A stretch of 64,000 bases of DNA, taken from the IMG/VR virus record IMGVR_UViG_3300021964_007369, positions 1 to 64,000 of that record. One strand, given 5' to 3'. The notes below the pieces were generated by a model, which saw only the letters and a program-made list of their open reading frames with translations, searched no databases and was not told where the DNA came from. Source of the DNA: a virus. The position numbers and the translations under genes are program-made. Shown one piece after another: positions 1-64,000 of the stretch (positions are counted from its first letter, which is position 1; every line of letters starts with the position of its first letter).

Positions 1-2
1 AA

Positions 3-113
3 GAATGTTTCCGTATGCGAGACATGCTTAGTGAACAAGTTGGTAAAGGAAGCGGATACTTTAACCTATCCAGTCAAGCAGTTTGTATACAAATAAACGA
101 GGTTGATATATGA
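3..113 (+). CDS. 3' end of a CDS cut by the window start, function unknown
   Basis: An open frame runs in from the left edge and stops at TGA 111-113, giving 36 residues ending in QINEVDI. The stop overlaps the ATG of the next gene in an ATGA junction, the same coupling used between many genes here, and this is the main reason to prefer this frame. A competing frame from base 1 stops at 96 and gives a less natural protein. Too little is left to assign a family. The downstream cytidylyltransferase, HAD and epimerase genes suggest a role in sugar-nucleotide metabolism, but that is context only. Confidence 0.5.
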   Translation, partial: ECFRMRDMLSEQVGKGSGYFNLSSQAVCIQINEVDI

Positions 114-514
114 AAGTAGGATTTACCTGTAGTACATTTGATTTGTTACACGCAGGACATTTGATTATGTTGCGTGAAGCAAAAGAACAATGTGAATATC
201 TTATATGTGGATTACAAGTTGATCCTAGCATAGATAGAAAAGACAAGAATGCACCAGTGCAAACTGTAGTTGAACGCTACACTCAACTAAAAGGTGTTGA
301 GTATGTAGATGAAATTATTCCGTATGGTACTGAAAAAGATTTAGAAGACATTCTTAGTATGTACCCAATTGATGTACGCATACTAGGAGAAGAATATCGA
401 GACAAAGATTTTACAGGCAAAGACATTTGTCGTAAACGTGATATTGATTTACACTTTAACAAACGAGACCATCGTTTTAGTACAAGTGATTTACGGAGAA
501 GAGTTTGTGAATAA
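110..514 (+). CDS. Cytidylyltransferase-like nucleotidyltransferase (TagD/HldE-C type)
   Basis: This 134-residue protein has the size and layout of the glycerol-3-phosphate cytidylyltransferase/ADP-heptose synthase family, which joins CTP or ATP to a phosphorylated alcohol or sugar. The N-terminal strand leads into the HAGH signature (residues about 15-18) that binds the nucleotide phosphates. A second family signature, STSDLRRRV, lies near the C-terminus and corresponds to the ISTTxIRxR motif. The start overlaps the upstream stop (ATGA), and the stop overlaps the GTG start of the next gene by 8 bases. With the following HAD and epimerase genes it probably makes an activated sugar or alcohol for a surface polymer. 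The exact substrate cannot be read. Confidence 0.8.
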   Translation: MKVGFTCSTFDLLHAGHLIMLREAKEQCEYLICGLQVDPSIDRKDKNAPVQTVVERYTQLKGVEYVDEIIPYGTEKDLEDILSMYPIDVRILGEEYRDKDFTGKDICRKRDIDLHFNKRDHRFSTSDLRRRVCE

Positions 515-1208
515 ATTTATATTTGATGTGGACGGAACACTTACACCTAGTCGTCAAGAAATTGACGGAGACTTTGCTATATTCTTTGGTAATTTTTGTG
601 CTGAAAACGATGTGTATCTTGTAACAGGTAGCGATAAAGAAAAAACTATAGAACAGATAGGTGAAGAAATATATAGCCTAGCTAAACGTGTTTATAACTG
701 TTCAGGTAGTGATGTTTGGCAAGGTGAAACACATATTAGATCTGATAATTGGAGAATTCCAATACATGTTAAGGCTTGGTTAGAAGATAAACTAGAAGAA
801 AGTAGTTTTCCGTTACGTACAGGACTACACATTGAAGAACGCCCTGGCATGGTTAACTTTAGTGTTGTTGGTCGCAATGCTACAATGGGCGAGCGAAAAC
901 TTTATGTGAAACATGACACACAGATTGGCGAAAGAAATATTATTGCTGATTTGTTTAATAACGAATTTCCTGATCTAATTGCAAGACCAGGCGGTGAAAC
1001 AGGTATTGATATTTCACCTAAAGGTGCAGATAAAAGCCAAATCATTTACGACTTTGATCCTAATGATGTATTATATTTTTACGGAGATAGAATGGATATT
1101 ATGGGTAATGACTATCCTTTAAAGAAAGTTATAATCGATAATGATTTAGGATTTGCTATTGGAGTAAATGGATGGAAAGATACATGGAGTAAATTAAAAT
1201 GCATATAA
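507..1208 (+). CDS. HAD-family phosphomannomutase-like protein (eukaryotic PMM type)
   Basis: The 233-residue protein begins with the HAD nucleophile motif DVDGTLTP (Asp nucleophile and Asp+2) and ends with the acidic HAD motif GDRMDIMGNDYP. Between them are segments resembling eukaryotic phosphomannomutases: a region with RPGMVNFSVVGRNA and one with GIDISPKGADKSQ. PMM enzymes interconvert mannose-6-P and mannose-1-P; phosphosugar phosphatases share the fold, so mutase activity is an inference. I chose GTG 507 because GGAGAAGAG lies just upstream; an in-frame ATG at 438 would overlap most of the end of the previous gene. It sits between a cytidylyltransferase-like and an epimerase gene, consistent with sugar activation. 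Confidence 0.72.
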   Translation: MNKFIFDVDGTLTPSRQEIDGDFAIFFGNFCAENDVYLVTGSDKEKTIEQIGEEIYSLAKRVYNCSGSDVWQGETHIRSDNWRIPIHVKAWLEDKLEESSFPLRTGLHIEERPGMVNFSVVGRNATMGERKLYVKHDTQIGERNIIADLFNNEFPDLIARPGGETGIDISPKGADKSQIIYDFDPNDVLYFYGDRMDIMGNDYPLKKVIIDNDLGFAIGVNGWKDTWSKLKCI

Positions 1209-1951
1209 TGTTAACAGGACATAGAGGTTTTATTGGAAGTCAATTATTAAAAAGACTTAAAAAAGAACATAGTGTTGTTGGATTTGATTTACAAGACGGA
1301 CAGGATTTATTTGACTGTGAACTTAGAGAAAACTTTGATCTTATTATACACCTAGCAGGTAAAAGCGGAGTGCGTCAAAGTATAGAGGATCCTGCAGGAT
1401 ACTGGCGTAATAACGTCGAAGTAACTAAACGCTTACTTGAACGTTACCCGGACACAAGGATAATGTATGCAAGCTCTAGTAGCGCCTACGAGCCCGATTT
1501 GAACCCTTATGCGGCATCTAAGTATTGTATGGAAGAAGCCGCGTCACGATACCATAATACATTAGGTATGCGTTTCCACACTGTATATTCAAGTAACCCT
1601 CGCAAAGGAATGTTCTTACAAAAACTAATTGACGGTGAACTAGAATATACTACAAATCATTACAGAGACTTTATACATATTGAAGACTTGTGTGATGCAA
1701 TAATGCTATTGGTTAACAATGGCAAATATACAGGAATTTTAGATATTGGAACAGGAAACCCTGTTAAAGTTTCAGACTTCGCTCCGGATCTTCCTGTACT
1801 TCTAAATACCCCAAACGAACGTAATTGGACTTGTGCAAATACAGATCGGATGAAGCATTTGGGCTTTAAACCTAAATACTCTGTAGAAAAGTACTTGACT
1901 TCTTACACAAAAGATAATATAATAAAACTTGAAATAGGAGAACCCACATGA
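1199..1951 (+). CDS. NAD-dependent sugar epimerase/dehydratase (extended SDR)
   Basis: At 250 residues this is a short member of the extended short-chain dehydrogenase family acting on nucleotide sugars. The N-terminus has the Rossmann glycine motif TGHRGFIGSQ. A serine-rich strand YASSSSAYE is followed by the catalytic Tyr-Lys motif YAASK (around residue 108). Typical members are 300-340 residues, so the C-terminal substrate domain is reduced. The ATG lies 10 bases inside the end of the HAD gene. With its two upstream neighbours it forms a compact sugar-nucleotide cassette. A promoter for the next gene lies inside its 3' end. Confidence 0.82.
   Translation: MHIMLTGHRGFIGSQLLKRLKKEHSVVGFDLQDGQDLFDCELRENFDLIIHLAGKSGVRQSIEDPAGYWRNNVEVTKRLLERYPDTRIMYASSSSAYEPDLNPYAASKYCMEEAASRYHNTLGMRFHTVYSSNPRKGMFLQKLIDGELEYTTNHYRDFIHIEDLCDAIMLLVNNGKYTGILDIGTGNPVKVSDFAPDLPVLLNTPNERNWTCANTDRMKHLGFKPKYSVEKYLTSYTKDNIIKLEIGEPT
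1895..1923 (+). promoter_or_regulatory. Host-type sigma70 promoter inside the epimerase 3' end
   Basis: TTGACT at 1895-1900 and a perfect TATAAT at 1918-1923 are separated by exactly 17 bases. Transcription would start about 20 bases before the ATG of the sliding clamp gene at 1948, which has AGGAG upstream. The promoter lies within coding sequence, so the clamp and following genes can be expressed apart from the sugar cassette. Confidence 0.7.
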
Positions 1952-2676
1952 AAGACATCTTACAAGACATCGTTGCACATACACACGCACTAGGATTTTT
2001 GAACTTAGTAAAAGTAAGCAACGACGAAAGCACAGCAATTGACAGTATGGCAGAAGACCGTAGTGTTATTTTAAGTGCAGAAACAAAAACACCAGTTGCA
2101 GAGTTTGAAGGAACATTCGGTATGCCTAACTTAGATAAGTTAGCATTACATTTAAAGAATCCAGAGTATCAGAAAGATGCTAAGATTGATGTAGTGAAAG
2201 CAGATCGTAACGGAGAAATAATTCCTACACACATTCACTTTGAAAATACAGCAGGTGACTTTGAAAACGATTATCGCTTTATGAATAAAGCAATTATTGA
2301 CGAGAAACTTAAGACTGTTAAATTTAAAGGTGCAAGCTGGAACGTTACATTTGAACCAAGTATAGCAAGTATTGGAAGAATGAAGTTACAAGCACTTGCA
2401 CACACAGAAGAACCTACATTTAATGTTAAAACTAAAGACGGAAACTTAGTTTTCGGTTTTGGTGATGTAAGTACACACGCAGGTGAGTTTGTATTCCAAG
2501 CAGGAATAGAAGGTACACTAGGACATACTTGGAGTTGGCCAGTAGCACAAGTACAAGCAATCTTAGGTCTTGACGGTGATAAAACAATGAGTATCAGTGA
2601 TCAGGGTGCAATGCAAATTACAGTAGACAGTGGTATGGTCAAGTATGATTATATTCTGCCAGCACAGAGCAAATAA
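1948..2676 (+). CDS. 45: T4 gp45-like DNA polymerase sliding clamp
   Basis: The 242-residue length and pattern fit the T4 gp45 trimeric processivity clamp, which tethers the phage DNA polymerase and, in T4, activates late transcription with gp55 and gp33. In the first third, FEGTFGMPNLDKLALHL corresponds to the gp45 region around DLNGFLGILSL. The rest alternates charged strands and short helices, with no Cys or catalytic signature. The assignment rests on size, this local resemblance and the T4-like setting. It has its own sigma70-type promoter at 1895-1923 and a good Shine-Dalgarno, and overlaps the epimerase stop by 4 bases. T4-type late motifs elsewhere in the window fit with clamp-dependent late transcription. 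Confidence 0.62.
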   Translation: MKDILQDIVAHTHALGFLNLVKVSNDESTAIDSMAEDRSVILSAETKTPVAEFEGTFGMPNLDKLALHLKNPEYQKDAKIDVVKADRNGEIIPTHIHFENTAGDFENDYRFMNKAIIDEKLKTVKFKGASWNVTFEPSIASIGRMKLQALAHTEEPTFNVKTKDGNLVFGFGDVSTHAGEFVFQAGIEGTLGHTWSWPVAQVQAILGLDGDKTMSISDQGAMQITVDSGMVKYDYILPAQSK

Positions 2677-2679
2677 TAT

Positions 2680-3243
2680 ATGAACTACGATTTTGTAGAT
2701 TATCGTTCAGACATACAGTTTATTATACATTGTATTGGATTACAAGGTAAAGATATTGTTGGGGCAGAAGTAGGATTGTTTAGAGCAGAAAGTTTCTGTA
2801 CTATCCTACAAAACTGTCCTAATGTTTCGAAACTCTACGGAATTGATAACTGGAAACCTTATACTGATTATTTAGGTATAGGTCCAATGGAAGTTCAAGA
2901 AAAAGATATTGATCTTGTTAAGTTTCAAGCATACCATAACTTTAAATGGAGCGGTGAAACAGATAGAGGTGTAATACTTGAACAAGATAGTAAAGATGCT
3001 GTAATGACATTTGATGATAACAGTTTAGACTTTATCTTTTTGGATTCGTATTTGGCATATGAGCAAGCCTTGGATGATCTAAATACCTGGTACAGTAAAG
3101 TTAAGCCAGGCGGATTATTTGCAGGTCACGATTGGAATACTATGCAAGTAAAAGAAGCTGTAACAACTTTTAGAAAAGATAATAATATTGAACAGAATAT
3201 GAGTTGCTACGGTGACACATGGATATGGAAAAAAGATGAATAA
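2680..3243 (+). CDS. Class I SAM-dependent methyltransferase (Methyltransf_24-like)
   Basis: The 187-residue protein has a Rossmann-type methyltransferase layout. Motif I is GAEVGLFRAES (about residues 28-38), followed by an acidic strand end LYGIDNW. A later motif DFIFLDSYLAYEQ precedes VKPGGLFAGHDW, the usual turn before the last helix-strand pair. This pattern is typical of small methyltransferases found in polysaccharide and secondary-metabolite loci. The target is unknown. It begins 3 bases after the clamp gene and overlaps the transglycosylase-like gene by 8 bases, so the three are co-translated. Confidence 0.75.
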   Translation: MNYDFVDYRSDIQFIIHCIGLQGKDIVGAEVGLFRAESFCTILQNCPNVSKLYGIDNWKPYTDYLGIGPMEVQEKDIDLVKFQAYHNFKWSGETDRGVILEQDSKDAVMTFDDNSLDFIFLDSYLAYEQALDDLNTWYSKVKPGGLFAGHDWNTMQVKEAVTTFRKDNNIEQNMSCYGDTWIWKKDE

Positions 3244-4762
3244 AGATTTAACTGCAACACAAAACGACTATGCACATTTTTTGCCTGCACTTAGTGGCTT
3301 TTATGCTACGTATGTAGGTAAACAACGTTTTGATGAATATGTAGACAAAGCACGTATTCCAAGCAACTTTGTAAATGGTGTTGAAAGTTTAAACTATCTT
3401 AATAAAAACGAAGGTGCGTTTACTTATAAATGGAGTCTTTACTCTGCAGGACATGCTGACTTAGATACAAATAAAATTGTACCTAAAGAAGATATGGTGC
3501 GTAATAGAGATAGAGAAAACACTTGGTTACTAGGTGACTCAGGTGGTTTCCAGATTGGTAAAGGTGTTTGGGAAGGCGATTGGAAAGATCCTAATTGTCC
3601 TAAAGCACAAAAGAAAAGAGATGGTGTTCTTCGTTGGATGGACGCTTATATGGACTATGGAATGATACTTGATATTCCAGCCTGGGTTGCACGTTCCCCT
3701 GAAGGTGCAAAAGCAACAGGCATTAGTACATATGCAGAAGCAGTTAAGGCAACACGCATTAACAACGACTATTGGATGAAACACAGAACAGGTGCTTGTA
3801 AGTTGTTAAATGTTTTGCAAGGCGAGAATCACACAGACGCTGATGACTGGTACGAGCAAATGAAAGACTACTGCGATCCAGTTAAATATCCTGATAGACA
3901 CTTTAATGGTTGGAGTATGGGTGGACAGAACATGTGCGATGTGCATTTGGTTCTTAAACGCATAGTTACATTGTATTATGATAACCTACTACAACAAGGT
4001 GTACACGATGTAATGCACTTCTTAGGCACAAGTAAACTAGAGTGGGCTACACTACTAACTGATATACAACGTGCAGTACGTAAGAACTATAATCCAAACT
4101 TTATGATTACATTTGATTGTGCTAGTCCTTTCTTAGCAACTGCAAACGGACAAGTATACATTCAAAACGAAACACCTGATAGAGGCAAGTGGACTTATCG
4201 AATGGTGCCTAGTGTTGACGATAAGAAGTATGCAATTGACACACGCACATTTAAAGATGCAGTACTACAAGATGGTATCTTTAAAAACTTTGAAGACTCG
4301 CCTGTAACAGACGGAATGCTTGTAAAAGATATTTGTATCTATAAACCGGGTGACCTAAATAAAATAGGTAAAGAAGGAAAAACATCGTGGGATAGTTTTT
4401 CGTATGCGATCCAAATGGGTCATAATGTATGGAGCCACATTAATGCAGTTCAAGAAGCAAACAGACAATACGACAATGGAGTCATTCCGAAAATGCTTGT
4501 ACAAGAGCAATTTGACAGGGTTTTATTTAGAGATGTTGTGGAAGAAATATTTGCAACTGGAAGTAAAGAAAAGTCGTTAGAACTTATAGATAAACATTCA
4601 AAGTTTTGGATGGCTATTCCAGGTACACGAGGTGCTGTCGGTAAAAAGACAGTTAACTCTAGTACGTTCTTTGATGCACTATTTGAAGTTGACGATACTG
4701 TTGTTGAAGAAGATACACTAGACGAAACTAAGTTGGAGGAACTAGAGGATGAGCAATTATGA
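3236..4762 (+). CDS. tRNA-guanine transglycosylase/DpdA-like protein, probable DNA 7-deazaguanine transglycosylase
   Basis: The 508-residue protein carries the signature residues of the TGT superfamily. DSGGFQ at 101-106 is the base-recognition motif. MILDIP (143-148) supplies a second aspartate. GWSMGG (225-230) and HFLGTSK (261-267) match the family's GGLSVGE and MGVG turns. FDCASPF (293-299) matches the FDC nucleophile segment. I see no CxCxxC zinc site after it, unlike bacterial Tgt. Phage DpdA relatives exchange guanine for a 7-deazaguanine in DNA, and QueD-like, FolE and QueE genes lie within 8 kb, so DNA modification is the favoured role. The C-terminal third is acidic and unassigned. 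Start 3236 is preferred over 3212 because it makes the usual short overlap. Confidence 0.7.
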   Translation: MNKDLTATQNDYAHFLPALSGFYATYVGKQRFDEYVDKARIPSNFVNGVESLNYLNKNEGAFTYKWSLYSAGHADLDTNKIVPKEDMVRNRDRENTWLLGDSGGFQIGKGVWEGDWKDPNCPKAQKKRDGVLRWMDAYMDYGMILDIPAWVARSPEGAKATGISTYAEAVKATRINNDYWMKHRTGACKLLNVLQGENHTDADDWYEQMKDYCDPVKYPDRHFNGWSMGGQNMCDVHLVLKRIVTLYYDNLLQQGVHDVMHFLGTSKLEWATLLTDIQRAVRKNYNPNFMITFDCASPFLATANGQVYIQNETPDRGKWTYRMVPSVDDKKYAIDTRTFKDAVLQDGIFKNFEDSPVTDGMLVKDICIYKPGDLNKIGKEGKTSWDSFSYAIQMGHNVWSHINAVQEANRQYDNGVIPKMLVQEQFDRVLFRDVVEEIFATGSKEKSLELIDKHSKFWMAIPGTRGAVGKKTVNSSTFFDALFEVDDTVVEEDTLDETKLEELEDEQL

Positions 4763-4958
4763 TAACGATCAAGATAAAATCAAAGCGAGGTTGTCCGAAT
4801 TAGAACGGAAACATAAAGCTCTTGACAATGAGATACAAATGCGTTATAATAATGTTACAATTGATGAACAAGTTCGAAGAATGAAAACTATGAAATTATA
4901 TTTAAAAGATGAAATTTATAGATTAAATGCACAACTAGTACAGGCAAAATTGAGATGA
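4749..4958 (+). CDS. DUF465/YdcH-like small coiled-coil protein
   Basis: This 69-residue protein is almost entirely helical. LSELERKHKALDNEI and LKDEIYRLNAQL match the start and end of the DUF465 (YdcH) pattern: a helix, a short turn, then a second helix ending in KLxLKDEI. Members are small cytoplasmic coiled-coil proteins of unknown role. It overlaps the transglycosylase-like gene by 14 bases and the following gene by 4. A consensus promoter sits inside its coding sequence. Confidence 0.65.
   Translation: MSNYDNDQDKIKARLSELERKHKALDNEIQMRYNNVTIDEQVRRMKTMKLYLKDEIYRLNAQLVQAKLR
4822..4850 (+). promoter_or_regulatory. Perfect sigma70 promoter inside the DUF465-like gene
   Basis: TTGACA at 4822-4827 and TATAAT at 4845-4850 are separated by exactly 17 bases, a full consensus match. 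It would start transcription about 100 bases upstream of the ATG at 4955. Confidence 0.65.
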
Positions 4959-5473
4959 AAAGAAATTACGAAAATGGTATAAAAGAACAGGTTATGTTTT
5001 TTACAGGTGTAGAAGTTGAAAAAACTCCTGCTTATGGTTTAAAGACTCTATTTATTACAGGTACACATCCATGTGATGTTATACAAAAGCATTATGACGA
5101 TGAACAATGTGAACACATCTTCTTTGGTGCTAATCATTCGTTTGAACCATTAAACGAACAAGAATGGACTAGTTGGGAAAGAATGATCAAAGCGTTCTTA
5201 GCCGCAGGAAAACTTTGTAGTTTAGATATTCCAATTAGTTACTCAGAAGAATTTCTCGATAGCGGTCTTACTGAATATGAAAATTTTATCCCACAACTAC
5301 GCATTCCTTTGCCTTATGCAAAACTGTGGAACTACAACACTATGTTGAAGATTGACGATAAAGACTTTAAGGCAACTAACCCTGGCGTTTGGTGTCATAG
5401 TTTGCACGATTTAATGGATAGAGAAAAATTCACTGATTGGACAAAATATGGCCTTGACAAAGTGATAAAGTGA
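4955..5473 (+). CDS. Conserved-looking protein of unknown function beside the 7-deazaguanine genes
   Basis: I do not recognise this 172-residue soluble protein. It has no signal peptide or membrane segment. It contains several Cys and His residues, including HPCDVIQKH, QCEHIFFGANH and GVWCHSLHD, and a Trp-rich middle (EQEWTSWERM). It lies exactly between the TGT/DpdA-like and QueD-like genes, overlaps the former's DUF465 neighbour by 4 bases, and has a consensus promoter about 100 bases upstream. Position suggests a helper or tailoring enzyme for the deazaguanine pathway, but nothing in the residues proves it. Confidence 0.6.
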   Translation: MKRNYENGIKEQVMFFTGVEVEKTPAYGLKTLFITGTHPCDVIQKHYDDEQCEHIFFGANHSFEPLNEQEWTSWERMIKAFLAAGKLCSLDIPISYSEEFLDSGLTEYENFIPQLRIPLPYAKLWNYNTMLKIDDKDFKATNPGVWCHSLHDLMDREKFTDWTKYGLDKVIK

Positions 5474-5482
5474 GTGTATACT
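5454..5482 (+). promoter_or_regulatory. Sigma70 promoter before the QueD-like gene
   Basis: TTGACA at 5454-5459 and TATACT at 5477-5482, 17-base spacer. It overlaps the end of the upstream gene. The predicted transcription start (about 5488-5490) falls just after the first possible ATG of the next gene at 5484, which implies that transcripts from here use an internal start. Confidence 0.6.
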
Positions 5483-5483
5483 A

Positions 5484-5996
5484 ATGCTACAACAAGAAAG
5501 ATATTATGAAGGTATGGTACGTATGATGAAAGAAGAAGATAAAAAACTCTATATGGAGAATAAGGTAAATAGATCTATATGGGTTACATTCAAAAAAGAG
5601 GGTATACACAAATACCCGGCGGCGCTCGAAGATCCGAAATTAGCAACTGGAGACTGGGATGATGTTTCGTTTCTTGGTTATCCTCATCGTCATATTTTCC
5701 ATTTCAGGGTGCAAATCCAAGTGTTCCACGACGATAGAGATATCGAATTCATCCAGTTCAAAAGATGGCTCGAAAGACTCTACTCAGGAGCCAATTCAGG
5801 AAACAATAATCAAGGAAGTGAAGAACAGAGCTCAACCGACTCTGACGTGCTCCTTTTAGATTACAAAAGCTGTGAGATGATTGCAGATGAATTGTATGAA
5901 AAGATTAACAACAAATATCCAGGCCGGTTTGTTGAAATTGAAGTTGCCGAAGACGGCGAAAACGGCTGTAACATAAAATATCCAACTACCCTCTAA
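5484..5996 (+). CDS. QueD/6-pyruvoyl-tetrahydropterin-synthase-like T-fold protein
   Basis: The order of motifs follows QueD. An early His in EGIHKYPAA corresponds to the FxAAH segment. PHRHIFHFRVQIQV corresponds to the HGH zinc-binding strand. IEFIQFKRWLE matches the MxxDFxxLK helix. KSCEMIADELYEKI matches the SxExLAxxI helix, and VEIEVAEDGENG the final strand with its Glu. QueD turns dihydroneopterin triphosphate into carboxytetrahydropterin for 7-deazaguanine synthesis. A Ser/Asn/Gln-rich insert (about residues 96-115) is unusual and is read in another frame as a lipoprotein ORF. The start is uncertain: ATG 5484 lies before the predicted transcript start, so ATG 5523, preceded by AAGG, is a good alternative. 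The assignment is from remote similarity. Confidence 0.6.
   Translation: MLQQERYYEGMVRMMKEEDKKLYMENKVNRSIWVTFKKEGIHKYPAALEDPKLATGDWDDVSFLGYPHRHIFHFRVQIQVFHDDRDIEFIQFKRWLERLYSGANSGNNNQGSEEQSSTDSDVLLLDYKSCEMIADELYEKINNKYPGRFVEIEVAEDGENGCNIKYPTTL
5659..5859 (+). CDS. Candidate small lipoprotein fully embedded (+1 frame) in the QueD-like gene
   Basis: This 66-residue frame begins with two Met and a hydrophobic stretch (FLVILIVIFSIS) followed by Gly-Cys, a good lipobox with Cys18. The mature part is short, polar and Ser/Thr/Lys-rich. GGAG lies 6 bases before the ATG, an ideal Shine-Dalgarno. The overall form resembles the outer-membrane spanin (Rz1-like) lipoproteins, which are often embedded in other genes. 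The usual host of such an overlap, an inner-membrane spanin, is not what surrounds it. The region coincides with a low-complexity insert in the QueD-like protein. It could still be a chance frame. Confidence 0.42.
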   Translation: MMFRFLVILIVIFSISGCKSKCSTTIEISNSSSSKDGSKDSTQEPIQETIIKEVKNRAQPTLTCSF

Positions 5997-6020
5997 ATGC
6001 TGTTAAAAGGAATAGAAAAA

Positions 6021-6257
6021 ATGGCAAATTTTGATCGTGAAGTATATAATACGATTTTTAATGATATCGATACTTTTAAAGAGTTTTGTGCAACTGCATG
6101 GAACTTAGGTTTCGAAAGCGGATTTAAGTTTGATGAAAAGAACTTATACAACAGTAAAAGCTACGAATGGAGAGCTTACCAGAACTATTTAAAATATGGC
6201 AAACCACCTAAGCCTCGTGAACGTAAACCTGGTGGACGATTTAACCGGAGGAACTAA
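6021..6257 (+). CDS. Small basic phage protein of unknown function
   Basis: The 78-residue product starting MANFDREV has an aromatic-rich helical core and a strongly basic Pro/Arg tail (PPKPRERKPGGRFNRRN), which suggests nucleic-acid or protein binding. I prefer ATG 6021, preceded by AAAAGGA, over the in-frame ATG at 5997. The stop is fused to the next gene's ATG (TAATG). No family was recognised. Confidence 0.6.
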   Translation: MANFDREVYNTIFNDIDTFKEFCATAWNLGFESGFKFDEKNLYNSKSYEWRAYQNYLKYGKPPKPRERKPGGRFNRRN

Positions 6258-7303
6258 TGACTATTCATATTGTAGATATTGAAGCAGTAGACACACGTTA
6301 TACTAAGCAATGGAAAGAGTATCTTCCAAAGCAACTTCAACGAGCTACAAACGAAGACGTAAATGTTATTAGTGGAGGAGAGACGCCTCAGGCTACAACG
6401 CCTGGTGCATTTCTTAACTTTGGAGGAACAAACGTCTACAAAAGTAAACAATTAGAAACTATTGGAGAAATGTTTTGTAATGGAACTGTTAAAGATGGTG
6501 ACTATTTTCTCTATACCGATGCCTGGAATCCTACAGTTATACAACTACGCTACATGTCAGAACTACTTGGTGTTGACATTGCTATTGGTGGTCTCTGGCA
6601 TGCAGGTAGTTATGATCCACAAGATTTTCTAGGCAGGCTTATAGGAGACAAACCTTGGGTAAGACATGCTGAACAATCAATGTACGAATGTTATGATGAT
6701 AACTTTTTTGCAAGCGAGTTTCATATTAAACTGTTTGCTAAAAGTTTAGAGATTGACAGTTCTAAAACACATCGAGTTGGTTGGCCTATGGAGTATTTAA
6801 AGAACAGTTTAGATAGTTACAAAAACATGGAGAAAAGAGATTTAATTTTATTTCCGCATCGTGTTGCTCCTGAGAAACAAATTGAAATTTTTAGAGATCT
6901 AAAAACACAATTACCGCAATATGATTTTGTAGTATGTCAAGAACAACAACTAACTAAAAACGAATACCATAATTTGTTAGGCGAAGCTAAACTTGTGTTT
7001 AGTGCTAACCTACAAGAAACACTTGGTATTAGTTGGTATGAAGGCGCACTAGTAGATACTATTCCTATGGTTCCTGATAGACTTAGTTATAGTGAGATGG
7101 CATTGCCTGAGTTTAAGTATCCAAGTGAGTGGACTGAAGACTATGATGCTTACTTACATAATAGAGATAAAGTAGTTGCACAAATTGTTGAGTACATGGA
7201 AAACTACGAAGACTTTATACCAAGCATTAGTAAACAAATTAATAAGCTACATAAAGAATTTTTTAGTGGTAAAGAACTTTACAGGGTTATTGCAGATGAA
7301 TGA
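6257..7303 (+). CDS. GT-B type glycosyltransferase (GT4-like)
   Basis: The 348-residue protein shows a two-domain GT-B pattern. The C-terminal half has LFPHRVAPEKQIEIF (about residue 200), the strand-loop that opens the nucleotide-sugar domain. Later LQETLGISWYEGAL supplies the E-x7-E-like acidic helix typical of retaining GT4 enzymes, followed by IPMVPDRLSY. The N-terminal acceptor domain is not recognisable. Phage enzymes of this kind glucosylate modified DNA bases or decorate surface sugars. The nearby deazaguanine genes allow the first, but there is no direct evidence. It joins its upstream gene at a TAATG and overlaps the next gene by 8 bases. Confidence 0.65.
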   Translation: MTIHIVDIEAVDTRYTKQWKEYLPKQLQRATNEDVNVISGGETPQATTPGAFLNFGGTNVYKSKQLETIGEMFCNGTVKDGDYFLYTDAWNPTVIQLRYMSELLGVDIAIGGLWHAGSYDPQDFLGRLIGDKPWVRHAEQSMYECYDDNFFASEFHIKLFAKSLEIDSSKTHRVGWPMEYLKNSLDSYKNMEKRDLILFPHRVAPEKQIEIFRDLKTQLPQYDFVVCQEQQLTKNEYHNLLGEAKLVFSANLQETLGISWYEGALVDTIPMVPDRLSYSEMALPEFKYPSEWTEDYDAYLHNRDKVVAQIVEYMENYEDFIPSISKQINKLHKEFFSGKELYRVIADE

Positions 7304-7625
7304 TAATGATGACACTTATACTTTTTCAATTGAAGGTGCAACTGTAAGCGGAAATAGCACTTGGAGTAGTACATATGATACATATGATTTCGGTACAGTG
7401 TCACCTACTACTATTACACTTGATGCACCTATTGCCGACAGCAATATAACATTTGATGTTGATAACATTAATATAATTGATATATCTGAAATAGAAGATA
7501 TGTGTACTGAATATCCTGCATTAGAAAAAGTATGGCGTAACTTTAAAACACTGTACGATATGACCTTACAAGATTACAAAGGCAAACAAAAAGAAAGAGG
7601 CTTCGATGATAAAATTCCTTTCTAA
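7296..7625 (+). CDS. Conserved phage protein, unknown function
   Basis: The 109-residue protein has a Thr/Ser/Asp-rich beta-type N-terminal half and an acidic helical C-terminal half ending in a Lys-rich segment (QDYKGKQKERGF). No enzyme motif is visible. Start 7296 gives the ATGAATGA-type overlap with the glycosyltransferase stop; the longer frame from 7176 reads through the end of that gene. It overlaps the cupin gene by 20 bases. Confidence 0.55.
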   Translation: MNDNDDTYTFSIEGATVSGNSTWSSTYDTYDFGTVSPTTITLDAPIADSNITFDVDNINIIDISEIEDMCTEYPALEKVWRNFKTLYDMTLQDYKGKQKERGFDDKIPF

Positions 7626-8040
7626 ACTAATGGACAAACTCGGAAGACGTAGAGTAATTACAGACAGAGACGGAAAGGTTCCATACCTTATTCGTTATTA
7701 CATATTTTTAAAAGAACGAAAGAACTTTCCTTTTAATATTACACTACACAAAGTATTAGTAAGTGACGAGCCTATACTACATGATCATCCATGGAGTTGG
7801 GGTGCAGTAATTTTAGCTGGAGGCTATTGGGAACATACTCCAGAAGGTAAATTTTGGCGTGGTCCAGGCCATATTAGATTTAGAAGTGCAAGAGATTTGC
7901 ATTGGTTAGAACTTGCAAAGGACAAAAATGGAAATGAAATTCCGTGTACAAGTTTGTTCTTTATGGGTAAAAAAGCACAAAGTTGGGGCTTTGTTAAAGA
8001 TGGTAAATGGATTAATAACGAGGATTACTTAAATCAATGA
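7606..8040 (+). CDS. Cupin-fold protein
   Basis: The 144-residue protein carries a cupin-like metal site: HDHPWSWGAVILAGGYWEH (about residues 58-76) and a later His in RDLHWLEL. Small cupins of this type are dioxygenases, isomerases or sugar-binding proteins, and nothing separates these here. It overlaps both neighbours by a few bases in the same co-translated run as the phosphoribosyltransferase. Confidence 0.6.
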   Translation: MIKFLSKLMDKLGRRRVITDRDGKVPYLIRYYIFLKERKNFPFNITLHKVLVSDEPILHDHPWSWGAVILAGGYWEHTPEGKFWRGPGHIRFRSARDLHWLELAKDKNGNEIPCTSLFFMGKKAQSWGFVKDGKWINNEDYLNQ

Positions 8041-8570
8041 TTAAAAAACATTTTTACAGTTGGACTGATGTAGAACGTATGTGCGTTAGTATTACAAATC
8101 AAATGTACAAAGAAAATTGGCGTCCTGATTACATTGTAGGAATTACACGCGGCGGCAATGTACCCGCTACTATTATCAGCAACATGACAGGCATTCGTTG
8201 TGAAGCACTTAAAGTTAGCCTACGTGACGACAATAGAGAAAGCGAAAGCAACTGTTGGATGGCCGAAGATGCATTTGGATATCCGCATAGTGATGCAGGT
8301 AATAATAAAAAGAACATTCTTATTGTAGATGACATCAACGATACAGGTGCTACATTCAATTGGATTATGCAAGACTGGGAGGCAGGGTGTTTGCCTACAG
8401 ATCCTCATTGGCATCGTGTATGGGGCAATAATGTAAAGTTTGCTACACTTACAGATAACATGGCCAGTGAAGTACTTGTGCCTATTAGCTATACATGTCA
8501 CGAAATTAACAAAGCAGAAGAAGATGTTTGGCTTGTTTATCCTTGGGAAAATGTTGCTGAATATGCGTGA
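8037..8570 (+). CDS. Phosphoribosyltransferase-family protein
   Basis: The 177-residue protein has the PRPP-binding signature ILIVDDINDTGAT (about residues 95-107), with the two acidic residues that bind the ribose hydroxyls. Upstream VGITRGGNVPA is the pyrophosphate loop. These are the marks of type I phosphoribosyltransferases of the xanthine/hypoxanthine type. It could salvage purines, or be a regulator with the same fold. It sits between a cupin and a DNA glycosylase gene with 4- and 8-base overlaps. Confidence 0.75.
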   Translation: MIKKHFYSWTDVERMCVSITNQMYKENWRPDYIVGITRGGNVPATIISNMTGIRCEALKVSLRDDNRESESNCWMAEDAFGYPHSDAGNNKKNILIVDDINDTGATFNWIMQDWEAGCLPTDPHWHRVWGNNVKFATLTDNMASEVLVPISYTCHEINKAEEDVWLVYPWENVAEYA

Positions 8571-8964
8571 TGATTTAATGGTACAACAACAAGTAGCAAA
8601 TGTATGGCAACATATGGTTGGTGTTATTTGTTTGAATTGTACAAACCGTAAACAAGTTAAAGCAGTACTACCTACATTCTTTAGCAAGTGGAGTACACAC
8701 GATAGTTTTGTACACGCAGGACGTAGAGAAATTGAAGAAGTAATTGCTCCTTTAGGTATGAAACACGTTCGATCAGAAAGATTGTATCGTATGAGTGAAC
8801 AGTTTAAAGATTGGGACGGAGAAGATGCTACACAACTGTACGGAATTGGTAAGTATGGAAGTGATAGCTATGAACTATTTTACAAAAAAAGAGTGCCTGA
8901 TAATATAGGCGATCACGAATTAAAGCGTTATGTAGAGGAAGAGTTTTATGAAACCGTGGACTGA
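8563..8964 (+). CDS. MBD4-like HhH-GPD DNA glycosylase (thymine/uracil mismatch type)
   Basis: The 133-residue protein matches the glycosylase domain of MBD4, which removes thymine or uracil from G mismatches. The N-terminal LNCTNRKQVKAVLPTFF corresponds to the IANRTSGKxAxPxLWxFF region. PLGMKHVRSERL follows. The helix-hairpin-helix LYGIGKYGSDSY (92-103) is nearly that of MBD4, and the catalytic Asp is in GDHELKRYV (Asp117). It lacks the Fe-S cluster of endonuclease III. I chose ATG 8563, 8 bases inside the upstream stop, as usual here. In a phage it may repair deaminated cytosine, or act on bases in host DNA. Confidence 0.72.
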   Translation: MRDDLMVQQQVANVWQHMVGVICLNCTNRKQVKAVLPTFFSKWSTHDSFVHAGRREIEEVIAPLGMKHVRSERLYRMSEQFKDWDGEDATQLYGIGKYGSDSYELFYKKRVPDNIGDHELKRYVEEEFYETVD

Positions 8965-9310
8965 AATATTAATTGATACAAAAGAATTTACAGTTTACAA
9001 AGATGGCTATCCAGTTACAGAAGGACATGTACTATTTGTACCTAAAGAAGAAAACTGGCAGTCTATGACAAAGTGTTTCGAAGCCGCATATAAATGGGGC
9101 TACGATTGGGTTGAACGTGGATATTGTGATGCGTTTAACATTGGACAGAATGTAGGAGAAGCGGCAGGACAAACTGTTATGTATCCACATGTTCATCTCA
9201 TACCTCGGCGCAAGGGTGATATGGAAGAGCCACAAGGAGGAGTGCGTCACGTAATACCTAGCAAGGGAAACTACAAGAAAGGAACTTATGTTGAAACAGC
9301 AAATGATTGA
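8948..9310 (+). CDS. HIT-family nucleotide hydrolase
   Basis: The 120-residue protein has the HIT layout: TEGHVLFVPKEE near residue 24, FNIGQNVGEAAGQTV, then HVHLIPRRKGD (81-91). The histidine triad is partly changed. By alignment to QxVxHxHxHxIPR, the first His is replaced by Tyr79 while His81 and His83 remain, so catalysis is plausible. HIT proteins hydrolyse AMP-linked dinucleotides or adenylylated products. It overlaps its neighbours by 17 and 23 bases in the same transcriptional run. Confidence 0.78.
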   Translation: MKPWTEILIDTKEFTVYKDGYPVTEGHVLFVPKEENWQSMTKCFEAAYKWGYDWVERGYCDAFNIGQNVGEAAGQTVMYPHVHLIPRRKGDMEEPQGGVRHVIPSKGNYKKGTYVETAND

Positions 9311-9494
9311 AGCGGCAAGAAAACATGCCGAAGCAGAAGTACTATTGCACAAAACTAATATTAATGTGTATATGGAAAAGGTTGTTGGCATTGGCGAACA
9401 TTCAGATATTATTGAAACTATTCAAAAAGAACTGGATGCTATGGCTACTGCGGACGATCGTCTTGAAATGTTGAACAAATATTTTAATGACTAG
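9288..9494 (+). CDS. Small helical protein, unknown function
   Basis: A 68-residue, highly charged helical protein with Met/Glu/Lys-rich heptad-like spacing and no Cys. It overlaps the HIT gene by 23 bases and the SGNH gene by 8, so it is in the coupled run. An alternative ATG lies at 9303. No function can be read. Confidence 0.55.
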   Translation: MLKQQMIEAARKHAEAEVLLHKTNINVYMEKVVGIGEHSDIIETIQKELDAMATADDRLEMLNKYFND

Positions 9495-10317
9495 ATCACT
9501 ATTCTTAGGAGATAGCCACAGTCACGGTTACGCCGAAGTTAACGGCGAAGTACAATTTTGGAAGGATAATAATTATGCAGAATTATATTCCGACCATAAT
9601 AATAAACCTGTGGCTATCTACAGCATTCCTGGAGGATGTAATAAAAAATATCCAACTTGGCTTAAAGCTATGTTGGATTATTATGACGACATTGACGAAG
9701 TTTTTATACAAGCAACGTATTGGAATAGATACTTAATTGCTTGTAGTCGTAATCTTGATGTCGGTGACGGTATAAAAGCAAATCATTTTAGTCGAGGACC
9801 TAAACAACCAGTGGCTACAGATGATCCTGAACACATTGATAGATGGACTGATGAATTAGTTACTGAAGAACATGCAGAATTAATCGAACAATGTCGTCCG
9901 GAAAACTTTGAACAATTTAAAGGATTTGAATATTCTGAAAGAAAAGGAATGACACACGATTGGGGTCCTTTTAAAGAAAAATATCAATATACTAAACTAT
10001 GGCATGAATCAGTTACACATCTACAGTATCGAGAATGGTGTGCAGATTACTTGCTTATGGACTTTATCTGCACAAAACGTAACATACCTATGTATGTTTG
10101 GTCTATAAACAATAGAGTGTTTATTCCAGAACACAAAAATCTTTATGGTGATTTTACAAATACTACATTTTCAAAATCGAGTGCAGAGGCTTATTTGTTA
10201 GATAAGCATAAAATTAACATAGAAACGGACAAATATAGGTCTGATGGTGAGCATTATACTACTGAAATACATAAATTAATTGCTACTGATTATCTAAATT
10301 ATGTAAAAAATGCTTGA
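9487..10317 (+). CDS. SGNH/GDSL-like hydrolase-fold protein
   Basis: The 276-residue protein opens with FLGDSHSHGY, matching SGNH block I with the catalytic Ser. Near the C-terminus DGEHYTTEIHK provides a D-x-x-H-like block V. SGNH enzymes are esterases or O-acyltransferase partners acting on carbohydrates and lipids. The middle is long and aromatic-rich. Two further SGNH-like genes lie in the minus-strand block (39672 and 42250), so this fold recurs in the window. The FolE promoter begins at its stop codon. Confidence 0.6.
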   Translation: MTRSLFLGDSHSHGYAEVNGEVQFWKDNNYAELYSDHNNKPVAIYSIPGGCNKKYPTWLKAMLDYYDDIDEVFIQATYWNRYLIACSRNLDVGDGIKANHFSRGPKQPVATDDPEHIDRWTDELVTEEHAELIEQCRPENFEQFKGFEYSERKGMTHDWGPFKEKYQYTKLWHESVTHLQYREWCADYLLMDFICTKRNIPMYVWSINNRVFIPEHKNLYGDFTNTTFSKSSAEAYLLDKHKINIETDKYRSDGEHYTTEIHKLIATDYLNYVKNA

Positions 10318-10342
10318 CATAGACCTAAATAAAGTGTATAAT
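10314..10342 (+). promoter_or_regulatory. Perfect sigma70 promoter for folE-queE
   Basis: TTGACA at 10314-10319, TATAAT at 10337-10342, 17-base spacer. The leader is about 40 bases, contains a small 5-bp hairpin (10355-10359 with 10366-10370), and ends in CGGAGAAG before the ATG at 10388. Confidence 0.8.
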
Positions 10343-10387
10343 ATAAACAATTACAGGCAATCCACTGCCTTAACATCGGAGAAGTAA

Positions 10388-11077
10388 ATGAATAAAAGCG
10401 AACAAATTAGAGCAAAGTTAGAAGCGGCAGGTGACCGCTACTGGGCTGGCGATAATATTAGTCACGTATTAGAAGAAGGTGACAAACAACAGTTGATTGA
10501 CGAGGCAACTGTAGCATTTGAACAAGTGCTAGATAAACTTGTTATTGATAGAAAGACTGATCCTAACAGTAAGGATACTGGTAGACGTCTTGCTAAAATG
10601 TATTTTAACGAATTGATGGTTGGACGTTACGACCCAATGCCTAATGCAACTGCATTTCCTAATCACATAGAAGATGGGTATAAAGGTATGTTGGTTGTAC
10701 GTAGTGAACTTAAAAGTGTTTGTTCACATCACCATCAACCGGTAACGGGTGTTGCGTATATTGGAATCATCGCCGCGGACACATTAATTGGTCTGTCGAA
10801 ATACACACGTATAGCACAGTGGTGTGCGAGACGTGGCACCCTACAAGAAGAATTAAACAATGACATTGCTAGAGAAATTATGAAGGCAACTGGCAGTGAG
10901 AATGTTGGTGTTTACATTCAAGCAACACACGGTTGTTGCGAAAACAGAGGTATTGGTGCTCATAGTAGTTTAACACAGACAACAGTACTACACGGAGCGT
11001 TTGCCGATGACGCAGGTACAAAGAAAGAGTTTATGGATAATATTAAACTACAACAACAATTTGCGGCAGGTGTGTAA
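10388..11077 (+). CDS. folE: GTP cyclohydrolase I (FolE)
   Basis: The 229-residue protein matches type I GTP cyclohydrolase, which converts GTP to dihydroneopterin triphosphate. Zinc ligands are visible in CSHHHQPV (Cys112, His115) and in HGCCENRGI (Cys183), and the core ends in SSLTQT. GRDTGRRLAK-like and LSKYTRIAQWCARR segments are also family hallmarks. It has its own perfect promoter and a strong Shine-Dalgarno. QueE follows directly. Folate synthesis is an alternative role, but with QueD-like, QueE and TGT-like genes nearby the 7-deazaguanine route is favoured. Confidence 0.92.
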   Translation: MNKSEQIRAKLEAAGDRYWAGDNISHVLEEGDKQQLIDEATVAFEQVLDKLVIDRKTDPNSKDTGRRLAKMYFNELMVGRYDPMPNATAFPNHIEDGYKGMLVVRSELKSVCSHHHQPVTGVAYIGIIAADTLIGLSKYTRIAQWCARRGTLQEELNNDIAREIMKATGSENVGVYIQATHGCCENRGIGAHSSLTQTTVLHGAFADDAGTKKEFMDNIKLQQQFAAGV

Positions 11078-11078
11078 C

Positions 11079-11975
11079 ATGCAGAAACTTAGATACTCAG
11101 AAGCATTTTATAGTGTACAAGGCGAAGGCAAGTTTGTAGGAGTTCCTAGTGTGTTCCTACGTACATTCGGTTGCAACTTTCGTTGTATGAACTTTGGTTT
11201 ACAAAATGAACCTATGCGTGACGAAAAACAAAAAGCAGGTATTATTCGTAATGCTGAAGTACAAGGATTGCTTGATGCTGGTGTACACGAAACTACAAAA
11301 GAGTTTAACGACTTACCTATTATACATACAGGTTGCGATACTTATGCAAGTATCTATCCTGAATTTAAAAAGTTTAATAAGCAAGCAACTGTTGACGAAG
11401 TAGTTGAGCATTTACTATCTCTTACACCTAATGGTAAATGGGTACAAGATAATGGTCAAGACGTTCATTTGATTATGACAGGTGGCGAACCGTTGTTGGC
11501 GTGGCAACGACTGTACGTAGAATTATTCGAACATCCACGTATGAAAGACTTGAGGAATATTACTTTTGAAACAAATACTACACAACATTTACACGAAGAT
11601 CTCTTTAACTATCTCAACGATCAGGACAGAATCCAAGTCACTTGGAGTTGTTCCCCAAAACTTAGCGTTAGCGGAGAACCTTGGGATACTGCTATTAAGC
11701 CTGATGTGGCTAGTGAGTATCAGTCTGTTACTGATAGCGACATGTATCTTAAGTTTGTTGTCGCTACTCAAAGCGACTTTGATGAAGTTAAAAAGGCTGT
11801 GGACACTTACAGAAGTGCCGGGGTGGAATGTCCAGTATATCTTATGCCGTTGGGCGGACGCAGTGAAGAATATGTTCTCAACGTTAAAGACGTTGCCGAA
11901 GCGTGTATGGCAGAAGGATGGCGATTTACCCCTAGACTCCACATTAGCTTATTCGGAAATGCCTGGGGAACTTGA
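11079..11975 (+). CDS. queE: 7-carboxy-7-deazaguanine synthase (QueE), radical SAM, phage-type Cys arrangement
   Basis: The 298-residue protein starts YSEAFYSVQGEGKFVGVPS, the QueE N-terminus. The usual CxxxCxxC is altered: Cys32 and Cys36 are present in FGCNFRCMNFG, but the third position is Phe39. A candidate third ligand is Cys86 in HTGCDTYAS, a segment I recall from other phage and bacterial QueE variants. SAM-binding is supported by MTGGEPLLAW and ITFETNTTQH. QueE converts carboxytetrahydropterin to 7-carboxy-7-deazaguanine. ATG 11079 is one base after the FolE stop, and no longer start is supported. A longer frame from 11001 exists only because it reads back over folE. Confidence 0.88.
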   Translation: MQKLRYSEAFYSVQGEGKFVGVPSVFLRTFGCNFRCMNFGLQNEPMRDEKQKAGIIRNAEVQGLLDAGVHETTKEFNDLPIIHTGCDTYASIYPEFKKFNKQATVDEVVEHLLSLTPNGKWVQDNGQDVHLIMTGGEPLLAWQRLYVELFEHPRMKDLRNITFETNTTQHLHEDLFNYLNDQDRIQVTWSCSPKLSVSGEPWDTAIKPDVASEYQSVTDSDMYLKFVVATQSDFDEVKKAVDTYRSAGVECPVYLMPLGGRSEEYVLNVKDVAEACMAEGWRFTPRLHISLFGNAWGT

Positions 11976-12075
11976 TAACTTACGAGAGTATAAAAATGCA
12001 CAACACGAAAAGGCAATGAAGGCTAAAATTAACAAACCACTCGACGAACAGTTGAGAGAGAAAGGACTATTATGA
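11959..12075 (+). CDS. Small charged ORF between queE and the next gene
   Basis: A 38-residue frame (MPGELDNLREYKNAQ...) starts 17 bases inside queE and ends 4 bases into the next ATG. It is highly charged and helical, with a CGGA possible ribosome site upstream. It matches the coupling pattern of neighbours, but its size gives no functional clue, and it may be the tail of nothing. Confidence 0.42.
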   Translation: MPGELDNLREYKNAQHEKAMKAKINKPLDEQLREKGLL

Positions 12076-12458
12076 GCAACTGGGATAAAATTAAAAAGGC
12101 TATAGGAATAAAACCTAAAATTACTAAAGGTGAAACTTCACAAGATCAACGCAGAGCAATTCTTGCAAAAGAAAAAGAAGAAGCAACTAAAAAAGGTGAA
12201 GCATGGGTTGGTGTGTTAGATACACAGGTAAATCCCAATAACATTAAGAACGGTTTCTTTGAGCTCGATTGGAATAATGAGTTTATTGAACAACTTCTTG
12301 ATGCTGGTTATTCTGGTGAATCTAATGAACAGATTGTTGATGCTTGGTTTAGAACAATAGCAATGCAAGTTTTAGATGATCAAGGTGCTGATAAAAATAG
12401 AGATATGGGTTATATAAACGTTAAACCGCTTGATAAAGATAAAAGCGAAGTATCTTAA
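12072..12458 (+). CDS. Conserved T4-like phage protein, unknown function
   Basis: The 128-residue protein has a Lys-rich N-terminus (KIKKAIGIKPKITKG), then WVGVLDTQVNPNN and NGFFELDWNNEF, and an acidic helical end. It has no known enzymatic motif. It resembles proteins of unknown function I recall from marine T4-like phages. It is coupled to the small ORF upstream by a 4-base overlap, and followed by an independent promoter. Confidence 0.6.
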   Translation: MSNWDKIKKAIGIKPKITKGETSQDQRRAILAKEKEEATKKGEAWVGVLDTQVNPNNIKNGFFELDWNNEFIEQLLDAGYSGESNEQIVDAWFRTIAMQVLDDQGADKNRDMGYINVKPLDKDKSEVS

Positions 12459-12461
12459 TGG

Positions 12462-12490
12462 TTGACAACAGCCAGATCTGGTGCTATAAT
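12462..12490 (+). promoter_or_regulatory. Perfect sigma70 promoter for the RNase H-like gene
   Basis: TTGACA at 12462-12467, TATAAT at 12485-12490, 17-base spacer. Transcription should start about 22 bases before ATG 12520, which is preceded by AAGGTAAG. Confidence 0.8.
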
Positions 12491-12519
12491 AACACTATAA
12501 ATTACACAAAGGTAAGCTA

Positions 12520-13527
12520 ATGGCAACTTATATACTAGTAGATACAGCAAATACTTTCTTTAGAGCTCGGCACGTAGTACGTGGTGACGTTGATACTAAA
12601 GTAGGAATGGCGTTACATATCACACTTAATAGTGTTAAAAAGGCATGGAATGACTTTGACGCTACACATGTTGTGTTCTGTTTAGAAGGACGTAGTTGGC
12701 GCAAAGACTTTTACGAACCTTACAAGCGTAATAGACAAGTTGCTCGCGATGCACTTACTCCTGCACAAGCAGAAGAAGACAAAGTGTTTTGGGAAATATT
12801 TGATGAATTTAAGGACTTCATTGGTACAAAGACTAATTGTACAATGATGCAACATCCGCAACTAGAAGCAGATGATCTTATTGCAGGTTGGGTACAGGCA
12901 CATCCTAATGATAATCATGTTATTATTAGTACTGATGGCGACTTTGCACAACTTATTGCTCCTAATGTAAAACAATATAATGGTGTTAGCAATACAATTA
13001 TTACACATGAAGGTTACTTTGATGATAAGAAACGTCAGCCTATTATTGATAAGAAAACTAAAGAGGCTAAGCCTGCTCCGAATCCGCAATGGCAACTATT
13101 TGAAAAGTGTATGCGTGGCGACACAAGTGACAATGTGTTTAGTGCTTATCCAGGTGTACGTACAAAAGGTACTAAGAACAAGGTAGGCTTAACAGAAGCA
13201 TTTGCAGACAAAGACAGTAAAGGCTATAACTGGAATAACATGATGCTACAACGTTGGGTAGATCATGACGGTGTTGAACACCGTGTATTAGATGACTATC
13301 AACGTAATGTTGTGCTATGTGACTTATCTGCACAACCTGAAGACATTCGAGGCATTATTAATAATGTTATAGAAGATCACATGACTCCGAAAGACGTACA
13401 ACAGGTCGGTATGCGTCTTATGAAGTTCTGTGCTAAATGGGATATGCAACGTGTAGCAGATCAAGCGGCACAATTTGCAGAGCCCTTAAACGCAAAATAC
13501 CCCGACCAGGAAGAGGCAACAATATGA
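12520..13527 (+). CDS. rnh: T4 RNase H-like 5'-3' nuclease (FEN family)
   Basis: The 335-residue protein has the acidic metal sites of the flap endonuclease family. The first is ILVDTANTFFRAR near the N-terminus. LEADDLIAGW (about 112-121) and STDGDFAQLI (about 133-142) follow, then GDTSDNVFSAYPGV, the helix-hairpin-helix region. T4 RNase H removes RNA primers and 5' flaps on the lagging strand and works with the clamp and gp32. The length is close to T4's 305 residues. It starts a new transcription unit under its own promoter. Confidence 0.88.
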   Translation: MATYILVDTANTFFRARHVVRGDVDTKVGMALHITLNSVKKAWNDFDATHVVFCLEGRSWRKDFYEPYKRNRQVARDALTPAQAEEDKVFWEIFDEFKDFIGTKTNCTMMQHPQLEADDLIAGWVQAHPNDNHVIISTDGDFAQLIAPNVKQYNGVSNTIITHEGYFDDKKRQPIIDKKTKEAKPAPNPQWQLFEKCMRGDTSDNVFSAYPGVRTKGTKNKVGLTEAFADKDSKGYNWNNMMLQRWVDHDGVEHRVLDDYQRNVVLCDLSAQPEDIRGIINNVIEDHMTPKDVQQVGMRLMKFCAKWDMQRVADQAAQFAEPLNAKYPDQEEATI

Positions 13528-14003
13528 TAAAGGCAAAATCAGTACTAAAAAATAAGTTTTGGATCATGGAGGACGATGGCGTAAAAATTGGTACGTTACA
13601 TCGCAATGACGAAGATAAAAAGTACATGTATACCTGTAGTACAGGAACAACATTTTATGAAAACGAAAAAGATTTGAATACTGCACTAGGTAAAATTACT
13701 TGGAGTGCTGGTACTATTAGTGATAGTGATTCTCATATAAGTAAAGAACTATATGGATTTCCTACAAGCACTATTCCGTATAATACAATGTACGATGTAC
13801 AACGTAGGTTACCATTGTTTACAAAAAGTTCTAAAAGTAAAAGCGTATATGCGGCAGGATATTACATTATTAAATTTGACAAAGGTTGGGTAAGAAGTTT
13901 TTGTCCTAAGAGTGTTACTATTGAAAAATATCCTTTTAAAGGTCCATTTAAAAACGATCTACAAATGAGAACGGAGTTAAGTAATGCCAATAGAACCAAT
14001 TAA
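13524..14003 (+). CDS. Conserved phage protein, unknown function
   Basis: The 159-residue product MIKAKSVLKNKFW... is beta-rich, with WIMEDDGVKIGTLH and many aromatic residues, but no enzyme motif. ATG 13524 makes the ATGA overlap with the RNase H stop; the longer frame from 13437 overlaps the nuclease gene heavily and is not favoured. It overlaps the next gene by 20 bases. Confidence 0.55.
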   Translation: MIKAKSVLKNKFWIMEDDGVKIGTLHRNDEDKKYMYTCSTGTTFYENEKDLNTALGKITWSAGTISDSDSHISKELYGFPTSTIPYNTMYDVQRRLPLFTKSSKSKSVYAAGYYIIKFDKGWVRSFCPKSVTIEKYPFKGPFKNDLQMRTELSNANRTN

Positions 14004-14226
14004 TACTACACCTATACAACAGTTTATTAATCAAGTTAAAGGTGCTGATGCATCACAGCAAAAAGAAATTAAATTAGATATTGTTACTGCACGTAAACTA
14101 GCACTAACACTAGGTGAAGTAATGTCAAGAACAACAGGCGAACTAGAAAAATTTGTAAAAGAAAACGCACCTAAAGGCGAAGAGACTGTTACAATAAAGA
14201 TGGACGCTGGCGGAAGTTGGAAATAA
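13984..14226 (+). CDS. Small conserved phage protein, unknown function
   Basis: An 80-residue acidic helical protein with a Thr-rich C-terminus (EETVTIKMDAGGSWK). There is no known domain. It is the last gene of the RNase H transcription unit and is followed by a late-type promoter motif. Confidence 0.55.
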   Translation: MPIEPINTTPIQQFINQVKGADASQQKEIKLDIVTARKLALTLGEVMSRTTGELEKFVKENAPKGEETVTIKMDAGGSWK

Positions 14227-14249
14227 CTGGTCACATAACCTAAAAAAGA

Positions 14250-14259
14250 GATAAATATA
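14250..14259 (+). promoter_or_regulatory. T4-type late promoter motif
   Basis: GATAAATATA, close to the T4 late consensus TATAAATA, lies 28 bases before ATG 14288 in the only untranslated stretch of the area (14227-14287). Confidence 0.5.
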
Positions 14260-14287
14260 TGCGTAGTTTATATTAAAGGACACGCAT

Positions 14288-14575
14288 ATGAGTAGACCAA
14301 AACCTACAGTGATATTAGAACACATTGATAAAAAGACCTACAAGTCTGAACAGGTACTAGAAGCAGAAGCCATCTGGGCAGTTTTCTTTAAAGGAAAACC
14401 TTTCAATTTAAAGTCGTTAAACATGATCACTAATTATCCTGGCCCTAAGTACAAAAAAGTATCTTTTTCAAACCCGGGGCATGCACATAATCTAGCAACC
14501 AAAATGAATGAGTTATTCAATACTGAAGATTTTGCTGTATACAAACTGACCACTGGTGAACTTACAGTCGAATGA
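14288..14575 (+). CDS. Small phage protein, unknown function
   Basis: A 95-residue mixed alpha/beta protein (PKPTVILEHIDKKTYK, then EAEAIWAVFFKGKPFN) with no recognisable motif. A late-type promoter precedes it, suggesting late expression. It overlaps the next gene by 4 bases. Confidence 0.55.
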   Translation: MSRPKPTVILEHIDKKTYKSEQVLEAEAIWAVFFKGKPFNLKSLNMITNYPGPKYKKVSFSNPGHAHNLATKMNELFNTEDFAVYKLTTGELTVE

Positions 14576-14955
14576 GCTGGAAAGAAACACTTACCAAGGT
14601 CTTCTTAAAAAATTCTAATATTGCAGTTACAGAAGCAACCTTAAAAGAATACCTTCCTCTATGGTGGCAAAACACTAGAGAAAAAAATGAAGGCGGTCTA
14701 AGATTAACTGATAACGGCTATATACATTTAACTGAAAATCTTGACTTACAAACCTACGAAGTCCCCTTTCCAAAAGACTTTAAGTTAACAACCCAAGTAA
14801 TAATATTCTTAGATAAATTTATTAATTGTCCGTATTATCTTTCATCTTATAGTATCATTGTAACTGATGAAAAAAAGGCTATGGAATTACACCTTTTTAG
14901 TGGTGATTTACGAAAATATGGATTAAATAAAGCACTCAAAAGACACGAGAATTAA
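14572..14955 (+). CDS. Phage protein of unknown function
   Basis: A 127-residue, Lys/Leu-rich alpha/beta protein with no signal or catalytic motif. It is coupled to the preceding small gene by an ATGA overlap and probably shares its late promoter. A new promoter for the MoxR gene lies just downstream. Confidence 0.55.
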   Translation: MSWKETLTKVFLKNSNIAVTEATLKEYLPLWWQNTREKNEGGLRLTDNGYIHLTENLDLQTYEVPFPKDFKLTTQVIIFLDKFINCPYYLSSYSIIVTDEKKAMELHLFSGDLRKYGLNKALKRHEN

Positions 14956-14974
14956 TATTTTGGTAGATTAGTGG

Positions 14975-15003
14975 TTGACTTCTGGACCTAATGATAGTAT
15001 TAT
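14975..15003 (+). promoter_or_regulatory. Sigma70 promoter for the MoxR-like gene
   Basis: TTGACT at 14975-14980 and TATTAT at 14998-15003, 17-base spacer. The predicted start (about 15010) leaves almost no leader before ATG 15015, which supports ATG 15051, with AGAGAGG upstream, as the true start. Confidence 0.55.
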
Positions 15004-15050
15004 GTATATATTAAATGAGTACAGACACTACAACTTCTAGAGAGGCTAAT

Positions 15051-16136
15051 ATGGAAAACATCGCAACACGTACTGTCACACCTAATGGGGCTAAAAAATC
15101 AATTACACGAGCTTTTAAAAAGCAACGTCCAATTTTTATATGGGGTCCCCCAGGTATTGGCAAATCAGACATTGTACATCAAATTGGAGCATCTATGGAT
15201 GCACATACAATTGATGTTCGACTATCACTTTGGGAACCTACAGACATTAAAGGTATTCCTTATTACAGTGCAAATGACAACTGTATGTCTTGGGCACCAC
15301 CACAAGAACTACCTACTGCCGAAATGGCAAAGAAACATAAATGGATTATTTTGTTTTTAGACGAAATGAATTCAGCGGCACCAGCAGTACAAGCGGCCGC
15401 ATACCAACTTATTCTTAACCGTAAGGTTGGTACTTATAAATTACCAGACAATGTTCTTATTGTAGCCGCAGGTAACCGTGATGCTGACAAAGGCGTTACG
15501 TATCGTATGCCAGCACCGTTGGCTAACCGTTTTGTTCACTTAGAAATGGCTGTGGACTTTGATGATTGGTTTCAATGGGCTGTAGCAAATAACATCCATA
15601 AAGATGTTGTAGGTTACCTTACTTTTAGTAAAAAAGATTTATATGATTTCGATCCTAAGTCACCAAGTCGTTCTTTTGCAACACCTCGTTCATGGTCGTT
15701 TGTATCAGAATTACTTGAGGATGACGATGACGAAAATACAACTACTGACCTAGTTAGTGGTTCAGTTGGTGAAGGCCTTGGAGTGAAGTTTATGGCACAC
15801 CGTAAAGTTGCTGGGCAGATGCCTAACCCTACCGACATTCTTGCAGGTAAGGTTAAGGAGCTCAACAATAAGGAAATCAGTGCGATGTATTCCTTAACAG
15901 TGTCTCTTTGCTACGAGCTTAAAGAAGCCTGCGACAAAAACGATAAAAAGTTTGACGACAAAGTTAATAACTTTTTACGTTTTGCTATGGATAACTTCGA
16001 CACTGAATTGGTTGTAATGGGTATTAAATTAGCCCTCACACAATATTCATTACCTATCGATCCAGACGAAGTTAAGTGTTTTGACGAATTTCATGAACGT
16101 TTTGGCAAGTATATTACTGCCGCACAAAAGGCTTAA
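15051..16136 (+). CDS. MoxR-family AAA+ ATPase
   Basis: The 361-residue protein has Walker A GPPGIGKS (32-39), Walker B LFLDE (101-105) and a sensor 1-like IVAAGNRD. MoxR proteins are AAA+ chaperones that act on a partner with a von Willebrand A domain, and such a protein is encoded next. ATG 15051 has the Shine-Dalgarno AGAGAGG; ATG 15015 is an in-frame alternative. The gene is followed by a 12-bp hairpin. In a phage the pair may remodel or insert a metal into a target complex, but the target is not evident. Confidence 0.82.
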   Translation: MENIATRTVTPNGAKKSITRAFKKQRPIFIWGPPGIGKSDIVHQIGASMDAHTIDVRLSLWEPTDIKGIPYYSANDNCMSWAPPQELPTAEMAKKHKWIILFLDEMNSAAPAVQAAAYQLILNRKVGTYKLPDNVLIVAAGNRDADKGVTYRMPAPLANRFVHLEMAVDFDDWFQWAVANNIHKDVVGYLTFSKKDLYDFDPKSPSRSFATPRSWSFVSELLEDDDDENTTTDLVSGSVGEGLGVKFMAHRKVAGQMPNPTDILAGKVKELNNKEISAMYSLTVSLCYELKEACDKNDKKFDDKVNNFLRFAMDNFDTELVVMGIKLALTQYSLPIDPDEVKCFDEFHERFGKYITAAQKA

Positions 16137-16141
16137 CCAAA

Positions 16142-16171
16142 AAAGAGTAGGAGTTAAGTCTCCTACTCTTT
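16142..16171 (+). terminator. Perfect 12-bp hairpin after the MoxR gene
   Basis: AAAGAGTAGGAG (16142-16153) pairs exactly with CTCCTACTCTTT (16160-16171) across a 6-base loop. An A-run precedes it and the U-run after is short, so it is a plausible but weak intrinsic terminator, possibly an mRNA-stabilising stem. A new promoter begins 12 bases later. Confidence 0.6.
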
Positions 16172-16182
16172 ACCAATCTTGG

Positions 16183-16211
16183 TTGACATTTAGCGTTAAT
16201 GATCGTATAAT
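16183..16211 (+). promoter_or_regulatory. Perfect sigma70 promoter for the VWA gene
   Basis: TTGACA at 16183-16188, TATAAT at 16206-16211, 17-base spacer; ATG 16236 follows with AAGGAGAG upstream. Confidence 0.8.
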
Positions 16212-16235
16212 TAATAACATAGCAAGGAGAGAAAC

Positions 16236-17552
16236 ATGAGTGCAGTAGCAGGTAAAAAACATTGGTCACCAAATCCAGACATTACTCCAGACGAACTGGA
16301 AGAAATGCGTGTTGATGTACTTGATCGTATTATTGTAGCACGAATTGGTCTACTTTTAAGACATCCTTTCTTTGGTAATATGGCAACACGTCTGCGTATT
16401 AAGAGTGCAGATGACTGGTGCCCAACTGCCGCAGTTGACGGTAAAAATTTATATTTTAACACACAGTTTTTTAATTCAATGGATAATAAAGAAATTGAAT
16501 TTGTAATTGCACACGAAATTTTACATTGTGTATTTGATCACTTAGAACGTAGGGCTTGGCAAGGTCGTGACTTAGATCCTATGGTTAGTAATATTGCACA
16601 AGACTATATTGTAAATAATACACTTGTAAGAGATAATATTGGTACTAAGCCTAAACTAGTAGACTGTTTTCAAGACTTTAAATATGACGGTTGGACTTCA
16701 GAAGAAGTATATGAAGATATTTTTGAAAAGTATGACAATGAAGAACTTCAAGCATTAGGTGAACTTTTAGATGAACATCTTGATCTAAATGATAGTGATG
16801 CTGGCGGAGCACCTAATGAAAATGATCCTAAGAAAGATACAAATAATGATAACGGCAATAAGAGTGTAAAGGCACCAAAGTATTCGAAAGAAGAACTAAA
16901 GAAAATTAGAGACAGTGTAAAAGAAGGTATGATGCAGGCGGCACAAGCGGCCGGTGCAGGTAATCTTCCTAAAGAAGTTCAACGTATGATTACTGAGTTA
17001 ACTGAACCTAAGATGAACTGGCGTGAGCTTATTCGTCAACAGATTCAGTCAACTATTAGAAATGATTACACTTTTGCTCGTCCTTCACGTAAAGGATGGC
17101 ATACTGGAGTTATACTTCCAGGTATGAACTTTGATGAACAAATTGATCTTTGTATTGCATTTGATATGAGTGGTTCAATTGGTGGCGATATGCCTAGAGA
17201 TTTCTTAAGTGAAGTTAAAGGCATATGTGACGAATTTAAAGAATATAACATTAAGATTTGGTGTTTTGACACAAGTGTTTATGGCGAACAAGATTTTGCT
17301 TCAGACAACGGTGATGACATTAGTGAGTATCAGCCTATTGGTGGAGGAGGTACTGATTTTGATGTGAACTGGACATATATGAAAGAAAATGATATTATTC
17401 CTAAAAAGTTTATCATGTTTACAGATGGTTATCCTTGGAGTAGTTGGGGCGATCCAGACTATTGTGATACTGTATTCGTAATACATAGTAATAGAAAAAA
17501 AGATATCCAGGCACCTTTTGGAACTACTGCACACTATGAAGCAAATGTCTAA
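16236..17552 (+). CDS. VWA-domain protein with an N-terminal zincin-like motif (MoxR partner)
   Basis: The 438-residue protein is the usual MoxR partner type. HEILHCVFDHLERR (from His93) is an HExxH zinc-protease-like motif, as in DUF2201/VWA-like metallopeptidases. An acidic, low-complexity linker follows at about 170-210. The C-terminal VWA domain opens with the MIDAS motif DMSGS (310-314), followed by GGGGTDF and MFTDGYP. It is placed one promoter after the MoxR gene, so the two are co-regulated but separately transcribed. Whether the peptidase is active cannot be judged. Confidence 0.8.
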   Translation: MSAVAGKKHWSPNPDITPDELEEMRVDVLDRIIVARIGLLLRHPFFGNMATRLRIKSADDWCPTAAVDGKNLYFNTQFFNSMDNKEIEFVIAHEILHCVFDHLERRAWQGRDLDPMVSNIAQDYIVNNTLVRDNIGTKPKLVDCFQDFKYDGWTSEEVYEDIFEKYDNEELQALGELLDEHLDLNDSDAGGAPNENDPKKDTNNDNGNKSVKAPKYSKEELKKIRDSVKEGMMQAAQAAGAGNLPKEVQRMITELTEPKMNWRELIRQQIQSTIRNDYTFARPSRKGWHTGVILPGMNFDEQIDLCIAFDMSGSIGGDMPRDFLSEVKGICDEFKEYNIKIWCFDTSVYGEQDFASDNGDDISEYQPIGGGGTDFDVNWTYMKENDIIPKKFIMFTDGYPWSSWGDPDYCDTVFVIHSNRKKDIQAPFGTTAHYEANV

Positions 17553-17826
17553 AGCATTAAATCCGAATAATTTTTTTCAGATACGCAAACTGAATTTTGA
17601 AGCGCCGCATCTCGAATATATAGATCTGCCATTTACATATAATATTGAATCTAGTTTAGAAAAATGGATTACTAAGCATTGTAAAAACAGATTTTTTATA
17701 AAAAAGACTATTAGTGTAGGAAATAACCAAGAAACCAGCCTAAATTTTAAGATGCGTGTAGGATTTGAAGATCCTAAAGAAATGTCATATTTCGTTTTGG
17801 CGTGTCCACTTTTAAAATACAAGTAA
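17545..17826 (+). CDS. Small phage protein, unknown function
   Basis: A 93-residue protein (MSKALNPNNFFQIRKL...) with mixed beta strands and basic residues and no known motif. I chose ATG 17545, which overlaps the VWA stop by 8 bases. ATG 17536 is an alternative. A 29-base gap with a good Shine-Dalgarno separates it from the next gene. Confidence 0.5.
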   Translation: MSKALNPNNFFQIRKLNFEAPHLEYIDLPFTYNIESSLEKWITKHCKNRFFIKKTISVGNNQETSLNFKMRVGFEDPKEMSYFVLACPLLKYK

Positions 17827-17855
17827 ATAATATACACAGTTAACGGAGGAAAAGA

Positions 17856-18125
17856 ATGACTGAAGAAACAAAAGCCCCTCAAGTAGCGGGTACACAACAA
17901 GCACCGGCACAGCCAGAGGTTCCTGTAGAACTAACTATTCAGGACTTAGGCGTCATTAGATCAATTATTGACGTGGCAAGCCAACGCGGTGCGTTCAAAG
18001 CAAATGAACTAGAAGCAGTTGGTAAAACTTATAACAAACTAGAAACTTTTCTAGATACTGTTCAGAAAAAATCTGAAGAGGCTAAAGCGGCTCAAGAGGC
18101 CCAAGGAGAGAAGAAAAATGGCTAA
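17856..18125 (+). CDS. Small acidic/Ala-rich phage protein
   Basis: An 89-residue protein with a Pro/Ala/Gln-rich N-terminus, a conserved-looking helix (LTIQDLGVIRSIIDVAS, then QRGAFKANEL) and a Lys/Glu/Ala-rich coiled end. It has a very strong ribosome site, CGGAGGAAAAG. It overlaps the next gene by 8 bases. Function unknown; I recall similar short genes in marine T4-like phages. Confidence 0.6.
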   Translation: MTEETKAPQVAGTQQAPAQPEVPVELTIQDLGVIRSIIDVASQRGAFKANELEAVGKTYNKLETFLDTVQKKSEEAKAAQEAQGEKKNG

Positions 18126-18756
18126 TATAAAACATGTAGGACGTTTAAAAAGTAACCAACGTAAAGTTGCAGTTGCTTTTCGTGTTCTACCAAATAACCC
18201 TAATCATGCACTAGTTGTAGACACTGCAAGTCTAAGTGATGCAGATCATGATAGTTTAATGAAGCTGATTGAATCTCCAGCAGGACAAGAGGCACACGAA
18301 CTTGCTGAAGCAATGGACAGAACTTCATTACAAGATGGAGCTCGCATGTTACCAAGATTTCATGCTACTGGAAGACTTCAAAAGGTTCCAACTGATCAAA
18401 TCGAAATGACACCAAACAATCAAACTGCAATTTTACTTTCTGAAATTAACTCAGCAGTAGCAGAACAAAAAGGTGTTACAGTAGCAGATCTTGCTATGAA
18501 TGATGGCGGCAATCCTGCAAGTACAACTGAAACTGTAGGCACTATTAACGAAATGCCAAAAGCAAAAGATACTAATGTATTAGCAGAAGCTGATGCGGCA
18601 CGTATTCAAGCACCATCTGATGGAGTGATCTCCGATGAAGATTTAGCGGCTAGTTATAGATCACAAGCTGACTCAATGTTTAAGGAAGCGAAAAGGTTAC
18701 GTGAACAAGCTGAAGAGCTTTCACCGACCAAGAAGAAGAAAAAAGAAAACGTATAA
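18118..18756 (+). CDS. Conserved phage protein, possibly structural, unknown function
   Basis: A 212-residue protein, helical and Ala/Asp-rich, ending in a Lys-rich tail (SPTKKKKKENV). It contains VAFRVLPNNPNHALVVDT near residue 20, suggesting a compact alpha/beta domain, followed by a disordered-looking region. No catalytic motif is seen. It is coupled to the previous gene by an overlap and is likely co-expressed with it. Confidence 0.55.
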   Translation: MANIKHVGRLKSNQRKVAVAFRVLPNNPNHALVVDTASLSDADHDSLMKLIESPAGQEAHELAEAMDRTSLQDGARMLPRFHATGRLQKVPTDQIEMTPNNQTAILLSEINSAVAEQKGVTVADLAMNDGGNPASTTETVGTINEMPKAKDTNVLAEADAARIQAPSDGVISDEDLAASYRSQADSMFKEAKRLREQAEELSPTKKKKKENV

Positions 18757-18788
18757 TTTTTTCTTCCGTAATTAAGTCGGGACGGTAA

Positions 18789-19103
18789 ATGAAACGTAAA
18801 AAGTTTCCTGCAGACGTAATACGACAGTGGCCTGAAGTTTTCAAAGATGTTGACGTACACAGTGTTCCTATGGAATATATAAACACTATACACGTAGAGT
18901 TCAATAACGGAAAAGTTTGGGATATTGATTGTAAAGCCAAACGGAGTATATCTAAGGATAGCAACCATGTCTCTAAAGAAATCGAAAAATTATTCGAAGA
19001 GTATGGTGATGCTATTAAGGGTGTAGACTTCCGTATCGACAGTCGAAGAGTTAAAAAAGATATCCAGAAAGAAACCAAAAGGTTTCTAAAAAGACGCAAG
19101 TAA
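18789..19103 (+). CDS. Small basic phage protein, unknown function
   Basis: A 104-residue Lys/Arg-rich protein. A beta-hairpin-like middle (TIHVEFNNGKVWDIDC) is flanked by basic helices and a tail KETKRFLKRRK. The charge suggests nucleic-acid or capsid contact. ATG 18789 has GGGACGG upstream. The stop is fused to the next ATG (TAATG). Confidence 0.5.
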   Translation: MKRKKFPADVIRQWPEVFKDVDVHSVPMEYINTIHVEFNNGKVWDIDCKAKRSISKDSNHVSKEIEKLFEEYGDAIKGVDFRIDSRRVKKDIQKETKRFLKRRK

Positions 19104-19738
19104 TGGGACCTGAAGGAAGTAATTTACGAATATCCGAAAGTGGACAAGAGTTTTTTGTTTTAGATCAATTAGGTTATAAACAAAACGGATACTTTATTGA
19201 TATTGGTGCATCCGACGGTGTTACTGCTAGTAATACTTTTATATTAGAAAAGTTTTATAAATGGCAGGGTGTTTGCGTTGATCCTAATCCTAGTACGCTA
19301 AAGAGCTTGTGTGGTGCAAGAGATAGCATAATAAGTGATCTCTGTGTGTACAACGAGTCAGGTAAAATACTACCGTTTAGATTTTTAGAAGACCAAACTC
19401 AATTTTTTGGATGGAACTTACGATCAGGTATTGAAGGTATTATTGAAGACCCAGGTGAAGATTTTGCTTATACTAATGTGTATAGCATCACACTATCAGA
19501 CTTAATAAAATTATATAAGGCACCTCCGATTATAGATTATATTAGTTTAGATTGCGAAGGAAGTGAGTCTTTAATACTAGATGCATTTGATTGGTCAGTA
19601 CACATTAACACTTTGACTGTCGAATTTGAAAACGAACAAAACCGTCAAAATATATTAAATATACTTGAAAAACAAGGTTTTCAGCGTCATATACGCTGTG
19701 ATAATGAAGACTGGTACGTGAACAATACAATTAAATAA
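19103..19738 (+). CDS. FkbM-family SAM-dependent methyltransferase
   Basis: The 211-residue protein has the FkbM pattern: YFIDIGASDGVTASNTF near residue 31 (SAM-binding motif I), FYKWQGVCVDPNPS (acidic strand end), and later YISLDCEGSESLILDAF, the FkbM signature. These enzymes methylate sugars or small metabolites, and they recur in surface polysaccharide and phage genomes. It joins the preceding gene at TAATG and sits just before a late promoter and a tail-fibre gene. Confidence 0.85.
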   Translation: MGPEGSNLRISESGQEFFVLDQLGYKQNGYFIDIGASDGVTASNTFILEKFYKWQGVCVDPNPSTLKSLCGARDSIISDLCVYNESGKILPFRFLEDQTQFFGWNLRSGIEGIIEDPGEDFAYTNVYSITLSDLIKLYKAPPIIDYISLDCEGSESLILDAFDWSVHINTLTVEFENEQNRQNILNILEKQGFQRHIRCDNEDWYVNNTIK

Positions 19739-19750
19739 ATGCAGGTAAGG

Positions 19751-19760
19751 CATAAATACA
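19751..19760 (+). promoter_or_regulatory. T4-type late promoter motif
   Basis: CATAAATACA, 26 bases before the tail-fibre-like gene at 19787, with AGGAG between. Matches other ATAAATAC motifs in the structural region. Confidence 0.6.
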
Positions 19761-19786
19761 TATAATAAAGAATCAGGAGACAAAGA

Positions 19787-20926
19787 ATGTCACTACGTTT
19801 GAGAAGAGGAACAGACGGCGAACGTCTAGCTATAACGCCAGAAGCAGGCGAACTAATATTCACTACGGATACTAAAACAGTATACGTTGGTGATGGATCT
19901 ACTGTAGGCGGTGTTGTTGTAAGTGCCGGCGGTGTTACTATTGAAGACTTAGGAGATACTAATATAGTATCAGTACAAGACGGAGATATATTAGGTTACA
20001 ATTCTTCAAACAGCAAATGGGAAGCAACTAGATACGTTACTACAGATATTACAGGTAGTGTATTTGCTAAAGATTCAGGAGTGCTTGTAGACTCAGATGC
20101 AGGGTTAGTTACAGGTACAGTAGACACAGATAGTGTTACAGCGTCAGGAACAATTACAGCAAACGCATTTGTTGGTGATATTACAGGCACAGTTACAGGA
20201 GATGTAGTAGGTGACGTGACTGGTAATCTAGTAGGTACTACAACAGGATATCATACAGGTGACGTAAGCGGTAGTTTATTTGCTATTGATTCTAGTGTAA
20301 TGGTTGATGCTATTAATGGCGATTTATTTGCAAATTCAACAAACACACGTGATGTAACGAACACACAAGGTACTTTAGTTTTAAGAGAATCTGCTTCTGC
20401 TGATAACAATAGAATTGAAATATCTTCTACTCAGATACAATTTATAGCTACAGGTCCATTAGTTGCTAATAACAACCATTTAAACGTTCAAAAGAACGAT
20501 GAAGCACATAGAATCACTATAGGTAGAGCAAACACAGATAGTAGTGCTTTTACTCCTACAACAGAAATAGCAAGACGTGTTTTCACAAGTAAGCAAGGTA
20601 CAGATGATTCTACAGCATTATTAACAGAAACTATTTCACAACAACAATGGACATTACTTCCTTCTCCAAACGGAACTATTGACTACACAAAAACAATACG
20701 TTTCCATAATGAAGGAAAATTAGGTATTAACGGAACAGTAAGTTCAGAGCCTGATGCAAACCTACATGTAACAGGTAATGCAAAACTTACTGAAGAATTG
20801 TTACTTGGTAATATGACGACTACAGAACGTGATGCATTGACAGCCGCTAACGGAATGATGTTGTATAACACAACTGATAATAAATTCCAAGGTTACGAAA
20901 ACGGCGCTTGGGTTAACTTAATTTAA
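19787..20926 (+). CDS. Tail-fibre-like structural protein
   Basis: The 379-residue protein begins MSLRLRRGTDGERLAIT..., then ELIFTTDTKTVYVGDGST, the N-terminal module common to phage fibre and receptor-binding proteins. The middle has short Gly/Val/Thr repeats (GDITGTVTGDVVGDVTGN), giving a beta-helical look, and the end has MLYNTTDNKFQGYENGAWV, a common tail-fibre C-terminal segment. It probably forms a trimeric fibre. It is on the plus strand while the other tail genes lie on the minus strand at 49-64 kb, so it is a separate late unit. Confidence 0.75.
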   Translation: MSLRLRRGTDGERLAITPEAGELIFTTDTKTVYVGDGSTVGGVVVSAGGVTIEDLGDTNIVSVQDGDILGYNSSNSKWEATRYVTTDITGSVFAKDSGVLVDSDAGLVTGTVDTDSVTASGTITANAFVGDITGTVTGDVVGDVTGNLVGTTTGYHTGDVSGSLFAIDSSVMVDAINGDLFANSTNTRDVTNTQGTLVLRESASADNNRIEISSTQIQFIATGPLVANNNHLNVQKNDEAHRITIGRANTDSSAFTPTTEIARRVFTSKQGTDDSTALLTETISQQQWTLLPSPNGTIDYTKTIRFHNEGKLGINGTVSSEPDANLHVTGNAKLTEELLLGNMTTTERDALTAANGMMLYNTTDNKFQGYENGAWVNLI

Positions 20927-20942
20927 GACTATATTTTAGCTT

Positions 20943-21007
20943 GGTATGTATGTACTCAGCAGTGTCTAAACACCGCTGTATGACGCTTATATTGCGTCTA
21001 AGATACC
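20943..21007. other. Three-way-junction-like inverted repeats between convergent genes
   Basis: GGTAT (20943-20947) can pair with ATACC (21003-21007) and encloses two hairpins. One is CAGC..GTGT/ACAC..GCTG with one A-C mismatch; the other is GACGC/GCGTC with a 7-base loop. It fills most of the 92-base gap between the convergent tail-fibre and oxygenase genes. A bidirectional terminator is the simplest reading. It lacks a U-run and is not a tRNA. Confidence 0.4.
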
Positions 21008-21018
21008 ATTAAATAGTA

Positions 21019-21675
21019 CTATTTCTTCCAAAAAGGATCAGTCCATTCATCTAGCAACTTGCTAGGACGACTAATTTTCATATTAAAAATACTGTGGTTT
21101 ATTAAATCACTGTATGCAGGATTACTTTCACCTGTCCAAGGCGCTCCAATACATAGCGTAATTTTTTCTTCATTGCCAGGTAATAAAGCATGTGGATGAG
21201 ATCCATCTAGTATGTATGTGTGATAACAATCTGGTACATGGATATTATTGTGATTGCTATCTATAAAATAAAGTTTATCAATGTTTCCATTTAATACAAT
21301 TCTAAATTTGTGTTGGCGCGAGCCTATTTCTTTTTCTGTGCTATCTAAATGAACGTTTAGTCCATGTCCGGCAGGAGTCTTTAATATTGTTACTCTACCT
21401 TCTGGAATCATCCAAGGAAAAATTTTTGTTTTCAAAATCCTTTGTGTATGGACACAGTTCTTAGTTGGATCAGTAAATTTGAAAACGCCGTCTTTTGTCT
21501 TTTTAGGATCTTGACCGCCTAGCAACCCTCCTGCATTATATACAGGTAACATTTTACAACCCCTAAACTCGTTGTAGTGCCAGTTTAAAGGACTTACACT
21601 TAACACTTCATCAAGCATAAGTTTTCTATCTTTATCAGTAATCTTTAGGTCTAACGCTGTAAATGTAAAATCCAT
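21019..21675 (-). CDS. Aspartyl/asparaginyl beta-hydroxylase-like Fe(II)/2OG oxygenase
   Basis: The 218-residue protein has the jelly-roll oxygenase signature. GLNVHLDSTEKE gives the HxD pair (His109, Asp111). KFRIVLNGN and YILDGSHPHAL give the later strand and a distal His (160 or 162). The family hydroxylates Asp/Asn or related substrates using 2-oxoglutarate. It is the last gene of the minus-strand block and ends next to the convergent tail-fibre gene. Four further oxygenases of this class lie upstream in the block (21687, 22944, 26491, 28375). Confidence 0.72.
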   Translation of the reverse strand: MDFTFTALDLKITDKDRKLMLDEVLSVSPLNWHYNEFRGCKMLPVYNAGGLLGGQDPKKTKDGVFKFTDPTKNCVHTQRILKTKIFPWMIPEGRVTILKTPAGHGLNVHLDSTEKEIGSRQHKFRIVLNGNIDKLYFIDSNHNNIHVPDCYHTYILDGSHPHALLPGNEEKITLCIGAPWTGESNPAYSDLINHSIFNMKISRPSKLLDEWTDPFWKK

Positions 21676-21686
21676 TATCTTGTTTC

Positions 21687-22409
21687 CTAAACAAGTGCAT
21701 AGCGTATGTGTTGTCTTACTACATCTGATGGAGTGCTATCTCTTTTATGAACTGTTTTAAAATTATTATACACTAGCAATTGGTTTGGTTTCCAATCATG
21801 CTTGTAAAATTTTGTGTTTTGCATAGCAGTTTGCAGTTCTTCTTCTAAATCTGTTTCTGTATATGCTTCACTAAAGAAATAATATTTTCCTGTGCTATCT
21901 TCTTTTACTAAAGGGTGTTCGGCTCTATTCTTCATTCTCCAAGCACGTTCGTGTACTGGTGAATCAAATTCGTAAGGATATTCTTCCTTACTCATATATT
22001 TTGTTATAGTATTCATACATCTTAGATTGCTCGCTTTATCTTGGAGTTCGGTTGTACTTTTATTGTAAGCATCTTGCATGTCTGCAAACCAGGTAGGACT
22101 ACTGCCCTTGTCGGCTCTAATACAATACAATCCTACGTACGGATGACAATCTTTGCTATATGCTCTGTCCTGGTGCCATAGCATATCGTGTGCATGATTT
22201 AATCTTTTGCCATGCTCATCATCGTGTCCTATAGTTACACGCTTTCTACCGTACATATCTTGATCTAATAAATTGCCGAATAACTCTACAGTATCTTCGT
22301 TAGCATCATCAATCACATATAAACTTACAACACCACTATGTAAATCATTAATTACATCTTCGTTTATGTCTTTTACATTTATTTTTTTAATAAACTGTCT
22401 TTGTGTCAT
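21687..22409 (-). CDS. TauD/TfdA-family Fe(II)/2OG dioxygenase
   Basis: The 240-residue protein has the canonical facial triad: LWHQDRAY (His79, Asp81) and TVHKRDS (His221), with a 2OG-binding Arg (232 or 236) in VVRQHIRY. Residues around RAEHPLVKE are typical of TauD-like enzymes, which hydroxylate or desaturate small acids. It is separated from the previous oxygenase by 11 bases, and its start overlaps the next upstream gene by 23 bases. Substrate unknown. Confidence 0.75.
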   Translation of the reverse strand: MTQRQFIKKINVKDINEDVINDLHSGVVSLYVIDDANEDTVELFGNLLDQDMYGRKRVTIGHDDEHGKRLNHAHDMLWHQDRAYSKDCHPYVGLYCIRADKGSSPTWFADMQDAYNKSTTELQDKASNLRCMNTITKYMSKEEYPYEFDSPVHERAWRMKNRAEHPLVKEDSTGKYYFFSEAYTETDLEEELQTAMQNTKFYKHDWKPNQLLVYNNFKTVHKRDSTPSDVVRQHIRYALV

Positions 22410-22947
22410 TTAATGTATTTCCTCCTAACCATACTATATATTGCCAACACTCATCACCATCACAAGGTGCTGTGCGCCACAGATCTTTTTCTAGTGTCCA
22501 ACCTTTGTATTTACTATTGTGTTCCATACCTCTGCACAGGTTGCGTATACTTCTTGGATTTTTATATTCGCGACTAATAAAAAATTTGCTAATTCCATAC
22601 TCTAGTTGGCAAAGTTCAATTTGTTGATCTGCTTGTTCGACAGCAAACGTACTCATTCCTTTTATATGGTATTTGTTTACTCTTAATCCAACTTGTTTAA
22701 TTTTGTTGCTTATATAGTATTTACTAAGCAATCGTACTCCGCCATTATAAAAGTCTCGTTTTCTAGCTACACTTCCGCATATGCAATCTCCGTCATCATC
22801 GTAGGTTACGCTATAATATATATGATCAGGATTATTTAAATCTTCTGGCTTATAATTATCAGGCAACCTGTTTAACGGATTTAATAAACTTTCTTCGAAA
22901 AGTTTTACTAGGTCCTTAGGAAGTGTAGGTGTAGTCAGTGTCTTCAT
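22387..22947 (-). CDS. Unknown protein, weakly GNAT-like
   Basis: The 186-residue protein has CICGSVARKRDFYNGGVR in the middle and a long region with FFISREYKNPRSIRNL. Alternating strands and basic residues give a GNAT acetyltransferase-like impression, but the diagnostic acetyl-CoA loop is not certain. It overlaps both flanking oxygenases by a few bases. Treat as a hypothetical protein. Confidence 0.5.
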   Translation of the reverse strand: MKTLTTPTLPKDLVKLFEESLLNPLNRLPDNYKPEDLNNPDHIYYSVTYDDDGDCICGSVARKRDFYNGGVRLLSKYYISNKIKQVGLRVNKYHIKGMSTFAVEQADQQIELCQLEYGISKFFISREYKNPRSIRNLCRGMEHNSKYKGWTLEKDLWRTAPCDGDECWQYIVWLGGNTLNDTKTVY

Positions 22948-23885
22948 GCTTGTTTTAGATACTTGTAATTAAATGCAATACGATATAATAGTCGATCACC
23001 TTTAACAGCATTACGAGCATGGTAACTCATAAACTGATCGTTGATAATAAGATCACCTGTTTTCCAATGATGATGATACATATATTTCGGTTGGAATAAG
23101 TGTTTGTGTAAAGCACTTAACAAAGGCTTTGCTTCTTCAAGAGTAATTTCTTCACCAGTTTCTTTATTGCGTAGTTTACGCATGACACCAAAGTGTCCTG
23201 TATATATTGCTTTAGGACTGTTCTCTTGATCCCACCAGCCGGGAATTGTTCTAAACGGGTGTTGCACAATCAATGGTTTCCAACTACCTCTAACAGGGTT
23301 GAGTTCTTGTTTACCTTTACGTCCTGTGCTTTTTAAGTTACCTTCAAATATAGCAAGTAGTTCATCCATACCTTTGTTAAGACTGTCGTCATCAAATTGG
23401 TAGATGCTGTTGTCTTTATCAAACTGTGCCCAATATTCAAATTTGTCTGCTTGAGATTTTAGATCATCTGGTAAATCTACATATGCTTGATGACTATTCA
23501 AATAACTTGTTACAACTTGTTCTCCTGGTTTTACACAATAAAAAGCAATACAACTTTCAATAACATGTTTCCAGTGACGCCAATTTCCGTTGTTATGCCA
23601 ACCTAATTCACTTTCAGGAAACAATCCAACAAACTTTCCATCTTCGTCCTTTTCGTTTGTAACTCTTGAAATACCAGGATATTCTTTGTGTTCAAAGTAA
23701 ACATCAAAGCCTGCCTTTTTAGGACTATATAACTTTCCTATACTAGTTGCACCGTCAAGTAATTCTTGTTCATGCAAATTAGCATCCGGAATATATGCAA
23801 TAATATCCTTAGGTTGGTTACGACACACTTCGTGCCAATTATCTGGATCTCTCATATCTAGATTGTATTCTATTGGTTTAAACAT
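22944..23885 (-). CDS. TauD/TfdA-like oxygenase with an unusual H-x-N
   Basis: The 313-residue protein has the TauD-like order of motifs, but where most carry H-x-D it has GWHNNGNWR (His97, Asn99). The distal His is in FMSYHARNA (His289), and LLYRIAFNY supplies Arg302 for 2OG. If the alignment is right, one carboxylate ligand is lost; some halogenases show a similar loss, with Ala or Gly. The protein otherwise looks intact and is not obviously degraded. It follows a desaturase gene by 3 bases. Confidence 0.65.
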   Translation of the reverse strand: MFKPIEYNLDMRDPDNWHEVCRNQPKDIIAYIPDANLHEQELLDGATSIGKLYSPKKAGFDVYFEHKEYPGISRVTNEKDEDGKFVGLFPESELGWHNNGNWRHWKHVIESCIAFYCVKPGEQVVTSYLNSHQAYVDLPDDLKSQADKFEYWAQFDKDNSIYQFDDDSLNKGMDELLAIFEGNLKSTGRKGKQELNPVRGSWKPLIVQHPFRTIPGWWDQENSPKAIYTGHFGVMRKLRNKETGEEITLEEAKPLLSALHKHLFQPKYMYHHHWKTGDLIINDQFMSYHARNAVKGDRLLYRIAFNYKYLKQA

Positions 23886-23888
23886 TTT

Positions 23889-24611
23889 TTACCTCTTTAT
23901 AAGTTTTATAAACCAAGCACCAGGATCAAGTTGATACCAATGCTTGCCAATTCTCCAATTACGACTGTCGTCATGATGGTTTTTGTGCCATCCTTCTCCA
24001 CCTGTTAAGATGTTAGCCATCCAAGAATTTCTTGGTTCGCCGCTTTTTGTATGTGGTACAACATTAACTATTCCGTAGCCATGGAATGCTAAAACTATTG
24101 GCATACAAAAACCAAATAGAAAAAGCATAGGATTTATTATTAATGTTGTTAATCCTACTAACCCAATTAGTAGGAAATAGTTTTTGTAAAAGAATTTAAT
24201 ACTTTTTGTGTTTAATCCTTTTAACATTCTTCTTTCAATTTGTATATTATTACCCCATGTGCTTGTATATACTTTTAAAAAACCTTTTATAGTAGGACTA
24301 TGAGGATCTTTCTCAGAGTCTGTATATGCATGGTGCATTCTGTGTGTTGCCGCCCATGTCATTACAGGTCCTGGATTTGCAAACAAACCAATTATTTGAG
24401 CATACCAAGGATACCATTTAGGTGCTTCAAAAGACTTATGAGCAAAATATCTATGATAGCCTGAACTAATTGCAGTTGCGGCTATCCATTGCCACCATAA
24501 AAAACTAGCAACGAACATCCATAATTCCCCATACATTATAGCAGGTATTAAAGCTAAATGACAAATTATATGTATCGATAATAATTTAGATGTATTACTA
24601 AACTTTGTCAT
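23889..24611 (-). CDS. Membrane fatty-acid desaturase (acyl-CoA delta-9 type)
   Basis: The 240-residue protein carries the three histidine boxes of membrane desaturases: HRYFAH (53-58), HRMHH (90-94) and HKNHH (209-213). Hydrophobic segments (IICHLALIPAIMY and others at about 30-50, 145-185) give the expected membrane anchors. These diiron enzymes insert a double bond into fatty acids. It overlaps the radical-SAM gene 24598 by 14 bases. It would change host membrane lipids during infection; related genes are known in cyanophages. Confidence 0.88.
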   Translation of the reverse strand: MTKFSNTSKLLSIHIICHLALIPAIMYGELWMFVASFLWWQWIAATAISSGYHRYFAHKSFEAPKWYPWYAQIIGLFANPGPVMTWAATHRMHHAYTDSEKDPHSPTIKGFLKVYTSTWGNNIQIERRMLKGLNTKSIKFFYKNYFLLIGLVGLTTLIINPMLFLFGFCMPIVLAFHGYGIVNVVPHTKSGEPRNSWMANILTGGEGWHKNHHDDSRNWRIGKHWYQLDPGAWFIKLIKR

Positions 24612-25719
24612 TTACTTTCCTTTTAGGTATTTTTGAATCTGCTGAACTGACACAACTCTTTGTAATACATGTCTTAGGTGTCTTAAATAGTTCGAAACCT
24701 GTTTCAATGTTGCCAAGAGGTGCATCATGGCACGAATAGCTTCTTTTTATGCTACCGTCTGGCTCGCGTATTATTAGTCCGCTGTAACCGGCGTTACACC
24801 GCCATCCTTCAAAATTGTTGAAATTAAAGGCATTAAAGCGTTCTGCTTGGTCCATATACCATTTATTACCTTTAGAATCTTCTAGTTCAACTTGCATATG
24901 CCAAGGAACACTTGCATCTGGTTTGCCTATTCCTTGAGGTACTTGGAATGACGGTTTAGGTCTACCTTCCCATTTCCTTTTGTTTTCTGTGTATGCACGT
25001 TGTGGCATTCCGTTGTATAACTTCTTAAGATCTTCTTCTTTATACCCGTCAACAATTTTAGAAGCAGTAGGGTCTGATTGAGGTTTGAGTGTAACGTTGA
25101 TTCCTTGCTCGTGGAAGAACAGGGCGTTTTCCCAATCTCTTTCAAACCAGTCTGGAACCATAACTTGATTAATTGTAACTTGTACATCGTTCTCCTGACA
25201 GAAGATTAACTTGTCTGCAAAGTCTTGCATCTTCTCTTTTGAGTTTACATGTTCTGTATGCAAACTTGCTGTAATACTTGCTCTATGAAAGGGCTTTGCG
25301 TATTCAACATAAGTTTCAAACCACTTCATGTTTCTTGAACAGTTTGATGTCATGTGTATACTTGTGTAGTTTGTATTATCTACATCGTCGGCTAGGTGTT
25401 TTAATATTTCGAGATAACCTGGATGGAACGTTGGCTCACCGCCGGACAAGGAGAAGTGGAAACTGTTGAATCCGTTATCTCTTGCTTGGCGTTTGATTTC
25501 ATCCACTGTTCGCAAGCATAGCTCAGTTGGCCTGTGATCTTTTCTGTCACTTCTGGCGTAGGGCCAACAGTAGGAACATTTGTAGTTACAGAATCTTCCG
25601 AGCAACCAACTGACAGTAAACAGGTCTCTATATAAGAGTGTCCTTTGTCCGACACTAACAATGTCGTCAAACGGGATTTTTGAGAAGTCATAATTACTCC
25701 ATTTAAGTTCATTATTCAT
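24598..25719 (-). CDS. Radical-SAM protein with C-terminal SPASM/twitch-like region (rSAM-1)
   Basis: The 373-residue protein has CNYKCSYC (Cys44, 48, 51) for the catalytic [4Fe-4S] cluster and LSGGEPTF (GGEP 93-96) for SAM. A C-terminal segment GWRCNAGYSGLI, later SYSCHDAPLGNIETGF and KTCITKSC, supplies Cys for an auxiliary cluster. It closely resembles rSAM-7 in this C-terminal part. The start ATG lies about at the predicted transcript start of its promoter with no Shine-Dalgarno, so leaderless translation is possible. Substrate unknown. Confidence 0.85.
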   Translation of the reverse strand: MNNELKWSNYDFSKIPFDDIVSVGQRTLLYRDLFTVSWLLGRFCNYKCSYCWPYARSDRKDHRPTELCLRTVDEIKRQARDNGFNSFHFSLSGGEPTFHPGYLEILKHLADDVDNTNYTSIHMTSNCSRNMKWFETYVEYAKPFHRASITASLHTEHVNSKEKMQDFADKLIFCQENDVQVTINQVMVPDWFERDWENALFFHEQGINVTLKPQSDPTASKIVDGYKEEDLKKLYNGMPQRAYTENKRKWEGRPKPSFQVPQGIGKPDASVPWHMQVELEDSKGNKWYMDQAERFNAFNFNNFEGWRCNAGYSGLIIREPDGSIKRSYSCHDAPLGNIETGFELFKTPKTCITKSCVSSADSKIPKRKVNDKV

Positions 25720-25724
25720 AGCTT

Positions 25725-25753
25725 ATTGTAACACCAATTTAATACGTTGTCAA
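25725..25753 (-). promoter_or_regulatory. Sigma70 promoter, minus strand, for the 25719-21019 genes
   Basis: On the minus strand TTGACA (25753-25748) and TACAAT (25730-25725) with a 17-base spacer. It sits in the divergent gap between the plus-strand nitroreductase gene and rSAM-1. Confidence 0.65.
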
Positions 25754-25754
25754 G

Positions 25755-25773
25755 TATTTATAGGTGTAAATAC
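25755..25773. promoter_or_regulatory. Paired T4-type late motifs in the divergent gap
   Basis: On the minus strand an exact TATAAATA (25762-25755); on the plus strand GTAAATAC (25766-25773), which precedes ATG 25794. The two motifs are back to back and could serve both directions late in infection. Confidence 0.4.
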
Positions 25774-25793
25774 AGTATTATTAAGGATTTGAT

Positions 25794-26504
25794 ATGGATT
25801 GGCATCAACTTATAGAAATGAGACATACTACATTTGCATGGGATACTGAAAAAGTTCCTAGTAAAGAGTTAATTAAACAAGCCTTGCAAGAAGTATATTC
25901 ACACATACCTAGCAAAAATTTACAATTTCCGTACCAGGTTAGACTGCTAAGGAATGACAATCCTGTTATAGCAAAAGAAATTATGACTATATGCCAACGA
26001 AATGCTCATGTAACTATTGAAGAAGATAGAGGTAATCCACAAGTGTTGGCTCCTTGGTTGTTAGGATTTAATAGTAGATGGGTAGGAGACTTAGAACGAA
26101 GATACGAGAAAGAATCTGACAGAGGAAAATTAGACGGGCTAGGCGTAGGTAAAAAACGTACAAACGATCCGCATGGTGATCAGGATAGAACAGAAAATAT
26201 CGAGATAGGAATTTTTAGTGCATATGTTATGTTAGCTCTTGCCAACAAAGGGATACAAACTGGCATGTGTCAAAATATTTGTAAAAATAAAGAAAGAGCT
26301 GGAGAAATATTTAATATTAGTAATGACGATCGAGCAATGGAGTTTAGATTTATTATGGGTGTAGGGTACGGTAAAGATAGCAACATACATCATGAATACT
26401 ACGATCCTCGTGTTGATAAAAATAAAAAGATTCCATTCCCTCCAACTATAGTTGAAGAAGTATATCCTAGACCTAACTTTTCAGATGTTATTATAGAGTT
26501 GTAA
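25794..26504 (+). CDS. Nitroreductase-fold flavoprotein-like protein (plus-strand island)
   Basis: The 236-residue protein starts with EMRHTTFAWDTEKVPSKEL, matching the RRSxRxFxxxxVP opening of nitroreductases. A middle helix ALANKGIQTGMC is also typical, with the family's flavin-binding fold. It reduces or dehydrogenates an unidentified substrate. It is the only plus-strand gene in the minus block, and its stop overlaps the convergent oxygenase gene by 14 bases. A second nitroreductase-like gene lies at 29145. Confidence 0.65.
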   Translation: MDWHQLIEMRHTTFAWDTEKVPSKELIKQALQEVYSHIPSKNLQFPYQVRLLRNDNPVIAKEIMTICQRNAHVTIEEDRGNPQVLAPWLLGFNSRWVGDLERRYEKESDRGKLDGLGVGKKRTNDPHGDQDRTENIEIGIFSAYVMLALANKGIQTGMCQNICKNKERAGEIFNISNDDRAMEFRFIMGVGYGKDSNIHHEYYDPRVDKNKKIPFPPTIVEEVYPRPNFSDVIIEL

Positions 26505-27186
26505 AAATACTCAAACCAATTTTACGAGTAATACCAACTTTCCTAAAATCACTAGCACAATGAAGTTGCAAACTATCAAATGCAATATAACTTCCTGGTA
26601 TCCAAGGAAAGTATGATTTCATACTAAGACCTTTAATCCATTTTTCGTCTAAGTGTGTTAAGAAATCTTTACGCCAAATATCAGATATTCCTCTATCATT
26701 TATTCCTTCTACTTCTTCGTAACTTGTAATTGCTTGGTTGTAAGTAGGACTTTTATAATCTTCGCCGTTTAAAAACTTTGCGGGACCGCCATAGTAATAC
26801 TGATCAAAAAAACATAACTTTGCATCTAATGGACTTGCGCCACCGATTACTTGTAAAGGTATTGTAAATGCTTTGTAACTGTTAGGTAACTCTCGTCCAT
26901 CATCAATATGAATTACATGCGGCACTTCAGTATCAAAGATTTGTGCATTACGTACTTTAAAATTTCCGTATTTTTTACGCAGTGGTATAAGTAAATCATC
27001 TATAACGCCTTCACCTTCTTTTATATACAAACATTTAGGACCTGTAGGTTTTTCATCTACTTTGTCTTTGTGATTATTATAATGTTCTAATAATTTTTCA
27101 ATGTCGTGTTCTTTTAGAAAAATAAATTGTTGTGTTGCCGGAGACTGGCTTTCTTTTATTTTATCAATTTGTAATTGAGTTCTCAT
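26491..27186 (-). CDS. Fe(II)/2OG oxygenase-like protein
   Basis: The 231-residue protein has VIHIDDGRE (His93, Asp95), LQLHCASDF (His209) and ITRKIGLSIF (Arg221), the expected triad and 2OG-binding Arg in order. The rest resembles small phage prolyl-hydroxylase-like proteins. It overlaps the radical-SAM gene upstream by 23 bases and is the end of the long minus operon before the plus-strand island. The substrate is unknown. Confidence 0.65.
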   Translation of the reverse strand: MRTQLQIDKIKESQSPATQQFIFLKEHDIEKLLEHYNNHKDKVDEKPTGPKCLYIKEGEGVIDDLLIPLRKKYGNFKVRNAQIFDTEVPHVIHIDDGRELPNSYKAFTIPLQVIGGASPLDAKLCFFDQYYYGGPAKFLNGEDYKSPTYNQAITSYEEVEGINDRGISDIWRKDFLTHLDEKWIKGLSMKSYFPWIPGSYIAFDSLQLHCASDFRKVGITRKIGLSIFTTL

Positions 27187-28375
27187 TAAAAATATCCTCT
27201 AGTTCTGGAAATATTTTCCAGTAATTTTTGTTATGTAATTGTTCTTGCTTTTTATACCAGCTGTATGCTTTATCTAAATATTCTTTATCTCTACGTGTAC
27301 CTATTTGACTACGTATATCATGTAAATGCTGTATGTATAAATGTTTTTGTTTTAATTTTAATTTCATAACATATTCAACAGCATCGTCTATATAACTTGT
27401 ATATTGTTCAGGAAGTATAGCAGGGTGCATTGCTTTTGGTTCAGTTAATGTATTAATACTTAATCCCCATGTCTTTCCAAATGCATTCCAATCTCTATGC
27501 TTTTGAACTAACCTTGTAGCCCAGTCTAAAAATTGCACGTGATCTGTAATAGATAATGCACTCATTGTAGGTAACAAACCTACTCTAGTAACTGCTGGTT
27601 CACTCATAAGCCAATCTAAATTGTGTTCAAATCTTGCAAAATCTAAACCTTCTCTTATTGCTTCTGCTCTAATTCCTATGTTGTCAATGCTTGCATTAAG
27701 ACTGTGTACTACATATGGATATTTTTTACATATGTCTATAAACTTTTGTACAACACTTGGTCCTAAATTTAGATTACTAATAAACTGCATTACACATCTT
27801 TGCTTTCGTGTGTTGTGAATATTTGCCAAGTATTCAACTATATCAAGAAATTCATCTATTAAAAATGTTTCTCCGCCTAAGAATGTGTATATTACACTTT
27901 CTTTATCTCCAGTGTTATTTTCTATATGTTTATACAAACTTGTAAGAGCCGCTTCTTGCCATTCTGCATCAGGCTCTAAAATAGGTACACCTAATTTTTT
28001 TGCCCATAAACTACTTACTTCTGGTATACAATATATGCATGTCTGATTACATTTACTAGAAAGTGCTATTTCAATTCTGTAGGAAAGATCATTTTTTAAA
28101 TTAGGTGTTGACTTGTTTAACCAATTGTTCCAAGTGTTGTATTGACTATTAGGGTGGTTAGAGCTACAGGCTTCACAACCTTTAGGAAAATTATTATTTT
28201 TTATCCAATACTGTTTTGCTTCTGTTAGTTCTTTGCGGTCGGTCCAAAACTTTGGGTCTGAAATTTCTTCTATTGTAGGTGTTTCAAGTTGTTGTCTTTT
28301 ACAACAATTTACAACTTCTTTTCTATGGATGTTTAAGTTTATGTCCGTCCATAACCTACTGCAAGGAGTAATCAT
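27164..28375 (-). CDS. Radical-SAM protein with N-terminal Cys-rich region (rSAM-2)
   Basis: Starting at ATG 28375, which makes a TAATG junction with the upstream gene, the product is 403 residues. An N-terminal segment MITPCSRLW...VVNCC and GCEACSS supplies Cys for a possible auxiliary cluster before the core. The core has CNQTCIYC (Cys109, 113, 116), and FLGGETFLID replaces GGEP by GGET. The protein ends near KIFPELEDIF, close to the tail motif of related proteins. A longer start at 28420 overlaps the upstream gene more. Confidence 0.82.
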   Translation of the reverse strand: MITPCSRLWTDINLNIHRKEVVNCCKRQQLETPTIEEISDPKFWTDRKELTEAKQYWIKNNNFPKGCEACSSNHPNSQYNTWNNWLNKSTPNLKNDLSYRIEIALSSKCNQTCIYCIPEVSSLWAKKLGVPILEPDAEWQEAALTSLYKHIENNTGDKESVIYTFLGGETFLIDEFLDIVEYLANIHNTRKQRCVMQFISNLNLGPSVVQKFIDICKKYPYVVHSLNASIDNIGIRAEAIREGLDFARFEHNLDWLMSEPAVTRVGLLPTMSALSITDHVQFLDWATRLVQKHRDWNAFGKTWGLSINTLTEPKAMHPAILPEQYTSYIDDAVEYVMKLKLKQKHLYIQHLHDIRSQIGTRRDKEYLDKAYSWYKKQEQLHNKNYWKIFPELEDIFNENSITN

Positions 28376-29133
28376 TAGAATGCCTTTGTTATGCTCATTA
28401 ACTTTAATACATTTTCCCAAGTTTTTGGTATATTCATTACAAGATGGATACTATCGTTTACCCAACTGTGTGTTCTATGAGTCTTTGTTGTGTCTACATA
28501 GTAAACACCGCCGGGCTTTATTGGAACTTTTGTGTGTTCCATTTCCCATTCGAATTCGTCTCTTGTTACATTCCAACTAGGAAATGCAACTACTCTAAAA
28601 GTGTCTCTTGTAAGTTTAGGATGATCTTTATGCGGAGGAAAATATCCTCCAGCATTTGCTTTAACTAACATTGTTCTACCTAATGGTTTCCAATAGTCTA
28701 ATAATTCATGTAAACTAGGAAGCATATTATATGCTTCTGTAGGAGTGTTGAATTCTGTTTCGCTTAAACGTCTGCCAGCTTTTTTACATGCTTCTGGCAT
28801 ACTCAACCCTTCTTCCATAGAAGCATCAGGTAACCCAAAAAGAGATATTCCTTCTCTGTCGTTCATTATACCTTCTCTACGTAGGTACGGTACCCATCGG
28901 TCATCAAGTGCTTCAACTTCTTTCATAAATTGACTTGGATCTATTTTTATACTTAGAGGCTCCCAAAAACTAAGCATGCCTAATTGAAGTTCACACTTTA
29001 GATCTTCGTTACTAGGATCTAAAGACTCTGGATTGTCTAACCATGTTTGATAATAGTTTGCTTGTGTAGCTCTATTCGCAAGAGGTATTAAATTAAGTTG
29101 TTTACCGTCTTTATCGTATTTTTTATAGTCCAT
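28375..29133 (-). CDS. Fe(II)/2OG hydroxylase-like protein
   Basis: The 252-residue protein has YFPPHKDHP (His168, Asp170) in a strand pattern like aspartyl/asparaginyl hydroxylases. The distal His is 219 or 222 in TTKTHRTHSW, and a basic residue follows in the last strands. N-terminal residues are charged and unassigned. The start lies 11 bases after the nitroreductase-like gene. It is one of five such enzymes in the block. Confidence 0.65.
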   Translation of the reverse strand: MDYKKYDKDGKQLNLIPLANRATQANYYQTWLDNPESLDPSNEDLKCELQLGMLSFWEPLSIKIDPSQFMKEVEALDDRWVPYLRREGIMNDREGISLFGLPDASMEEGLSMPEACKKAGRRLSETEFNTPTEAYNMLPSLHELLDYWKPLGRTMLVKANAGGYFPPHKDHPKLTRDTFRVVAFPSWNVTRDEFEWEMEHTKVPIKPGGVYYVDTTKTHRTHSWVNDSIHLVMNIPKTWENVLKLMSITKAF

Positions 29134-29144
29134 ACTAATATTTA

Positions 29145-29855
29145 TTAGCGGACCACGTTGTTAAACCACTTCTTTGGCTTTTGTCCTGTATGTGTGACAC
29201 CGTCTTTGTATGTTGTAAAGCTGTGGTCTGTATTTGAAATACCTGTTCCGATACCGACGCTTATCATAGGTCTACCTATATAATCTTTGTTAAAATAAAA
29301 TGTTTGATCGTTGAAAGTTACATTTATTTTTTGAAGATTAGAACCAAATCTATTCCAAATTTTTTCAGCATATTCATAACTTGTATTGTTGTCTTGTTTA
29401 ATAGCCCAACCATCTACACAAGCAATTTGACAGGCATCGTATCCTAGTTGTAAAGTTTCGGAAACAAGAATACCAGCATGGAAAGAATTATTTCGTATTG
29501 CTTCTGTATTTTTAGAAATCTTAATATAACCTCTTTGTTCTTCTGTTAATATTTCATTTAGGTCCTGAGGAATTTTAATTTGAAAACTTGTAAACATATA
29601 CGGAGCATCTTGTAACGCCGTAAAATACTCATTGTGTCCTTGGTATTTGTCATCTGTAAAATAAATGTTTTCTACTAACCAATTTTTTAATGCTTCATCT
29701 TCTGGTGTAAGCAAACACCAAACATGATCAATAGATCCTAATTGACTAGGAATGTATTGTATCATTTCTACTAGATTGTCTATATCCTGTTGTGCTGGAA
29801 TGATACTACTGTCAAACGCTCTTACCGTCCACCTATTTTTCCATTTATTTAACAT
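29145..29855 (-). CDS. Nitroreductase-like protein
   Basis: The 236-residue protein begins NRWTVRAFDSSIIPAQQD, matching the opening of the nitroreductase fold, and has NSFHAGILVSETLQLGYDA, the dimer-interface helix, followed by AIKQDN. It differs in length from the plus-strand relative at 25794, but the order of motifs is similar, so the two may be old duplicates. Its start shares a base with the radical-SAM gene upstream (29855). Its substrate is unknown. Confidence 0.6.
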   Translation of the reverse strand: MLNKWKNRWTVRAFDSSIIPAQQDIDNLVEMIQYIPSQLGSIDHVWCLLTPEDEALKNWLVENIYFTDDKYQGHNEYFTALQDAPYMFTSFQIKIPQDLNEILTEEQRGYIKISKNTEAIRNNSFHAGILVSETLQLGYDACQIACVDGWAIKQDNNTSYEYAEKIWNRFGSNLQKINVTFNDQTFYFNKDYIGRPMISVGIGTGISNTDHSFTTYKDGVTHTGQKPKKWFNNVVR

Positions 29856-31189
29856 TAGCTCTTCTTTAAATTGCTGTGCTCAGATATTTCATTATATTCA
29901 TTATCGTAAATGCCAGGGTATTCTTTATTTAAAATATCTAATTCAGGTATTGCTTCAAATACATTTGTGTCTCTGCTAAAATCTAATACAGCACTTTTTC
30001 TTAAAAAGTTTATAGCACCTTGTTCACTGTGTGGTTTCTCTAATTCGTTATAGAAAGTTTTTAAGTTTTGAGGATTATGCACAAAAGTAGATTTTTCATA
30101 TCTTTTAATTTTTTTTCTAATTTCTTTTTTAAATTTATCAGGTAATACTTGTATGTTAAATGCTTTTGTAAATACCGGATTTAACGCAGGAGTAAATCTT
30201 TCATTGTCGCTTCTGTATAATTCTTTAAATTCTTCTAACATCTCCGGTAGCCTAAAAATATTATAACACCCTAAACTTATGATAGGACTACATCTAATAT
30301 CAGCTTCAACTAACTTACGAATATTAGAACTAACTATTTTCCAGTCAGTTCCGTATCTAATCCATTCAGCCCTTGCACCTAGTTCGTCCACACTATTTTC
30401 AATGTACAATCTATCCTTCTTCCATTTCTTCCAATAGTCGATTACATTTTTTCCTTTATAATCTAACTTTAAAAGATTAGAATTGTATTTCATTTTTACA
30501 TTATATTTTTTAAGATTATCTAATTTTTCTAATATGTACCAATGCTCGTCCATTACAAGTGGTTCGCCGCCTGCAAAATAAATTTTTTCTACATCATGTA
30601 TAGCATCGTCGACCCAACTAATTTTTTCTCCAAAGTTTTCAACTTTATCCATAGCGATAGTATCTTCTTCCGATAATACTAATGCTTGCATTAATCGACT
30701 CCTAGCATTGTCCGACGTCATGCTTTTATACAAACGGTTTGCTTCAATTGTCCACCTACTGCTAAATTGTGGTGTACACATAACGCAAGTCATATTGCAA
30801 ATATTACTAAAACGTAAATCCCAATACCGTATTTTAAAATCTGGCAGTGTACCATCTTCTTGAGTTGTAGGAATTATATCCATTACTTCGTCTGCATAGT
30901 TATGAGTGAAAGCCCATTGCCTAGGACTCTTTACACCAATCTTTTCATAATTTACACATTTATGACAAGTGTCCTCAGGCAATATACCATTAAGCATATC
31001 AACTCTAAGTTTTTTCATTTTGTCACCGTTAAATATTTCATCTATAGTTTTTTCTTTTACATTACCTAAGATTGTAGGATTTGCTCCACGCTGGTGACAA
31101 CAAGGCACAACATCACCGTTAGGATTAATTGCTAAGTGTGACCAAGGATGTATACATAAACTAGTTGATTTTAATTTATAAGGGTTCAT
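29855..31189 (-). CDS. Radical-SAM protein with N-terminal twitch-like Cys region (rSAM-3)
   Basis: The 444-residue protein has an N-terminal LCIHPWSHLAINPNGD...VPCC segment (Cys12, 30, 31) and TCHKCVN (Cys75, 78). These resemble a half-SPASM, or twitch, cluster placed before the core. The core CNMTCVMC is at Cys131, 135, 138 and FAGGEPLVMD follows. The tail has SRDTNVFEAIPEL, shared with other members. It probably generates a 5'-deoxyadenosyl radical; substrate unknown. Confidence 0.86.
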   Translation of the reverse strand: MNPYKLKSTSLCIHPWSHLAINPNGDVVPCCHQRGANPTILGNVKEKTIDEIFNGDKMKKLRVDMLNGILPEDTCHKCVNYEKIGVKSPRQWAFTHNYADEVMDIIPTTQEDGTLPDFKIRYWDLRFSNICNMTCVMCTPQFSSRWTIEANRLYKSMTSDNARSRLMQALVLSEEDTIAMDKVENFGEKISWVDDAIHDVEKIYFAGGEPLVMDEHWYILEKLDNLKKYNVKMKYNSNLLKLDYKGKNVIDYWKKWKKDRLYIENSVDELGARAEWIRYGTDWKIVSSNIRKLVEADIRCSPIISLGCYNIFRLPEMLEEFKELYRSDNERFTPALNPVFTKAFNIQVLPDKFKKEIRKKIKRYEKSTFVHNPQNLKTFYNELEKPHSEQGAINFLRKSAVLDFSRDTNVFEAIPELDILNKEYPGIYDNEYNEISEHSNLKKS

Positions 31190-31193
31190 ACTA

Positions 31194-32093
31194 CTATTTA
31201 ACTTCCTTTATTTTTTCAGATATCTTTTTGGCAATATGTTTAATACTGTTAATATCGTAATGGTACGGACTTCTGCCTAATCTATGCTGATCGTCTCCAA
31301 CAACTTCTTCCCAATCAATTTCTAATAGTTTTGCTCTATAAGGACGCATCTGATGTTTAATACCTAGATGTATACCTTTTTGAAACCTGTGTACATCATA
31401 CCAACTGTTTACATCAAAATGTTTTCCATTTGTAACTTTGTTTTTAAATATATGTGTAAAATTTCCAGTGACTGGAATATCTTGATAGTATCCTATCTTT
31501 TTGTTAATCCAACGTCTAGCTGGTGGAGTATACACTAATTGTATTCTATCCTCAAATAATCCTGTGACTAATTCAGCAAAACGTCTTCCCCATTCACCTT
31601 GCATATTCCAATTTTCTTTTTGATTCCAAAATCCTCTAAATACTAAGTCGTCATCATATGTACATACATTACGTTTATCGTTCAGTATATCTAATATGTT
31701 TTCAGGAAACTTTAATTTAGTAAGTTCACTTGCTGATTTTTCTTTGATTAGTTGCTTAATTAATGTTACATGTTCTTTATTGTATTGACAACGTGCTTCT
31801 GATTCTCTTGTAAAACTAGCAATTAGATAGTTGTCTTTTTTATTTGTTTTAGGAACTATATCAAAATAATCTTTGCTTACAATTTCTTTGTATATACGTC
31901 TGCCAAACGGATACTTTTTTGCATCACTTTTATTATACCATTTGTCAACAGCATCAGCAATATATCCAATAGGTGAAAACAAACTACCTATAGTAGTTGT
32001 ATCTAATCTTTGAAATGTATGTTGCGGATATTTTTTAATTAGTATTGGTATAGTATCTTCTAATTCACATCCGCCCCAGAGGAAGAAGTTCAT
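31194..32093 (-). CDS. Unknown protein, possibly DUF6270/SGNH-like
   Basis: The 299-residue protein starts MNFFLWGGCELEDTIP and has TTTIGSLFSPIGYIAD soon after. This vaguely recalls DUF6270, an SGNH-like family with GSC at the start and SLxSP. The rest is basic and aromatic, without a firm motif. It overlaps rSAM-4 by 4 bases and sits 4 bases from rSAM-3, so it is part of the same operon and may act on the same substrate. Confidence 0.5.
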   Translation of the reverse strand: MNFFLWGGCELEDTIPILIKKYPQHTFQRLDTTTIGSLFSPIGYIADAVDKWYNKSDAKKYPFGRRIYKEIVSKDYFDIVPKTNKKDNYLIASFTRESEARCQYNKEHVTLIKQLIKEKSASELTKLKFPENILDILNDKRNVCTYDDDLVFRGFWNQKENWNMQGEWGRRFAELVTGLFEDRIQLVYTPPARRWINKKIGYYQDIPVTGNFTHIFKNKVTNGKHFDVNSWYDVHRFQKGIHLGIKHQMRPYRAKLLEIDWEEVVGDDQHRLGRSPYHYDINSIKHIAKKISEKIKEVK

Positions 32094-33238
32094 ATATCCA
32101 ACTCCGGAACTACATCTACTAAATTTTGATTTCGACTTTCGTCTAACTTTGCAGTATACTCTTTAAATGCATCTAATTTATTTGACCAATCTTCTGCCCA
32201 CATGTAATCTATAATGCCTTGCACTTTAGGCAAATCTATATACGGTCTTAGTCTAAGGGCGGCTAAATTTTTCAAATCTTTCGGTAAACATCTTATGTTT
32301 AGATATTCAGGATGATTTAAAATATTAAAATATATTTTATGTTCATAGGGTAATGCCCATTCAATTAATTTATCTAAGTGTAATATGTTGTACATCTGCA
32401 CTGTACAATGTATTTCAATAGTTGCGTTATAAAGTTTTCTAATATCCTGAAAGTTGCGTTCTATAGTAGCCCAGTTACTAGGATATCGTATGTATCTATC
32501 AAGTTCGCCTGTTGCATCAATACTACAATTTAATTGTACATGTTTAAACTTACTCCATTTCCATATTAAATCTTTAGGAACATTTGTAAGATTAGTGTTA
32601 TACTTTAATTTTATTTTATGTGCTGTTTTATTATCTATAAAATAATCAAGCAATCTATGCTGTTCTTTAATAATAGTTGGTTCGCCACCTGTTAGATATA
32701 TTTCATCGACTGTATTAGCAATGCTGAATAAATTTTCCCAAGTCTTTTCATCTTCAGGCCAATCCATATTACTTAATCGTTTATATTCACTTTCACTTAG
32801 AGCTTCTTCAACTAGATTCCATTCTTTGACCCACATACTACTTGCATACGGATTGCACATTCTACATTTTAAATTACATAAGTTGCCTAACCGTAAGTCC
32901 ACATATTTAATATCAAAAGGTGCATCTACTGTATACTTAATATCTTCTTGCCATTTATGATTCCATGCTTGTCTTGCACTACGCACACCTGCATCTTCTT
33001 CACGGAAACATCTTGTACACATTTCAGGACGTTCACCGTCAAGCATTTGCTTACGTATTTTTTTATATACTTCGCTATTCCATGCTTCTTCTAAGTTATC
33101 TTTGTTTAGTTTAAAAGGGGTGCCATCTTCTTTGGTAATAAAATTTTGTCCAGGAATAGAGTTACAACACACACGAAGATTGCCACTAGCATTGGTAGCT
33201 AGATGCATCCACGGAAGTATACAAAATGTTTTACTCAT
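32090..33238 (-). CDS. Radical-SAM protein with N-terminal twitch-like Cys region (rSAM-4)
   Basis: The 382-residue protein opens with FCILPWMHLATNASG...RVCC (Cys6, 24, 25) and MCTRCFREED (Cys74, 77). The core CNLKCRMC is at 121, 125, 128 and LTGGEPTIIK follows. The C-terminus ends SRNQNLVDVVPELDI. It shares all these with rSAM-5 and rSAM-8. The upstream gene overlaps by 8 bases. Confidence 0.86.
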   Translation of the reverse strand: MSKTFCILPWMHLATNASGNLRVCCNSIPGQNFITKEDGTPFKLNKDNLEEAWNSEVYKKIRKQMLDGERPEMCTRCFREEDAGVRSARQAWNHKWQEDIKYTVDAPFDIKYVDLRLGNLCNLKCRMCNPYASSMWVKEWNLVEEALSESEYKRLSNMDWPEDEKTWENLFSIANTVDEIYLTGGEPTIIKEQHRLLDYFIDNKTAHKIKLKYNTNLTNVPKDLIWKWSKFKHVQLNCSIDATGELDRYIRYPSNWATIERNFQDIRKLYNATIEIHCTVQMYNILHLDKLIEWALPYEHKIYFNILNHPEYLNIRCLPKDLKNLAALRLRPYIDLPKVQGIIDYMWAEDWSNKLDAFKEYTAKLDESRNQNLVDVVPELDI

Positions 33239-34430
33239 ATCTTTTAAACTCCGGTACTATGTCAAACAGATTAGTGTCTCTACTTGCATCTAATTTTTTA
33301 CTAAATCTTAAAAACTGATCCCAGTTTTCAGATTTTTGTTCAGCAAGTAAAAAATTTAAATTAGTATTAATAAATCTTTCTATACGCTTTTTTCGAGAAG
33401 TACTTATATCGTATGTTTTAACTTTTTCTAAATATGCTTTGTATTTCTTTTCTGCTGTATCCTTTAATCCCACAGGCAATATTTGGGGGTTAATAAATTT
33501 AGGTGCCCATGCAATGTTTCCGTGTACAGGTAAATCTAATTCAAATGTAAAGTAGTCATATGCTTCAGGCAGTCCCATTACATTCCAAGCACTATAACAT
33601 AATGCCGCTCTGGCTTCAAACTTATCACCTAGTTCTAATTTAACTTTCTTTAAGTTTTCTGCAATTTGTTTTGTGTTTGCTTCAGTACGAATATATTCAT
33701 TTAGTTCTGGATGACCGTCTATACTCAAACTTATATCAACACTTCTAAAATCTTTCCATGCTTCTAGTGCATCAAACTTTCCGTACTTTAGTTTACTTAA
33801 ATTTGTGCTGTACTTAACTGTGATATGTTCACCATGGGGCCTCAGTGCCTCTAATACCTTATAATGCATAGGATCCATTAGAGGTTCTCCGCCAGCAAAC
33901 TCCACTATTTCCATAGTTGGTGCTAGTTTTTCTATGTTAGCTAAGAACTCTGGATTGTTATAGTTTTCTTGTCTAGTTGTATCATTTTTCCAACCTATGT
34001 CTTCATATTCGTCTTTGACTTTAGCCCAATCTTTTAACCATGTCGTTGAAAGGTCTGGCTTACATGTTCTACAACGGAAGTTACATAAGTTACTAAGTTT
34101 TAATTCTAGCACTGGAATATTAAACGGTACTTGTGTATGTTCTTCGTCTTCATCAAACGGATACATCCAATTGCGGGTCTTGTTCATAGTTTGACGCATA
34201 CTAACACTGCCTTGGTCTTCTAATTGATAACAAGGCCAACAACCTTCTGGACGTTCATCGTTCAAAAGTTCTTTACGCAACTTTTGCATATGTTTATTAT
34301 TCCAAATTTGTTCTAGTGTTTCATCAGCAATATTACCTACAGTTTGCATACTTCTACAACAAGGAGCAACGTTACCGTCAACTCTTGTGCTTAGATGTAT
34401 CCAGGGTAATATACAAAAATTATTCTTCAT
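33231..34430 (-). CDS. Radical-SAM protein with N-terminal twitch-like Cys region (rSAM-5)
   Basis: From ATG 34430 (MKNNFCILPW), inside the preceding gene's end, the protein has 399 residues. Cys6, Cys24-25 and GCWPC (64, 67) form the N-terminal auxiliary set. CNFRCRTC (116, 120, 123) is the core, with EFAGGEPLMD after it, and SRDTNLFDIVPEF lies at the C-terminus. ATG 34463 is an alternative start that adds 11 residues before the conserved part. It overlaps the preceding gene by 11 bases. Confidence 0.84.
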   Translation of the reverse strand: MKNNFCILPWIHLSTRVDGNVAPCCRSMQTVGNIADETLEQIWNNKHMQKLRKELLNDERPEGCWPCYQLEDQGSVSMRQTMNKTRNWMYPFDEDEEHTQVPFNIPVLELKLSNLCNFRCRTCKPDLSTTWLKDWAKVKDEYEDIGWKNDTTRQENYNNPEFLANIEKLAPTMEIVEFAGGEPLMDPMHYKVLEALRPHGEHITVKYSTNLSKLKYGKFDALEAWKDFRSVDISLSIDGHPELNEYIRTEANTKQIAENLKKVKLELGDKFEARAALCYSAWNVMGLPEAYDYFTFELDLPVHGNIAWAPKFINPQILPVGLKDTAEKKYKAYLEKVKTYDISTSRKKRIERFINTNLNFLLAEQKSENWDQFLRFSKKLDASRDTNLFDIVPEFKRYE

Positions 34431-35544
34431 TCCAAATTTTCCTAAACTTTGGTTCAACATCAAACAACTTTTCGTTTCTGATTTTGTCTAATTTCTCAGT
34501 ATATTCTTTAAACTTCTTCCATTTGCTTTTATCTCGATTTTGAGTTTTTAACCATTTAACAATGTTATCAAAGCTAGGTTCTTTACTGTATCTTGCAATT
34601 AACTTTCTCTTTGTCTTGTCTGGTAAATTAGCAGGGTCTTGATAAGTCGGAAAATAACTAATATTACCAAATGCTTTACTATAATTTTCATGAGGGCCAA
34701 AATATTTTTTTATAACAGATAGCATTTGTTGTAGATGAAAGATATTATACATTGTAACTGTAATACTAATACCAGGAATAAAATTGGGCAGTCGGTCTCG
34801 CATATACTCCATATTTTTTACTGCTGTTTCAAGTGGATGATTAGGTCCGCCTCTTATATATTTGTAAAGTTCTCCTGTAGCTTCTAAACTTAGATTACAT
34901 TTTATTTTTTTGAACTGTTTTAATTTTTCAATATAATAATCACTTATGCCTGTGCCATTTGTAAAAACAACAAGTGTTGTATTTCTTTTAAAATTATCAT
35001 CTAATCTATCTATAAAGTTTAAGAACTGGTCAGTAACAAACGGCTCGCCACCTTTTACTTCTAATACAAAGTCGTCATAAGTTACATTATTACAATATTC
35101 AACAATTTGATCTAACCTATAATCAGGCATATCATATTTTGGTGTTATAACTCTTTCTAAATCAAATCCGCCTTCTACAAGTTTCTTTTCATCAGCAATC
35201 CATTTGGTGCTATTTCTACTTTCGCACATTCTGCATTTTAAATTACATGTATTACCAAATGTAATATCCAAATAAGTAATCTCGCCTTCTTTGGCGTCGC
35301 CCTTATTTCCTCGCCATTCTCGTCTACTCGGAATGCCTTTTTCTTCTGTAATCTTACAAACTTCACAACCTTTGTGAAGTAATCCTTTTTCTTTTACCTC
35401 ATTGTATGCGTTTGCATACCAATCAAATATATTTTCTTCGCCTTCTGGAGACACTGCATCTGTAAATATACAACAAGGTTTAATCGTACCTCTGTTGTTT
35501 ATATTCATATGATGCCATGGGCTTAAACAAAATTTCTCAGACAT
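34420..35544 (-). CDS. Radical-SAM protein with N-terminal twitch-like Cys region (rSAM-6)
   Basis: With ATG 35544 (MSEKFCLSPW) the protein is 374 residues. Cys6, Cys24-25, GCEVC (60, 63) and the core CNLKCRMC (100, 104, 107) are seen, then VKGGEPFVTD. The N-terminal part is shorter than in rSAM-3 or rSAM-8. The C-terminus RNEKLFDVEPKF is a diverged form of the shared tail. ATG 35601 would place 19 extra residues over the end of rSAM-7's gene, so the shorter start is preferred. Confidence 0.84.
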   Translation of the reverse strand: MSEKFCLSPWHHMNINNRGTIKPCCIFTDAVSPEGEENIFDWYANAYNEVKEKGLLHKGCEVCKITEEKGIPSRREWRGNKGDAKEGEITYLDITFGNTCNLKCRMCESRNSTKWIADEKKLVEGGFDLERVITPKYDMPDYRLDQIVEYCNNVTYDDFVLEVKGGEPFVTDQFLNFIDRLDDNFKRNTTLVVFTNGTGISDYYIEKLKQFKKIKCNLSLEATGELYKYIRGGPNHPLETAVKNMEYMRDRLPNFIPGISITVTMYNIFHLQQMLSVIKKYFGPHENYSKAFGNISYFPTYQDPANLPDKTKRKLIARYSKEPSFDNIVKWLKTQNRDKSKWKKFKEYTEKLDKIRNEKLFDVEPKFRKIWNEE

Positions 35545-36517
35545 GTTCTTTCCATTTCGTAGTATTGAGATCTGCCGCACAATTACACCATTGCTTTGCA
35601 CACAATATAGGATCTTGTTCTAGGGTAAAACCTGTTTCTATGTTACCCAATATGCCGCCCTGTTTGCAAGTAGCTCTATATACACTACCATCGTTATCAA
35701 TCATAAGCGTTTCTAAGCCTGCCATACACTTCCAACCTTTAAATGTATTCCATTTATTCTTTGTTAAAGTGTTTACATTATCTAGCCAATTTTTTTCTTT
35801 AGTCCATAGTTCGCAGTTTTCTTTATTAGTGCCTGCTTTGTTAAAACTATCCAAATATTCTAATTCTTCGTCGTTGTAATATCCTGTTGCTCCGCCCCAT
35901 TGAACTCCTTCAAATTCCATACCGCTTGCACCAGGCGGATTAAATTCGCCTTGCTTGTTTGTCATAGGACGTATTCTACGCATTACATATTGTATATCAT
36001 TTGTTTGTAGCCAGTCTACAACACCTTTAACTTCATCTAAGCGTCCAGGCAAATACATTAGATGAACATGTATATGTTTTGCTTTATCTTTTAAGCCTAG
36101 TAATACTTCTTTCATGTGTGGTATACGCAGATGTTCAAAGTGCCAACTAAAAATTATATTATCAATATACTCTAATGCTTTGGTATATTTTTCTAAAGGC
36201 AAACTTCCATTACTAATAATACTTGTTTCATCTACATTATATTTTTTAAACAATGCAAGTATATCTAATATTTGCGGATGTACAAACGGCTCGCCGCCTG
36301 TAAGGCTCATTCTAATTTTCTTATCTTTATAAAACTCTCTTAGTGTTTTGATTGTGTATTCAAAACTTTCAAGTGGCATATGTTTGCTTGTATTATCGTG
36401 TAGATCAGCACCACAGTAACTACAATCAAAGTTACAGCGTTTGCCCATATTCCATTCTATACGTACCCAAGATTTATATTTCTTAGCACTATGCTCTACA
36501 CGTACTAGATCCATCAA
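35537..36517 (-). CDS. Radical-SAM protein with C-terminal SPASM/twitch-like region (rSAM-7)
   Basis: The 326-residue protein has CNFDCSYC (28, 32, 35), LTGGEPFVH (74-77), and a C-terminal GWKCMAGLETLMI, TCKQGGILGNIETGF and CAKQWCNCA. These are related to the end of rSAM-1, so the two form a subfamily. It has no N-terminal Cys region. It overlaps its neighbours by 8 and 4 bases. Substrate unknown. Confidence 0.86.
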   Translation of the reverse strand: MMDLVRVEHSAKKYKSWVRIEWNMGKRCNFDCSYCGADLHDNTSKHMPLESFEYTIKTLREFYKDKKIRMSLTGGEPFVHPQILDILALFKKYNVDETSIISNGSLPLEKYTKALEYIDNIIFSWHFEHLRIPHMKEVLLGLKDKAKHIHVHLMYLPGRLDEVKGVVDWLQTNDIQYVMRRIRPMTNKQGEFNPPGASGMEFEGVQWGGATGYYNDEELEYLDSFNKAGTNKENCELWTKEKNWLDNVNTLTKNKWNTFKGWKCMAGLETLMIDNDGSVYRATCKQGGILGNIETGFTLEQDPILCAKQWCNCAADLNTTKWKEHV

Positions 36518-37920
36518 AGATGTCCTTTAAATAACGGGAATATTTCTTCGAAATTATCGTAGCCTCTTGTTTTATTAACTAGTTTAATGTATTCTTTAAA
36601 TTCAGGCATACGTGCAGACCAATCTTCTGCGTTCATAAACCTAATAACACCTTGATAACGTTTTAATCCATAAGGTGCATTCATCCATTGCTCCTTGGTA
36701 ATACCTGCTTCTTTTACTCCGGTAAACTTGTCCCAGTTTTCATCAAGCCAAGGATAGAATTCGTTTTCATATTTGTCTGTAACTTGTTTCTTAAGTTCAA
36801 GCGGTAGTGTTTTAACATTTAGTTGTGGAGGCCAATATGCAAAATGCATGTTGATACCGCCTGCTCCAAATGGCCATTTGTTCCATTTTTTAAAACCTTG
36901 CTCAACTTTCCATTTTATAAAGTCGGGAATGTAACCAATATTAAGTGCCATAATAGTTGTTGCTGTTGTTACTTCGACGTTATCTGTAGTTGCGTCAAGT
37001 TTCCACATTTGTTCTACTTGGTGATTCCATTTACTAGGATAGCGTATATAATCATTTTGATCTCCAAGTGCATCAACACTGTAATGGAAACGCACACGCT
37101 TAAATTCTGCCCATAGGTCAAATAAATCATCACGCCACTCTACAGCATTTGAATTATATCGCAGTTCCATATTCTTAGCATGGCCACGTTTAATACATTC
37201 TTCTAGCAATTCATAGTGTTCGTCAATAATTAAACTTTCTCCGCCTGCAAAATACAGTTGGTACATATGCGGAATTTGATCCATTAGGTCTGCCCAGAAC
37301 CTTGGATTGTTTTTATGCCAGTTATAACTTGCTCCGTCATTGCGACCTTTGTTATGCCAGCCACTGGTATTTTTTAATTTTTCATTTTTCATTTGCGGAT
37401 ACATTTCGTTCCACTCTTTAATCCAACCTGTTGAATCATGTGGTGAACACATAACACATGCTAGTTGACATTTACTACCTAAACGCAAATCAATATATCT
37501 AATCTTTGGAGGTATGCTTCCATCTTCTTTTGTCTCGGCAACTAGTTCGTCAAGATTAAACCTATTACCCCAATACTCTGTTTCCCAATTACGTTTACTT
37601 AGGTGTCCTGACTCTTCTTCTTTATAACATTTTAAACAACTAGCAGGCTTTTCTCCACGCAACATCATTTTACGAACGTTACGCATATAGCCACTATTCC
37701 ATGCTTCTTCCAATGTTGTGTGATTAAAGTTAGCAGGAACGCCGTCGTCATTTTTTACAACGCCAACTTCTCCGCCGCCTACTTTTTTATTACTGTCTGG
37801 ATCTTGTACACTACTTGCATTTGATGTACAGCAGGTCCTCATCTTTCCGTCTGGTCTACTACTTAGGTGCATCCAGGGTAAAGCACAAAATGTTTCTGAT
37901 GGTAAGGGTTTATTGCTCAT
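36514..37920 (-). CDS. Radical-SAM protein with N-terminal twitch-like Cys region (rSAM-8)
   Basis: ATG 37920 (MSNKPLPSETFCALPW) gives 468 residues; the frame from 37947 begins with TTG. The N-terminus has Cys12, 30, 31 and SCLKC (95, 98). The core is CQLACVMC (151, 155, 158), where Gln replaces the common Asn. FAGGESLIID has Ser where others have Pro. It is the largest of the set, owing to inserts at about 35-60 and in the middle. Its tail ends with a diverged EEIFPLF. Confidence 0.82.
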   Translation of the reverse strand: MSNKPLPSETFCALPWMHLSSRPDGKMRTCCTSNASSVQDPDSNKKVGGGEVGVVKNDDGVPANFNHTTLEEAWNSGYMRNVRKMMLRGEKPASCLKCYKEEESGHLSKRNWETEYWGNRFNLDELVAETKEDGSIPPKIRYIDLRLGSKCQLACVMCSPHDSTGWIKEWNEMYPQMKNEKLKNTSGWHNKGRNDGASYNWHKNNPRFWADLMDQIPHMYQLYFAGGESLIIDEHYELLEECIKRGHAKNMELRYNSNAVEWRDDLFDLWAEFKRVRFHYSVDALGDQNDYIRYPSKWNHQVEQMWKLDATTDNVEVTTATTIMALNIGYIPDFIKWKVEQGFKKWNKWPFGAGGINMHFAYWPPQLNVKTLPLELKKQVTDKYENEFYPWLDENWDKFTGVKEAGITKEQWMNAPYGLKRYQGVIRFMNAEDWSARMPEFKEYIKLVNKTRGYDNFEEIFPLFKGHL

Positions 37921-37927
37921 ACTGTAC

Positions 37928-38995
37928 TTATTTAAACTGTTCTGCAAAGGGATCGAACTCGGCGCCGCATTTCATTGCACACACTTTAAGTTTACCATCA
38001 CTGCAACTAGGCTTTGCCCAACTTTCTTGTATACGATCAAATATACCTGTGTTAAAAACTTTTCCTAATCCGTTTCGGGCATCGAGTACACTTTTATCAG
38101 GAATAAAATCCCATATTTGCTCTACTTTAGGATCTTTATGCCACCATTTGTACATACGTCCAGCTGTCCAACAACAAGGTAATGCTAGTCCTTCTGCTGT
38201 GATGAACAAACTGTTTTCTTTTTTAACTTTACAAATGATAGGAGCCGCATCATAATATGCATCCATACTACCGTATTTCTTGAGGATAGTTTCTTGCTTG
38301 GTAAGTGCTTTGTTTTGGTACTTTGTGTCTGGCTTTTTGAGCTCTGCTGTATCTTTGCCTTTGCGGTCTTTGGCTTGGTGCTTTTCTTTCTTGTTTGAAT
38401 TTGTGTCAATAAATCTTCCCGTCTTCTTTTTCATAAATTTTTCGCACCCCCATTTGTTAGCAAGTGCTTCTGCTTCTTCAACTTGGTGTTGATTATGTTC
38501 AAATATTAAATAATCCCAACGTGCTCTACCTCCTGCATTTATAAATGCTTGCATGTTGCGTTCTACGTTGTCCCAAACAACACCTTGACGATATATATGG
38601 TTAGTATCGCGTAAACCATCAACGCTAAAAATAACAGCCCCCATGCGACCAAAAGTTGTCGCCAAGTCGCTCCACCATTCTTCATTCTTTGCGCCTCCAT
38701 TTGTATTCATGCTTAACCACATATTAGGATTGTGTTGTCTAAAGTATTTGAATATTTCTAATGTGTCTCGAGCAACAATAGGATCACCTAAGTTACCACA
38801 CATATACATTGTATCTAATTGCTTAATGAATTCAGGAGTGAATATGCGTTGGCAATCGTTAAGAGATAATTCATCTAAATTAATATGAGGATTAATTCCT
38901 TCGCCGTTCATATTACGATCACACATAGGACAACTTGCTTGACAGTTTTGTGTTACTTCAAGATGAATTGTTTTTATATCATTATACTGATACAT
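37928..38995 (-). CDS. Radical-SAM protein, SPASM type (rSAM-9)
   Basis: The 355-residue protein has CQASCPMC (18, 22, 25). In place of GGEP it has MCGNLGDPIVA. A Lys-rich insert lies at about 190-230 (KKEKHQAKDRKGK and after). A C-terminal region with LALPCCWTAGR and SCSDGKLKVCAMKCG has the Cys spacing of a SPASM domain. SPASM radical-SAM proteins often modify ribosomal peptides or other substrates. It overlaps the kinase-like gene by 14 bases. Confidence 0.84.
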   Translation of the reverse strand: MYQYNDIKTIHLEVTQNCQASCPMCDRNMNGEGINPHINLDELSLNDCQRIFTPEFIKQLDTMYMCGNLGDPIVARDTLEIFKYFRQHNPNMWLSMNTNGGAKNEEWWSDLATTFGRMGAVIFSVDGLRDTNHIYRQGVVWDNVERNMQAFINAGGRARWDYLIFEHNQHQVEEAEALANKWGCEKFMKKKTGRFIDTNSNKKEKHQAKDRKGKDTAELKKPDTKYQNKALTKQETILKKYGSMDAYYDAAPIICKVKKENSLFITAEGLALPCCWTAGRMYKWWHKDPKVEQIWDFIPDKSVLDARNGLGKVFNTGIFDRIQESWAKPSCSDGKLKVCAMKCGAEFDPFAEQFK

Positions 38996-39473
38996 TGAGC
39001 TCTCCTAATCTTTTGTTCACTAACCAAGCAACTGTCTGTAAATTATTAAAATATTTCCATGGCATAAAATCTGGAGTAACTGAAAAACTATCTGCATCAA
39101 TTAGCATTACTTTATTTTGTTTTGTTATAACAACATTATTTAATGATAGATCTCTATGCATAAAAAATTTGTCACTCCATCTATTTTTACTTAACTCTAA
39201 TGAATCTAAATAAATTTGATTATAAGTTGCATATATGTCTATATAAGTTTGTCTCGAAAATCTATGATGCTGTGTTAATGCATTTTCTACATCGCACAGT
39301 ATATCAAGTTTTTCTGTAGTATACTGTGTAGGACTTATCCAAGATATTACCTTCATAAAATGATCTTTATGACTTGACAATTCTCTATACAAATTAAAGT
39401 CTGATAAACTCCATTCATTTTTGTACAATGTTTTTCTTATACAGTTGTCTTCTATCTCAATCTTAGCTTCCAT
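38982..39473 (-). CDS. Very short kinase-fold phosphotransferase-like protein
   Basis: Only 163 residues, yet with HRDLSLNN (106-113) and IDADSFS (Asp126, Asp128), the catalytic loop and metal site of the protein-kinase/aminoglycoside-phosphotransferase fold. A Lys (14) and Glu (31) are in place for a reduced N-lobe, and a glycine loop is not obvious. It may phosphorylate a sugar or small molecule made by the neighbouring enzymes. It is coupled to rSAM-9 and a small gene by overlaps. Confidence 0.62.
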   Translation of the reverse strand: MEAKIEIEDNCIRKTLYKNEWSLSDFNLYRELSSHKDHFMKVISWISPTQYTTEKLDILCDVENALTQHHRFSRQTYIDIYATYNQIYLDSLELSKNRWSDKFFMHRDLSLNNVVITKQNKVMLIDADSFSVTPDFMPWKYFNNLQTVAWLVNKRLGELNVSV

Positions 39474-39690
39474 CTAGAACCATCTTTACATCTTTGCCGG
39501 GGCCAACACGACTGGGCAGATCACCGTATTCTTTTACATACCAATCAATTACTGCAACATACCAATTTTCACTGTTATGATGAGCTTGTTTGTTAAACTG
39601 CCAAATATTATTGTTAGTGGCTTGCATTGTACTTAACGCTCTAGCACTTTCGGTTTGCAGTTCTCTGAGTGTTAGTTTCTTTTTTTCCAT
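39463..39690 (-). CDS. Small protein, unknown function
   Basis: A 75-residue protein with a Lys/Leu/Glu N-terminal helix and an aromatic middle (NIWQFNK, NWYVAVIDWYVKEYG), no Cys, and no leader-core pattern. It overlaps its neighbours by 11 and 19 bases. It is the shortest gene in the block and thus the first to test as a substrate, but it has no peptide-precursor features. Confidence 0.5.
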   Translation of the reverse strand: MEKKKLTLRELQTESARALSTMQATNNNIWQFNKQAHHNSENWYVAVIDWYVKEYGDLPSRVGPGKDVKMVLDGS

Positions 39691-40436
39691 ATCTTATTGT
39701 ATATCCTTTTGGCAAGATCATCATGATAACCTTTAATAATATGATTACATGCTGTATGAACTTTTTCATTTGGGTTATAATTAGGTGTTAAAGACATTAT
39801 ACTAGGATAAACTATATCTTTAATATATTTAAAATCATCGGCAGGATCAACTCCTTTTGTAAACCAAGCAGGAGTCTCTACTAGAATATAATCTACGTTA
39901 GGAATACTATCCATAATTTTAATTAATCCTAGAAAAGGTAACACTCCAATTATTTCTAATTCTAAATTACTAAACTTCTCTGCGTAGTCGGATAGTACTA
40001 ATTTTTTAGTTTTTGTATATTCGTTTGTACTACTAACCATATTCCATAGTAGGGTATTGTTTGGGTCATTTGGATAAAACAATCTCTGCGGATTGGTCAA
40101 CCCTATGACTGCTAAAATTTTTTCACGTTGTTTACTTAATTGTATTAAATCTTTAGTAGAATCAAGGGCAATGTTTGCTAAGCCGGCTCCGCCGAGGGCA
40201 TTATTAATTACTGGAACGTTTGCAAAGCGTCCAAGTGTAGTAGGGTATGAATTCTTTCTTTCTTCTGACTTCCAATCTTCTTTACTTTTATTTTTTCTTT
40301 TTTCGTTTGTTAACCTACACTTTTCAGTAACTTCGTCAGCTGATAAAGGACCCGTAGGATTATAAAGATGCTGAGCTAATCCAGATCCAGCAGTATAACT
40401 ATCTCCATTAGCGTATATTAGATCATACATAACCAA
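39672..40436 (-). CDS. SGNH-like hydrolase-fold protein
   Basis: The 254-residue protein begins with YANGDSYTAGSG, block I with the nucleophilic Ser, has GGAGLANIA as an oxyanion-type turn, and ends with GYHDDLAKRIYN, a possible His block. It may be an esterase or acyl-modifying enzyme. It overlaps the methyltransferase-like gene by 14 bases and the small gene downstream by 19. Confidence 0.6.
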   Translation of the reverse strand: MVMYDLIYANGDSYTAGSGLAQHLYNPTGPLSADEVTEKCRLTNEKRKNKSKEDWKSEERKNSYPTTLGRFANVPVINNALGGAGLANIALDSTKDLIQLSKQREKILAVIGLTNPQRLFYPNDPNNTLLWNMVSSTNEYTKTKKLVLSDYAEKFSNLELEIIGVLPFLGLIKIMDSIPNVDYILVETPAWFTKGVDPADDFKYIKDIVYPSIMSLTPNYNPNEKVHTACNHIIKGYHDDLAKRIYNKIWKKRN

Positions 40437-41265
40437 TCCTCATAAATCTTGTATATTTTTCTAAAGGCAATTTTCCTTCATACAATACTGTTGTAAGAGG
40501 TGCTTGGCTTGCAAATTCATCTAAATCATTTACGCAATTAACATGCTCATCTATTTCAAAAAAGTTATTACTTTGTAACACAACTAATTTACCTTTTGGT
40601 ATTTTTGTAAACCATTCTGTAAAATTTTCTATATGTTCACAACTTGTATTAATAATTGTATCAGGCTTATCTGTTATAGGATAACTCATCCTATTATTGG
40701 CATTGCTCCAATACTGCCAAGTATGTGTATCGTAACTAATATCGTGTATATCTGATACTAACGCTTTAAATTTCCATTGGTCAACAAACCAAGGCTTGTT
40801 AAAAACTTCTGCAATATTAACTGTTGATTCGTCAATATCAAAACTACGTATTTTGTTTATACGAAGATTACTTTCAAATAACATAGTAGCTAGAGTAGCG
40901 TACCAACCTGCACATAAAAATACTGTTCCTATATCAGGAGTAACTTTTCTAAGTTCTTGTACTAGCCAAACCTTACTTTGTAGTTGGCCGCGGGCAAAAC
41001 AATCTTCATCAATAATAGTTTCGTTTATAGTAAAATTTTTAAAAGCTGAAGTAAACTGTGTCCCTACAAACTTATCTAATAGAGGCCATAACTTCCATTT
41101 ATTATCTTCCATTACTAGTTTGCGTAGATCATCTTTGTTATTATCTTGTACAATCCTAAAAATGCTACTGAGGTCTTTGTCAATATATGCTCTACGTAAA
41201 TCGCTTAGTGTACTCTTTGTAGGATATAATATTTCGTATCTATCTAGTAATTCATGTATTTGCAT
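40423..41265 (-). CDS. Class I methyltransferase-like protein
   Basis: The 280-residue protein has TVFLCAGWYATLATMLF (about 120-136), where motif I has fewer Gly than usual. IRSFDIDESTVN is the acidic strand end, KALVSDIHDI another strand, and DTIINTSCEHIENF ends the fold. The N-terminal 110 residues are helical and of unknown role. Likely an SAM-binding fold; methyl transfer is inferred. Confidence 0.55.
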   Translation of the reverse strand: MQIHELLDRYEILYPTKSTLSDLRRAYIDKDLSSIFRIVQDNNKDDLRKLVMEDNKWKLWPLLDKFVGTQFTSAFKNFTINETIIDEDCFARGQLQSKVWLVQELRKVTPDIGTVFLCAGWYATLATMLFESNLRINKIRSFDIDESTVNIAEVFNKPWFVDQWKFKALVSDIHDISYDTHTWQYWSNANNRMSYPITDKPDTIINTSCEHIENFTEWFTKIPKGKLVVLQSNNFFEIDEHVNCVNDLDEFASQAPLTTVLYEGKLPLEKYTRFMRIGYV

Positions 41266-42271
41266 TAAATTGTTCCTTTAGCCATTCAAAGTCATTAATT
41301 TTTTTGATTGCATCAGTGTTGCCTTTGTTAGCAAGTCCATACTGTCTGCCAGCTCTTGCACCTTTGATAGCATATTCGCCAAACGGTGCTCCGTTGTTTT
41401 TCGTACACCATATTTCCAAACGCTCATTAGTTTCATCGTCTTTTTGTCTATCAATAACTTTACTTGCAAGTTTACAACATTCTCTAAATGCACTTTTCCA
41501 TGTAGCAAACTCATTTGAATTAAAACTTGTAATACACGACATTTGATCCACTGCTTTAAACTTATTACTAATACTAGTTGTCATATCTGCTGTATCAACA
41601 TTCATGTCAATAGTCTTTTGTGTTGGAAATAATTTAATGCCTCCATATCCGTACACTAGATCATTTATTGGATTTCGACTACGGAAAACATGTACTGCAT
41701 CTTTATTCCAACACTCTACTTGGTAATCAAAATTAAATTCATCTACTACAGTTGCATCGCCATCTACAATATAAAACATATCTGTAGTTGCTAGTTTGGC
41801 GGCTTCAATATGTGCTTGGTGTATTCCTTTTACATCTTCGACTCTTTTGCAGGGGAAACGTCCATTAAGTAATCTATAATTGTCGTCGGCTGTTGGTTCT
41901 TTATAACTTATCATCACTATGTCATACTTAGGTATGATAGGATTACTTGCAACTATATCTAATTGTTTTTTCTTAGCAAAGAATCTATAACTTAGTTCTT
42001 GTTTACTTGGAGTTGCATTATTCGGAAACAAACACATACCATCATAGTGTTTACCGTTTTTAAAGATATGCGTATACTCGGTACTATGCGAATCTACTGT
42101 ATAATTAAAATCATAGTCTACTCTTATGTCATCCCATATAGCATAAAAATATTTTGTTAAACATATTTCTTTTGCATGGTCAAAGTTCGTTGCTTTCTTT
42201 AGTACGGGAATTTGTTTTTTGTGTGCATTATAGTTCTTTGTATTGCTACCTACATATATGACGTCATACAT
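41252..42271 (-). CDS. GT-A-like glycosyltransferase (paralogue of 45717)
   Basis: The 339-residue protein contains DIVMISYKEPTADDNY and, later, MFYIVDGDATV, a DxD-like metal site for the nucleotide sugar. GYGGIKLFP and the C-terminal basic/aromatic part match the protein at 45717 in order. An N-terminal 100-residue region is additional. It overlaps SGNH and methyltransferase-like genes at its ends. The donor and acceptor sugars are not known. Confidence 0.62.
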   Translation of the reverse strand: MYDVIYVGSNTKNYNAHKKQIPVLKKATNFDHAKEICLTKYFYAIWDDIRVDYDFNYTVDSHSTEYTHIFKNGKHYDGMCLFPNNATPSKQELSYRFFAKKKQLDIVASNPIIPKYDIVMISYKEPTADDNYRLLNGRFPCKRVEDVKGIHQAHIEAAKLATTDMFYIVDGDATVVDEFNFDYQVECWNKDAVHVFRSRNPINDLVYGYGGIKLFPTQKTIDMNVDTADMTTSISNKFKAVDQMSCITSFNSNEFATWKSAFRECCKLASKVIDRQKDDETNERLEIWCTKNNGAPFGEYAIKGARAGRQYGLANKGNTDAIKKINDFEWLKEQFNANT

Positions 42272-42993
42272 TCGTACACCTCCTTTGCAAAAATTTCGTG
42301 CATTTGTTCAGTTGGATGTGACCCTGGTAATCTTGTATGCATTTTATTACTATAATCTAGTAACGTTTGACCAAAGTTTACTTTTACATCAAGTAAATTA
42401 TATAATTCGCAATCACGATTCTTTGTAGGGTCAATAGAAAAATGACACATTCCTGAATCTATTATTAACACAGGAATGTTTCTTGATGCTAATAAATTTT
42501 TTGTTCCAGTAATTACATTATATGTACGCCATAGGTTGTCGTAATCATTTGGCTCTGCTAACAAATTTGTTAACCAACTAGGACGTTGAGGGAGAAAACT
42601 TCTAAAATTATATTCAGTATGTTCACTGTGCATTGCATGACCAAATCTTGCAGGGTGTGTCAACATAATTATTACTAGATCGGGCTTACGGAAATTTCTT
42701 GATATTTGTTTGAGAACACGCCAACATATTTCTTCGTTACTAATTCCGCCCATAGAAACATTTTGTACTTCAAAATACGGATCTAATTTTTGTAACTTGG
42801 CAGGCCAAGCACGATCTCGTTGTCCGTTGAGTACTTCTTTGTATTTTGGTTTGTCATGATTCCACAAATTTGCTAATTGTTTCTGATGTTGTTCATGCAG
42901 GTTTTTGTTTACATCGCTTTCAAGATACCCTGGTACAAGTTCTACCAACTCATCACCTGCCGTAAAACTACAACCTGAAGTTATGATTTCCAT
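42250..42993 (-). CDS. SGNH-like hydrolase-fold protein
   Basis: The 247-residue protein opens with SGCSFTAGDEL, a Ser nucleophile in an SGNH-like block I, has NVSMGGISNEEI as a Gly turn, and ends with GSHPTEQMHEIF, a block V-like His. It overlaps rSAM-10 by 13 bases and the GT-A-like gene by 22. It resembles the other SGNH genes only in these motifs. Confidence 0.62.
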   Translation of the reverse strand: MEIITSGCSFTAGDELVELVPGYLESDVNKNLHEQHQKQLANLWNHDKPKYKEVLNGQRDRAWPAKLQKLDPYFEVQNVSMGGISNEEICWRVLKQISRNFRKPDLVIIMLTHPARFGHAMHSEHTEYNFRSFLPQRPSWLTNLLAEPNDYDNLWRTYNVITGTKNLLASRNIPVLIIDSGMCHFSIDPTKNRDCELYNLLDVKVNFGQTLLDYSNKMHTRLPGSHPTEQMHEIFAKEVYECMTSYM

Positions 42994-44336
42994 GAGTCGT
43001 AAACTCCTTTACAATAGTCATAAAACGCAGTATATTCAGGAAACGTGTTTAATAAGTTAGTTCCAATACGTTTATCATTTTCTGTAAAGAAACTATAAAA
43101 GTCTCTTTGTCCTTGTTTAATTTTTTGCGGATCAACAGGATTTTGATACATATAATCACGTACACGTTGCATCTTTGCAATTTCAACACTAGTAAAATAG
43201 TCTTTGTTGTTACTCATGTACTCTAAGTGTTCATCCATAAACTTGTTAAACATTTGAGGTAATATATTGATCATCCAATGCGGCGGCTCTTTTAGATATG
43301 GCGTATCAAATGCAAGTGCTTCTTTTCCGTATATCTTGCGCCAATGCATAACACGTTGTAAAAAGTTTTGGAATGTTGCTACACATAATACGTTAAATGT
43401 ACACATGATGTTAACTTTGAATCCACGCTTAATTGCTTCTTCAAAGTTTCTCTCCCAATGATCACATTTTAATCCTGTACGCATATACTCTGCTTGTTCT
43501 CCCCAACCTTCAATACTTGTAAACAAACTAAACTTTCGTATCTTCTTTTGATCTAATAAACTTTGTACTCTATCATACATCCTGTCCATTTTTGCAGTAG
43601 TAACACCTAAGTTACTATTAATGCTAATTTCTAATTGTGGTGCTGGTTCTTTTTCTAATAAGTCAAAGAACTGCATTGCACCGGGATTCATTAGAGGCTC
43701 GCCTCCTGTAATTCTAAGTGTGTGTAGATCTTTACGTAGATCAGGCCACCATTTCCAAAATGCCTCAATATAAGGATTTTCATCCTTGGGTGCGTAGTAA
43801 CGTCCGTTATCTAAAAATTCTGTGCCGTATTGATTATATGTTAAATCATAATTGCCATGTTTCTTAATCTCATCCATCCACTTTGTACTTGCTTGGGGAC
43901 AACAGTATCCACAACGATAATTACACCCGTTACCAAAACTAACTTCTAAATAACGTGGATTTACATTTTCTAACCAATGCTTTTTTGATATCTCTTCAAT
44001 CTCTGGTTCAGACCAATCACTTGCACTGTGTATCATCCTATCTGATATTTGATCTCCTTCAAGGTCTTCAATGTTCCAGCAATAGTAACATTCTTCAGGA
44101 CGCTCACCTTCTAACATTTTTTTACGCTGTTGTTTTTTCCATGCTGTATTGTGTAAAGCACTTGGATCAGCTTTTATTTCAGCTAGAGGTATATGCTGTG
44201 GACGTGGATGATAGCAACTATGATTATCACCTGTGTGCAAATACAATGTTTCATGAAGCCACTTCATTGTGCAAAATCCTTTGCCAATTTTGTTTAATCT
44301 ATCACGTACATCTTTAATATCGTCAACTCTACTCAT
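42981..44336 (-). CDS. Radical-SAM protein with N-terminal twitch-like Cys region (rSAM-10)
   Basis: The 451-residue protein has FCTMKWLHE (Cys22) and SCYHPRPQHIP, then ECYYCWNIED, as an N-terminal Cys set. The core CNYRCGYCC is at 138, 142, 145, with ITGGEPLMNP after it. The C-terminal tail has KRIGTNLLNTFPEY. It is closest to rSAM-11, sharing the CYHP and LSDR-type segments. It overlaps rSAM-11 by 8 bases. Confidence 0.85.
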   Translation of the reverse strand: MSRVDDIKDVRDRLNKIGKGFCTMKWLHETLYLHTGDNHSCYHPRPQHIPLAEIKADPSALHNTAWKKQQRKKMLEGERPEECYYCWNIEDLEGDQISDRMIHSASDWSEPEIEEISKKHWLENVNPRYLEVSFGNGCNYRCGYCCPQASTKWMDEIKKHGNYDLTYNQYGTEFLDNGRYYAPKDENPYIEAFWKWWPDLRKDLHTLRITGGEPLMNPGAMQFFDLLEKEPAPQLEISINSNLGVTTAKMDRMYDRVQSLLDQKKIRKFSLFTSIEGWGEQAEYMRTGLKCDHWERNFEEAIKRGFKVNIMCTFNVLCVATFQNFLQRVMHWRKIYGKEALAFDTPYLKEPPHWMINILPQMFNKFMDEHLEYMSNNKDYFTSVEIAKMQRVRDYMYQNPVDPQKIKQGQRDFYSFFTENDKRIGTNLLNTFPEYTAFYDYCKGVYDSWKS

Positions 44337-45720
44337 AATAATCCTTTAATGACGGGAACACATCTACAAAATTTGTATTTCTACGTTTGTCATGTTGTTG
44401 AAAGAATAACTTAAAATTCTTTTTTGCTGTTTCTCTGTCAAAGCCTGTATCAGCCTTAATCCAGTTTATTAGTCTTTTAACTTTGTTTATTTCAAAATCA
44501 CTAAATCCTTGGAATTCATTTTTATCACCGTCCTTATTATATTCCATATATTCTACACATTGTTCTAACTGTATAACACGTTCGGGCATTAGCTTAGGAT
44601 TCATATAATCAGGATTTGTTAATTGTGGAATATCAAACCATATCATTTGTCTTTGTTTGCTGTACTGTGTTCGTAACTTGTGTATTTGTTGCATATAATT
44701 AAATATCCCATTATAGCTAAGTGTATTGAATGTTATGATAAATGTTAAACTGTGTTTATCACATTGCTCTAAATATTGTACAACATTTTTATAAAATACA
44801 TCAAAGTCTAAACCGTTACGAATATATTCCGCTTGTTTGCCCCAACTGTCTAAACTTGCAAACAACATAAAATGATCTAGGTTAGGTGTAAGTGTTTGCA
44901 TACTATTAATAAACTTTTGCCATTGTCCTTTAGGAGGGCAACAGTTACTTGTAATACTCATATGCAAATCTTCTTTAGGATTTTCTTTTACATAATCAAA
45001 CATTTTAAAAGTATTTTTATCCATCAACGGTTCGCCACCGGTCATTCTAAATGTTTGAAGTGTAGGATAAATTTCTGGTAACCATTTCCAAAATGCATTT
45101 AAGTACATGTTGTCAGGACTGTTATCTACCTTTTCCATATACTGCATATCATTATGCTTGCGATTATGTAAATTGTACGGTCCTTCTTTTTTAATTTCTT
45201 TCATCCATTCTGTACTCAATATAGGAGAACAATATGAACACTTAAAATTACATGCTTGGTTAAAATTAACTTCTACATATCTTGGGCGGGCGTTGCCATC
45301 CATACCTAATTGCTTTGCTTCTTCTATAAGACCTGGTTCGTATACATCTTTACTTCTATATGCTCTATCACTTAGTTGTGAACCACTGTCTTCAGTTTGC
45401 CAACAGAATTCACACTCAGGTGGGCGTATTCCGTTAAGCATCATACCACGCTGTTCTTTTTTATGCTTGGTATTATGTAAGGCGCTGTTATCATCTTCGA
45501 GCTCTGTTTTTGGAATGAGATGACTTTTGGGATGATAACAGCTATGTGTCTTTCCGGTCGGTATATGTATGCTTACATTAAACCATTTGGCTAGACAAAA
45601 ACTTGGGCTAACTTCATTAAGTTTTTCTAACACGACTTCAGCATCGTGCATATATCGACTTTCAAACTTGCCGTCGATTTTTCTTAATTCATTACCTTTT
45701 ATGTTTCTATTATATTTCAT
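44329..45720 (-). CDS. Radical-SAM protein with N-terminal twitch-like Cys region (rSAM-11)
   Basis: The 463-residue protein has FCLAKWF (Cys42), SCYHPKSHLIP, ECEFCWQTED, the core CNFKCSYC (157, 161, 164), MTGGEPLMDK and the tail KRRNTNFVDVFPSL. It shares the order of motifs with rSAM-10, so the two look like tandem duplicates. It overlaps the GT-A-like gene 45717 by 4 bases. Confidence 0.86.
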   Translation of the reverse strand: MKYNRNIKGNELRKIDGKFESRYMHDAEVVLEKLNEVSPSFCLAKWFNVSIHIPTGKTHSCYHPKSHLIPKTELEDDNSALHNTKHKKEQRGMMLNGIRPPECEFCWQTEDSGSQLSDRAYRSKDVYEPGLIEEAKQLGMDGNARPRYVEVNFNQACNFKCSYCSPILSTEWMKEIKKEGPYNLHNRKHNDMQYMEKVDNSPDNMYLNAFWKWLPEIYPTLQTFRMTGGEPLMDKNTFKMFDYVKENPKEDLHMSITSNCCPPKGQWQKFINSMQTLTPNLDHFMLFASLDSWGKQAEYIRNGLDFDVFYKNVVQYLEQCDKHSLTFIITFNTLSYNGIFNYMQQIHKLRTQYSKQRQMIWFDIPQLTNPDYMNPKLMPERVIQLEQCVEYMEYNKDGDKNEFQGFSDFEINKVKRLINWIKADTGFDRETAKKNFKLFFQQHDKRRNTNFVDVFPSLKDYYE

Positions 45721-46640
45721 TCAATATCTATAAACTGCTGATTACTATTTCTACTAGGATTTTGATATACTGTTTTAAAGAAAGCACTTTGTTCTGGATC
45801 TAAAGGATCAGTTGCAATAGGAATATCTAATTCATGTTTAAGTGTTTCTCCTAGTCCCATAATTTCGTATGGCAACTTATCTTCAGTAATTCCACTATAA
45901 TTCTTTTTCCATATATCATTTAGGTATTCAAAGTCACGTACATTTACATAGTCCCAATCAGTACACATAGTTTTATACAATCCTTCTCTTGCTCCATAGA
46001 TTGCCCAATTACCATTTTCTACATCTGCACCTACCATTAACCAAATCCAAAGTCTATGCAAATTTTTCCAATGACCGTTTAAGAATTCTTGCTTGGTAGA
46101 TTTTACACCTCTGTCAAGTGCCATCTTAACTCCTTCACGGAATCCAGCACGCCAGGCTTGTTGTGGAGTATAATTATTCCACACATCAGAATAGCAACTA
46201 TTTTGTTGTATATACTTTAAGTCCCAACAAAAGTCTACCTGTGCATGTGGATTATCCGGATCAGCATTCTCGTGTGTTTTCATATTAAGTACAAACTCTT
46301 TAGGCCAACATTTAAGTCCACCGTTGCCGTATAACAATCCGTTAATTACATTCTTGCCACACCAACTAATAACACAATTTTCTAAATCTGTATGTTCATC
46401 AAAGTCTATTTCTTGCTCTAAGAACTTTGGGTGTACTGTGTTATCGCCATCAACTGTAATAAATCTGCTTGTTTCACTTAGGTTAGCACAGGCTTTGTGT
46501 GCGGCGTCTGAGCCTTCTACACCGTGTACACGTTTTGCCCATGGTACTTTAGTAAGTAAATCTGCATAATTTTTTTCAGCATTAGGTTCATCATAACTTA
46601 AATAGATGATATCACAGTCAATAACTTTAAATTTGTTCAT
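45717..46640 (-). CDS. GT-A-like glycosyltransferase
   Basis: The 307-residue protein has DIIYLSYDEPNAEKNY, then AKRVHGVEGSDAAHKAC and FITVDGDNTVHP, a DxD-like site. GYGG-type and GNGGLKCWP segments and a basic helical end follow. It is a paralogue of the protein at 41252, without the N-terminal extension. The adjacent radical-SAM pair suggests that the sugar or its carrier is also modified by radical chemistry. Confidence 0.62.
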   Translation of the reverse strand: MNKFKVIDCDIIYLSYDEPNAEKNYADLLTKVPWAKRVHGVEGSDAAHKACANLSETSRFITVDGDNTVHPKFLEQEIDFDEHTDLENCVISWCGKNVINGLLYGNGGLKCWPKEFVLNMKTHENADPDNPHAQVDFCWDLKYIQQNSCYSDVWNNYTPQQAWRAGFREGVKMALDRGVKSTKQEFLNGHWKNLHRLWIWLMVGADVENGNWAIYGAREGLYKTMCTDWDYVNVRDFEYLNDIWKKNYSGITEDKLPYEIMGLGETLKHELDIPIATDPLDPEQSAFFKTVYQNPSRNSNQQFIDIE

Positions 46641-47161
46641 GTTAGGTCCTTGTAATTATATTTTGCAAATTGGCGTTTTGTATAGATACTAAAGTTCTTA
46701 CTACTATCGAATAAGCAAGAATTATCTTTTCGTAAATCAACTCTAAATAAATGATATAATATGTGAGGATTATCTTTAGCTGTAATGCTAAAACTTGTTT
46801 CACTGTCTAGGCTTGTTGTATCTAATATTTTTTTAATTCTGTCATTTATATTAATTTTAAGTTTATCACCGTCATAGGTTATTTCAATATCTGCATCATC
46901 TATTCCGGATTCAATTTTTGTATATCCTTGATATGTTTGTAGTATTTCTGCTTCATGCTTTAGTTCAAACTTTGAGTCTATCGTATTAAACACAACTCTA
47001 TAATCTGCTTTATTATCTTTGAAGTTTAAAATTCTTTCAACAGATGAAAAATCAACTTCAATATTATCATATCCTTCTGCTTTACTTGGTCCTACAGAAT
47101 AAATTTTTCCAGTTGCAATTTCAAAATTCACAATCATTTGTGGAGTACAATCTATATTCAT
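46637..47161 (-). CDS. Unknown protein of the minus-strand operon
   Basis: A 174-residue protein rich in Ile, Asp and Lys with alternating beta strands (ADIEITYDGDKLKININD). It has no Cys-rich or catalytic motif. It overlaps its neighbours by 4 bases each. It may be structural or a binding domain. No family was recognised. Confidence 0.5.
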   Translation of the reverse strand: MNIDCTPQMIVNFEIATGKIYSVGPSKAEGYDNIEVDFSSVERILNFKDNKADYRVVFNTIDSKFELKHEAEILQTYQGYTKIESGIDDADIEITYDGDKLKININDRIKKILDTTSLDSETSFSITAKDNPHILYHLFRVDLRKDNSCLFDSSKNFSIYTKRQFAKYNYKDLT

Positions 47162-47976
47162 AACACTTTACTTTCGTATTTTTTAATTAAACTTTCTGTA
47201 ACAAAATGATTTTCTGTATAATGAAATATACCTTCTTGAATAAAATTACCAATTATAAGTTTTACATCATCTGTAATTGTATAAGATACTCTGTCCTGCC
47301 AAGTAGAAGATTCGTTGCGCCAATCCTGGGCTCTTGATTTCATATGTGTAAATGTAGGCAAATTAATTTTAGGATTAGTAACTTGTTCTTCGATGTCCAT
47401 TGCTTTGATAGCAATGCTTGCAGTTACATCCATACTTGCATTTTTAGGATATTTTTTAGGAACATATTTTCCATAAAATAATTCTCTGTTGTTAATGATT
47501 AATTCTAAAAATTTATAAAATTCTAATGCTAAATTAGATTTTTTAAAATAATGATATCCAAAGTAAACGTTAGGTAAGTTGTTTACAGTAAATGCTTCTC
47601 TATAATAATCACTAGTTACTATATTATTTCTATATGTATGTACTTTGTTTGTAAAGAACAGTTCATAATTTTCAAGTAATTTCCAATAATGGCTTACATC
47701 TGTAAGAAATAACATATCGCTATCTAATATAACAGTTTCTTCATACGGTGATATATGATATAGTTTCCATCTATGTTCTACAGCATAACGTTGCTCTTCG
47801 ATCCAAGGTATATCTATAATATTATCAAATAGGCTTTTGTATTTTTCTGGCACTGGCGTGTCTGTTGCAATACTTACGCTATCAATTTGTTGTGTGTGCT
47901 TTATACTCATTGCACATAGACACGCTTGTATTACATATTCAGGTCCTGTAGCAAGTATTAGATATCCTTTACTCAT
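47158..47976 (-). CDS. GT8-like glycosyltransferase
   Basis: The 272-residue protein has LILATGPEYVIQACLCA at the start and TVILDSDMLFLTDV in the middle, a DxD site within the GT8-like strand pattern. HVE/HFVTE-type aromatic residues follow. Length and motif order match the protein at 47969, so the two are likely duplicates. It overlaps by 8 bases upstream. The donor sugar is unknown. Confidence 0.66.
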   Translation of the reverse strand: MSKGYLILATGPEYVIQACLCAMSIKHTQQIDSVSIATDTPVPEKYKSLFDNIIDIPWIEEQRYAVEHRWKLYHISPYEETVILDSDMLFLTDVSHYWKLLENYELFFTNKVHTYRNNIVTSDYYREAFTVNNLPNVYFGYHYFKKSNLALEFYKFLELIINNRELFYGKYVPKKYPKNASMDVTASIAIKAMDIEEQVTNPKINLPTFTHMKSRAQDWRNESSTWQDRVSYTITDDVKLIIGNFIQEGIFHYTENHFVTESLIKKYESKVL

Positions 47977-48829
47977 ATATCATTTCCTCACGTATACGAT
48001 CGTTAAGACTAAATTTATTCATTACATGCATATCAAGTCCTTTTGTTGAAATTGCATTGTAATGACCAGTTGCTCCTTGTTGTTCAACTAAAAATGTATT
48101 TTCGCCTGCTTCCATTTCTATAAAAATGTCTCTATCTAATGTATAATATAATTTTCCTGGAAATTCTTTAGCATATCTTCCTGTTGTACCGTTTAGAATA
48201 TGTAATGCTATACTAAATGCATGATCATTTCTAAATGTTGTTGTACCAACATCATAGATTAAACTGTAATGTTCCCAATTACGTACTACATGTCTTAGTG
48301 TATCAAAAAATAACGAAGCATATTTTCCTTTGCGAAAGAAAAAACAAGTAGCCCAGTAAAAATCTATCCCAGTATCATTAATGTAGTCAAACTCATAGTC
48401 ATGTCTCCAACCTGATATATCAGTAGCGTCTTTATAAATTAGTAAATCATTTTTATCCTGAAATGCTTTTAGTAATTTTTTACTGTTAATCACATAATCT
48501 GTATCAATAACAATAGTTTCATCGTACGGCGACAGGTCATATGCCATATGCCTGTGCGAATTTCTAAATTGTAATACCTTGTAAGACGTTGACCCGTCAT
48601 AGTATCGTTTATAATTTAAAGGTAGTATACGTCGATTTTCTAAATCTATAATTTTATCAAATAGATTTCTATACTTTTTATATTTGCTGTTGAAATGAGC
48701 TCTATCAGTGGTTACTAACGTTACAGGTATGTTTAAAAATTGTTTGGCTCTTTTAGCAACAAAACACGCTTGAAGTACATAGTCAACATTATCATTATTT
48801 ACAGCAAATAGTAATATGCCTCTACTCAT
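47969..48829 (-). CDS. GT8-like glycosyltransferase (paralogue of 47158)
   Basis: The 286-residue protein begins ILLFAVNNDNVDYVLQAC and has TIVIDTDYVINSKK with a DxD-like motif. A HAFSIALHI segment and a C-terminal HYNAIS follow. It may transfer a sugar to a surface or tail component. It overlaps the first gene of the operon by 8 bases. Confidence 0.64.
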   Translation of the reverse strand: MSRGILLFAVNNDNVDYVLQACFVAKRAKQFLNIPVTLVTTDRAHFNSKYKKYRNLFDKIIDLENRRILPLNYKRYYDGSTSYKVLQFRNSHRHMAYDLSPYDETIVIDTDYVINSKKLLKAFQDKNDLLIYKDATDISGWRHDYEFDYINDTGIDFYWATCFFFRKGKYASLFFDTLRHVVRNWEHYSLIYDVGTTTFRNDHAFSIALHILNGTTGRYAKEFPGKLYYTLDRDIFIEMEAGENTFLVEQQGATGHYNAISTKGLDMHVMNKFSLNDRIREEMIYE

Positions 48830-49169
48830 ATTTCAGCAACCCTAAAACTTTTCTATTTTTTATTAACTTATTATACTCTGTATGAAATCTATTTGAAGCA
48901 GTAAAATACACGTTCTTAATTTCTTCTAAGAAATCAGTAGGTGTCACTTCAACAGGTTGAGAATTGTCGTCAATAAGAATGAGAGAGTCTTGATTGCTGG
49001 TTGCCATATAACTAACAAAATTTATGAGTTCAGGATCTACTGTAAATTTAGAACCGTTGTGGTAATAAATTAGATCTTCTTGATACTTTTCGTTTAGTAT
49101 ACGCTTTTGATTGTTTAATGTTACATTAAAGTTAGAGAACTCTAATGCTTTTTCTAGTCTTTTGTCCAT
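48822..49169 (-). CDS. First gene of the minus-strand block, unknown function
   Basis: A 115-residue protein with KRLEKALEFSNFNVTLNNQKR at its start and a hydrophobic middle. It resembles short proteins I recall beside tail genes in marine phages, but no family can be named. AAGGAATGAG lies before the ATG. It is the first gene behind the strong promoter at 49193-49221, so all downstream genes may be expressed with it. Confidence 0.5.
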   Translation of the reverse strand: MDKRLEKALEFSNFNVTLNNQKRILNEKYQEDLIYYHNGSKFTVDPELINFVSYMATSNQDSLILIDDNSQPVEVTPTDFLEEIKNVYFTASNRFHTEYNKLIKNRKVLGLLKYE

Positions 49170-49192
49170 ATCTCATTCCTTATACTTGTTAC

Positions 49193-49221
49193 AGTATACG
49201 ATATTTAAGACTAAATGTCAA
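49193..49221 (-). promoter_or_regulatory. Sigma70 promoter heading the radical-SAM operon
   Basis: On the minus strand TTGACA (49221-49216) and TATACT (49198-49193) with a 17-base spacer, about 24 bases before ATG 49169. It is a host-type promoter, unlike the late motifs before the tail genes further upstream. Confidence 0.75.
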
Positions 49222-49239
49222 GTAAAATATTAGATCTGA

Positions 49240-50166
49240 CTATGATAAATTGCGTGAAGTAGCAAATACTGGCTTATTAACATCAACACTATTAATATTA
49301 GATGGTCTGTTAACCTGTACAGTACTAGTTGTTCTTGGGGTTACTGCTTCGTCAAAGTTTGGATTAGGACCTTTGTCGTCATTGAAGAAGATTCTAAATC
49401 TTATTACAGCACCGTCATTTGTATCTTCTTTACCTTGAATTGTAAAGTCATTTTCGCTATATGAACTAGCAGTTTTTGTAAAAATGGTTTGATATGATGT
49501 TGTTAAATCAGCATGTCCTATTAAAGTACCTTCTGAACCGTTAGTAGTCTGTGTATAACTCATACGTATTGTACCTGCGGCATTTAACAAGTTGCGCCAA
49601 TCATTATTAATAGATCCGCCACCTGATGCTAGACTTGCACTAAACAAAATTTCTCCGCCTGCATTAAAAAATGCACGTCTATGATCTGTTGCTGTGATAT
49701 TAGTTGTAGTACCGTCGCCGTTTGTTACGTTATATGCTTGAAATGTTACAGTAACTTCATGATAAATTGTTCCATTCCAGTCTGTGTCAGTAAAACTTTC
49801 AACTCCTGCTTCAACACTTGCTTGACCTGCGGCAATATTTAATCTATCATTAACAATATCTAATGATAAACCTTCGTATTGTACAAGACCTTTTTTGTTA
49901 GTAGCGTTACTATCTTCAACTGTGTTTCCAACTGCAATAGTTGCAATTTCTGCAGGAATACTTCCAGATTGGTGTATTCTACATTTTCTCATATCAGTAT
50001 ATAACTCTGACATATGAGATGCTTCAATTGTTGTATTTGCAGATACTTGACTACTAGTTACCGATTGTCCATAACCTTCATTACCAGCACCTTTTCCTAA
50101 AATTGTTGCAATTCTTGCTTGTACTGCATTGTACCTTGCCGCTGTAATTGTATCGCCTACTGCCAT
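49240..50166 (-). CDS. Virion structural protein, fibre-associated
   Basis: The 308-residue protein begins MAVGDTITAARYNAVQARI, a common opening of phage fibre-associated proteins. The body is Thr/Ser/Asn-rich and beta-like, ending with TTSTVQVNRPSNINSVDV. It has no signal peptide. A late motif lies at 50208-50215 in the short gap upstream. It is the last gene of the structural operon, before the sigma70 promoter for the chemistry island. Confidence 0.6.
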   Translation of the reverse strand: MAVGDTITAARYNAVQARIATILGKGAGNEGYGQSVTSSQVSANTTIEASHMSELYTDMRKCRIHQSGSIPAEIATIAVGNTVEDSNATNKKGLVQYEGLSLDIVNDRLNIAAGQASVEAGVESFTDTDWNGTIYHEVTVTFQAYNVTNGDGTTTNITATDHRRAFFNAGGEILFSASLASGGGSINNDWRNLLNAAGTIRMSYTQTTNGSEGTLIGHADLTTSYQTIFTKTASSYSENDFTIQGKEDTNDGAVIRFRIFFNDDKGPNPNFDEAVTPRTTSTVQVNRPSNINSVDVNKPVFATSRNLS

Positions 50167-50207
50167 TTCAAATCCTTATTCATTAACTACGTATATATTC
50201 GTAAGTA

Positions 50208-50215
50208 TATTTATA
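50208..50215 (-). promoter_or_regulatory. T4 late promoter motif TATAAATA
   Basis: Exact TATAAATA on the minus strand, overlapping the stop codon of the upstream fibre gene; ATG 50166 is 42 bases downstream with AAGGA between. Confidence 0.7.
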
Positions 50216-51683
50216 CTTTTAAAACACATTCGATTAATTTTTCCGAGTCGTCATCATGTGATTCTAGTGCAATACCGACTAAACCTGTAGAAGCTATTGT
50301 AGTACATACTCCATCTGCCCATGCATACACAGGTTGACCTTTTGATACTGGTCCTTTAACTCTAACTGGCACACGACCTTTTAATGCTATTGCTTGTCCT
50401 TCAGCATCGCTGTTCATTAAGTATGCAGGATTATCACTAATTGTTCCTACGCACATATCTGAAGCTTTAGCTGGACGAACTTCTGCTTCGCCGCCAACTG
50501 CTACTGCTGTACCTACAGGTAATTCTTCATTTGTTGCATATATTTCTGCTAAGTCAGCATATCTTGCTGTAGTAGCTGTACCTTGAAATAGATTTGCATA
50601 TAAATCACCATCATTATCTCTAATTGCTACTGTGTTTGCTGTTGAAGATGTTGATCCTGAATAATCAGTTCCACTTAATCTAATTGTACTTGCGGCTGTT
50701 GCTAATCCGTTGAACGAATTTGCATAAACTGTTTGCCATTTAAATGACGAACTACCTAAATCATAACTTAATGTAGTTGCAGGATTAAATCCTGTTTCTG
50801 TAATTTTTGCAATTTGTGTTTCTACGTTACTTGAAGTAATTGCAAATCTTAATTCTGTACCAACTTGGTTAACAATTTTACCTTGATTGCCATCTTCAAT
50901 AGAAATAAGCAAATCATTTGATGTACCAATTGTTAATCCATCATCAATAAATCTAGCAATACTGTTAAAAGAAGCATCAGCACCTGGTTCTGATTGAATA
51001 AAGTTTGACGCCGCTATTCCACCAAGTTTAAGTGCGTTAGTTGCTGTTCCCCAAAATCTATGATCTGAGCTAGTAACACCGTTTGTGCTATCTGTAGTAT
51101 TTCTTAAAGTAAGACCTTTTCGTACAACATCAAAACCTGTAATTGCATTTAATGGATCCGAACTGTCAATTGTAAACTGTTCCGAACTAACTGTAAATAA
51201 TGTTTCGTCATTTACTACTGCTGTTACTATTGTTCTAAGTTGTGCTGTGGTATCACGAACTTCTTTAGTAACCATTTGGCTAACACTATCACCTGTTGAT
51301 TGTGGTCCAACTAAAACAAATCCGCCTGCTCCGGCGTTGGCATACAATTGATTGTTTGTAGTGTCCCACCAAAAATCACCTTCGGTTAAACCTACTGGCT
51401 GTGTGGTGCTAACTTCTGCTCCGCCTGTTGTACGGAATTTTGTACCATCGTAAAATTTAAGTTTACTAGATGTGCTATCGAACCAAATTTGTCCTGATAT
51501 AGCTCTAGTAGGTTGCTGTCCACTTGCAAAGTTTTCAAGCAATGCAACCATGTTTTCATTTTGTATTTCACCGTATCCAGCGTAGTTTTTACCAACTAGC
51601 TTAAGATCGGTAGTCTGATCAATAGTACCATCTTCAACCACTGTAAGTTGCGTACCGTTTGTCTTATTAATTATGTATGCCAT
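50211..51683 (-). CDS. Tail-fibre-like protein with ADLAE-type C-terminal domain
   Basis: The 490-residue protein starts with INKTNGTQL, an N-terminal module shared with the proteins at 51717 and 53516. It contains LLENFASGQQPTR, SGQIWFDSTSS and LKFYDGTKFR. Its C-terminus has YADLAEIYATNEELPVG, NPAYLMNSDAEG and KGRVPVRVKGPVSKGQ. I recall these from T4-like fibres, and they loosely resemble peptidase_G2-type ends. ATG 51683 has TAGGAG upstream. It is most likely part of a trimeric fibre. Confidence 0.7.
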   Translation of the reverse strand: MAYIINKTNGTQLTVVEDGTIDQTTDLKLVGKNYAGYGEIQNENMVALLENFASGQQPTRAISGQIWFDSTSSKLKFYDGTKFRTTGGAEVSTTQPVGLTEGDFWWDTTNNQLYANAGAGGFVLVGPQSTGDSVSQMVTKEVRDTTAQLRTIVTAVVNDETLFTVSSEQFTIDSSDPLNAITGFDVVRKGLTLRNTTDSTNGVTSSDHRFWGTATNALKLGGIAASNFIQSEPGADASFNSIARFIDDGLTIGTSNDLLISIEDGNQGKIVNQVGTELRFAITSSNVETQIAKITETGFNPATTLSYDLGSSSFKWQTVYANSFNGLATAASTIRLSGTDYSGSTSSTANTVAIRDNDGDLYANLFQGTATTARYADLAEIYATNEELPVGTAVAVGGEAEVRPAKASDMCVGTISDNPAYLMNSDAEGQAIALKGRVPVRVKGPVSKGQPVYAWADGVCTTIASTGLVGIALESHDDDSEKLIECVLKV

Positions 51684-51706
51684 CAGTTATTAACTCCTAA
51701 TCGTAT

Positions 51707-51716
51707 GTATTTATCG
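51707..51716 (-). promoter_or_regulatory. Late-type promoter motif
   Basis: CGATAAATAC on the minus strand, directly after the upstream stop and 24 bases before ATG 51683. Confidence 0.55.
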
Positions 51717-53516
51717 TTAAACACTAGAAGTCAGGTCTTCTATATATGCCCAAGAACCACCCACTACTCTAAATAATTTCAATGATCTATCAACTGTTAA
51801 AGATACCTGACCTGTTACATCAATAAATGTAATATCTCCTAAAACAGATGCAGAACCATCATCGTCACCGTTTCCATCTAATGCCTGTACAGCTACCTGT
51901 GTTTTTTGCAAGGCTGATATTAAATTAGCCCCTGTAAATGTTGCAGTAGCACTTGTTGTATCTGTGCAGTGTATTTTAGCTTCTGTGCCGTTTTCTTTAG
52001 TGGCCGCAGGAGCAATATCGTTTATAACTAGTGCTACTTGTGCATTTGTTAATCCTGTAACATCTAGAGCAAAACTTAGTGTTTCTAAGTTTATTGCACT
52101 ATCGACATATGATTTAGTAGCAACATCTTGTGCATCTGTAGGATTAGCAACACCACCAATTTTCTGGTTGTTGGTTACTAAGATTGTACCTGCACTTTCA
52201 ATTTGTAATCCTGAAAGGTTTGACGTTATTTTGTTTCCGTCAATATTTACATTATCAATATCAACACTTTGTAAAGCACCTAGTGATGTAATACCTGGAG
52301 CACTTGTTCCTTGAATAAGTGTAATACCAGATGATTTTAATGCTGTACCTGCTAAGTTAATTCCTACATTACTAGTCCAAGAATTTGTTGCTAAGTCCCA
52401 TACAAACTCTTTGCCGCCTGCTTGTGATTGTAAAATTATTCCACCACCGTCAGCAGTAGCATCGTCAATTACAGTACTGTCATCAGTTATACCTAATTCG
52501 ATATTTTTATCTTTAACACGTAATACTTCAGTTTCAATACCAATTCTAGAACCTTCAATAATTAGATCGCCGGCAATTCTTGCAGAACCATTTACGTCTA
52601 ATGTATATTGTGGAGAATCTTGGAATAATCCAACCCTTTTTGTACTGGTGTCAATATATAAAGCATCAATAGGACCATCAGTAGTTCTTACTCTTACTCG
52701 CCAGTCATGATCAGTAAGCTGATTTTCTGTAACAAAACTTGTTCCTAATACATAAAGTTTATTATTTTGTGATGTACCAACTGTTAAACCTTGTGAGTTC
52801 TGAATAATCAATGCACCACTTGTTGTACCATTTGTATCTGCTGGAAGAAACTGTGCCGCAAGTCTTGAAGTACCTGTTGCATCAATCAATGCATCAGCTC
52901 TTGTTGCTGTGCCGTTCCATTTAAAGTCAGCATCAACAACATTAAATCCTTTTTGTATTGTACTAGACAATCCACCTAATGCTGTGACAGCACCAACTGA
53001 TGGAGTAAATGAAATTTTACTATAAATGCCTACAATAGTATTTCCAATATAAAACTGTACTACAGTTCTACTTGTACTTTGATTATCAAGTACAGTTGCA
53101 ATTTTAGTTCCTGATATTCCTTGGAAAGCACTATACTCTGGTCCTAAAAGATATGTCTGATTGCCATCATAGAAGTACATTTGTTTTGATTCATTATTAA
53201 TCCACAAATCGCCTTCAACCATGTTAGGTTCTGTCGCACTAACAATTGGTCCGCCGCCTGATGTGAATTCAGTGCCTGTGTAAACTTTTAATCTATTTGT
53301 ACTTGTGTCCCACCAAAGTTGTCCTGTAATAGGATTTGCTGGAGGCAATGTATTTGCAAAATTTTCTAATACGCTAACAAAGTTTTCGTTAATAAATTCA
53401 CCAAACCCTTTGTAATTACGTCCTATTAATGTAATGTCTGTAGAACTATTATCTATTTGCCCGTCTGCTAGATCTACAAGTAAAGCACCATTTGTTTTGT
53501 TTATTTGATAACTCAT
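51717..53516 (-). CDS. Tail-fibre-like protein
   Basis: The 599-residue protein starts YQINKTNGALLVDLADG and follows the same N-terminal module (FVSVLENFANTLPPANP, TGQLWWDTSTNRLK). A middle portion with SARIAGDLIIEGSRIG and the Gly/Val-rich strands is followed by an unassigned C-terminus with VKTYVD-like and AALQ repeats. It lacks the collar domain of its upstream paralogue. Its ATG shares a base with the upstream stop (TAATG). Confidence 0.65.
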   Translation of the reverse strand: MSYQINKTNGALLVDLADGQIDNSSTDITLIGRNYKGFGEFINENFVSVLENFANTLPPANPITGQLWWDTSTNRLKVYTGTEFTSGGGPIVSATEPNMVEGDLWINNESKQMYFYDGNQTYLLGPEYSAFQGISGTKIATVLDNQSTSRTVVQFYIGNTIVGIYSKISFTPSVGAVTALGGLSSTIQKGFNVVDADFKWNGTATRADALIDATGTSRLAAQFLPADTNGTTSGALIIQNSQGLTVGTSQNNKLYVLGTSFVTENQLTDHDWRVRVRTTDGPIDALYIDTSTKRVGLFQDSPQYTLDVNGSARIAGDLIIEGSRIGIETEVLRVKDKNIELGITDDSTVIDDATADGGGIILQSQAGGKEFVWDLATNSWTSNVGINLAGTALKSSGITLIQGTSAPGITSLGALQSVDIDNVNIDGNKITSNLSGLQIESAGTILVTNNQKIGGVANPTDAQDVATKSYVDSAINLETLSFALDVTGLTNAQVALVINDIAPAATKENGTEAKIHCTDTTSATATFTGANLISALQKTQVAVQALDGNGDDDGSASVLGDITFIDVTGQVSLTVDRSLKLFRVVGGSWAYIEDLTSSV

Positions 53517-55537
53517 TAGCCACCTACCCCTGTATATATAATGTAATTCATTGTGGTAAACGGTTGCATAACATCTAATGGTTCACCAACTGCATCGTTA
53601 GTTAATATTCCGCCTGATGTTGGATATGCTTGTCCAGCCTGCGAACCAGTTGGAGCATCATATTGAATACCTTCTGGGTCAGTTGGAACACCTTGAATAT
53701 CTCTAATAACATAGTACTGGTCACCACTTGGACCACGTAAATCATGTTCGTGTTCAGGTAAGTTCTCAACTTGAATATTTTTATTCTCATTACCGCCCGA
53801 GTTACCAATAACGTCTGCGTTAACATTTGTAACTCTTCCTGAACTTGTGCCACCCATATTATCAGCACCTAGTGGCTGACGTCCTCTTAAATCTGGTACA
53901 GCAAAGAATCCCGAAGTAACTAGTGATTGGTCTTTATATTTGTAACCTATTGTTTGAAATAGTGTTAAGAAATCTGAAATTTTAACTTCTGTTCCGTCAC
54001 ACAACAACCAACCAGATGGTGAAGTATCGCCTGCAAATGGACTTACAACACCTACAGGTGAAACACCTGTAACACTGTTTAATAAGTTACGCTGTGTTAT
54101 TTTGTATACACCCGGTGTACCACTTGTTCTGTTTATAATAAATTCGTCATCAATGTTTGATGTTGATACATCAGTTTTGTTAGCAATAAATGCATTACTA
54201 ATAGTACTTGTAAAAATTTTGTTTGTGCCACCTTGTTGTCCATCAAATGTAATTTGATTAGAACTTACATCGCCTTGCACTTCAAATGTTGTTGCTGTTG
54301 CTAATTTATTTGTACTTCCTGAACGTCCTGATACTGTACCTGTTACGTTACCTGTTAAGTTTCCAGTAAATGTTGTAGCATAAACATTTGCATACTTAAG
54401 AGATGCACTACCTAAAGTACTTGTATTATTAGCTTGTGGTAAAATATTAGCACTGTTAATATCTCCTGTAACATTTAAATCAGTACCAACATATAATTTC
54501 TTAGCAACTCCTAGGCCGCCTTTTACAGTTAGTGAACCTGTTCCAGTACTACTTGAATCTGCTGTACTATTTACAATTACTGCACCACTTGACTGAATAT
54601 TACCTGTAACATCTAGTGCTTCAATTGGACTCGGATTATTAATACCTACTTTTTCAGTTGAATCAACTCTAATAACATTTTTACTTACACCCAAGTTATT
54701 AATTCTTATATCAATACTTGAACCTGAGGTTAAGTTACTTATAATACCACTTGTGCCTTCAACGGCAAATGTTACAAGTCCATCCTGTCCAACTTGTAAT
54801 CCTTCATTGTTTCTAATAACAATCGGACTTGTTGTTGTACTTGTAATATCACTTCTTAAAAAGTTTGATGCTTGTACAGGCTCTCCGCCAATAACTAATG
54901 CTTCTGCTTTTTCACTTATACCGTAGTACTTCGGACTTGCATTTAATAAAGTTCTTGTTGATAAGTTAACACCTGCATTAATTGCTGTAAAGCCTGCAAT
55001 AGTTGATTTCGGTGTAAATCCTTTTGTACTATAAATTGCTAGTACTTCACCTTGTACTTCAAATGTTAATACTGTGTAATTAATGTCGTCTGTACCTACA
55101 AGCACAGTTGGCTTTGTACCAGTTAAAAGTCCGTCACTAAATTCTGGACCAACAAGTATCCAGCCAGTACCTGTAAATAGGTATAGCTGATTGTTATCTG
55201 TATCACTCCATAAGTCACCTGCTATAGCAGATGATACATCTGGTTCAATGTCACCTTTTTTAATTCCGCCTGCGTTTACCCATGATGTTCCATCATATAT
55301 TTTTAATGTTGAAACTCCTACACTTGTATCATACCACAGTTGTCCTGCAACTGGATTTAATGGTGCAGTTGGATTACTAAAATTTTCTAACAGTTGAATA
55401 AAGTTTTGTCCAATAACCGTACCGTAGTTGGCAGTGTTTCTTCCTGGAATACTTAAACTAGTTGTAGTGTCAGTGGTTCCGTCTTCCACTGTAATTGGTG
55501 TTTTATTCGGATCAGTAAAATTTATTGAATATGCCAT
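53516..55537 (-). CDS. Tail-fibre-like protein with phage tail-collar domain
   Basis: The 673-residue protein shares the N-terminal module (FTDPNKTPITVEDGT, LLENFSNPTAPLNP, GQLWYDTS). The C-terminus carries GVVSPFAGDTSPSGWLLCDG, FLTLFQTIGYKYKD and VPDLRGRQPLGADN, matching the phage tail-collar domain, which forms the trimeric attachment. It is probably the receptor-proximal or collar fibre. Start and stop form TAATG junctions with neighbouring genes. Confidence 0.8.
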   Translation of the reverse strand: MAYSINFTDPNKTPITVEDGTTDTTTSLSIPGRNTANYGTVIGQNFIQLLENFSNPTAPLNPVAGQLWYDTSVGVSTLKIYDGTSWVNAGGIKKGDIEPDVSSAIAGDLWSDTDNNQLYLFTGTGWILVGPEFSDGLLTGTKPTVLVGTDDINYTVLTFEVQGEVLAIYSTKGFTPKSTIAGFTAINAGVNLSTRTLLNASPKYYGISEKAEALVIGGEPVQASNFLRSDITSTTTSPIVIRNNEGLQVGQDGLVTFAVEGTSGIISNLTSGSSIDIRINNLGVSKNVIRVDSTEKVGINNPSPIEALDVTGNIQSSGAVIVNSTADSSSTGTGSLTVKGGLGVAKKLYVGTDLNVTGDINSANILPQANNTSTLGSASLKYANVYATTFTGNLTGNVTGTVSGRSGSTNKLATATTFEVQGDVSSNQITFDGQQGGTNKIFTSTISNAFIANKTDVSTSNIDDEFIINRTSGTPGVYKITQRNLLNSVTGVSPVGVVSPFAGDTSPSGWLLCDGTEVKISDFLTLFQTIGYKYKDQSLVTSGFFAVPDLRGRQPLGADNMGGTSSGRVTNVNADVIGNSGGNENKNIQVENLPEHEHDLRGPSGDQYYVIRDIQGVPTDPEGIQYDAPTGSQAGQAYPTSGGILTNDAVGEPLDVMQPFTTMNYIIYTGVGG

Positions 55538-56148
55538 TAGCTAGTTAACCCCGATAAACTTTGTACCCTTACTGTGTAATCAATTTGAATTAATCTATTC
55601 AAACTTTTTTGTACAGGATGGAAAATAACATGTGTTAACAATCTGCCAGTGCCAGTTGGGTCATATCCAACTAGACCTAATTCGTCAAATACGTATAAAT
55701 TTTCTGTACTTGATGCATTATCAATTGCATCTTGCCCACTTGGCTCACCATAGTCTAATAAGCAAGTAACTAGAATATCTGTATAGTTAGTGCCACTTAC
55801 ATGTCTTGTTTCAATTTTGTTACGTGTAGGATCAAGGTTATTAACACTTCTATCGTCAACTACTTTTGTATAAGTTTGATTATACAAACTTGCATTTGTT
55901 CCTGTTGAGTTAGGTGTTAAGTATGTAATAATACCTGTTGGGTCTATACTTGTGCCGCCATTTCCAAATGCCATTTGATATATAAATCCTTCACCTGCAT
56001 TACTTAAACTTTCTGCTAGTGAAATACTCATATTCTCATAATGAATAGCATTTCTTTTGTCAATAAGAACTTCTCCGCTTTTAGGGTCGGATATTTTAAT
56101 GTGTCCTTGTATTAACGTTCCTTGTGTGTCTTTAAATTTATCTGTCAT
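55537..56148 (-). CDS. Virion structural protein, possibly baseplate or fibre-linked
   Basis: The 203-residue protein is beta-rich, with IKISDPKSGEVLIDKRNA at the start and YQMAFGNGGTSIDPTG in the middle, and no enzyme signature. Proteins of this type occur between giant structural genes and fibre genes in T4-like phages. A late motif at 56165-56175 precedes ATG 56148. Confidence 0.55.
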   Translation of the reverse strand: MTDKFKDTQGTLIQGHIKISDPKSGEVLIDKRNAIHYENMSISLAESLSNAGEGFIYQMAFGNGGTSIDPTGIITYLTPNSTGTNASLYNQTYTKVVDDRSVNNLDPTRNKIETRHVSGTNYTDILVTCLLDYGEPSGQDAIDNASSTENLYVFDELGLVGYDPTGTGRLLTHVIFHPVQKSLNRLIQIDYTVRVQSLSGLTS

Positions 56149-56164
56149 TTCATGATCCTATATA

Positions 56165-56175
56165 CGTATTTATTC
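56165..56175 (-). promoter_or_regulatory. Late-type promoter motif
   Basis: GAATAAATACG on the minus strand; its TAA is the stop codon of the giant structural gene. ATG 56148 is 16 bases downstream. Confidence 0.55.
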
Positions 56176-59100
56176 GGGCAACGCGGCTTGCTCTGCCTTC
56201 AAGAAGCGTGTTATCAAATTATTTGTAGTTTCTAATGAACTTCCGTTCGGTGTCCATAGTCTACCAATTTTCCTTGTTATTATTACTTTTTCTCCCATTT
56301 CAGGTGCTACAGCTAGTGTTACAACACTTGTAGTACCGTCTACAGTAAATTCCGCCGGAATTGTTTCATCCGCTTCCGGTGAATCTTGATCAAGCAAAAC
56401 ATTAAACTTACTTATTGAATTTTTACGTAAACGCTTTCCGCCTACAAAAACATCAAATTCGTTGTTAGTAGCAGGAGTAAATCCTAAATCATATGCTGTA
56501 GTACTACCGTCTCCGTCAAATGTAAGTGTTACTGTTTCGTCTTTGTACGGTACAGTTTGCTGGAAGCCTTGATTTAATACTTCACTTCCTGCTGTATGAG
56601 TAGTTGCTACTCCTGTACCTAATGTTCCTCGAGTAAGTTGTGATAACTTGTTTTCAGTCATTTTAAAGAATTCAATTCTTTCACTTCCTATCATAATTAC
56701 TCCAGGTAAATTATCTTTTGGATTAGGCTGGGCAATTCCTGAAACATCATCTAATACTATTTCCTTATCAAATACATTTAAGTCATTTAATAGTCTATAT
56801 TCCTTTGCATCACCTAAGCGTTTGTAAACAGTTCTATTAGTTAAATCTTTAAATTGTCTAAAGCCAAATTTATTTCCAAGCACGCCTTCAGTACTAAACT
56901 GTATAATTTCTATAGTATCGTTATCTGCAGGATTATTTTTTAACTTAATTGCTTTTTTATTGCTTGTAAGTTTATAATCTATACTAGGTGTTAAAAGGAC
57001 TTTATTTAATGTTACCCACACATAGTTTACATCTACAGGAATATTAGGTAACGGTACTACACCATTACGTAATCTATGATATTCTTCATGTTCATCTGTT
57101 CCAACAGTTAATGCAACTCTGTTTACAACATCAAAGTTTTGTTTTTCAATATTTTGTACATCGTGATTACTAAAATGATAAACTTCAATCGTTTGGTTTA
57201 TTGTTGGTATACTATCAAATGTAATTGTAGTAAATCCTGTACTATCATCATCTACAGTTGTTAACGAGTATTCACTATCAACTGTTACATAAATCTCTAA
57301 TAAGTCTCCAGGTACACCAACGCCTTCAAATAATTCAATACTACTATTGAACGGACGTATGATATAGTCCTGAGCACTTATAAGTTCTCTGGTACCATTC
57401 AGATAAACTTTAATATCGTTACTACTTAATTTGCCCGGCTCTTGTTGCCATTCTCTCATTTGATATTCTCTACCAGTAACAACATTAAATGTTTCTTTGT
57501 AACCACTTGATAAAATTGTATTTCCTACTTTTACAATCATATTTTGTATTGCAGGCTGTGCTGTGAAAGGAGTTAGGCTAAGTGTAAACGTTCCTGTTGA
57601 TCCGTCTCCAACAAAATTGTCAATTTTAATCTCACTAAATGTTTGTGCTTCGCCTTCGTAGATTGCATAATTGATAATGCTTCCATCTTTTGGTGCTTCA
57701 CCAAATGTTAACACGTAACGTCCGTCAACTATGTCAATAATACTTTCAGGTACTTTGCCGTCTATCGTTACATAATAATTTACTTCGTCTTGTTTATTAA
57801 CTCTAGTTACAAAAGAAGTTGTTGATCCATCTCCTATAAACACATCCATGTCTAATATTTTTTCACCATTACCTGATAAGCTAACAAGATTTACTAACGA
57901 ACCAGTAGACGGTGCTGTTGTAAATGTTATTTGTTTATTAGCATAGTCAACTGTGTATTGTGTTTTTGCATATAAAGTACTATTAACTTTGATAAACAAA
58001 CTATCTTCATTTTGTGGTAACACACCAAATTTAAATACTGTAGTATTGCCGTCACCTCTGTATGAGTTGCTACTAATAACACTTCCGCCTTTTCCTGATC
58101 TATGGAATACTTTAATGTCAACTGTATCTAATATTTGTCCTGGAACTAATTCTTCCGGACCCTTTGATGTTGTAGGTGTAACAAATCCATCACCATCGAT
58201 AATAATATCTTCTGGTCTAACTCCTGAAGCTGTAGTATAATTTAAATTTCCACCTTGAATAAGTGTATCATAACTTGCAGGGTCTGCAACAAAAGAACCA
58301 TCTGATGTTTGCTTTCTAATTATGAAAATATCTTCATCTTGTACAGTTACAACTTCTTCATCAAATTGTACTATATTTTCTAAGTTCTGATCATCTTGGA
58401 ATGTAAATCCTGTTTGACCGGATCCTGTAATACTAGAAATAATTGCAGAAGTATTTGTTTGTGCATCTGTTCCGAAGTTTGGATCATCTATTCTAATACC
58501 GTTTCTATAAACATTATAAACAGTACCCGAAGCCAAAGGCTTGGCTAATGTATAAACTTTAGTACTATCATCTGTAATTCTAAATACTTCGTCTTCGTAT
58601 GTTGTATCAAATGTATCGTAAGAGCTTGTGAACCATTTATCTGCGTCCCAGCCTGCGCCGCCGCCAAAGTTAATACTGTTAACTTCAACTCCGCCATAAT
58701 CAATTCCCTCTAGTAATTGAGAAAGATCATTTGCTAACATACCTGTTGTTGGATTATAAAATAATGATATCCTGTCTTGTGCTTGCAACATTGTAATATC
58801 TTTGTTATATTTTATAACAATATTACTGTTTGTTGTTGGAGCAGTATTAAACGATACTCTACCTGTTTGTCTAGTATAACCTTTTTTAGTATCTTTGATA
58901 TTAGATATAGTATACTGACTTCTTAGTGCTTCGATACCATTTACTGTTATAGTAACTGAATTTGTATCTAAGCTCATAGGATATTTTAAATCAAATAACT
59001 GTTGGTTTGCTAAACTTACGAAACTTTCGGTAGTATCAAGTGTTTGTAAGAGCATAGTGCCGGTTGTTCTATCAAATTTACAAATAATATGTGCATTTCG

Positions 59101-62100
59101 AATTTTTCCGTTACCTAGTTCTGCACTTACTGAAGCTTCAACGCCACCGTCTTCAATACTTCCGTTTAGTGTAACTGCTGGTGCTGTAATATATCCAGAC
59201 CCTGAATTAGTTACCTTAATACTAGATATTTTTCCGTTAGATCCTAAGTATGCCTGTGCTGTTGCTCCACTACCGCCGCCACCAGTAATTACTACTGCTG
59301 GAGCACTACTATAAAGTTTTCCGGCGTTTCCTATTACAATTTTAGTTATTTCGTATCCAACATTGTCAATAAAATATTTACTAGGATAGATATCTGTCTC
59401 TGCATCGCCTGTTAATACTCTATCACCATCAACAATAATTCCTTGTGGACGTATTTCTCCTGCACGTTCGTTATATACCGGTGGAGCATCAAAATCGGTT
59501 ACACTAGATTGTGAATTTTCAATCTGTGTGTAAGAACTTACATATTCACGTATCTTAGATTTGTATGGCTTTGCTTCTTTGATAAACTCTTCATAACTTG
59601 GTAAACTATCATTTTTAAATGTAATTTTTTGTTCTAAGTTTCCAACATTATGTTTTGCTTTTACAAAACTTGTTTTAAATGCCCAATCAATGTATGGCTG
59701 TTCTGCAAATGCATAACGTAAACTACTAAAGAATAATTTATTATATTCTATTTCAAGATCTGTTATAAAGATTTTTTCTTTAATTGCAGTTAATATTATT
59801 CTTAATTCTTCAACTGGTTGTAAATCAAAAAATCCACTATCGTAACTAATACCGTCAAACCCAGTATTTGATATTTTACTATCATAAATTAAACTGTTAA
59901 ATTTAATTGTACCATTTTGTCTACCAACTGTTTGATAATTTACTGTATAGTCAACACCCGGCAAGTCGTTAATTTTCTTTAGCAATAACCAGCCGCCTGT
60001 TCCTACACTATTAATTTTTACAACACTACCTAACGAGTCTTGTATTGACTCTAATTCGTATGCACCGTTAACAACAAAATTAATTGCAGTGTTTGCATTA
60101 TAGCCTGTGGCATACCAATCAATGTAACTCCAATATCTTGATACATTGTATGCTTGACTTGATGCTCTCTGGAATGTTGTACCTGTTAATGCATAAGTTG
60201 CCCATCTACCACCAATTGTTTCGTCTGCATTTATAAGAATTGTAAATGGCCTAACTATTGCAGAAACAGAATCGCTATAATTTTTACCTTCGTTAATAAT
60301 ATTTGCACTATTAACTTTACCATCAGAATCAATAGTTAATGATATTTCTCCTGCTTCGCCTTGAGAATCAATAATCTCAACTGTAGGAGGAGTAATATAG
60401 CCGGCACCTTGATCAGTAACTTGTATTTCTGCAATTTTGCCATTAACAAGAATTAAGTTTAATTTTGCTTGTTTAACAGTTGCAGTATTAACTAATCTCA
60501 ATTCTGCATATGTATCAATCGAACGATCAAATTCATTACTTGCAATACTCGGTGTAGGCGATCTTCTATTTAAATCACTTAGATCATATTCATCAACGAT
60601 TAACTTTTCTTTTAGTACAATATTAATACGTTCAAATAATTGTTTTACTGCTTCGTTACGGTTTATAAACATACTTTGACGTGGAATGTTTTGTATTCCG
60701 TACTTTTGCTTTGCACTTAGTACAGGATCTGGAACTACTCTTGCCTGAGCATCATATCCAATTAAACTGTCAAACCATTTACGTTCAATATCTACATTAG
60801 GCTTACTATTAGCAAGTCCTTCAGTTAATATTTGATACTCGTTATGTATATTAATATCTTGATTGTCCAACGTCCAATATCTTACATTTAGTGCAATGTC
60901 ATTATCTTCTATTAAACTTTCGCAGTTGTGTAAAGCAAATTTATTGTTACCAAGGAATGTTAAGAATTTGTATCCTTGATTATCAGGGTTGTCAATAAAT
61001 TGTGTAACTTCAAACGCACTTATCTTTCTGCCTGGTATATTTGGAACAATTCTTTTATTCTTAACCCAAAAGTAATAATAAGTTGTAAATGTACCTGTTG
61101 ATTCGTCATACTCTCTTATTAAGCTGTATGCATTGTTACCATATAACGATACACCACTAATACCTTGAGCAAGGCCTGATTCACTATCTGCTAACTGATC
61201 CCATTGTTCTGGATTAAGTGTCGATTGTACCCATTCGTAAACATTAACAGTTGTTCCGGGGAACTTTGAACTAAAATTGTTTATACTTGTTATAATATCA
61301 CCTTGATAAGGATTAATCCAACGTGTTGAATCAATATCCCACCATAGTTTTCCAACAAACTTTTTATTTGTGTAGTTTAGTGTATCTTGTGTTGCTACAT
61401 TATCAGTTACATTACTATATGTTGCAGGATCATAACTTGTTTTAAATGCAAGTTCTTGTTCTGCAGGACCTGCAATTTTTCCTTGTATAGGATCAATATA
61501 GTCTAAGTAAGTAACTAGTTTCTGAGTTTTTGTGTTATACAAAAACGCTCCATTAAATTTTTCTAAGTTTGCTTGATCAATTGGCGAACGTAACGTTCTC
61601 CATGATTTTGACCCTCTTATCTTCTTATAATCTATAATGAGACCTTTTGCAGTTGTACTATCATCTGGATTATCGTATTCAGGTAAACTTACATATACAT
61701 GATTGGAACTTACTTTAACATTATCACCGTAGTATAATACATCTCTGTTTAAACTAAAGTCTTGTGCATATACTAACGTATTATTAATCAGCTCAAATAT
61801 ACTAACTGTTCCACTATCACTGTCAGTGGTTACAAATGTTGTTAATTTATTATCAAATACAGTTGTGCCACTATCAAATCTTGTTTTATTTTCAATGTCT
61901 CCGCCTCTTGACGTAACTGATAGCGTTCCAGCATCGTAACTTAAAGCAGTACCAAACTGTGTGTTAATTTCTTTATCAATACTTCTAATAGTTTGAGTTA
62001 AATCAAATGTTCCGTTTACTTGATTATAAACATAAACAGTTCCGGAGTCAATTGCTTCTACGCTATTTTGTGGAGCACCTATAAATATTTTTGTTCCGTC

Positions 62101-64000
62101 ATCGGAAATACTTAGGCTTGCTCCAAATCCTTCATACTCGCTAATAGGAGAGTCTATAATTTGACTATATTGATATCTTCCGTTTGTCTTTCTATAGACA
62201 GCAACTTTTATTAGTGGCTTAGTACTGTCTTGATGATTAGTATAAGAAGCTGTTGTTACAAGTACTTCACCGTTTGCACTTACATCAAATTGTTCTCCAA
62301 AATTAGTAAGTAAATCTTGTTCAATTGCACTATCATCGCCTAATGTAATTCCACTTAGGTTCGGAATAAAGCCTTGTATTGCTGTGCTTTCAGAAATTTC
62401 AGTCCAAAAGTTGCTATTAAACGCTTGACTTGTAAGATTAGTTTTTGCTGTGTACAATTTATTATTATAGAATACAATTTCATCTTCAAAATAATCTGTT
62501 GTATTATCAAATACACCTCTATACTTAGGATCTTTACCTAATTGGAAAGTTGTATCGGTGCTTGTTTTATTAAAGAAATACAATCTTCCTTCATTATCTT
62601 CAGTATTATTTCCTGATGCATGAGCAATAATTGTATAGGTTGTGCCATCTTTAACAATTTTAATCTTATTACCTAGACGTAGATTATTTTGTGCTGTAGG
62701 CACTGTGAAATATCCATCTAAATTATAATCTTTTCCTGAACTTTTCTTGTATACTCCAATAACACCTTCATTTGTAAACCCACTTGCACTTGCTGTAGAT
62801 GATACTGGAATTTTATTTGTTTGTTGCCAGTCAAAGTTAAACTGATTCGGAGCGTCTACTGTTCTAGTAATACCTGTCTTTGATGTGTCTTCATATATCC
62901 AATATTCTAATCCAGTTAAACTAGTACTTGGACTAATAGGGATATCCTCTCCTTGATCAACTACAATTAATTTTCCAGCTGTTGCTGTATCAAGTTTAGT
63001 ATTAACAATATTACCAACAAGTCTTTCTGTACTATCATTTAAGAAAAACGATAGTGTAGATAAATCATTGTTTGCTTGTCCTAAACTCCAACCTGTAGTT
63101 GTATTTTTAACAAATAATCTTACTCTATCAAATAATCTAATAACTTTGGTTACTTCTGCACTTGCATTTGTTGCTTGGTCAAGAACTGTATCACCTACAA
63201 CAGGTATAAAAGGATTACCTTGTAAGTCAAAGTTTGTAAACAATACTTCAATTTCGCCATCCCATATATCATTTACAACATGTGTTGAACTGTTTAGATA
63301 ACTAAACGACAATCCTATAGCCGACGGGTTTTGTACAGCATTATTAACTCTTAGTGTATTAAGATTAAATCTAAATAGATCACCAATATCTAAAGTAGAG
63401 TTTACTGGTGCTCTAAATATCCATTCACTTGATAATGTTACAACTTCAGTTTGTCCTTCGACAAAACTTAAAGTTTCAATATAACTAATTGGAGTAACTT
63501 GTGCGGCAGGTACTGTTTTTAAATTATCATAGATATTTTGATATAAGTTTACAGTATCTACTTCATCAAGTTTAATAATATCTTTAATTATTAAATTTGG
63601 ATTAGTTTCAGCAACTACATCACTACTAAAAGTAGAACCAACATTTATTAACCACCAGCCATTGTAAGCTGTATAATCAGTTGGGAACACTTTTGTATAT
63701 TCACCTAAGTATGCAACTCCTGAATATATATCATCAGTAGTTTCAAAATCACCATTTACATCTTTTAAATAAATTATTGTTTTATTATCCGGATTATTAA
63801 ACCTATAATAAACTTCTGCTTTACCAGCGGTAGTTTGTACAGTATCACCTACACCCGGAACAGCTTGTGTGTTATCAATAAGAATAATTAAATCAATTTT
63901 TTCAACAATACTATGTTCACCGTTTATAAATTCTTTCGAAAGTACTGGACTATTGTCAAACGGTAATACTCCGCTTGCACTTAAAGTTGTATACTGATTC
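56170..64000 (-). CDS. Giant mosaic virion structural protein, start beyond the window
   Basis: The frame stays open to the right edge, so at least 2,609 residues are present and the N-terminus is missing. An internal GTG at 63690 is not the start. The protein is a beta-rich mosaic. FG-GAP-like propeller strands (GFGASLSISDDGTKIFIGAP) lie at about 620-660. Two Gly-rich repeats contain VTDQGAGYITPPTVEI and VTNSGSGYITAPAVTLN. Several modules begin GDGSTTxF (for example GDGSTTSFVTRV and VGDGSTGTFTLSL). The end is helix-poor up to RFLKAEQAALPE. I recall similarly large proteins in marine T4-like phages. Baseplate or tail association is inferred. Confidence 0.7.
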   Translation of the reverse strand, partial: NQYTTLSASGVLPFDNSPVLSKEFINGEHSIVEKIDLIILIDNTQAVPGVGDTVQTTAGKAEVYYRFNNPDNKTIIYLKDVNGDFETTDDIYSGVAYLGEYTKVFPTDYTAYNGWWLINVGSTFSSDVVAETNPNLIIKDIIKLDEVDTVNLYQNIYDNLKTVPAAQVTPISYIETLSFVEGQTEVVTLSSEWIFRAPVNSTLDIGDLFRFNLNTLRVNNAVQNPSAIGLSFSYLNSSTHVVNDIWDGEIEVLFTNFDLQGNPFIPVVGDTVLDQATNASAEVTKVIRLFDRVRLFVKNTTTGWSLGQANNDLSTLSFFLNDSTERLVGNIVNTKLDTATAGKLIVVDQGEDIPISPSTSLTGLEYWIYEDTSKTGITRTVDAPNQFNFDWQQTNKIPVSSTASASGFTNEGVIGVYKKSSGKDYNLDGYFTVPTAQNNLRLGNKIKIVKDGTTYTIIAHASGNNTEDNEGRLYFFNKTSTDTTFQLGKDPKYRGVFDNTTDYFEDEIVFYNNKLYTAKTNLTSQAFNSNFWTEISESTAIQGFIPNLSGITLGDDSAIEQDLLTNFGEQFDVSANGEVLVTTASYTNHQDSTKPLIKVAVYRKTNGRYQYSQIIDSPISEYEGFGASLSISDDGTKIFIGAPQNSVEAIDSGTVYVYNQVNGTFDLTQTIRSIDKEINTQFGTALSYDAGTLSVTSRGGDIENKTRFDSGTTVFDNKLTTFVTTDSDSGTVSIFELINNTLVYAQDFSLNRDVLYYGDNVKVSSNHVYVSLPEYDNPDDSTTAKGLIIDYKKIRGSKSWRTLRSPIDQANLEKFNGAFLYNTKTQKLVTYLDYIDPIQGKIAGPAEQELAFKTSYDPATYSNVTDNVATQDTLNYTNKKFVGKLWWDIDSTRWINPYQGDIITSINNFSSKFPGTTVNVYEWVQSTLNPEQWDQLADSESGLAQGISGVSLYGNNAYSLIREYDESTGTFTTYYYFWVKNKRIVPNIPGRKISAFEVTQFIDNPDNQGYKFLTFLGNNKFALHNCESLIEDNDIALNVRYWTLDNQDINIHNEYQILTEGLANSKPNVDIERKWFDSLIGYDAQARVVPDPVLSAKQKYGIQNIPRQSMFINRNEAVKQLFERINIVLKEKLIVDEYDLSDLNRRSPTPSIASNEFDRSIDTYAELRLVNTATVKQAKLNLILVNGKIAEIQVTDQGAGYITPPTVEIIDSQGEAGEISLTIDSDGKVNSANIINEGKNYSDSVSAIVRPFTILINADETIGGRWATYALTGTTFQRASSQAYNVSRYWSYIDWYATGYNANTAINFVVNGAYELESIQDSLGSVVKINSVGTGGWLLLKKINDLPGVDYTVNYQTVGRQNGTIKFNSLIYDSKISNTGFDGISYDSGFFDLQPVEELRIILTAIKEKIFITDLEIEYNKLFFSSLRYAFAEQPYIDWAFKTSFVKAKHNVGNLEQKITFKNDSLPSYEEFIKEAKPYKSKIREYVSSYTQIENSQSSVTDFDAPPVYNERAGEIRPQGIIVDGDRVLTGDAETDIYPSKYFIDNVGYEITKIVIGNAGKLYSSAPAVVITGGGGSGATAQAYLGSNGKISSIKVTNSGSGYITAPAVTLNGSIEDGGVEASVSAELGNGKIRNAHIICKFDRTTGTMLLQTLDTTESFVSLANQQLFDLKYPMSLDTNSVTITVNGIEALRSQYTISNIKDTKKGYTRQTGRVSFNTAPTTNSNIVIKYNKDITMLQAQDRISLFYNPTTGMLANDLSQLLEGIDYGGVEVNSINFGGGAGWDADKWFTSSYDTFDTTYEDEVFRITDDSTKVYTLAKPLASGTVYNVYRNGIRIDDPNFGTDAQTNTSAIISSITGSGQTGFTFQDDQNLENIVQFDEEVVTVQDEDIFIIRKQTSDGSFVADPASYDTLIQGGNLNYTTASGVRPEDIIIDGDGFVTPTTSKGPEELVPGQILDTVDIKVFHRSGKGGSVISSNSYRGDGNTTVFKFGVLPQNEDSLFIKVNSTLYAKTQYTVDYANKQITFTTAPSTGSLVNLVSLSGNGEKILDMDVFIGDGSTTSFVTRVNKQDEVNYYVTIDGKVPESIIDIVDGRYVLTFGEAPKDGSIINYAIYEGEAQTFSEIKIDNFVGDGSTGTFTLSLTPFTAQPAIQNMIVKVGNTILSSGYKETFNVVTGREYQMREWQQEPGKLSSNDIKVYLNGTRELISAQDYIIRPFNSSIELFEGVGVPGDLLEIYVTVDSEYSLTTVDDDSTGFTTITFDSIPTINQTIEVYHFSNHDVQNIEKQNFDVVNRVALTVGTDEHEEYHRLRNGVVPLPNIPVDVNYVWVTLNKVLLTPSIDYKLTSNKKAIKLKNNPADNDTIEIIQFSTEGVLGNKFGFRQFKDLTNRTVYKRLGDAKEYRLLNDLNVFDKEIVLDDVSGIAQPNPKDNLPGVIMIGSERIEFFKMTENKLSQLTRGTLGTGVATTHTAGSEVLNQGFQQTVPYKDETVTLTFDGDGSTTAYDLGFTPATNNEFDVFVGGKRLRKNSISKFNVLLDQDSPEADETIPAEFTVDGTTSVVTLAVAPEMGEKVIITRKIGRLWTPNGSSLETTNNLITRFLKAEQAALPE

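Follow-up and report, generated by a model that had tools for sequence, protein, structure and literature searches.

A candidate overprinted lipoprotein gene within a phage QueD-like gene

The locus and its two reading frames

The window analyzed here, from an uncultured aquatic phage, covers the first 64 kb of an IMG/VR virus record of 91.8 kb, which is itself a partial genome (G000). The gene under study (Table 1), which we call the outer gene, had been labeled QueD-like in the initial annotation. At the sequence level, we observed only a weak match of its product to the QueD-like family phrog_2389 (E=0.0026) and no match in Pfam. In a Foldseek comparison of an AlphaFold2 model of the protein (pLDDT 81), all best PDB matches were E. 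coli QueD (TM 0.63-0.69 by target length, E 6e-4), and the model has a T-fold with QueD as its nearest structure. Thus, the label is correct by fold: the outer gene is QueD-like as far as its predicted structure goes, with a putative enzymatic role. In named phages, the outer gene is adjoined by FolE, QueE, QueD or TGT-like genes, and a FolE gene is found in the window as well (10388-11077); such a neighborhood is the context of 7-deazaguanine DNA modification (PMC6884629). Elsewhere in the window, we noted a pair that is unusual for a phage, a MoxR-type AAA ATPase and then a DUF2201 metallopeptidase/VWA protein (15015-17552), as well as a protein whose N-terminal domain is of the major-tropism-determinant type (Mtd_N; 19787-20926), possibly the target of a diversity-generating retroelement.

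Within the outer gene lies a second ORF, as had been claimed initially, with its start at ATG 5659 (alternative ATG at 5662), 66 codons and a TAG stop at 5857-5859; its translation is MMFRFLVILIVIFSISGCKSKCSTTIEISNSSSSKDGSKDSTQEPIQETIIKEVKNRAQPTLTCSF. The hydrophobic signal and the lipobox ending at Cys18 that had been described for this ORF are present in the sequence (MMFRFLVILIVIFSISG, followed directly by C18), as is the GGAG upstream of the start, although the outer frame in part imposes the hydrophobicity and largely dictates the GGAG. The lipobox of the window, ISGC, conforms to the pattern [LVI][ASTVI][GAS]C. Among the 37 relatives that keep the frame (frame-keepers), ISGC was found in 21 and TSGC in 13, the latter deviating at -3 and being suboptimal. 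The residue that follows the lipid cysteine is A, V, G, K or E in the 37 frame-keepers and never Asp. In E. coli, this residue governs the sorting of lipoproteins (the +2 rule), and an outer membrane location is thus predicted.

The predicted mature part comprises 31-51 residues, with a product of 5.3 kDa in the window. It is rich in Ser in the frame-keepers because the outer Ile and Phe codons end in C; frame-less relatives would read Leu or Phe at these places. Besides the three cysteines of Table 1, Gly17, Ser29 and Gly37 are invariant in the 28 aligned inner proteins, Cys18 included. AlphaFold2 placed a helix at residues 3-16 of the inner protein and gave no confident fold overall. The low-complexity insert that had been noticed in the outer frame (SGANSGNNNQGSEEQSSTDS) is indeed there, and was modeled as a disordered loop with a pLDDT of <50.

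Table 1. Features of the outer gene and of the ORF embedded in it (window coordinates)
Feature	Position	Strand	Remarks
Outer gene	5484..5996	+	170 aa; phrog_17812; QueD/6-PTPS-like fold
GGAG, Shine-Dalgarno-like	5649..5652	+	6 bases 5' of ATG; largely set by outer Thr-Gly-Asp codons
Embedded lipoprotein gene (predicted)	5659..5859	+	66 aa; +1 frame of 5484-5996, wholly inside
Predicted signal peptide	5659..5709	+	17 residues; n-region Arg4 from outer Ser TCG (34/35 frame-keepers)
Predicted lipid-attachment Cys18	5710..5712	+	From outer Val76 GTG
Cys22	5722..5724	+	From outer Val80 GTG; invariant in 28 aligned inner proteins
Low-complexity loop of outer protein	5790..5840	+	Outer residues 103-119; inner frame there QEPIQETIIKEVKNRAQP; frame-keepers only
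Cys64	5848..5850	+	Third residue from C-terminus; invariant in 28 aligned inner proteins

Comparative evidence for a coding +1 frame

A single genome offers little proof that such an ORF is a gene, because a conserved peptide of the outer protein (DDVSFLGYPHRHIFHFRV) forces a hydrophobic stretch on the +1 frame, in which hydrophobic codons are frequent and stop codons can arise at few places; the outer FLGYPHRHIFHF likewise imposes part of this hydrophobicity. Moreover, outer Asp codons often yield an ATG in the +1 frame and outer Thr-Gly-Asp codons a Shine-Dalgarno-like AGG(N)GA, and frame-less relatives show both. Since start, ribosome-binding motif and hydrophobicity are dictated to this extent by the outer peptide, and since many relatives do without the frame, one might suppose that the open frame and its lipobox-like motif merely reflect a conserved outer peptide and shared ancestry. 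A comparative test was thus needed.

Relatives were recruited with the outer protein (L001-L080, plus L117-L196 with an L102-type query), giving 137 distinct segments, and separately with the inner protein (L081-L104). A combined set of 89 genes, which is partly inner-recruited, contained 37 distinct frame-keepers, all with an open frame, and 52 frame-less relatives. In the outer-only set (n=137), the frame was open, that is, stop-free over the tested stretch, in 30 of 30 segments with Gly-Cys at the lipobox compared to 22 of 107 without it (p=2e-16), and recruitment therefore does not explain the open frame. After thinning to <80% identity, the counts were 10/10 and 7/39, respectively (p=2e-6). 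When synonymous codons were resampled with the codon usage seen outside the overlap, an open frame together with lipobox and ATG arose in about 0.05-0.3% of the trials per outer gene. Shared ancestry is only partly accounted for in these p-values and in the one for column entropy given below; thinning and the comparison with frame-less relatives serve as a guard against it.

The synonymous sites of the outer gene were informative as well. Between diverged pairs of frame-keepers, the pairwise synonymous difference was 0.34 inside the overlap versus 0.51 outside, whereas frame-less relatives showed 0.54 and 0.49, respectively. The GC-minus-NON difference in column entropy also distinguished the inside from the outside of the overlap (p=3e-6), with the lipobox codons excluded. 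The constraint on synonymous sites that the initial annotation had proposed to look for is thus found in the overlap, and in frame-keepers only. At individual positions, rare outer codons are fixed at places on which the inner frame depends, unlike in the rest of the outer gene: Ser62 is TCG in 34/35 frame-keepers (4/52 others), Leu64 is CTT in 36/37, Val80 is GTG in 33/37 (10/52 others) and Ile87 is ATC in 37/37 (4/51 others). Val76 is GTG in 37/37 compared to 6/51 others, the Cys18 position being the criterion by which the group was selected. In L020 and L030, the start is kept despite a changed outer peptide and lies two codons further upstream.

Constraint that is specific to the overlap and to the frame-keepers, at high synonymous divergence, together with the 30/30 openness and the resampling frequencies, makes it very unlikely that the ORF is not a gene. 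Codon constraint could also stem from RNA folding or from an antisense gene and not from a +1 protein, and one antisense frame is in fact open in 62% of the frame-keepers versus 6% of the others. This openness is incomplete, however, and can be explained by avoidance of TTA, CTA and TCA sense codons, while the +1 frame is open in 100% and is the sole fully open alternative frame in the 37 frame-keepers. No convincing conserved RNA fold was obtained (consensus of only -6.7 kcal/mol over 165 columns, double changes at 2/31 pairs), and we consider either source of the constraint extremely improbable. On the comparative evidence, the +1 frame is coding and under selection, and ORF 5659-5859 is very probably a real overprinted gene, the translation of which we infer.

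Distribution of the frame and of the outer insert

A search of 15 records with an inner-protein profile found a single full copy per genome, located only inside the outer gene, and in frame-less records gave only weak, usually interrupted matches. A tblastn search of named phages with the inner protein returned no match; in the ten of them with an outer gene that were checked (Phosso, Paride, ACP17, RHph_I1_18, X1, Bakedbeans, D479, Ahp1, BUCT-ZZ01 and phi13:1), there was no lipobox and the +1 frame contained stops. A weak match of the inner protein to phrog_9170 (E 7e-4) was set aside, as the same family matched unrelated control bacteria. In the literature searched, with partial coverage, no paper describing ORF 5659-5859 was found.

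On trees of the outer gene, which are poorly resolved, the lipoprotein trait requires 10-12 changes, indicating that it was often lost, regained or exchanged. Separate frame-keepers occur in a second clade of the outer gene (L102 type); they have a shorter, Cys-poorer tail, in which the C-terminal Cys is absent and the second Cys mostly absent. Gene order was alike in frame-keepers and frame-less relatives, and no gene co-occurred with frame-keepers only. Loss of the frame in relatives that keep the outer gene had been regarded at the outset as evidence against the ORF. Many relatives show exactly this, which refutes universal conservation, but the case for coding stands, the frame being either kept whole or visibly abandoned.

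The insert in the outer protein is confined to frame-keepers, and no frame-less relative carries it. Within it, the inner frame reads as a repeated (Q)E.I..EVK.RAQPT.KC pattern. It had been suggested that the second frame shapes this insert. In line with this, the inner frame is slightly better conserved there than the low-complexity outer text (identities of 0.66 and 0.59, respectively); however, the insert is dispensable for the frame, as many frame-keepers are insert-free, most of their inner proteins being 51-54 aa long.

Two further observations were made among these records. A 335-kb contig assigned to a Neomarinimicrobiota MAG (L197, PBPT01000016.1) carries the phage outer gene with its embedded ORF as well as a spanin pair; it is probably a misbinned phage, or else a hint at the host. 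In the window, another +1-type ORF (6462-6632) lies inside a 348-aa gene (6257-7303) and is open in 40/89 relatives regardless of the lipoprotein frame, probably as a by-product.

Possible roles of the embedded lipoprotein

The initial annotation had likened the product to an Rz1-like outer membrane spanin. In this reading, the ORF would be an o-spanin carried in a non-spanin gene that partners a distant i-spanin at lysis, perhaps as a second or replacement o-spanin. Size, lipobox, the outer membrane sorting rule and the two periplasmic cysteines fit, two being the commonest cysteine number in o-spanins (PMC6139136). Moreover, no spanin was detected in the partial genome G000 or in the 182-kb G001, and among lipobox ORFs only the embedded one passed the filters in the 91.8-kb record and in G001, so that a spanin role is conceivable in these two. 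(Endolysin matches in these two genomes were rejected, as they correspond to baseplate hub lysozyme-type proteins instead.) However, two frame-keepers possess a complete separate i-/o-spanin cassette. In the 165-kb G002 (L016), the lysis genes lie at 21.7-27.3 kb and include an endolysin, an Rz-like i-spanin (phrog_739), an overlapping lipoprotein (phrog_812), a holin-like gene, DnaJ and Clp, whereas the embedded ORF maps to 50.5 kb; in G003 (L103), a frame-keeper of the second clade, a different i-/o-spanin pair lies at 32.3-33.1 kb and the embedded ORF at 81.0 kb. The cassette of G002, an uncultured phage (L207:2214-7791), also encodes a 91-aa membrane protein; its holin-like gene belongs to phrog_10198, of unassigned function, and its Clp is an ATPase. 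A matching Rz-like pair was found in the frame-keepers G007 (L086) and G008:C57 (L197) as well, and in all four the pair is 20-50 kb away from the embedded ORF. In none of these phages can the embedded ORF encode the only o-spanin. Furthermore, the ORF lies outside the lysis module, no neighboring protein has a transmembrane segment, no i-spanin-like gene adjoins the ORF or was found in G000, and there was no match to an Rz1-like family but only to weak PHROGs of unassigned function. The o-spanin reading is disfavored because several carriers have a separate pair and no membrane protein adjoins the ORF; we regard it as unlikely, and the embedded ORF is probably not the spanin first suspected. 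With embedded spanins of the lambda Rz/Rz1 type (Kongari 2018, PMC6139136), it shares a small +1 lipoprotein gene inside another gene, a lipobox and periplasmic cysteines. It differs from them in that the host gene is a QueD-like enzyme gene and not an i-spanin gene, that several carriers have a separate pair and that no transmembrane partner adjoins.

The product might instead be some other envelope lipoprotein, such as an accessory lysis factor similar to a standalone 58-aa C..C..CSF lipoprotein that is encoded between the o-spanin and holin genes in G013, L256 and L259. The two are similar in size, and both have a lipobox, a Cys soon after the lipid Cys, a C-terminal CSF or similar Cys-x-Phe and a mature part of about 37 residues. 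The standalone protein, however, has a separate gene, located at the o-spanin gene's 3' end and part of a lysis cassette, outside of which the embedded one lies, and the profile comparison was weak (hhalign probability 24%), so that homology is suggestive only. This alternative appears rather unlikely to us. Standalone lipoproteins of this sort were recorded at L244:5919-6092 (-), L256:4001-4174 and L259:4001-4174; they are 52-58 aa long, have an SSC lipobox, a second Cys and a C-terminal CxF, and have no family matches; they sit in a lysis cassette, where they overlap an o-spanin gene at its 3' end.

With moderate confidence, we favor a superinfection-exclusion or other envelope lipoprotein, similar to T5 Llp and phage Rtp Rtp45 in form only. 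Llp and Rtp45 are small outer membrane lipoproteins that exclude superinfecting phages by blocking a receptor (PMC9586334, PMC12685063); Rtp45 has a mass of ~6 kDa and contains an internal disulfide. The embedded protein resembles them in a mature part of a few kDa (a short periplasmic domain, predicted at 31-51 residues), a lipid anchor, a capacity for a disulfide (Rtp45) and a location outside the lysis module, in our case beside FolE and other 7-deazaguanine-type genes. Unlike them, it is embedded in another gene and has a putative function, and searches of the phage collection and of PDB sequences did not relate its sequence to Llp, to Rtp45 or to any other superinfection-exclusion protein. 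In the proposed mechanism, the +1 frame of a QueD-like DNA modification gene would yield a small lipoprotein, expressed probably early or in the middle of infection, as judged from the gene neighborhood alone. Its signal peptide would be cleaved before Cys18, which would be lipidated, and the protein would be sorted to the outer membrane, exposing a mostly unstructured, Ser-rich periplasmic tail in which the two further conserved cysteines may form a disulfide. An early or middle gene module would thereby produce an envelope-modifying lipoprotein, most likely one that blocks a receptor against superinfection. By analogy, we assign the superinfection-exclusion role tentatively, at somewhat less than an even chance; to the whole explanation, an overprinted lipoprotein gene with an envelope role and likely superinfection exclusion, we give a probability of roughly 0.45.

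To our knowledge, the only well-known lipoprotein genes that lie inside other genes are those of o-spanins within i-spanin genes. The one described here lies inside an unrelated enzyme gene, was missed by family libraries and bears codon-level selection across dozens of genomes. As in other overprinted genes of bacteria and viruses (reviewed in PMC8227390; E. coli, PMC4683798 and PMC5960689), a new frame has appeared in an older conserved gene and is patchily distributed; here, by contrast, the predicted product has a recognizable signal for export and lipidation, and the comparative support is strong, for a gene known from sequence alone. It makes a case for the de novo birth of an exported protein, and its envelope function is directly testable. 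Counts of phage lipoproteins and spanins would need to include a search inside genes. In a wider picture, which we regard as doubtful, aquatic T4-like phages would remodel the outer membrane against competing phages with an exported lipoprotein born de novo in a DNA modification gene. The two frames of one DNA stretch would then serve two defenses, one shielding the genome against restriction and the other keeping superinfecting phages off the cell surface.
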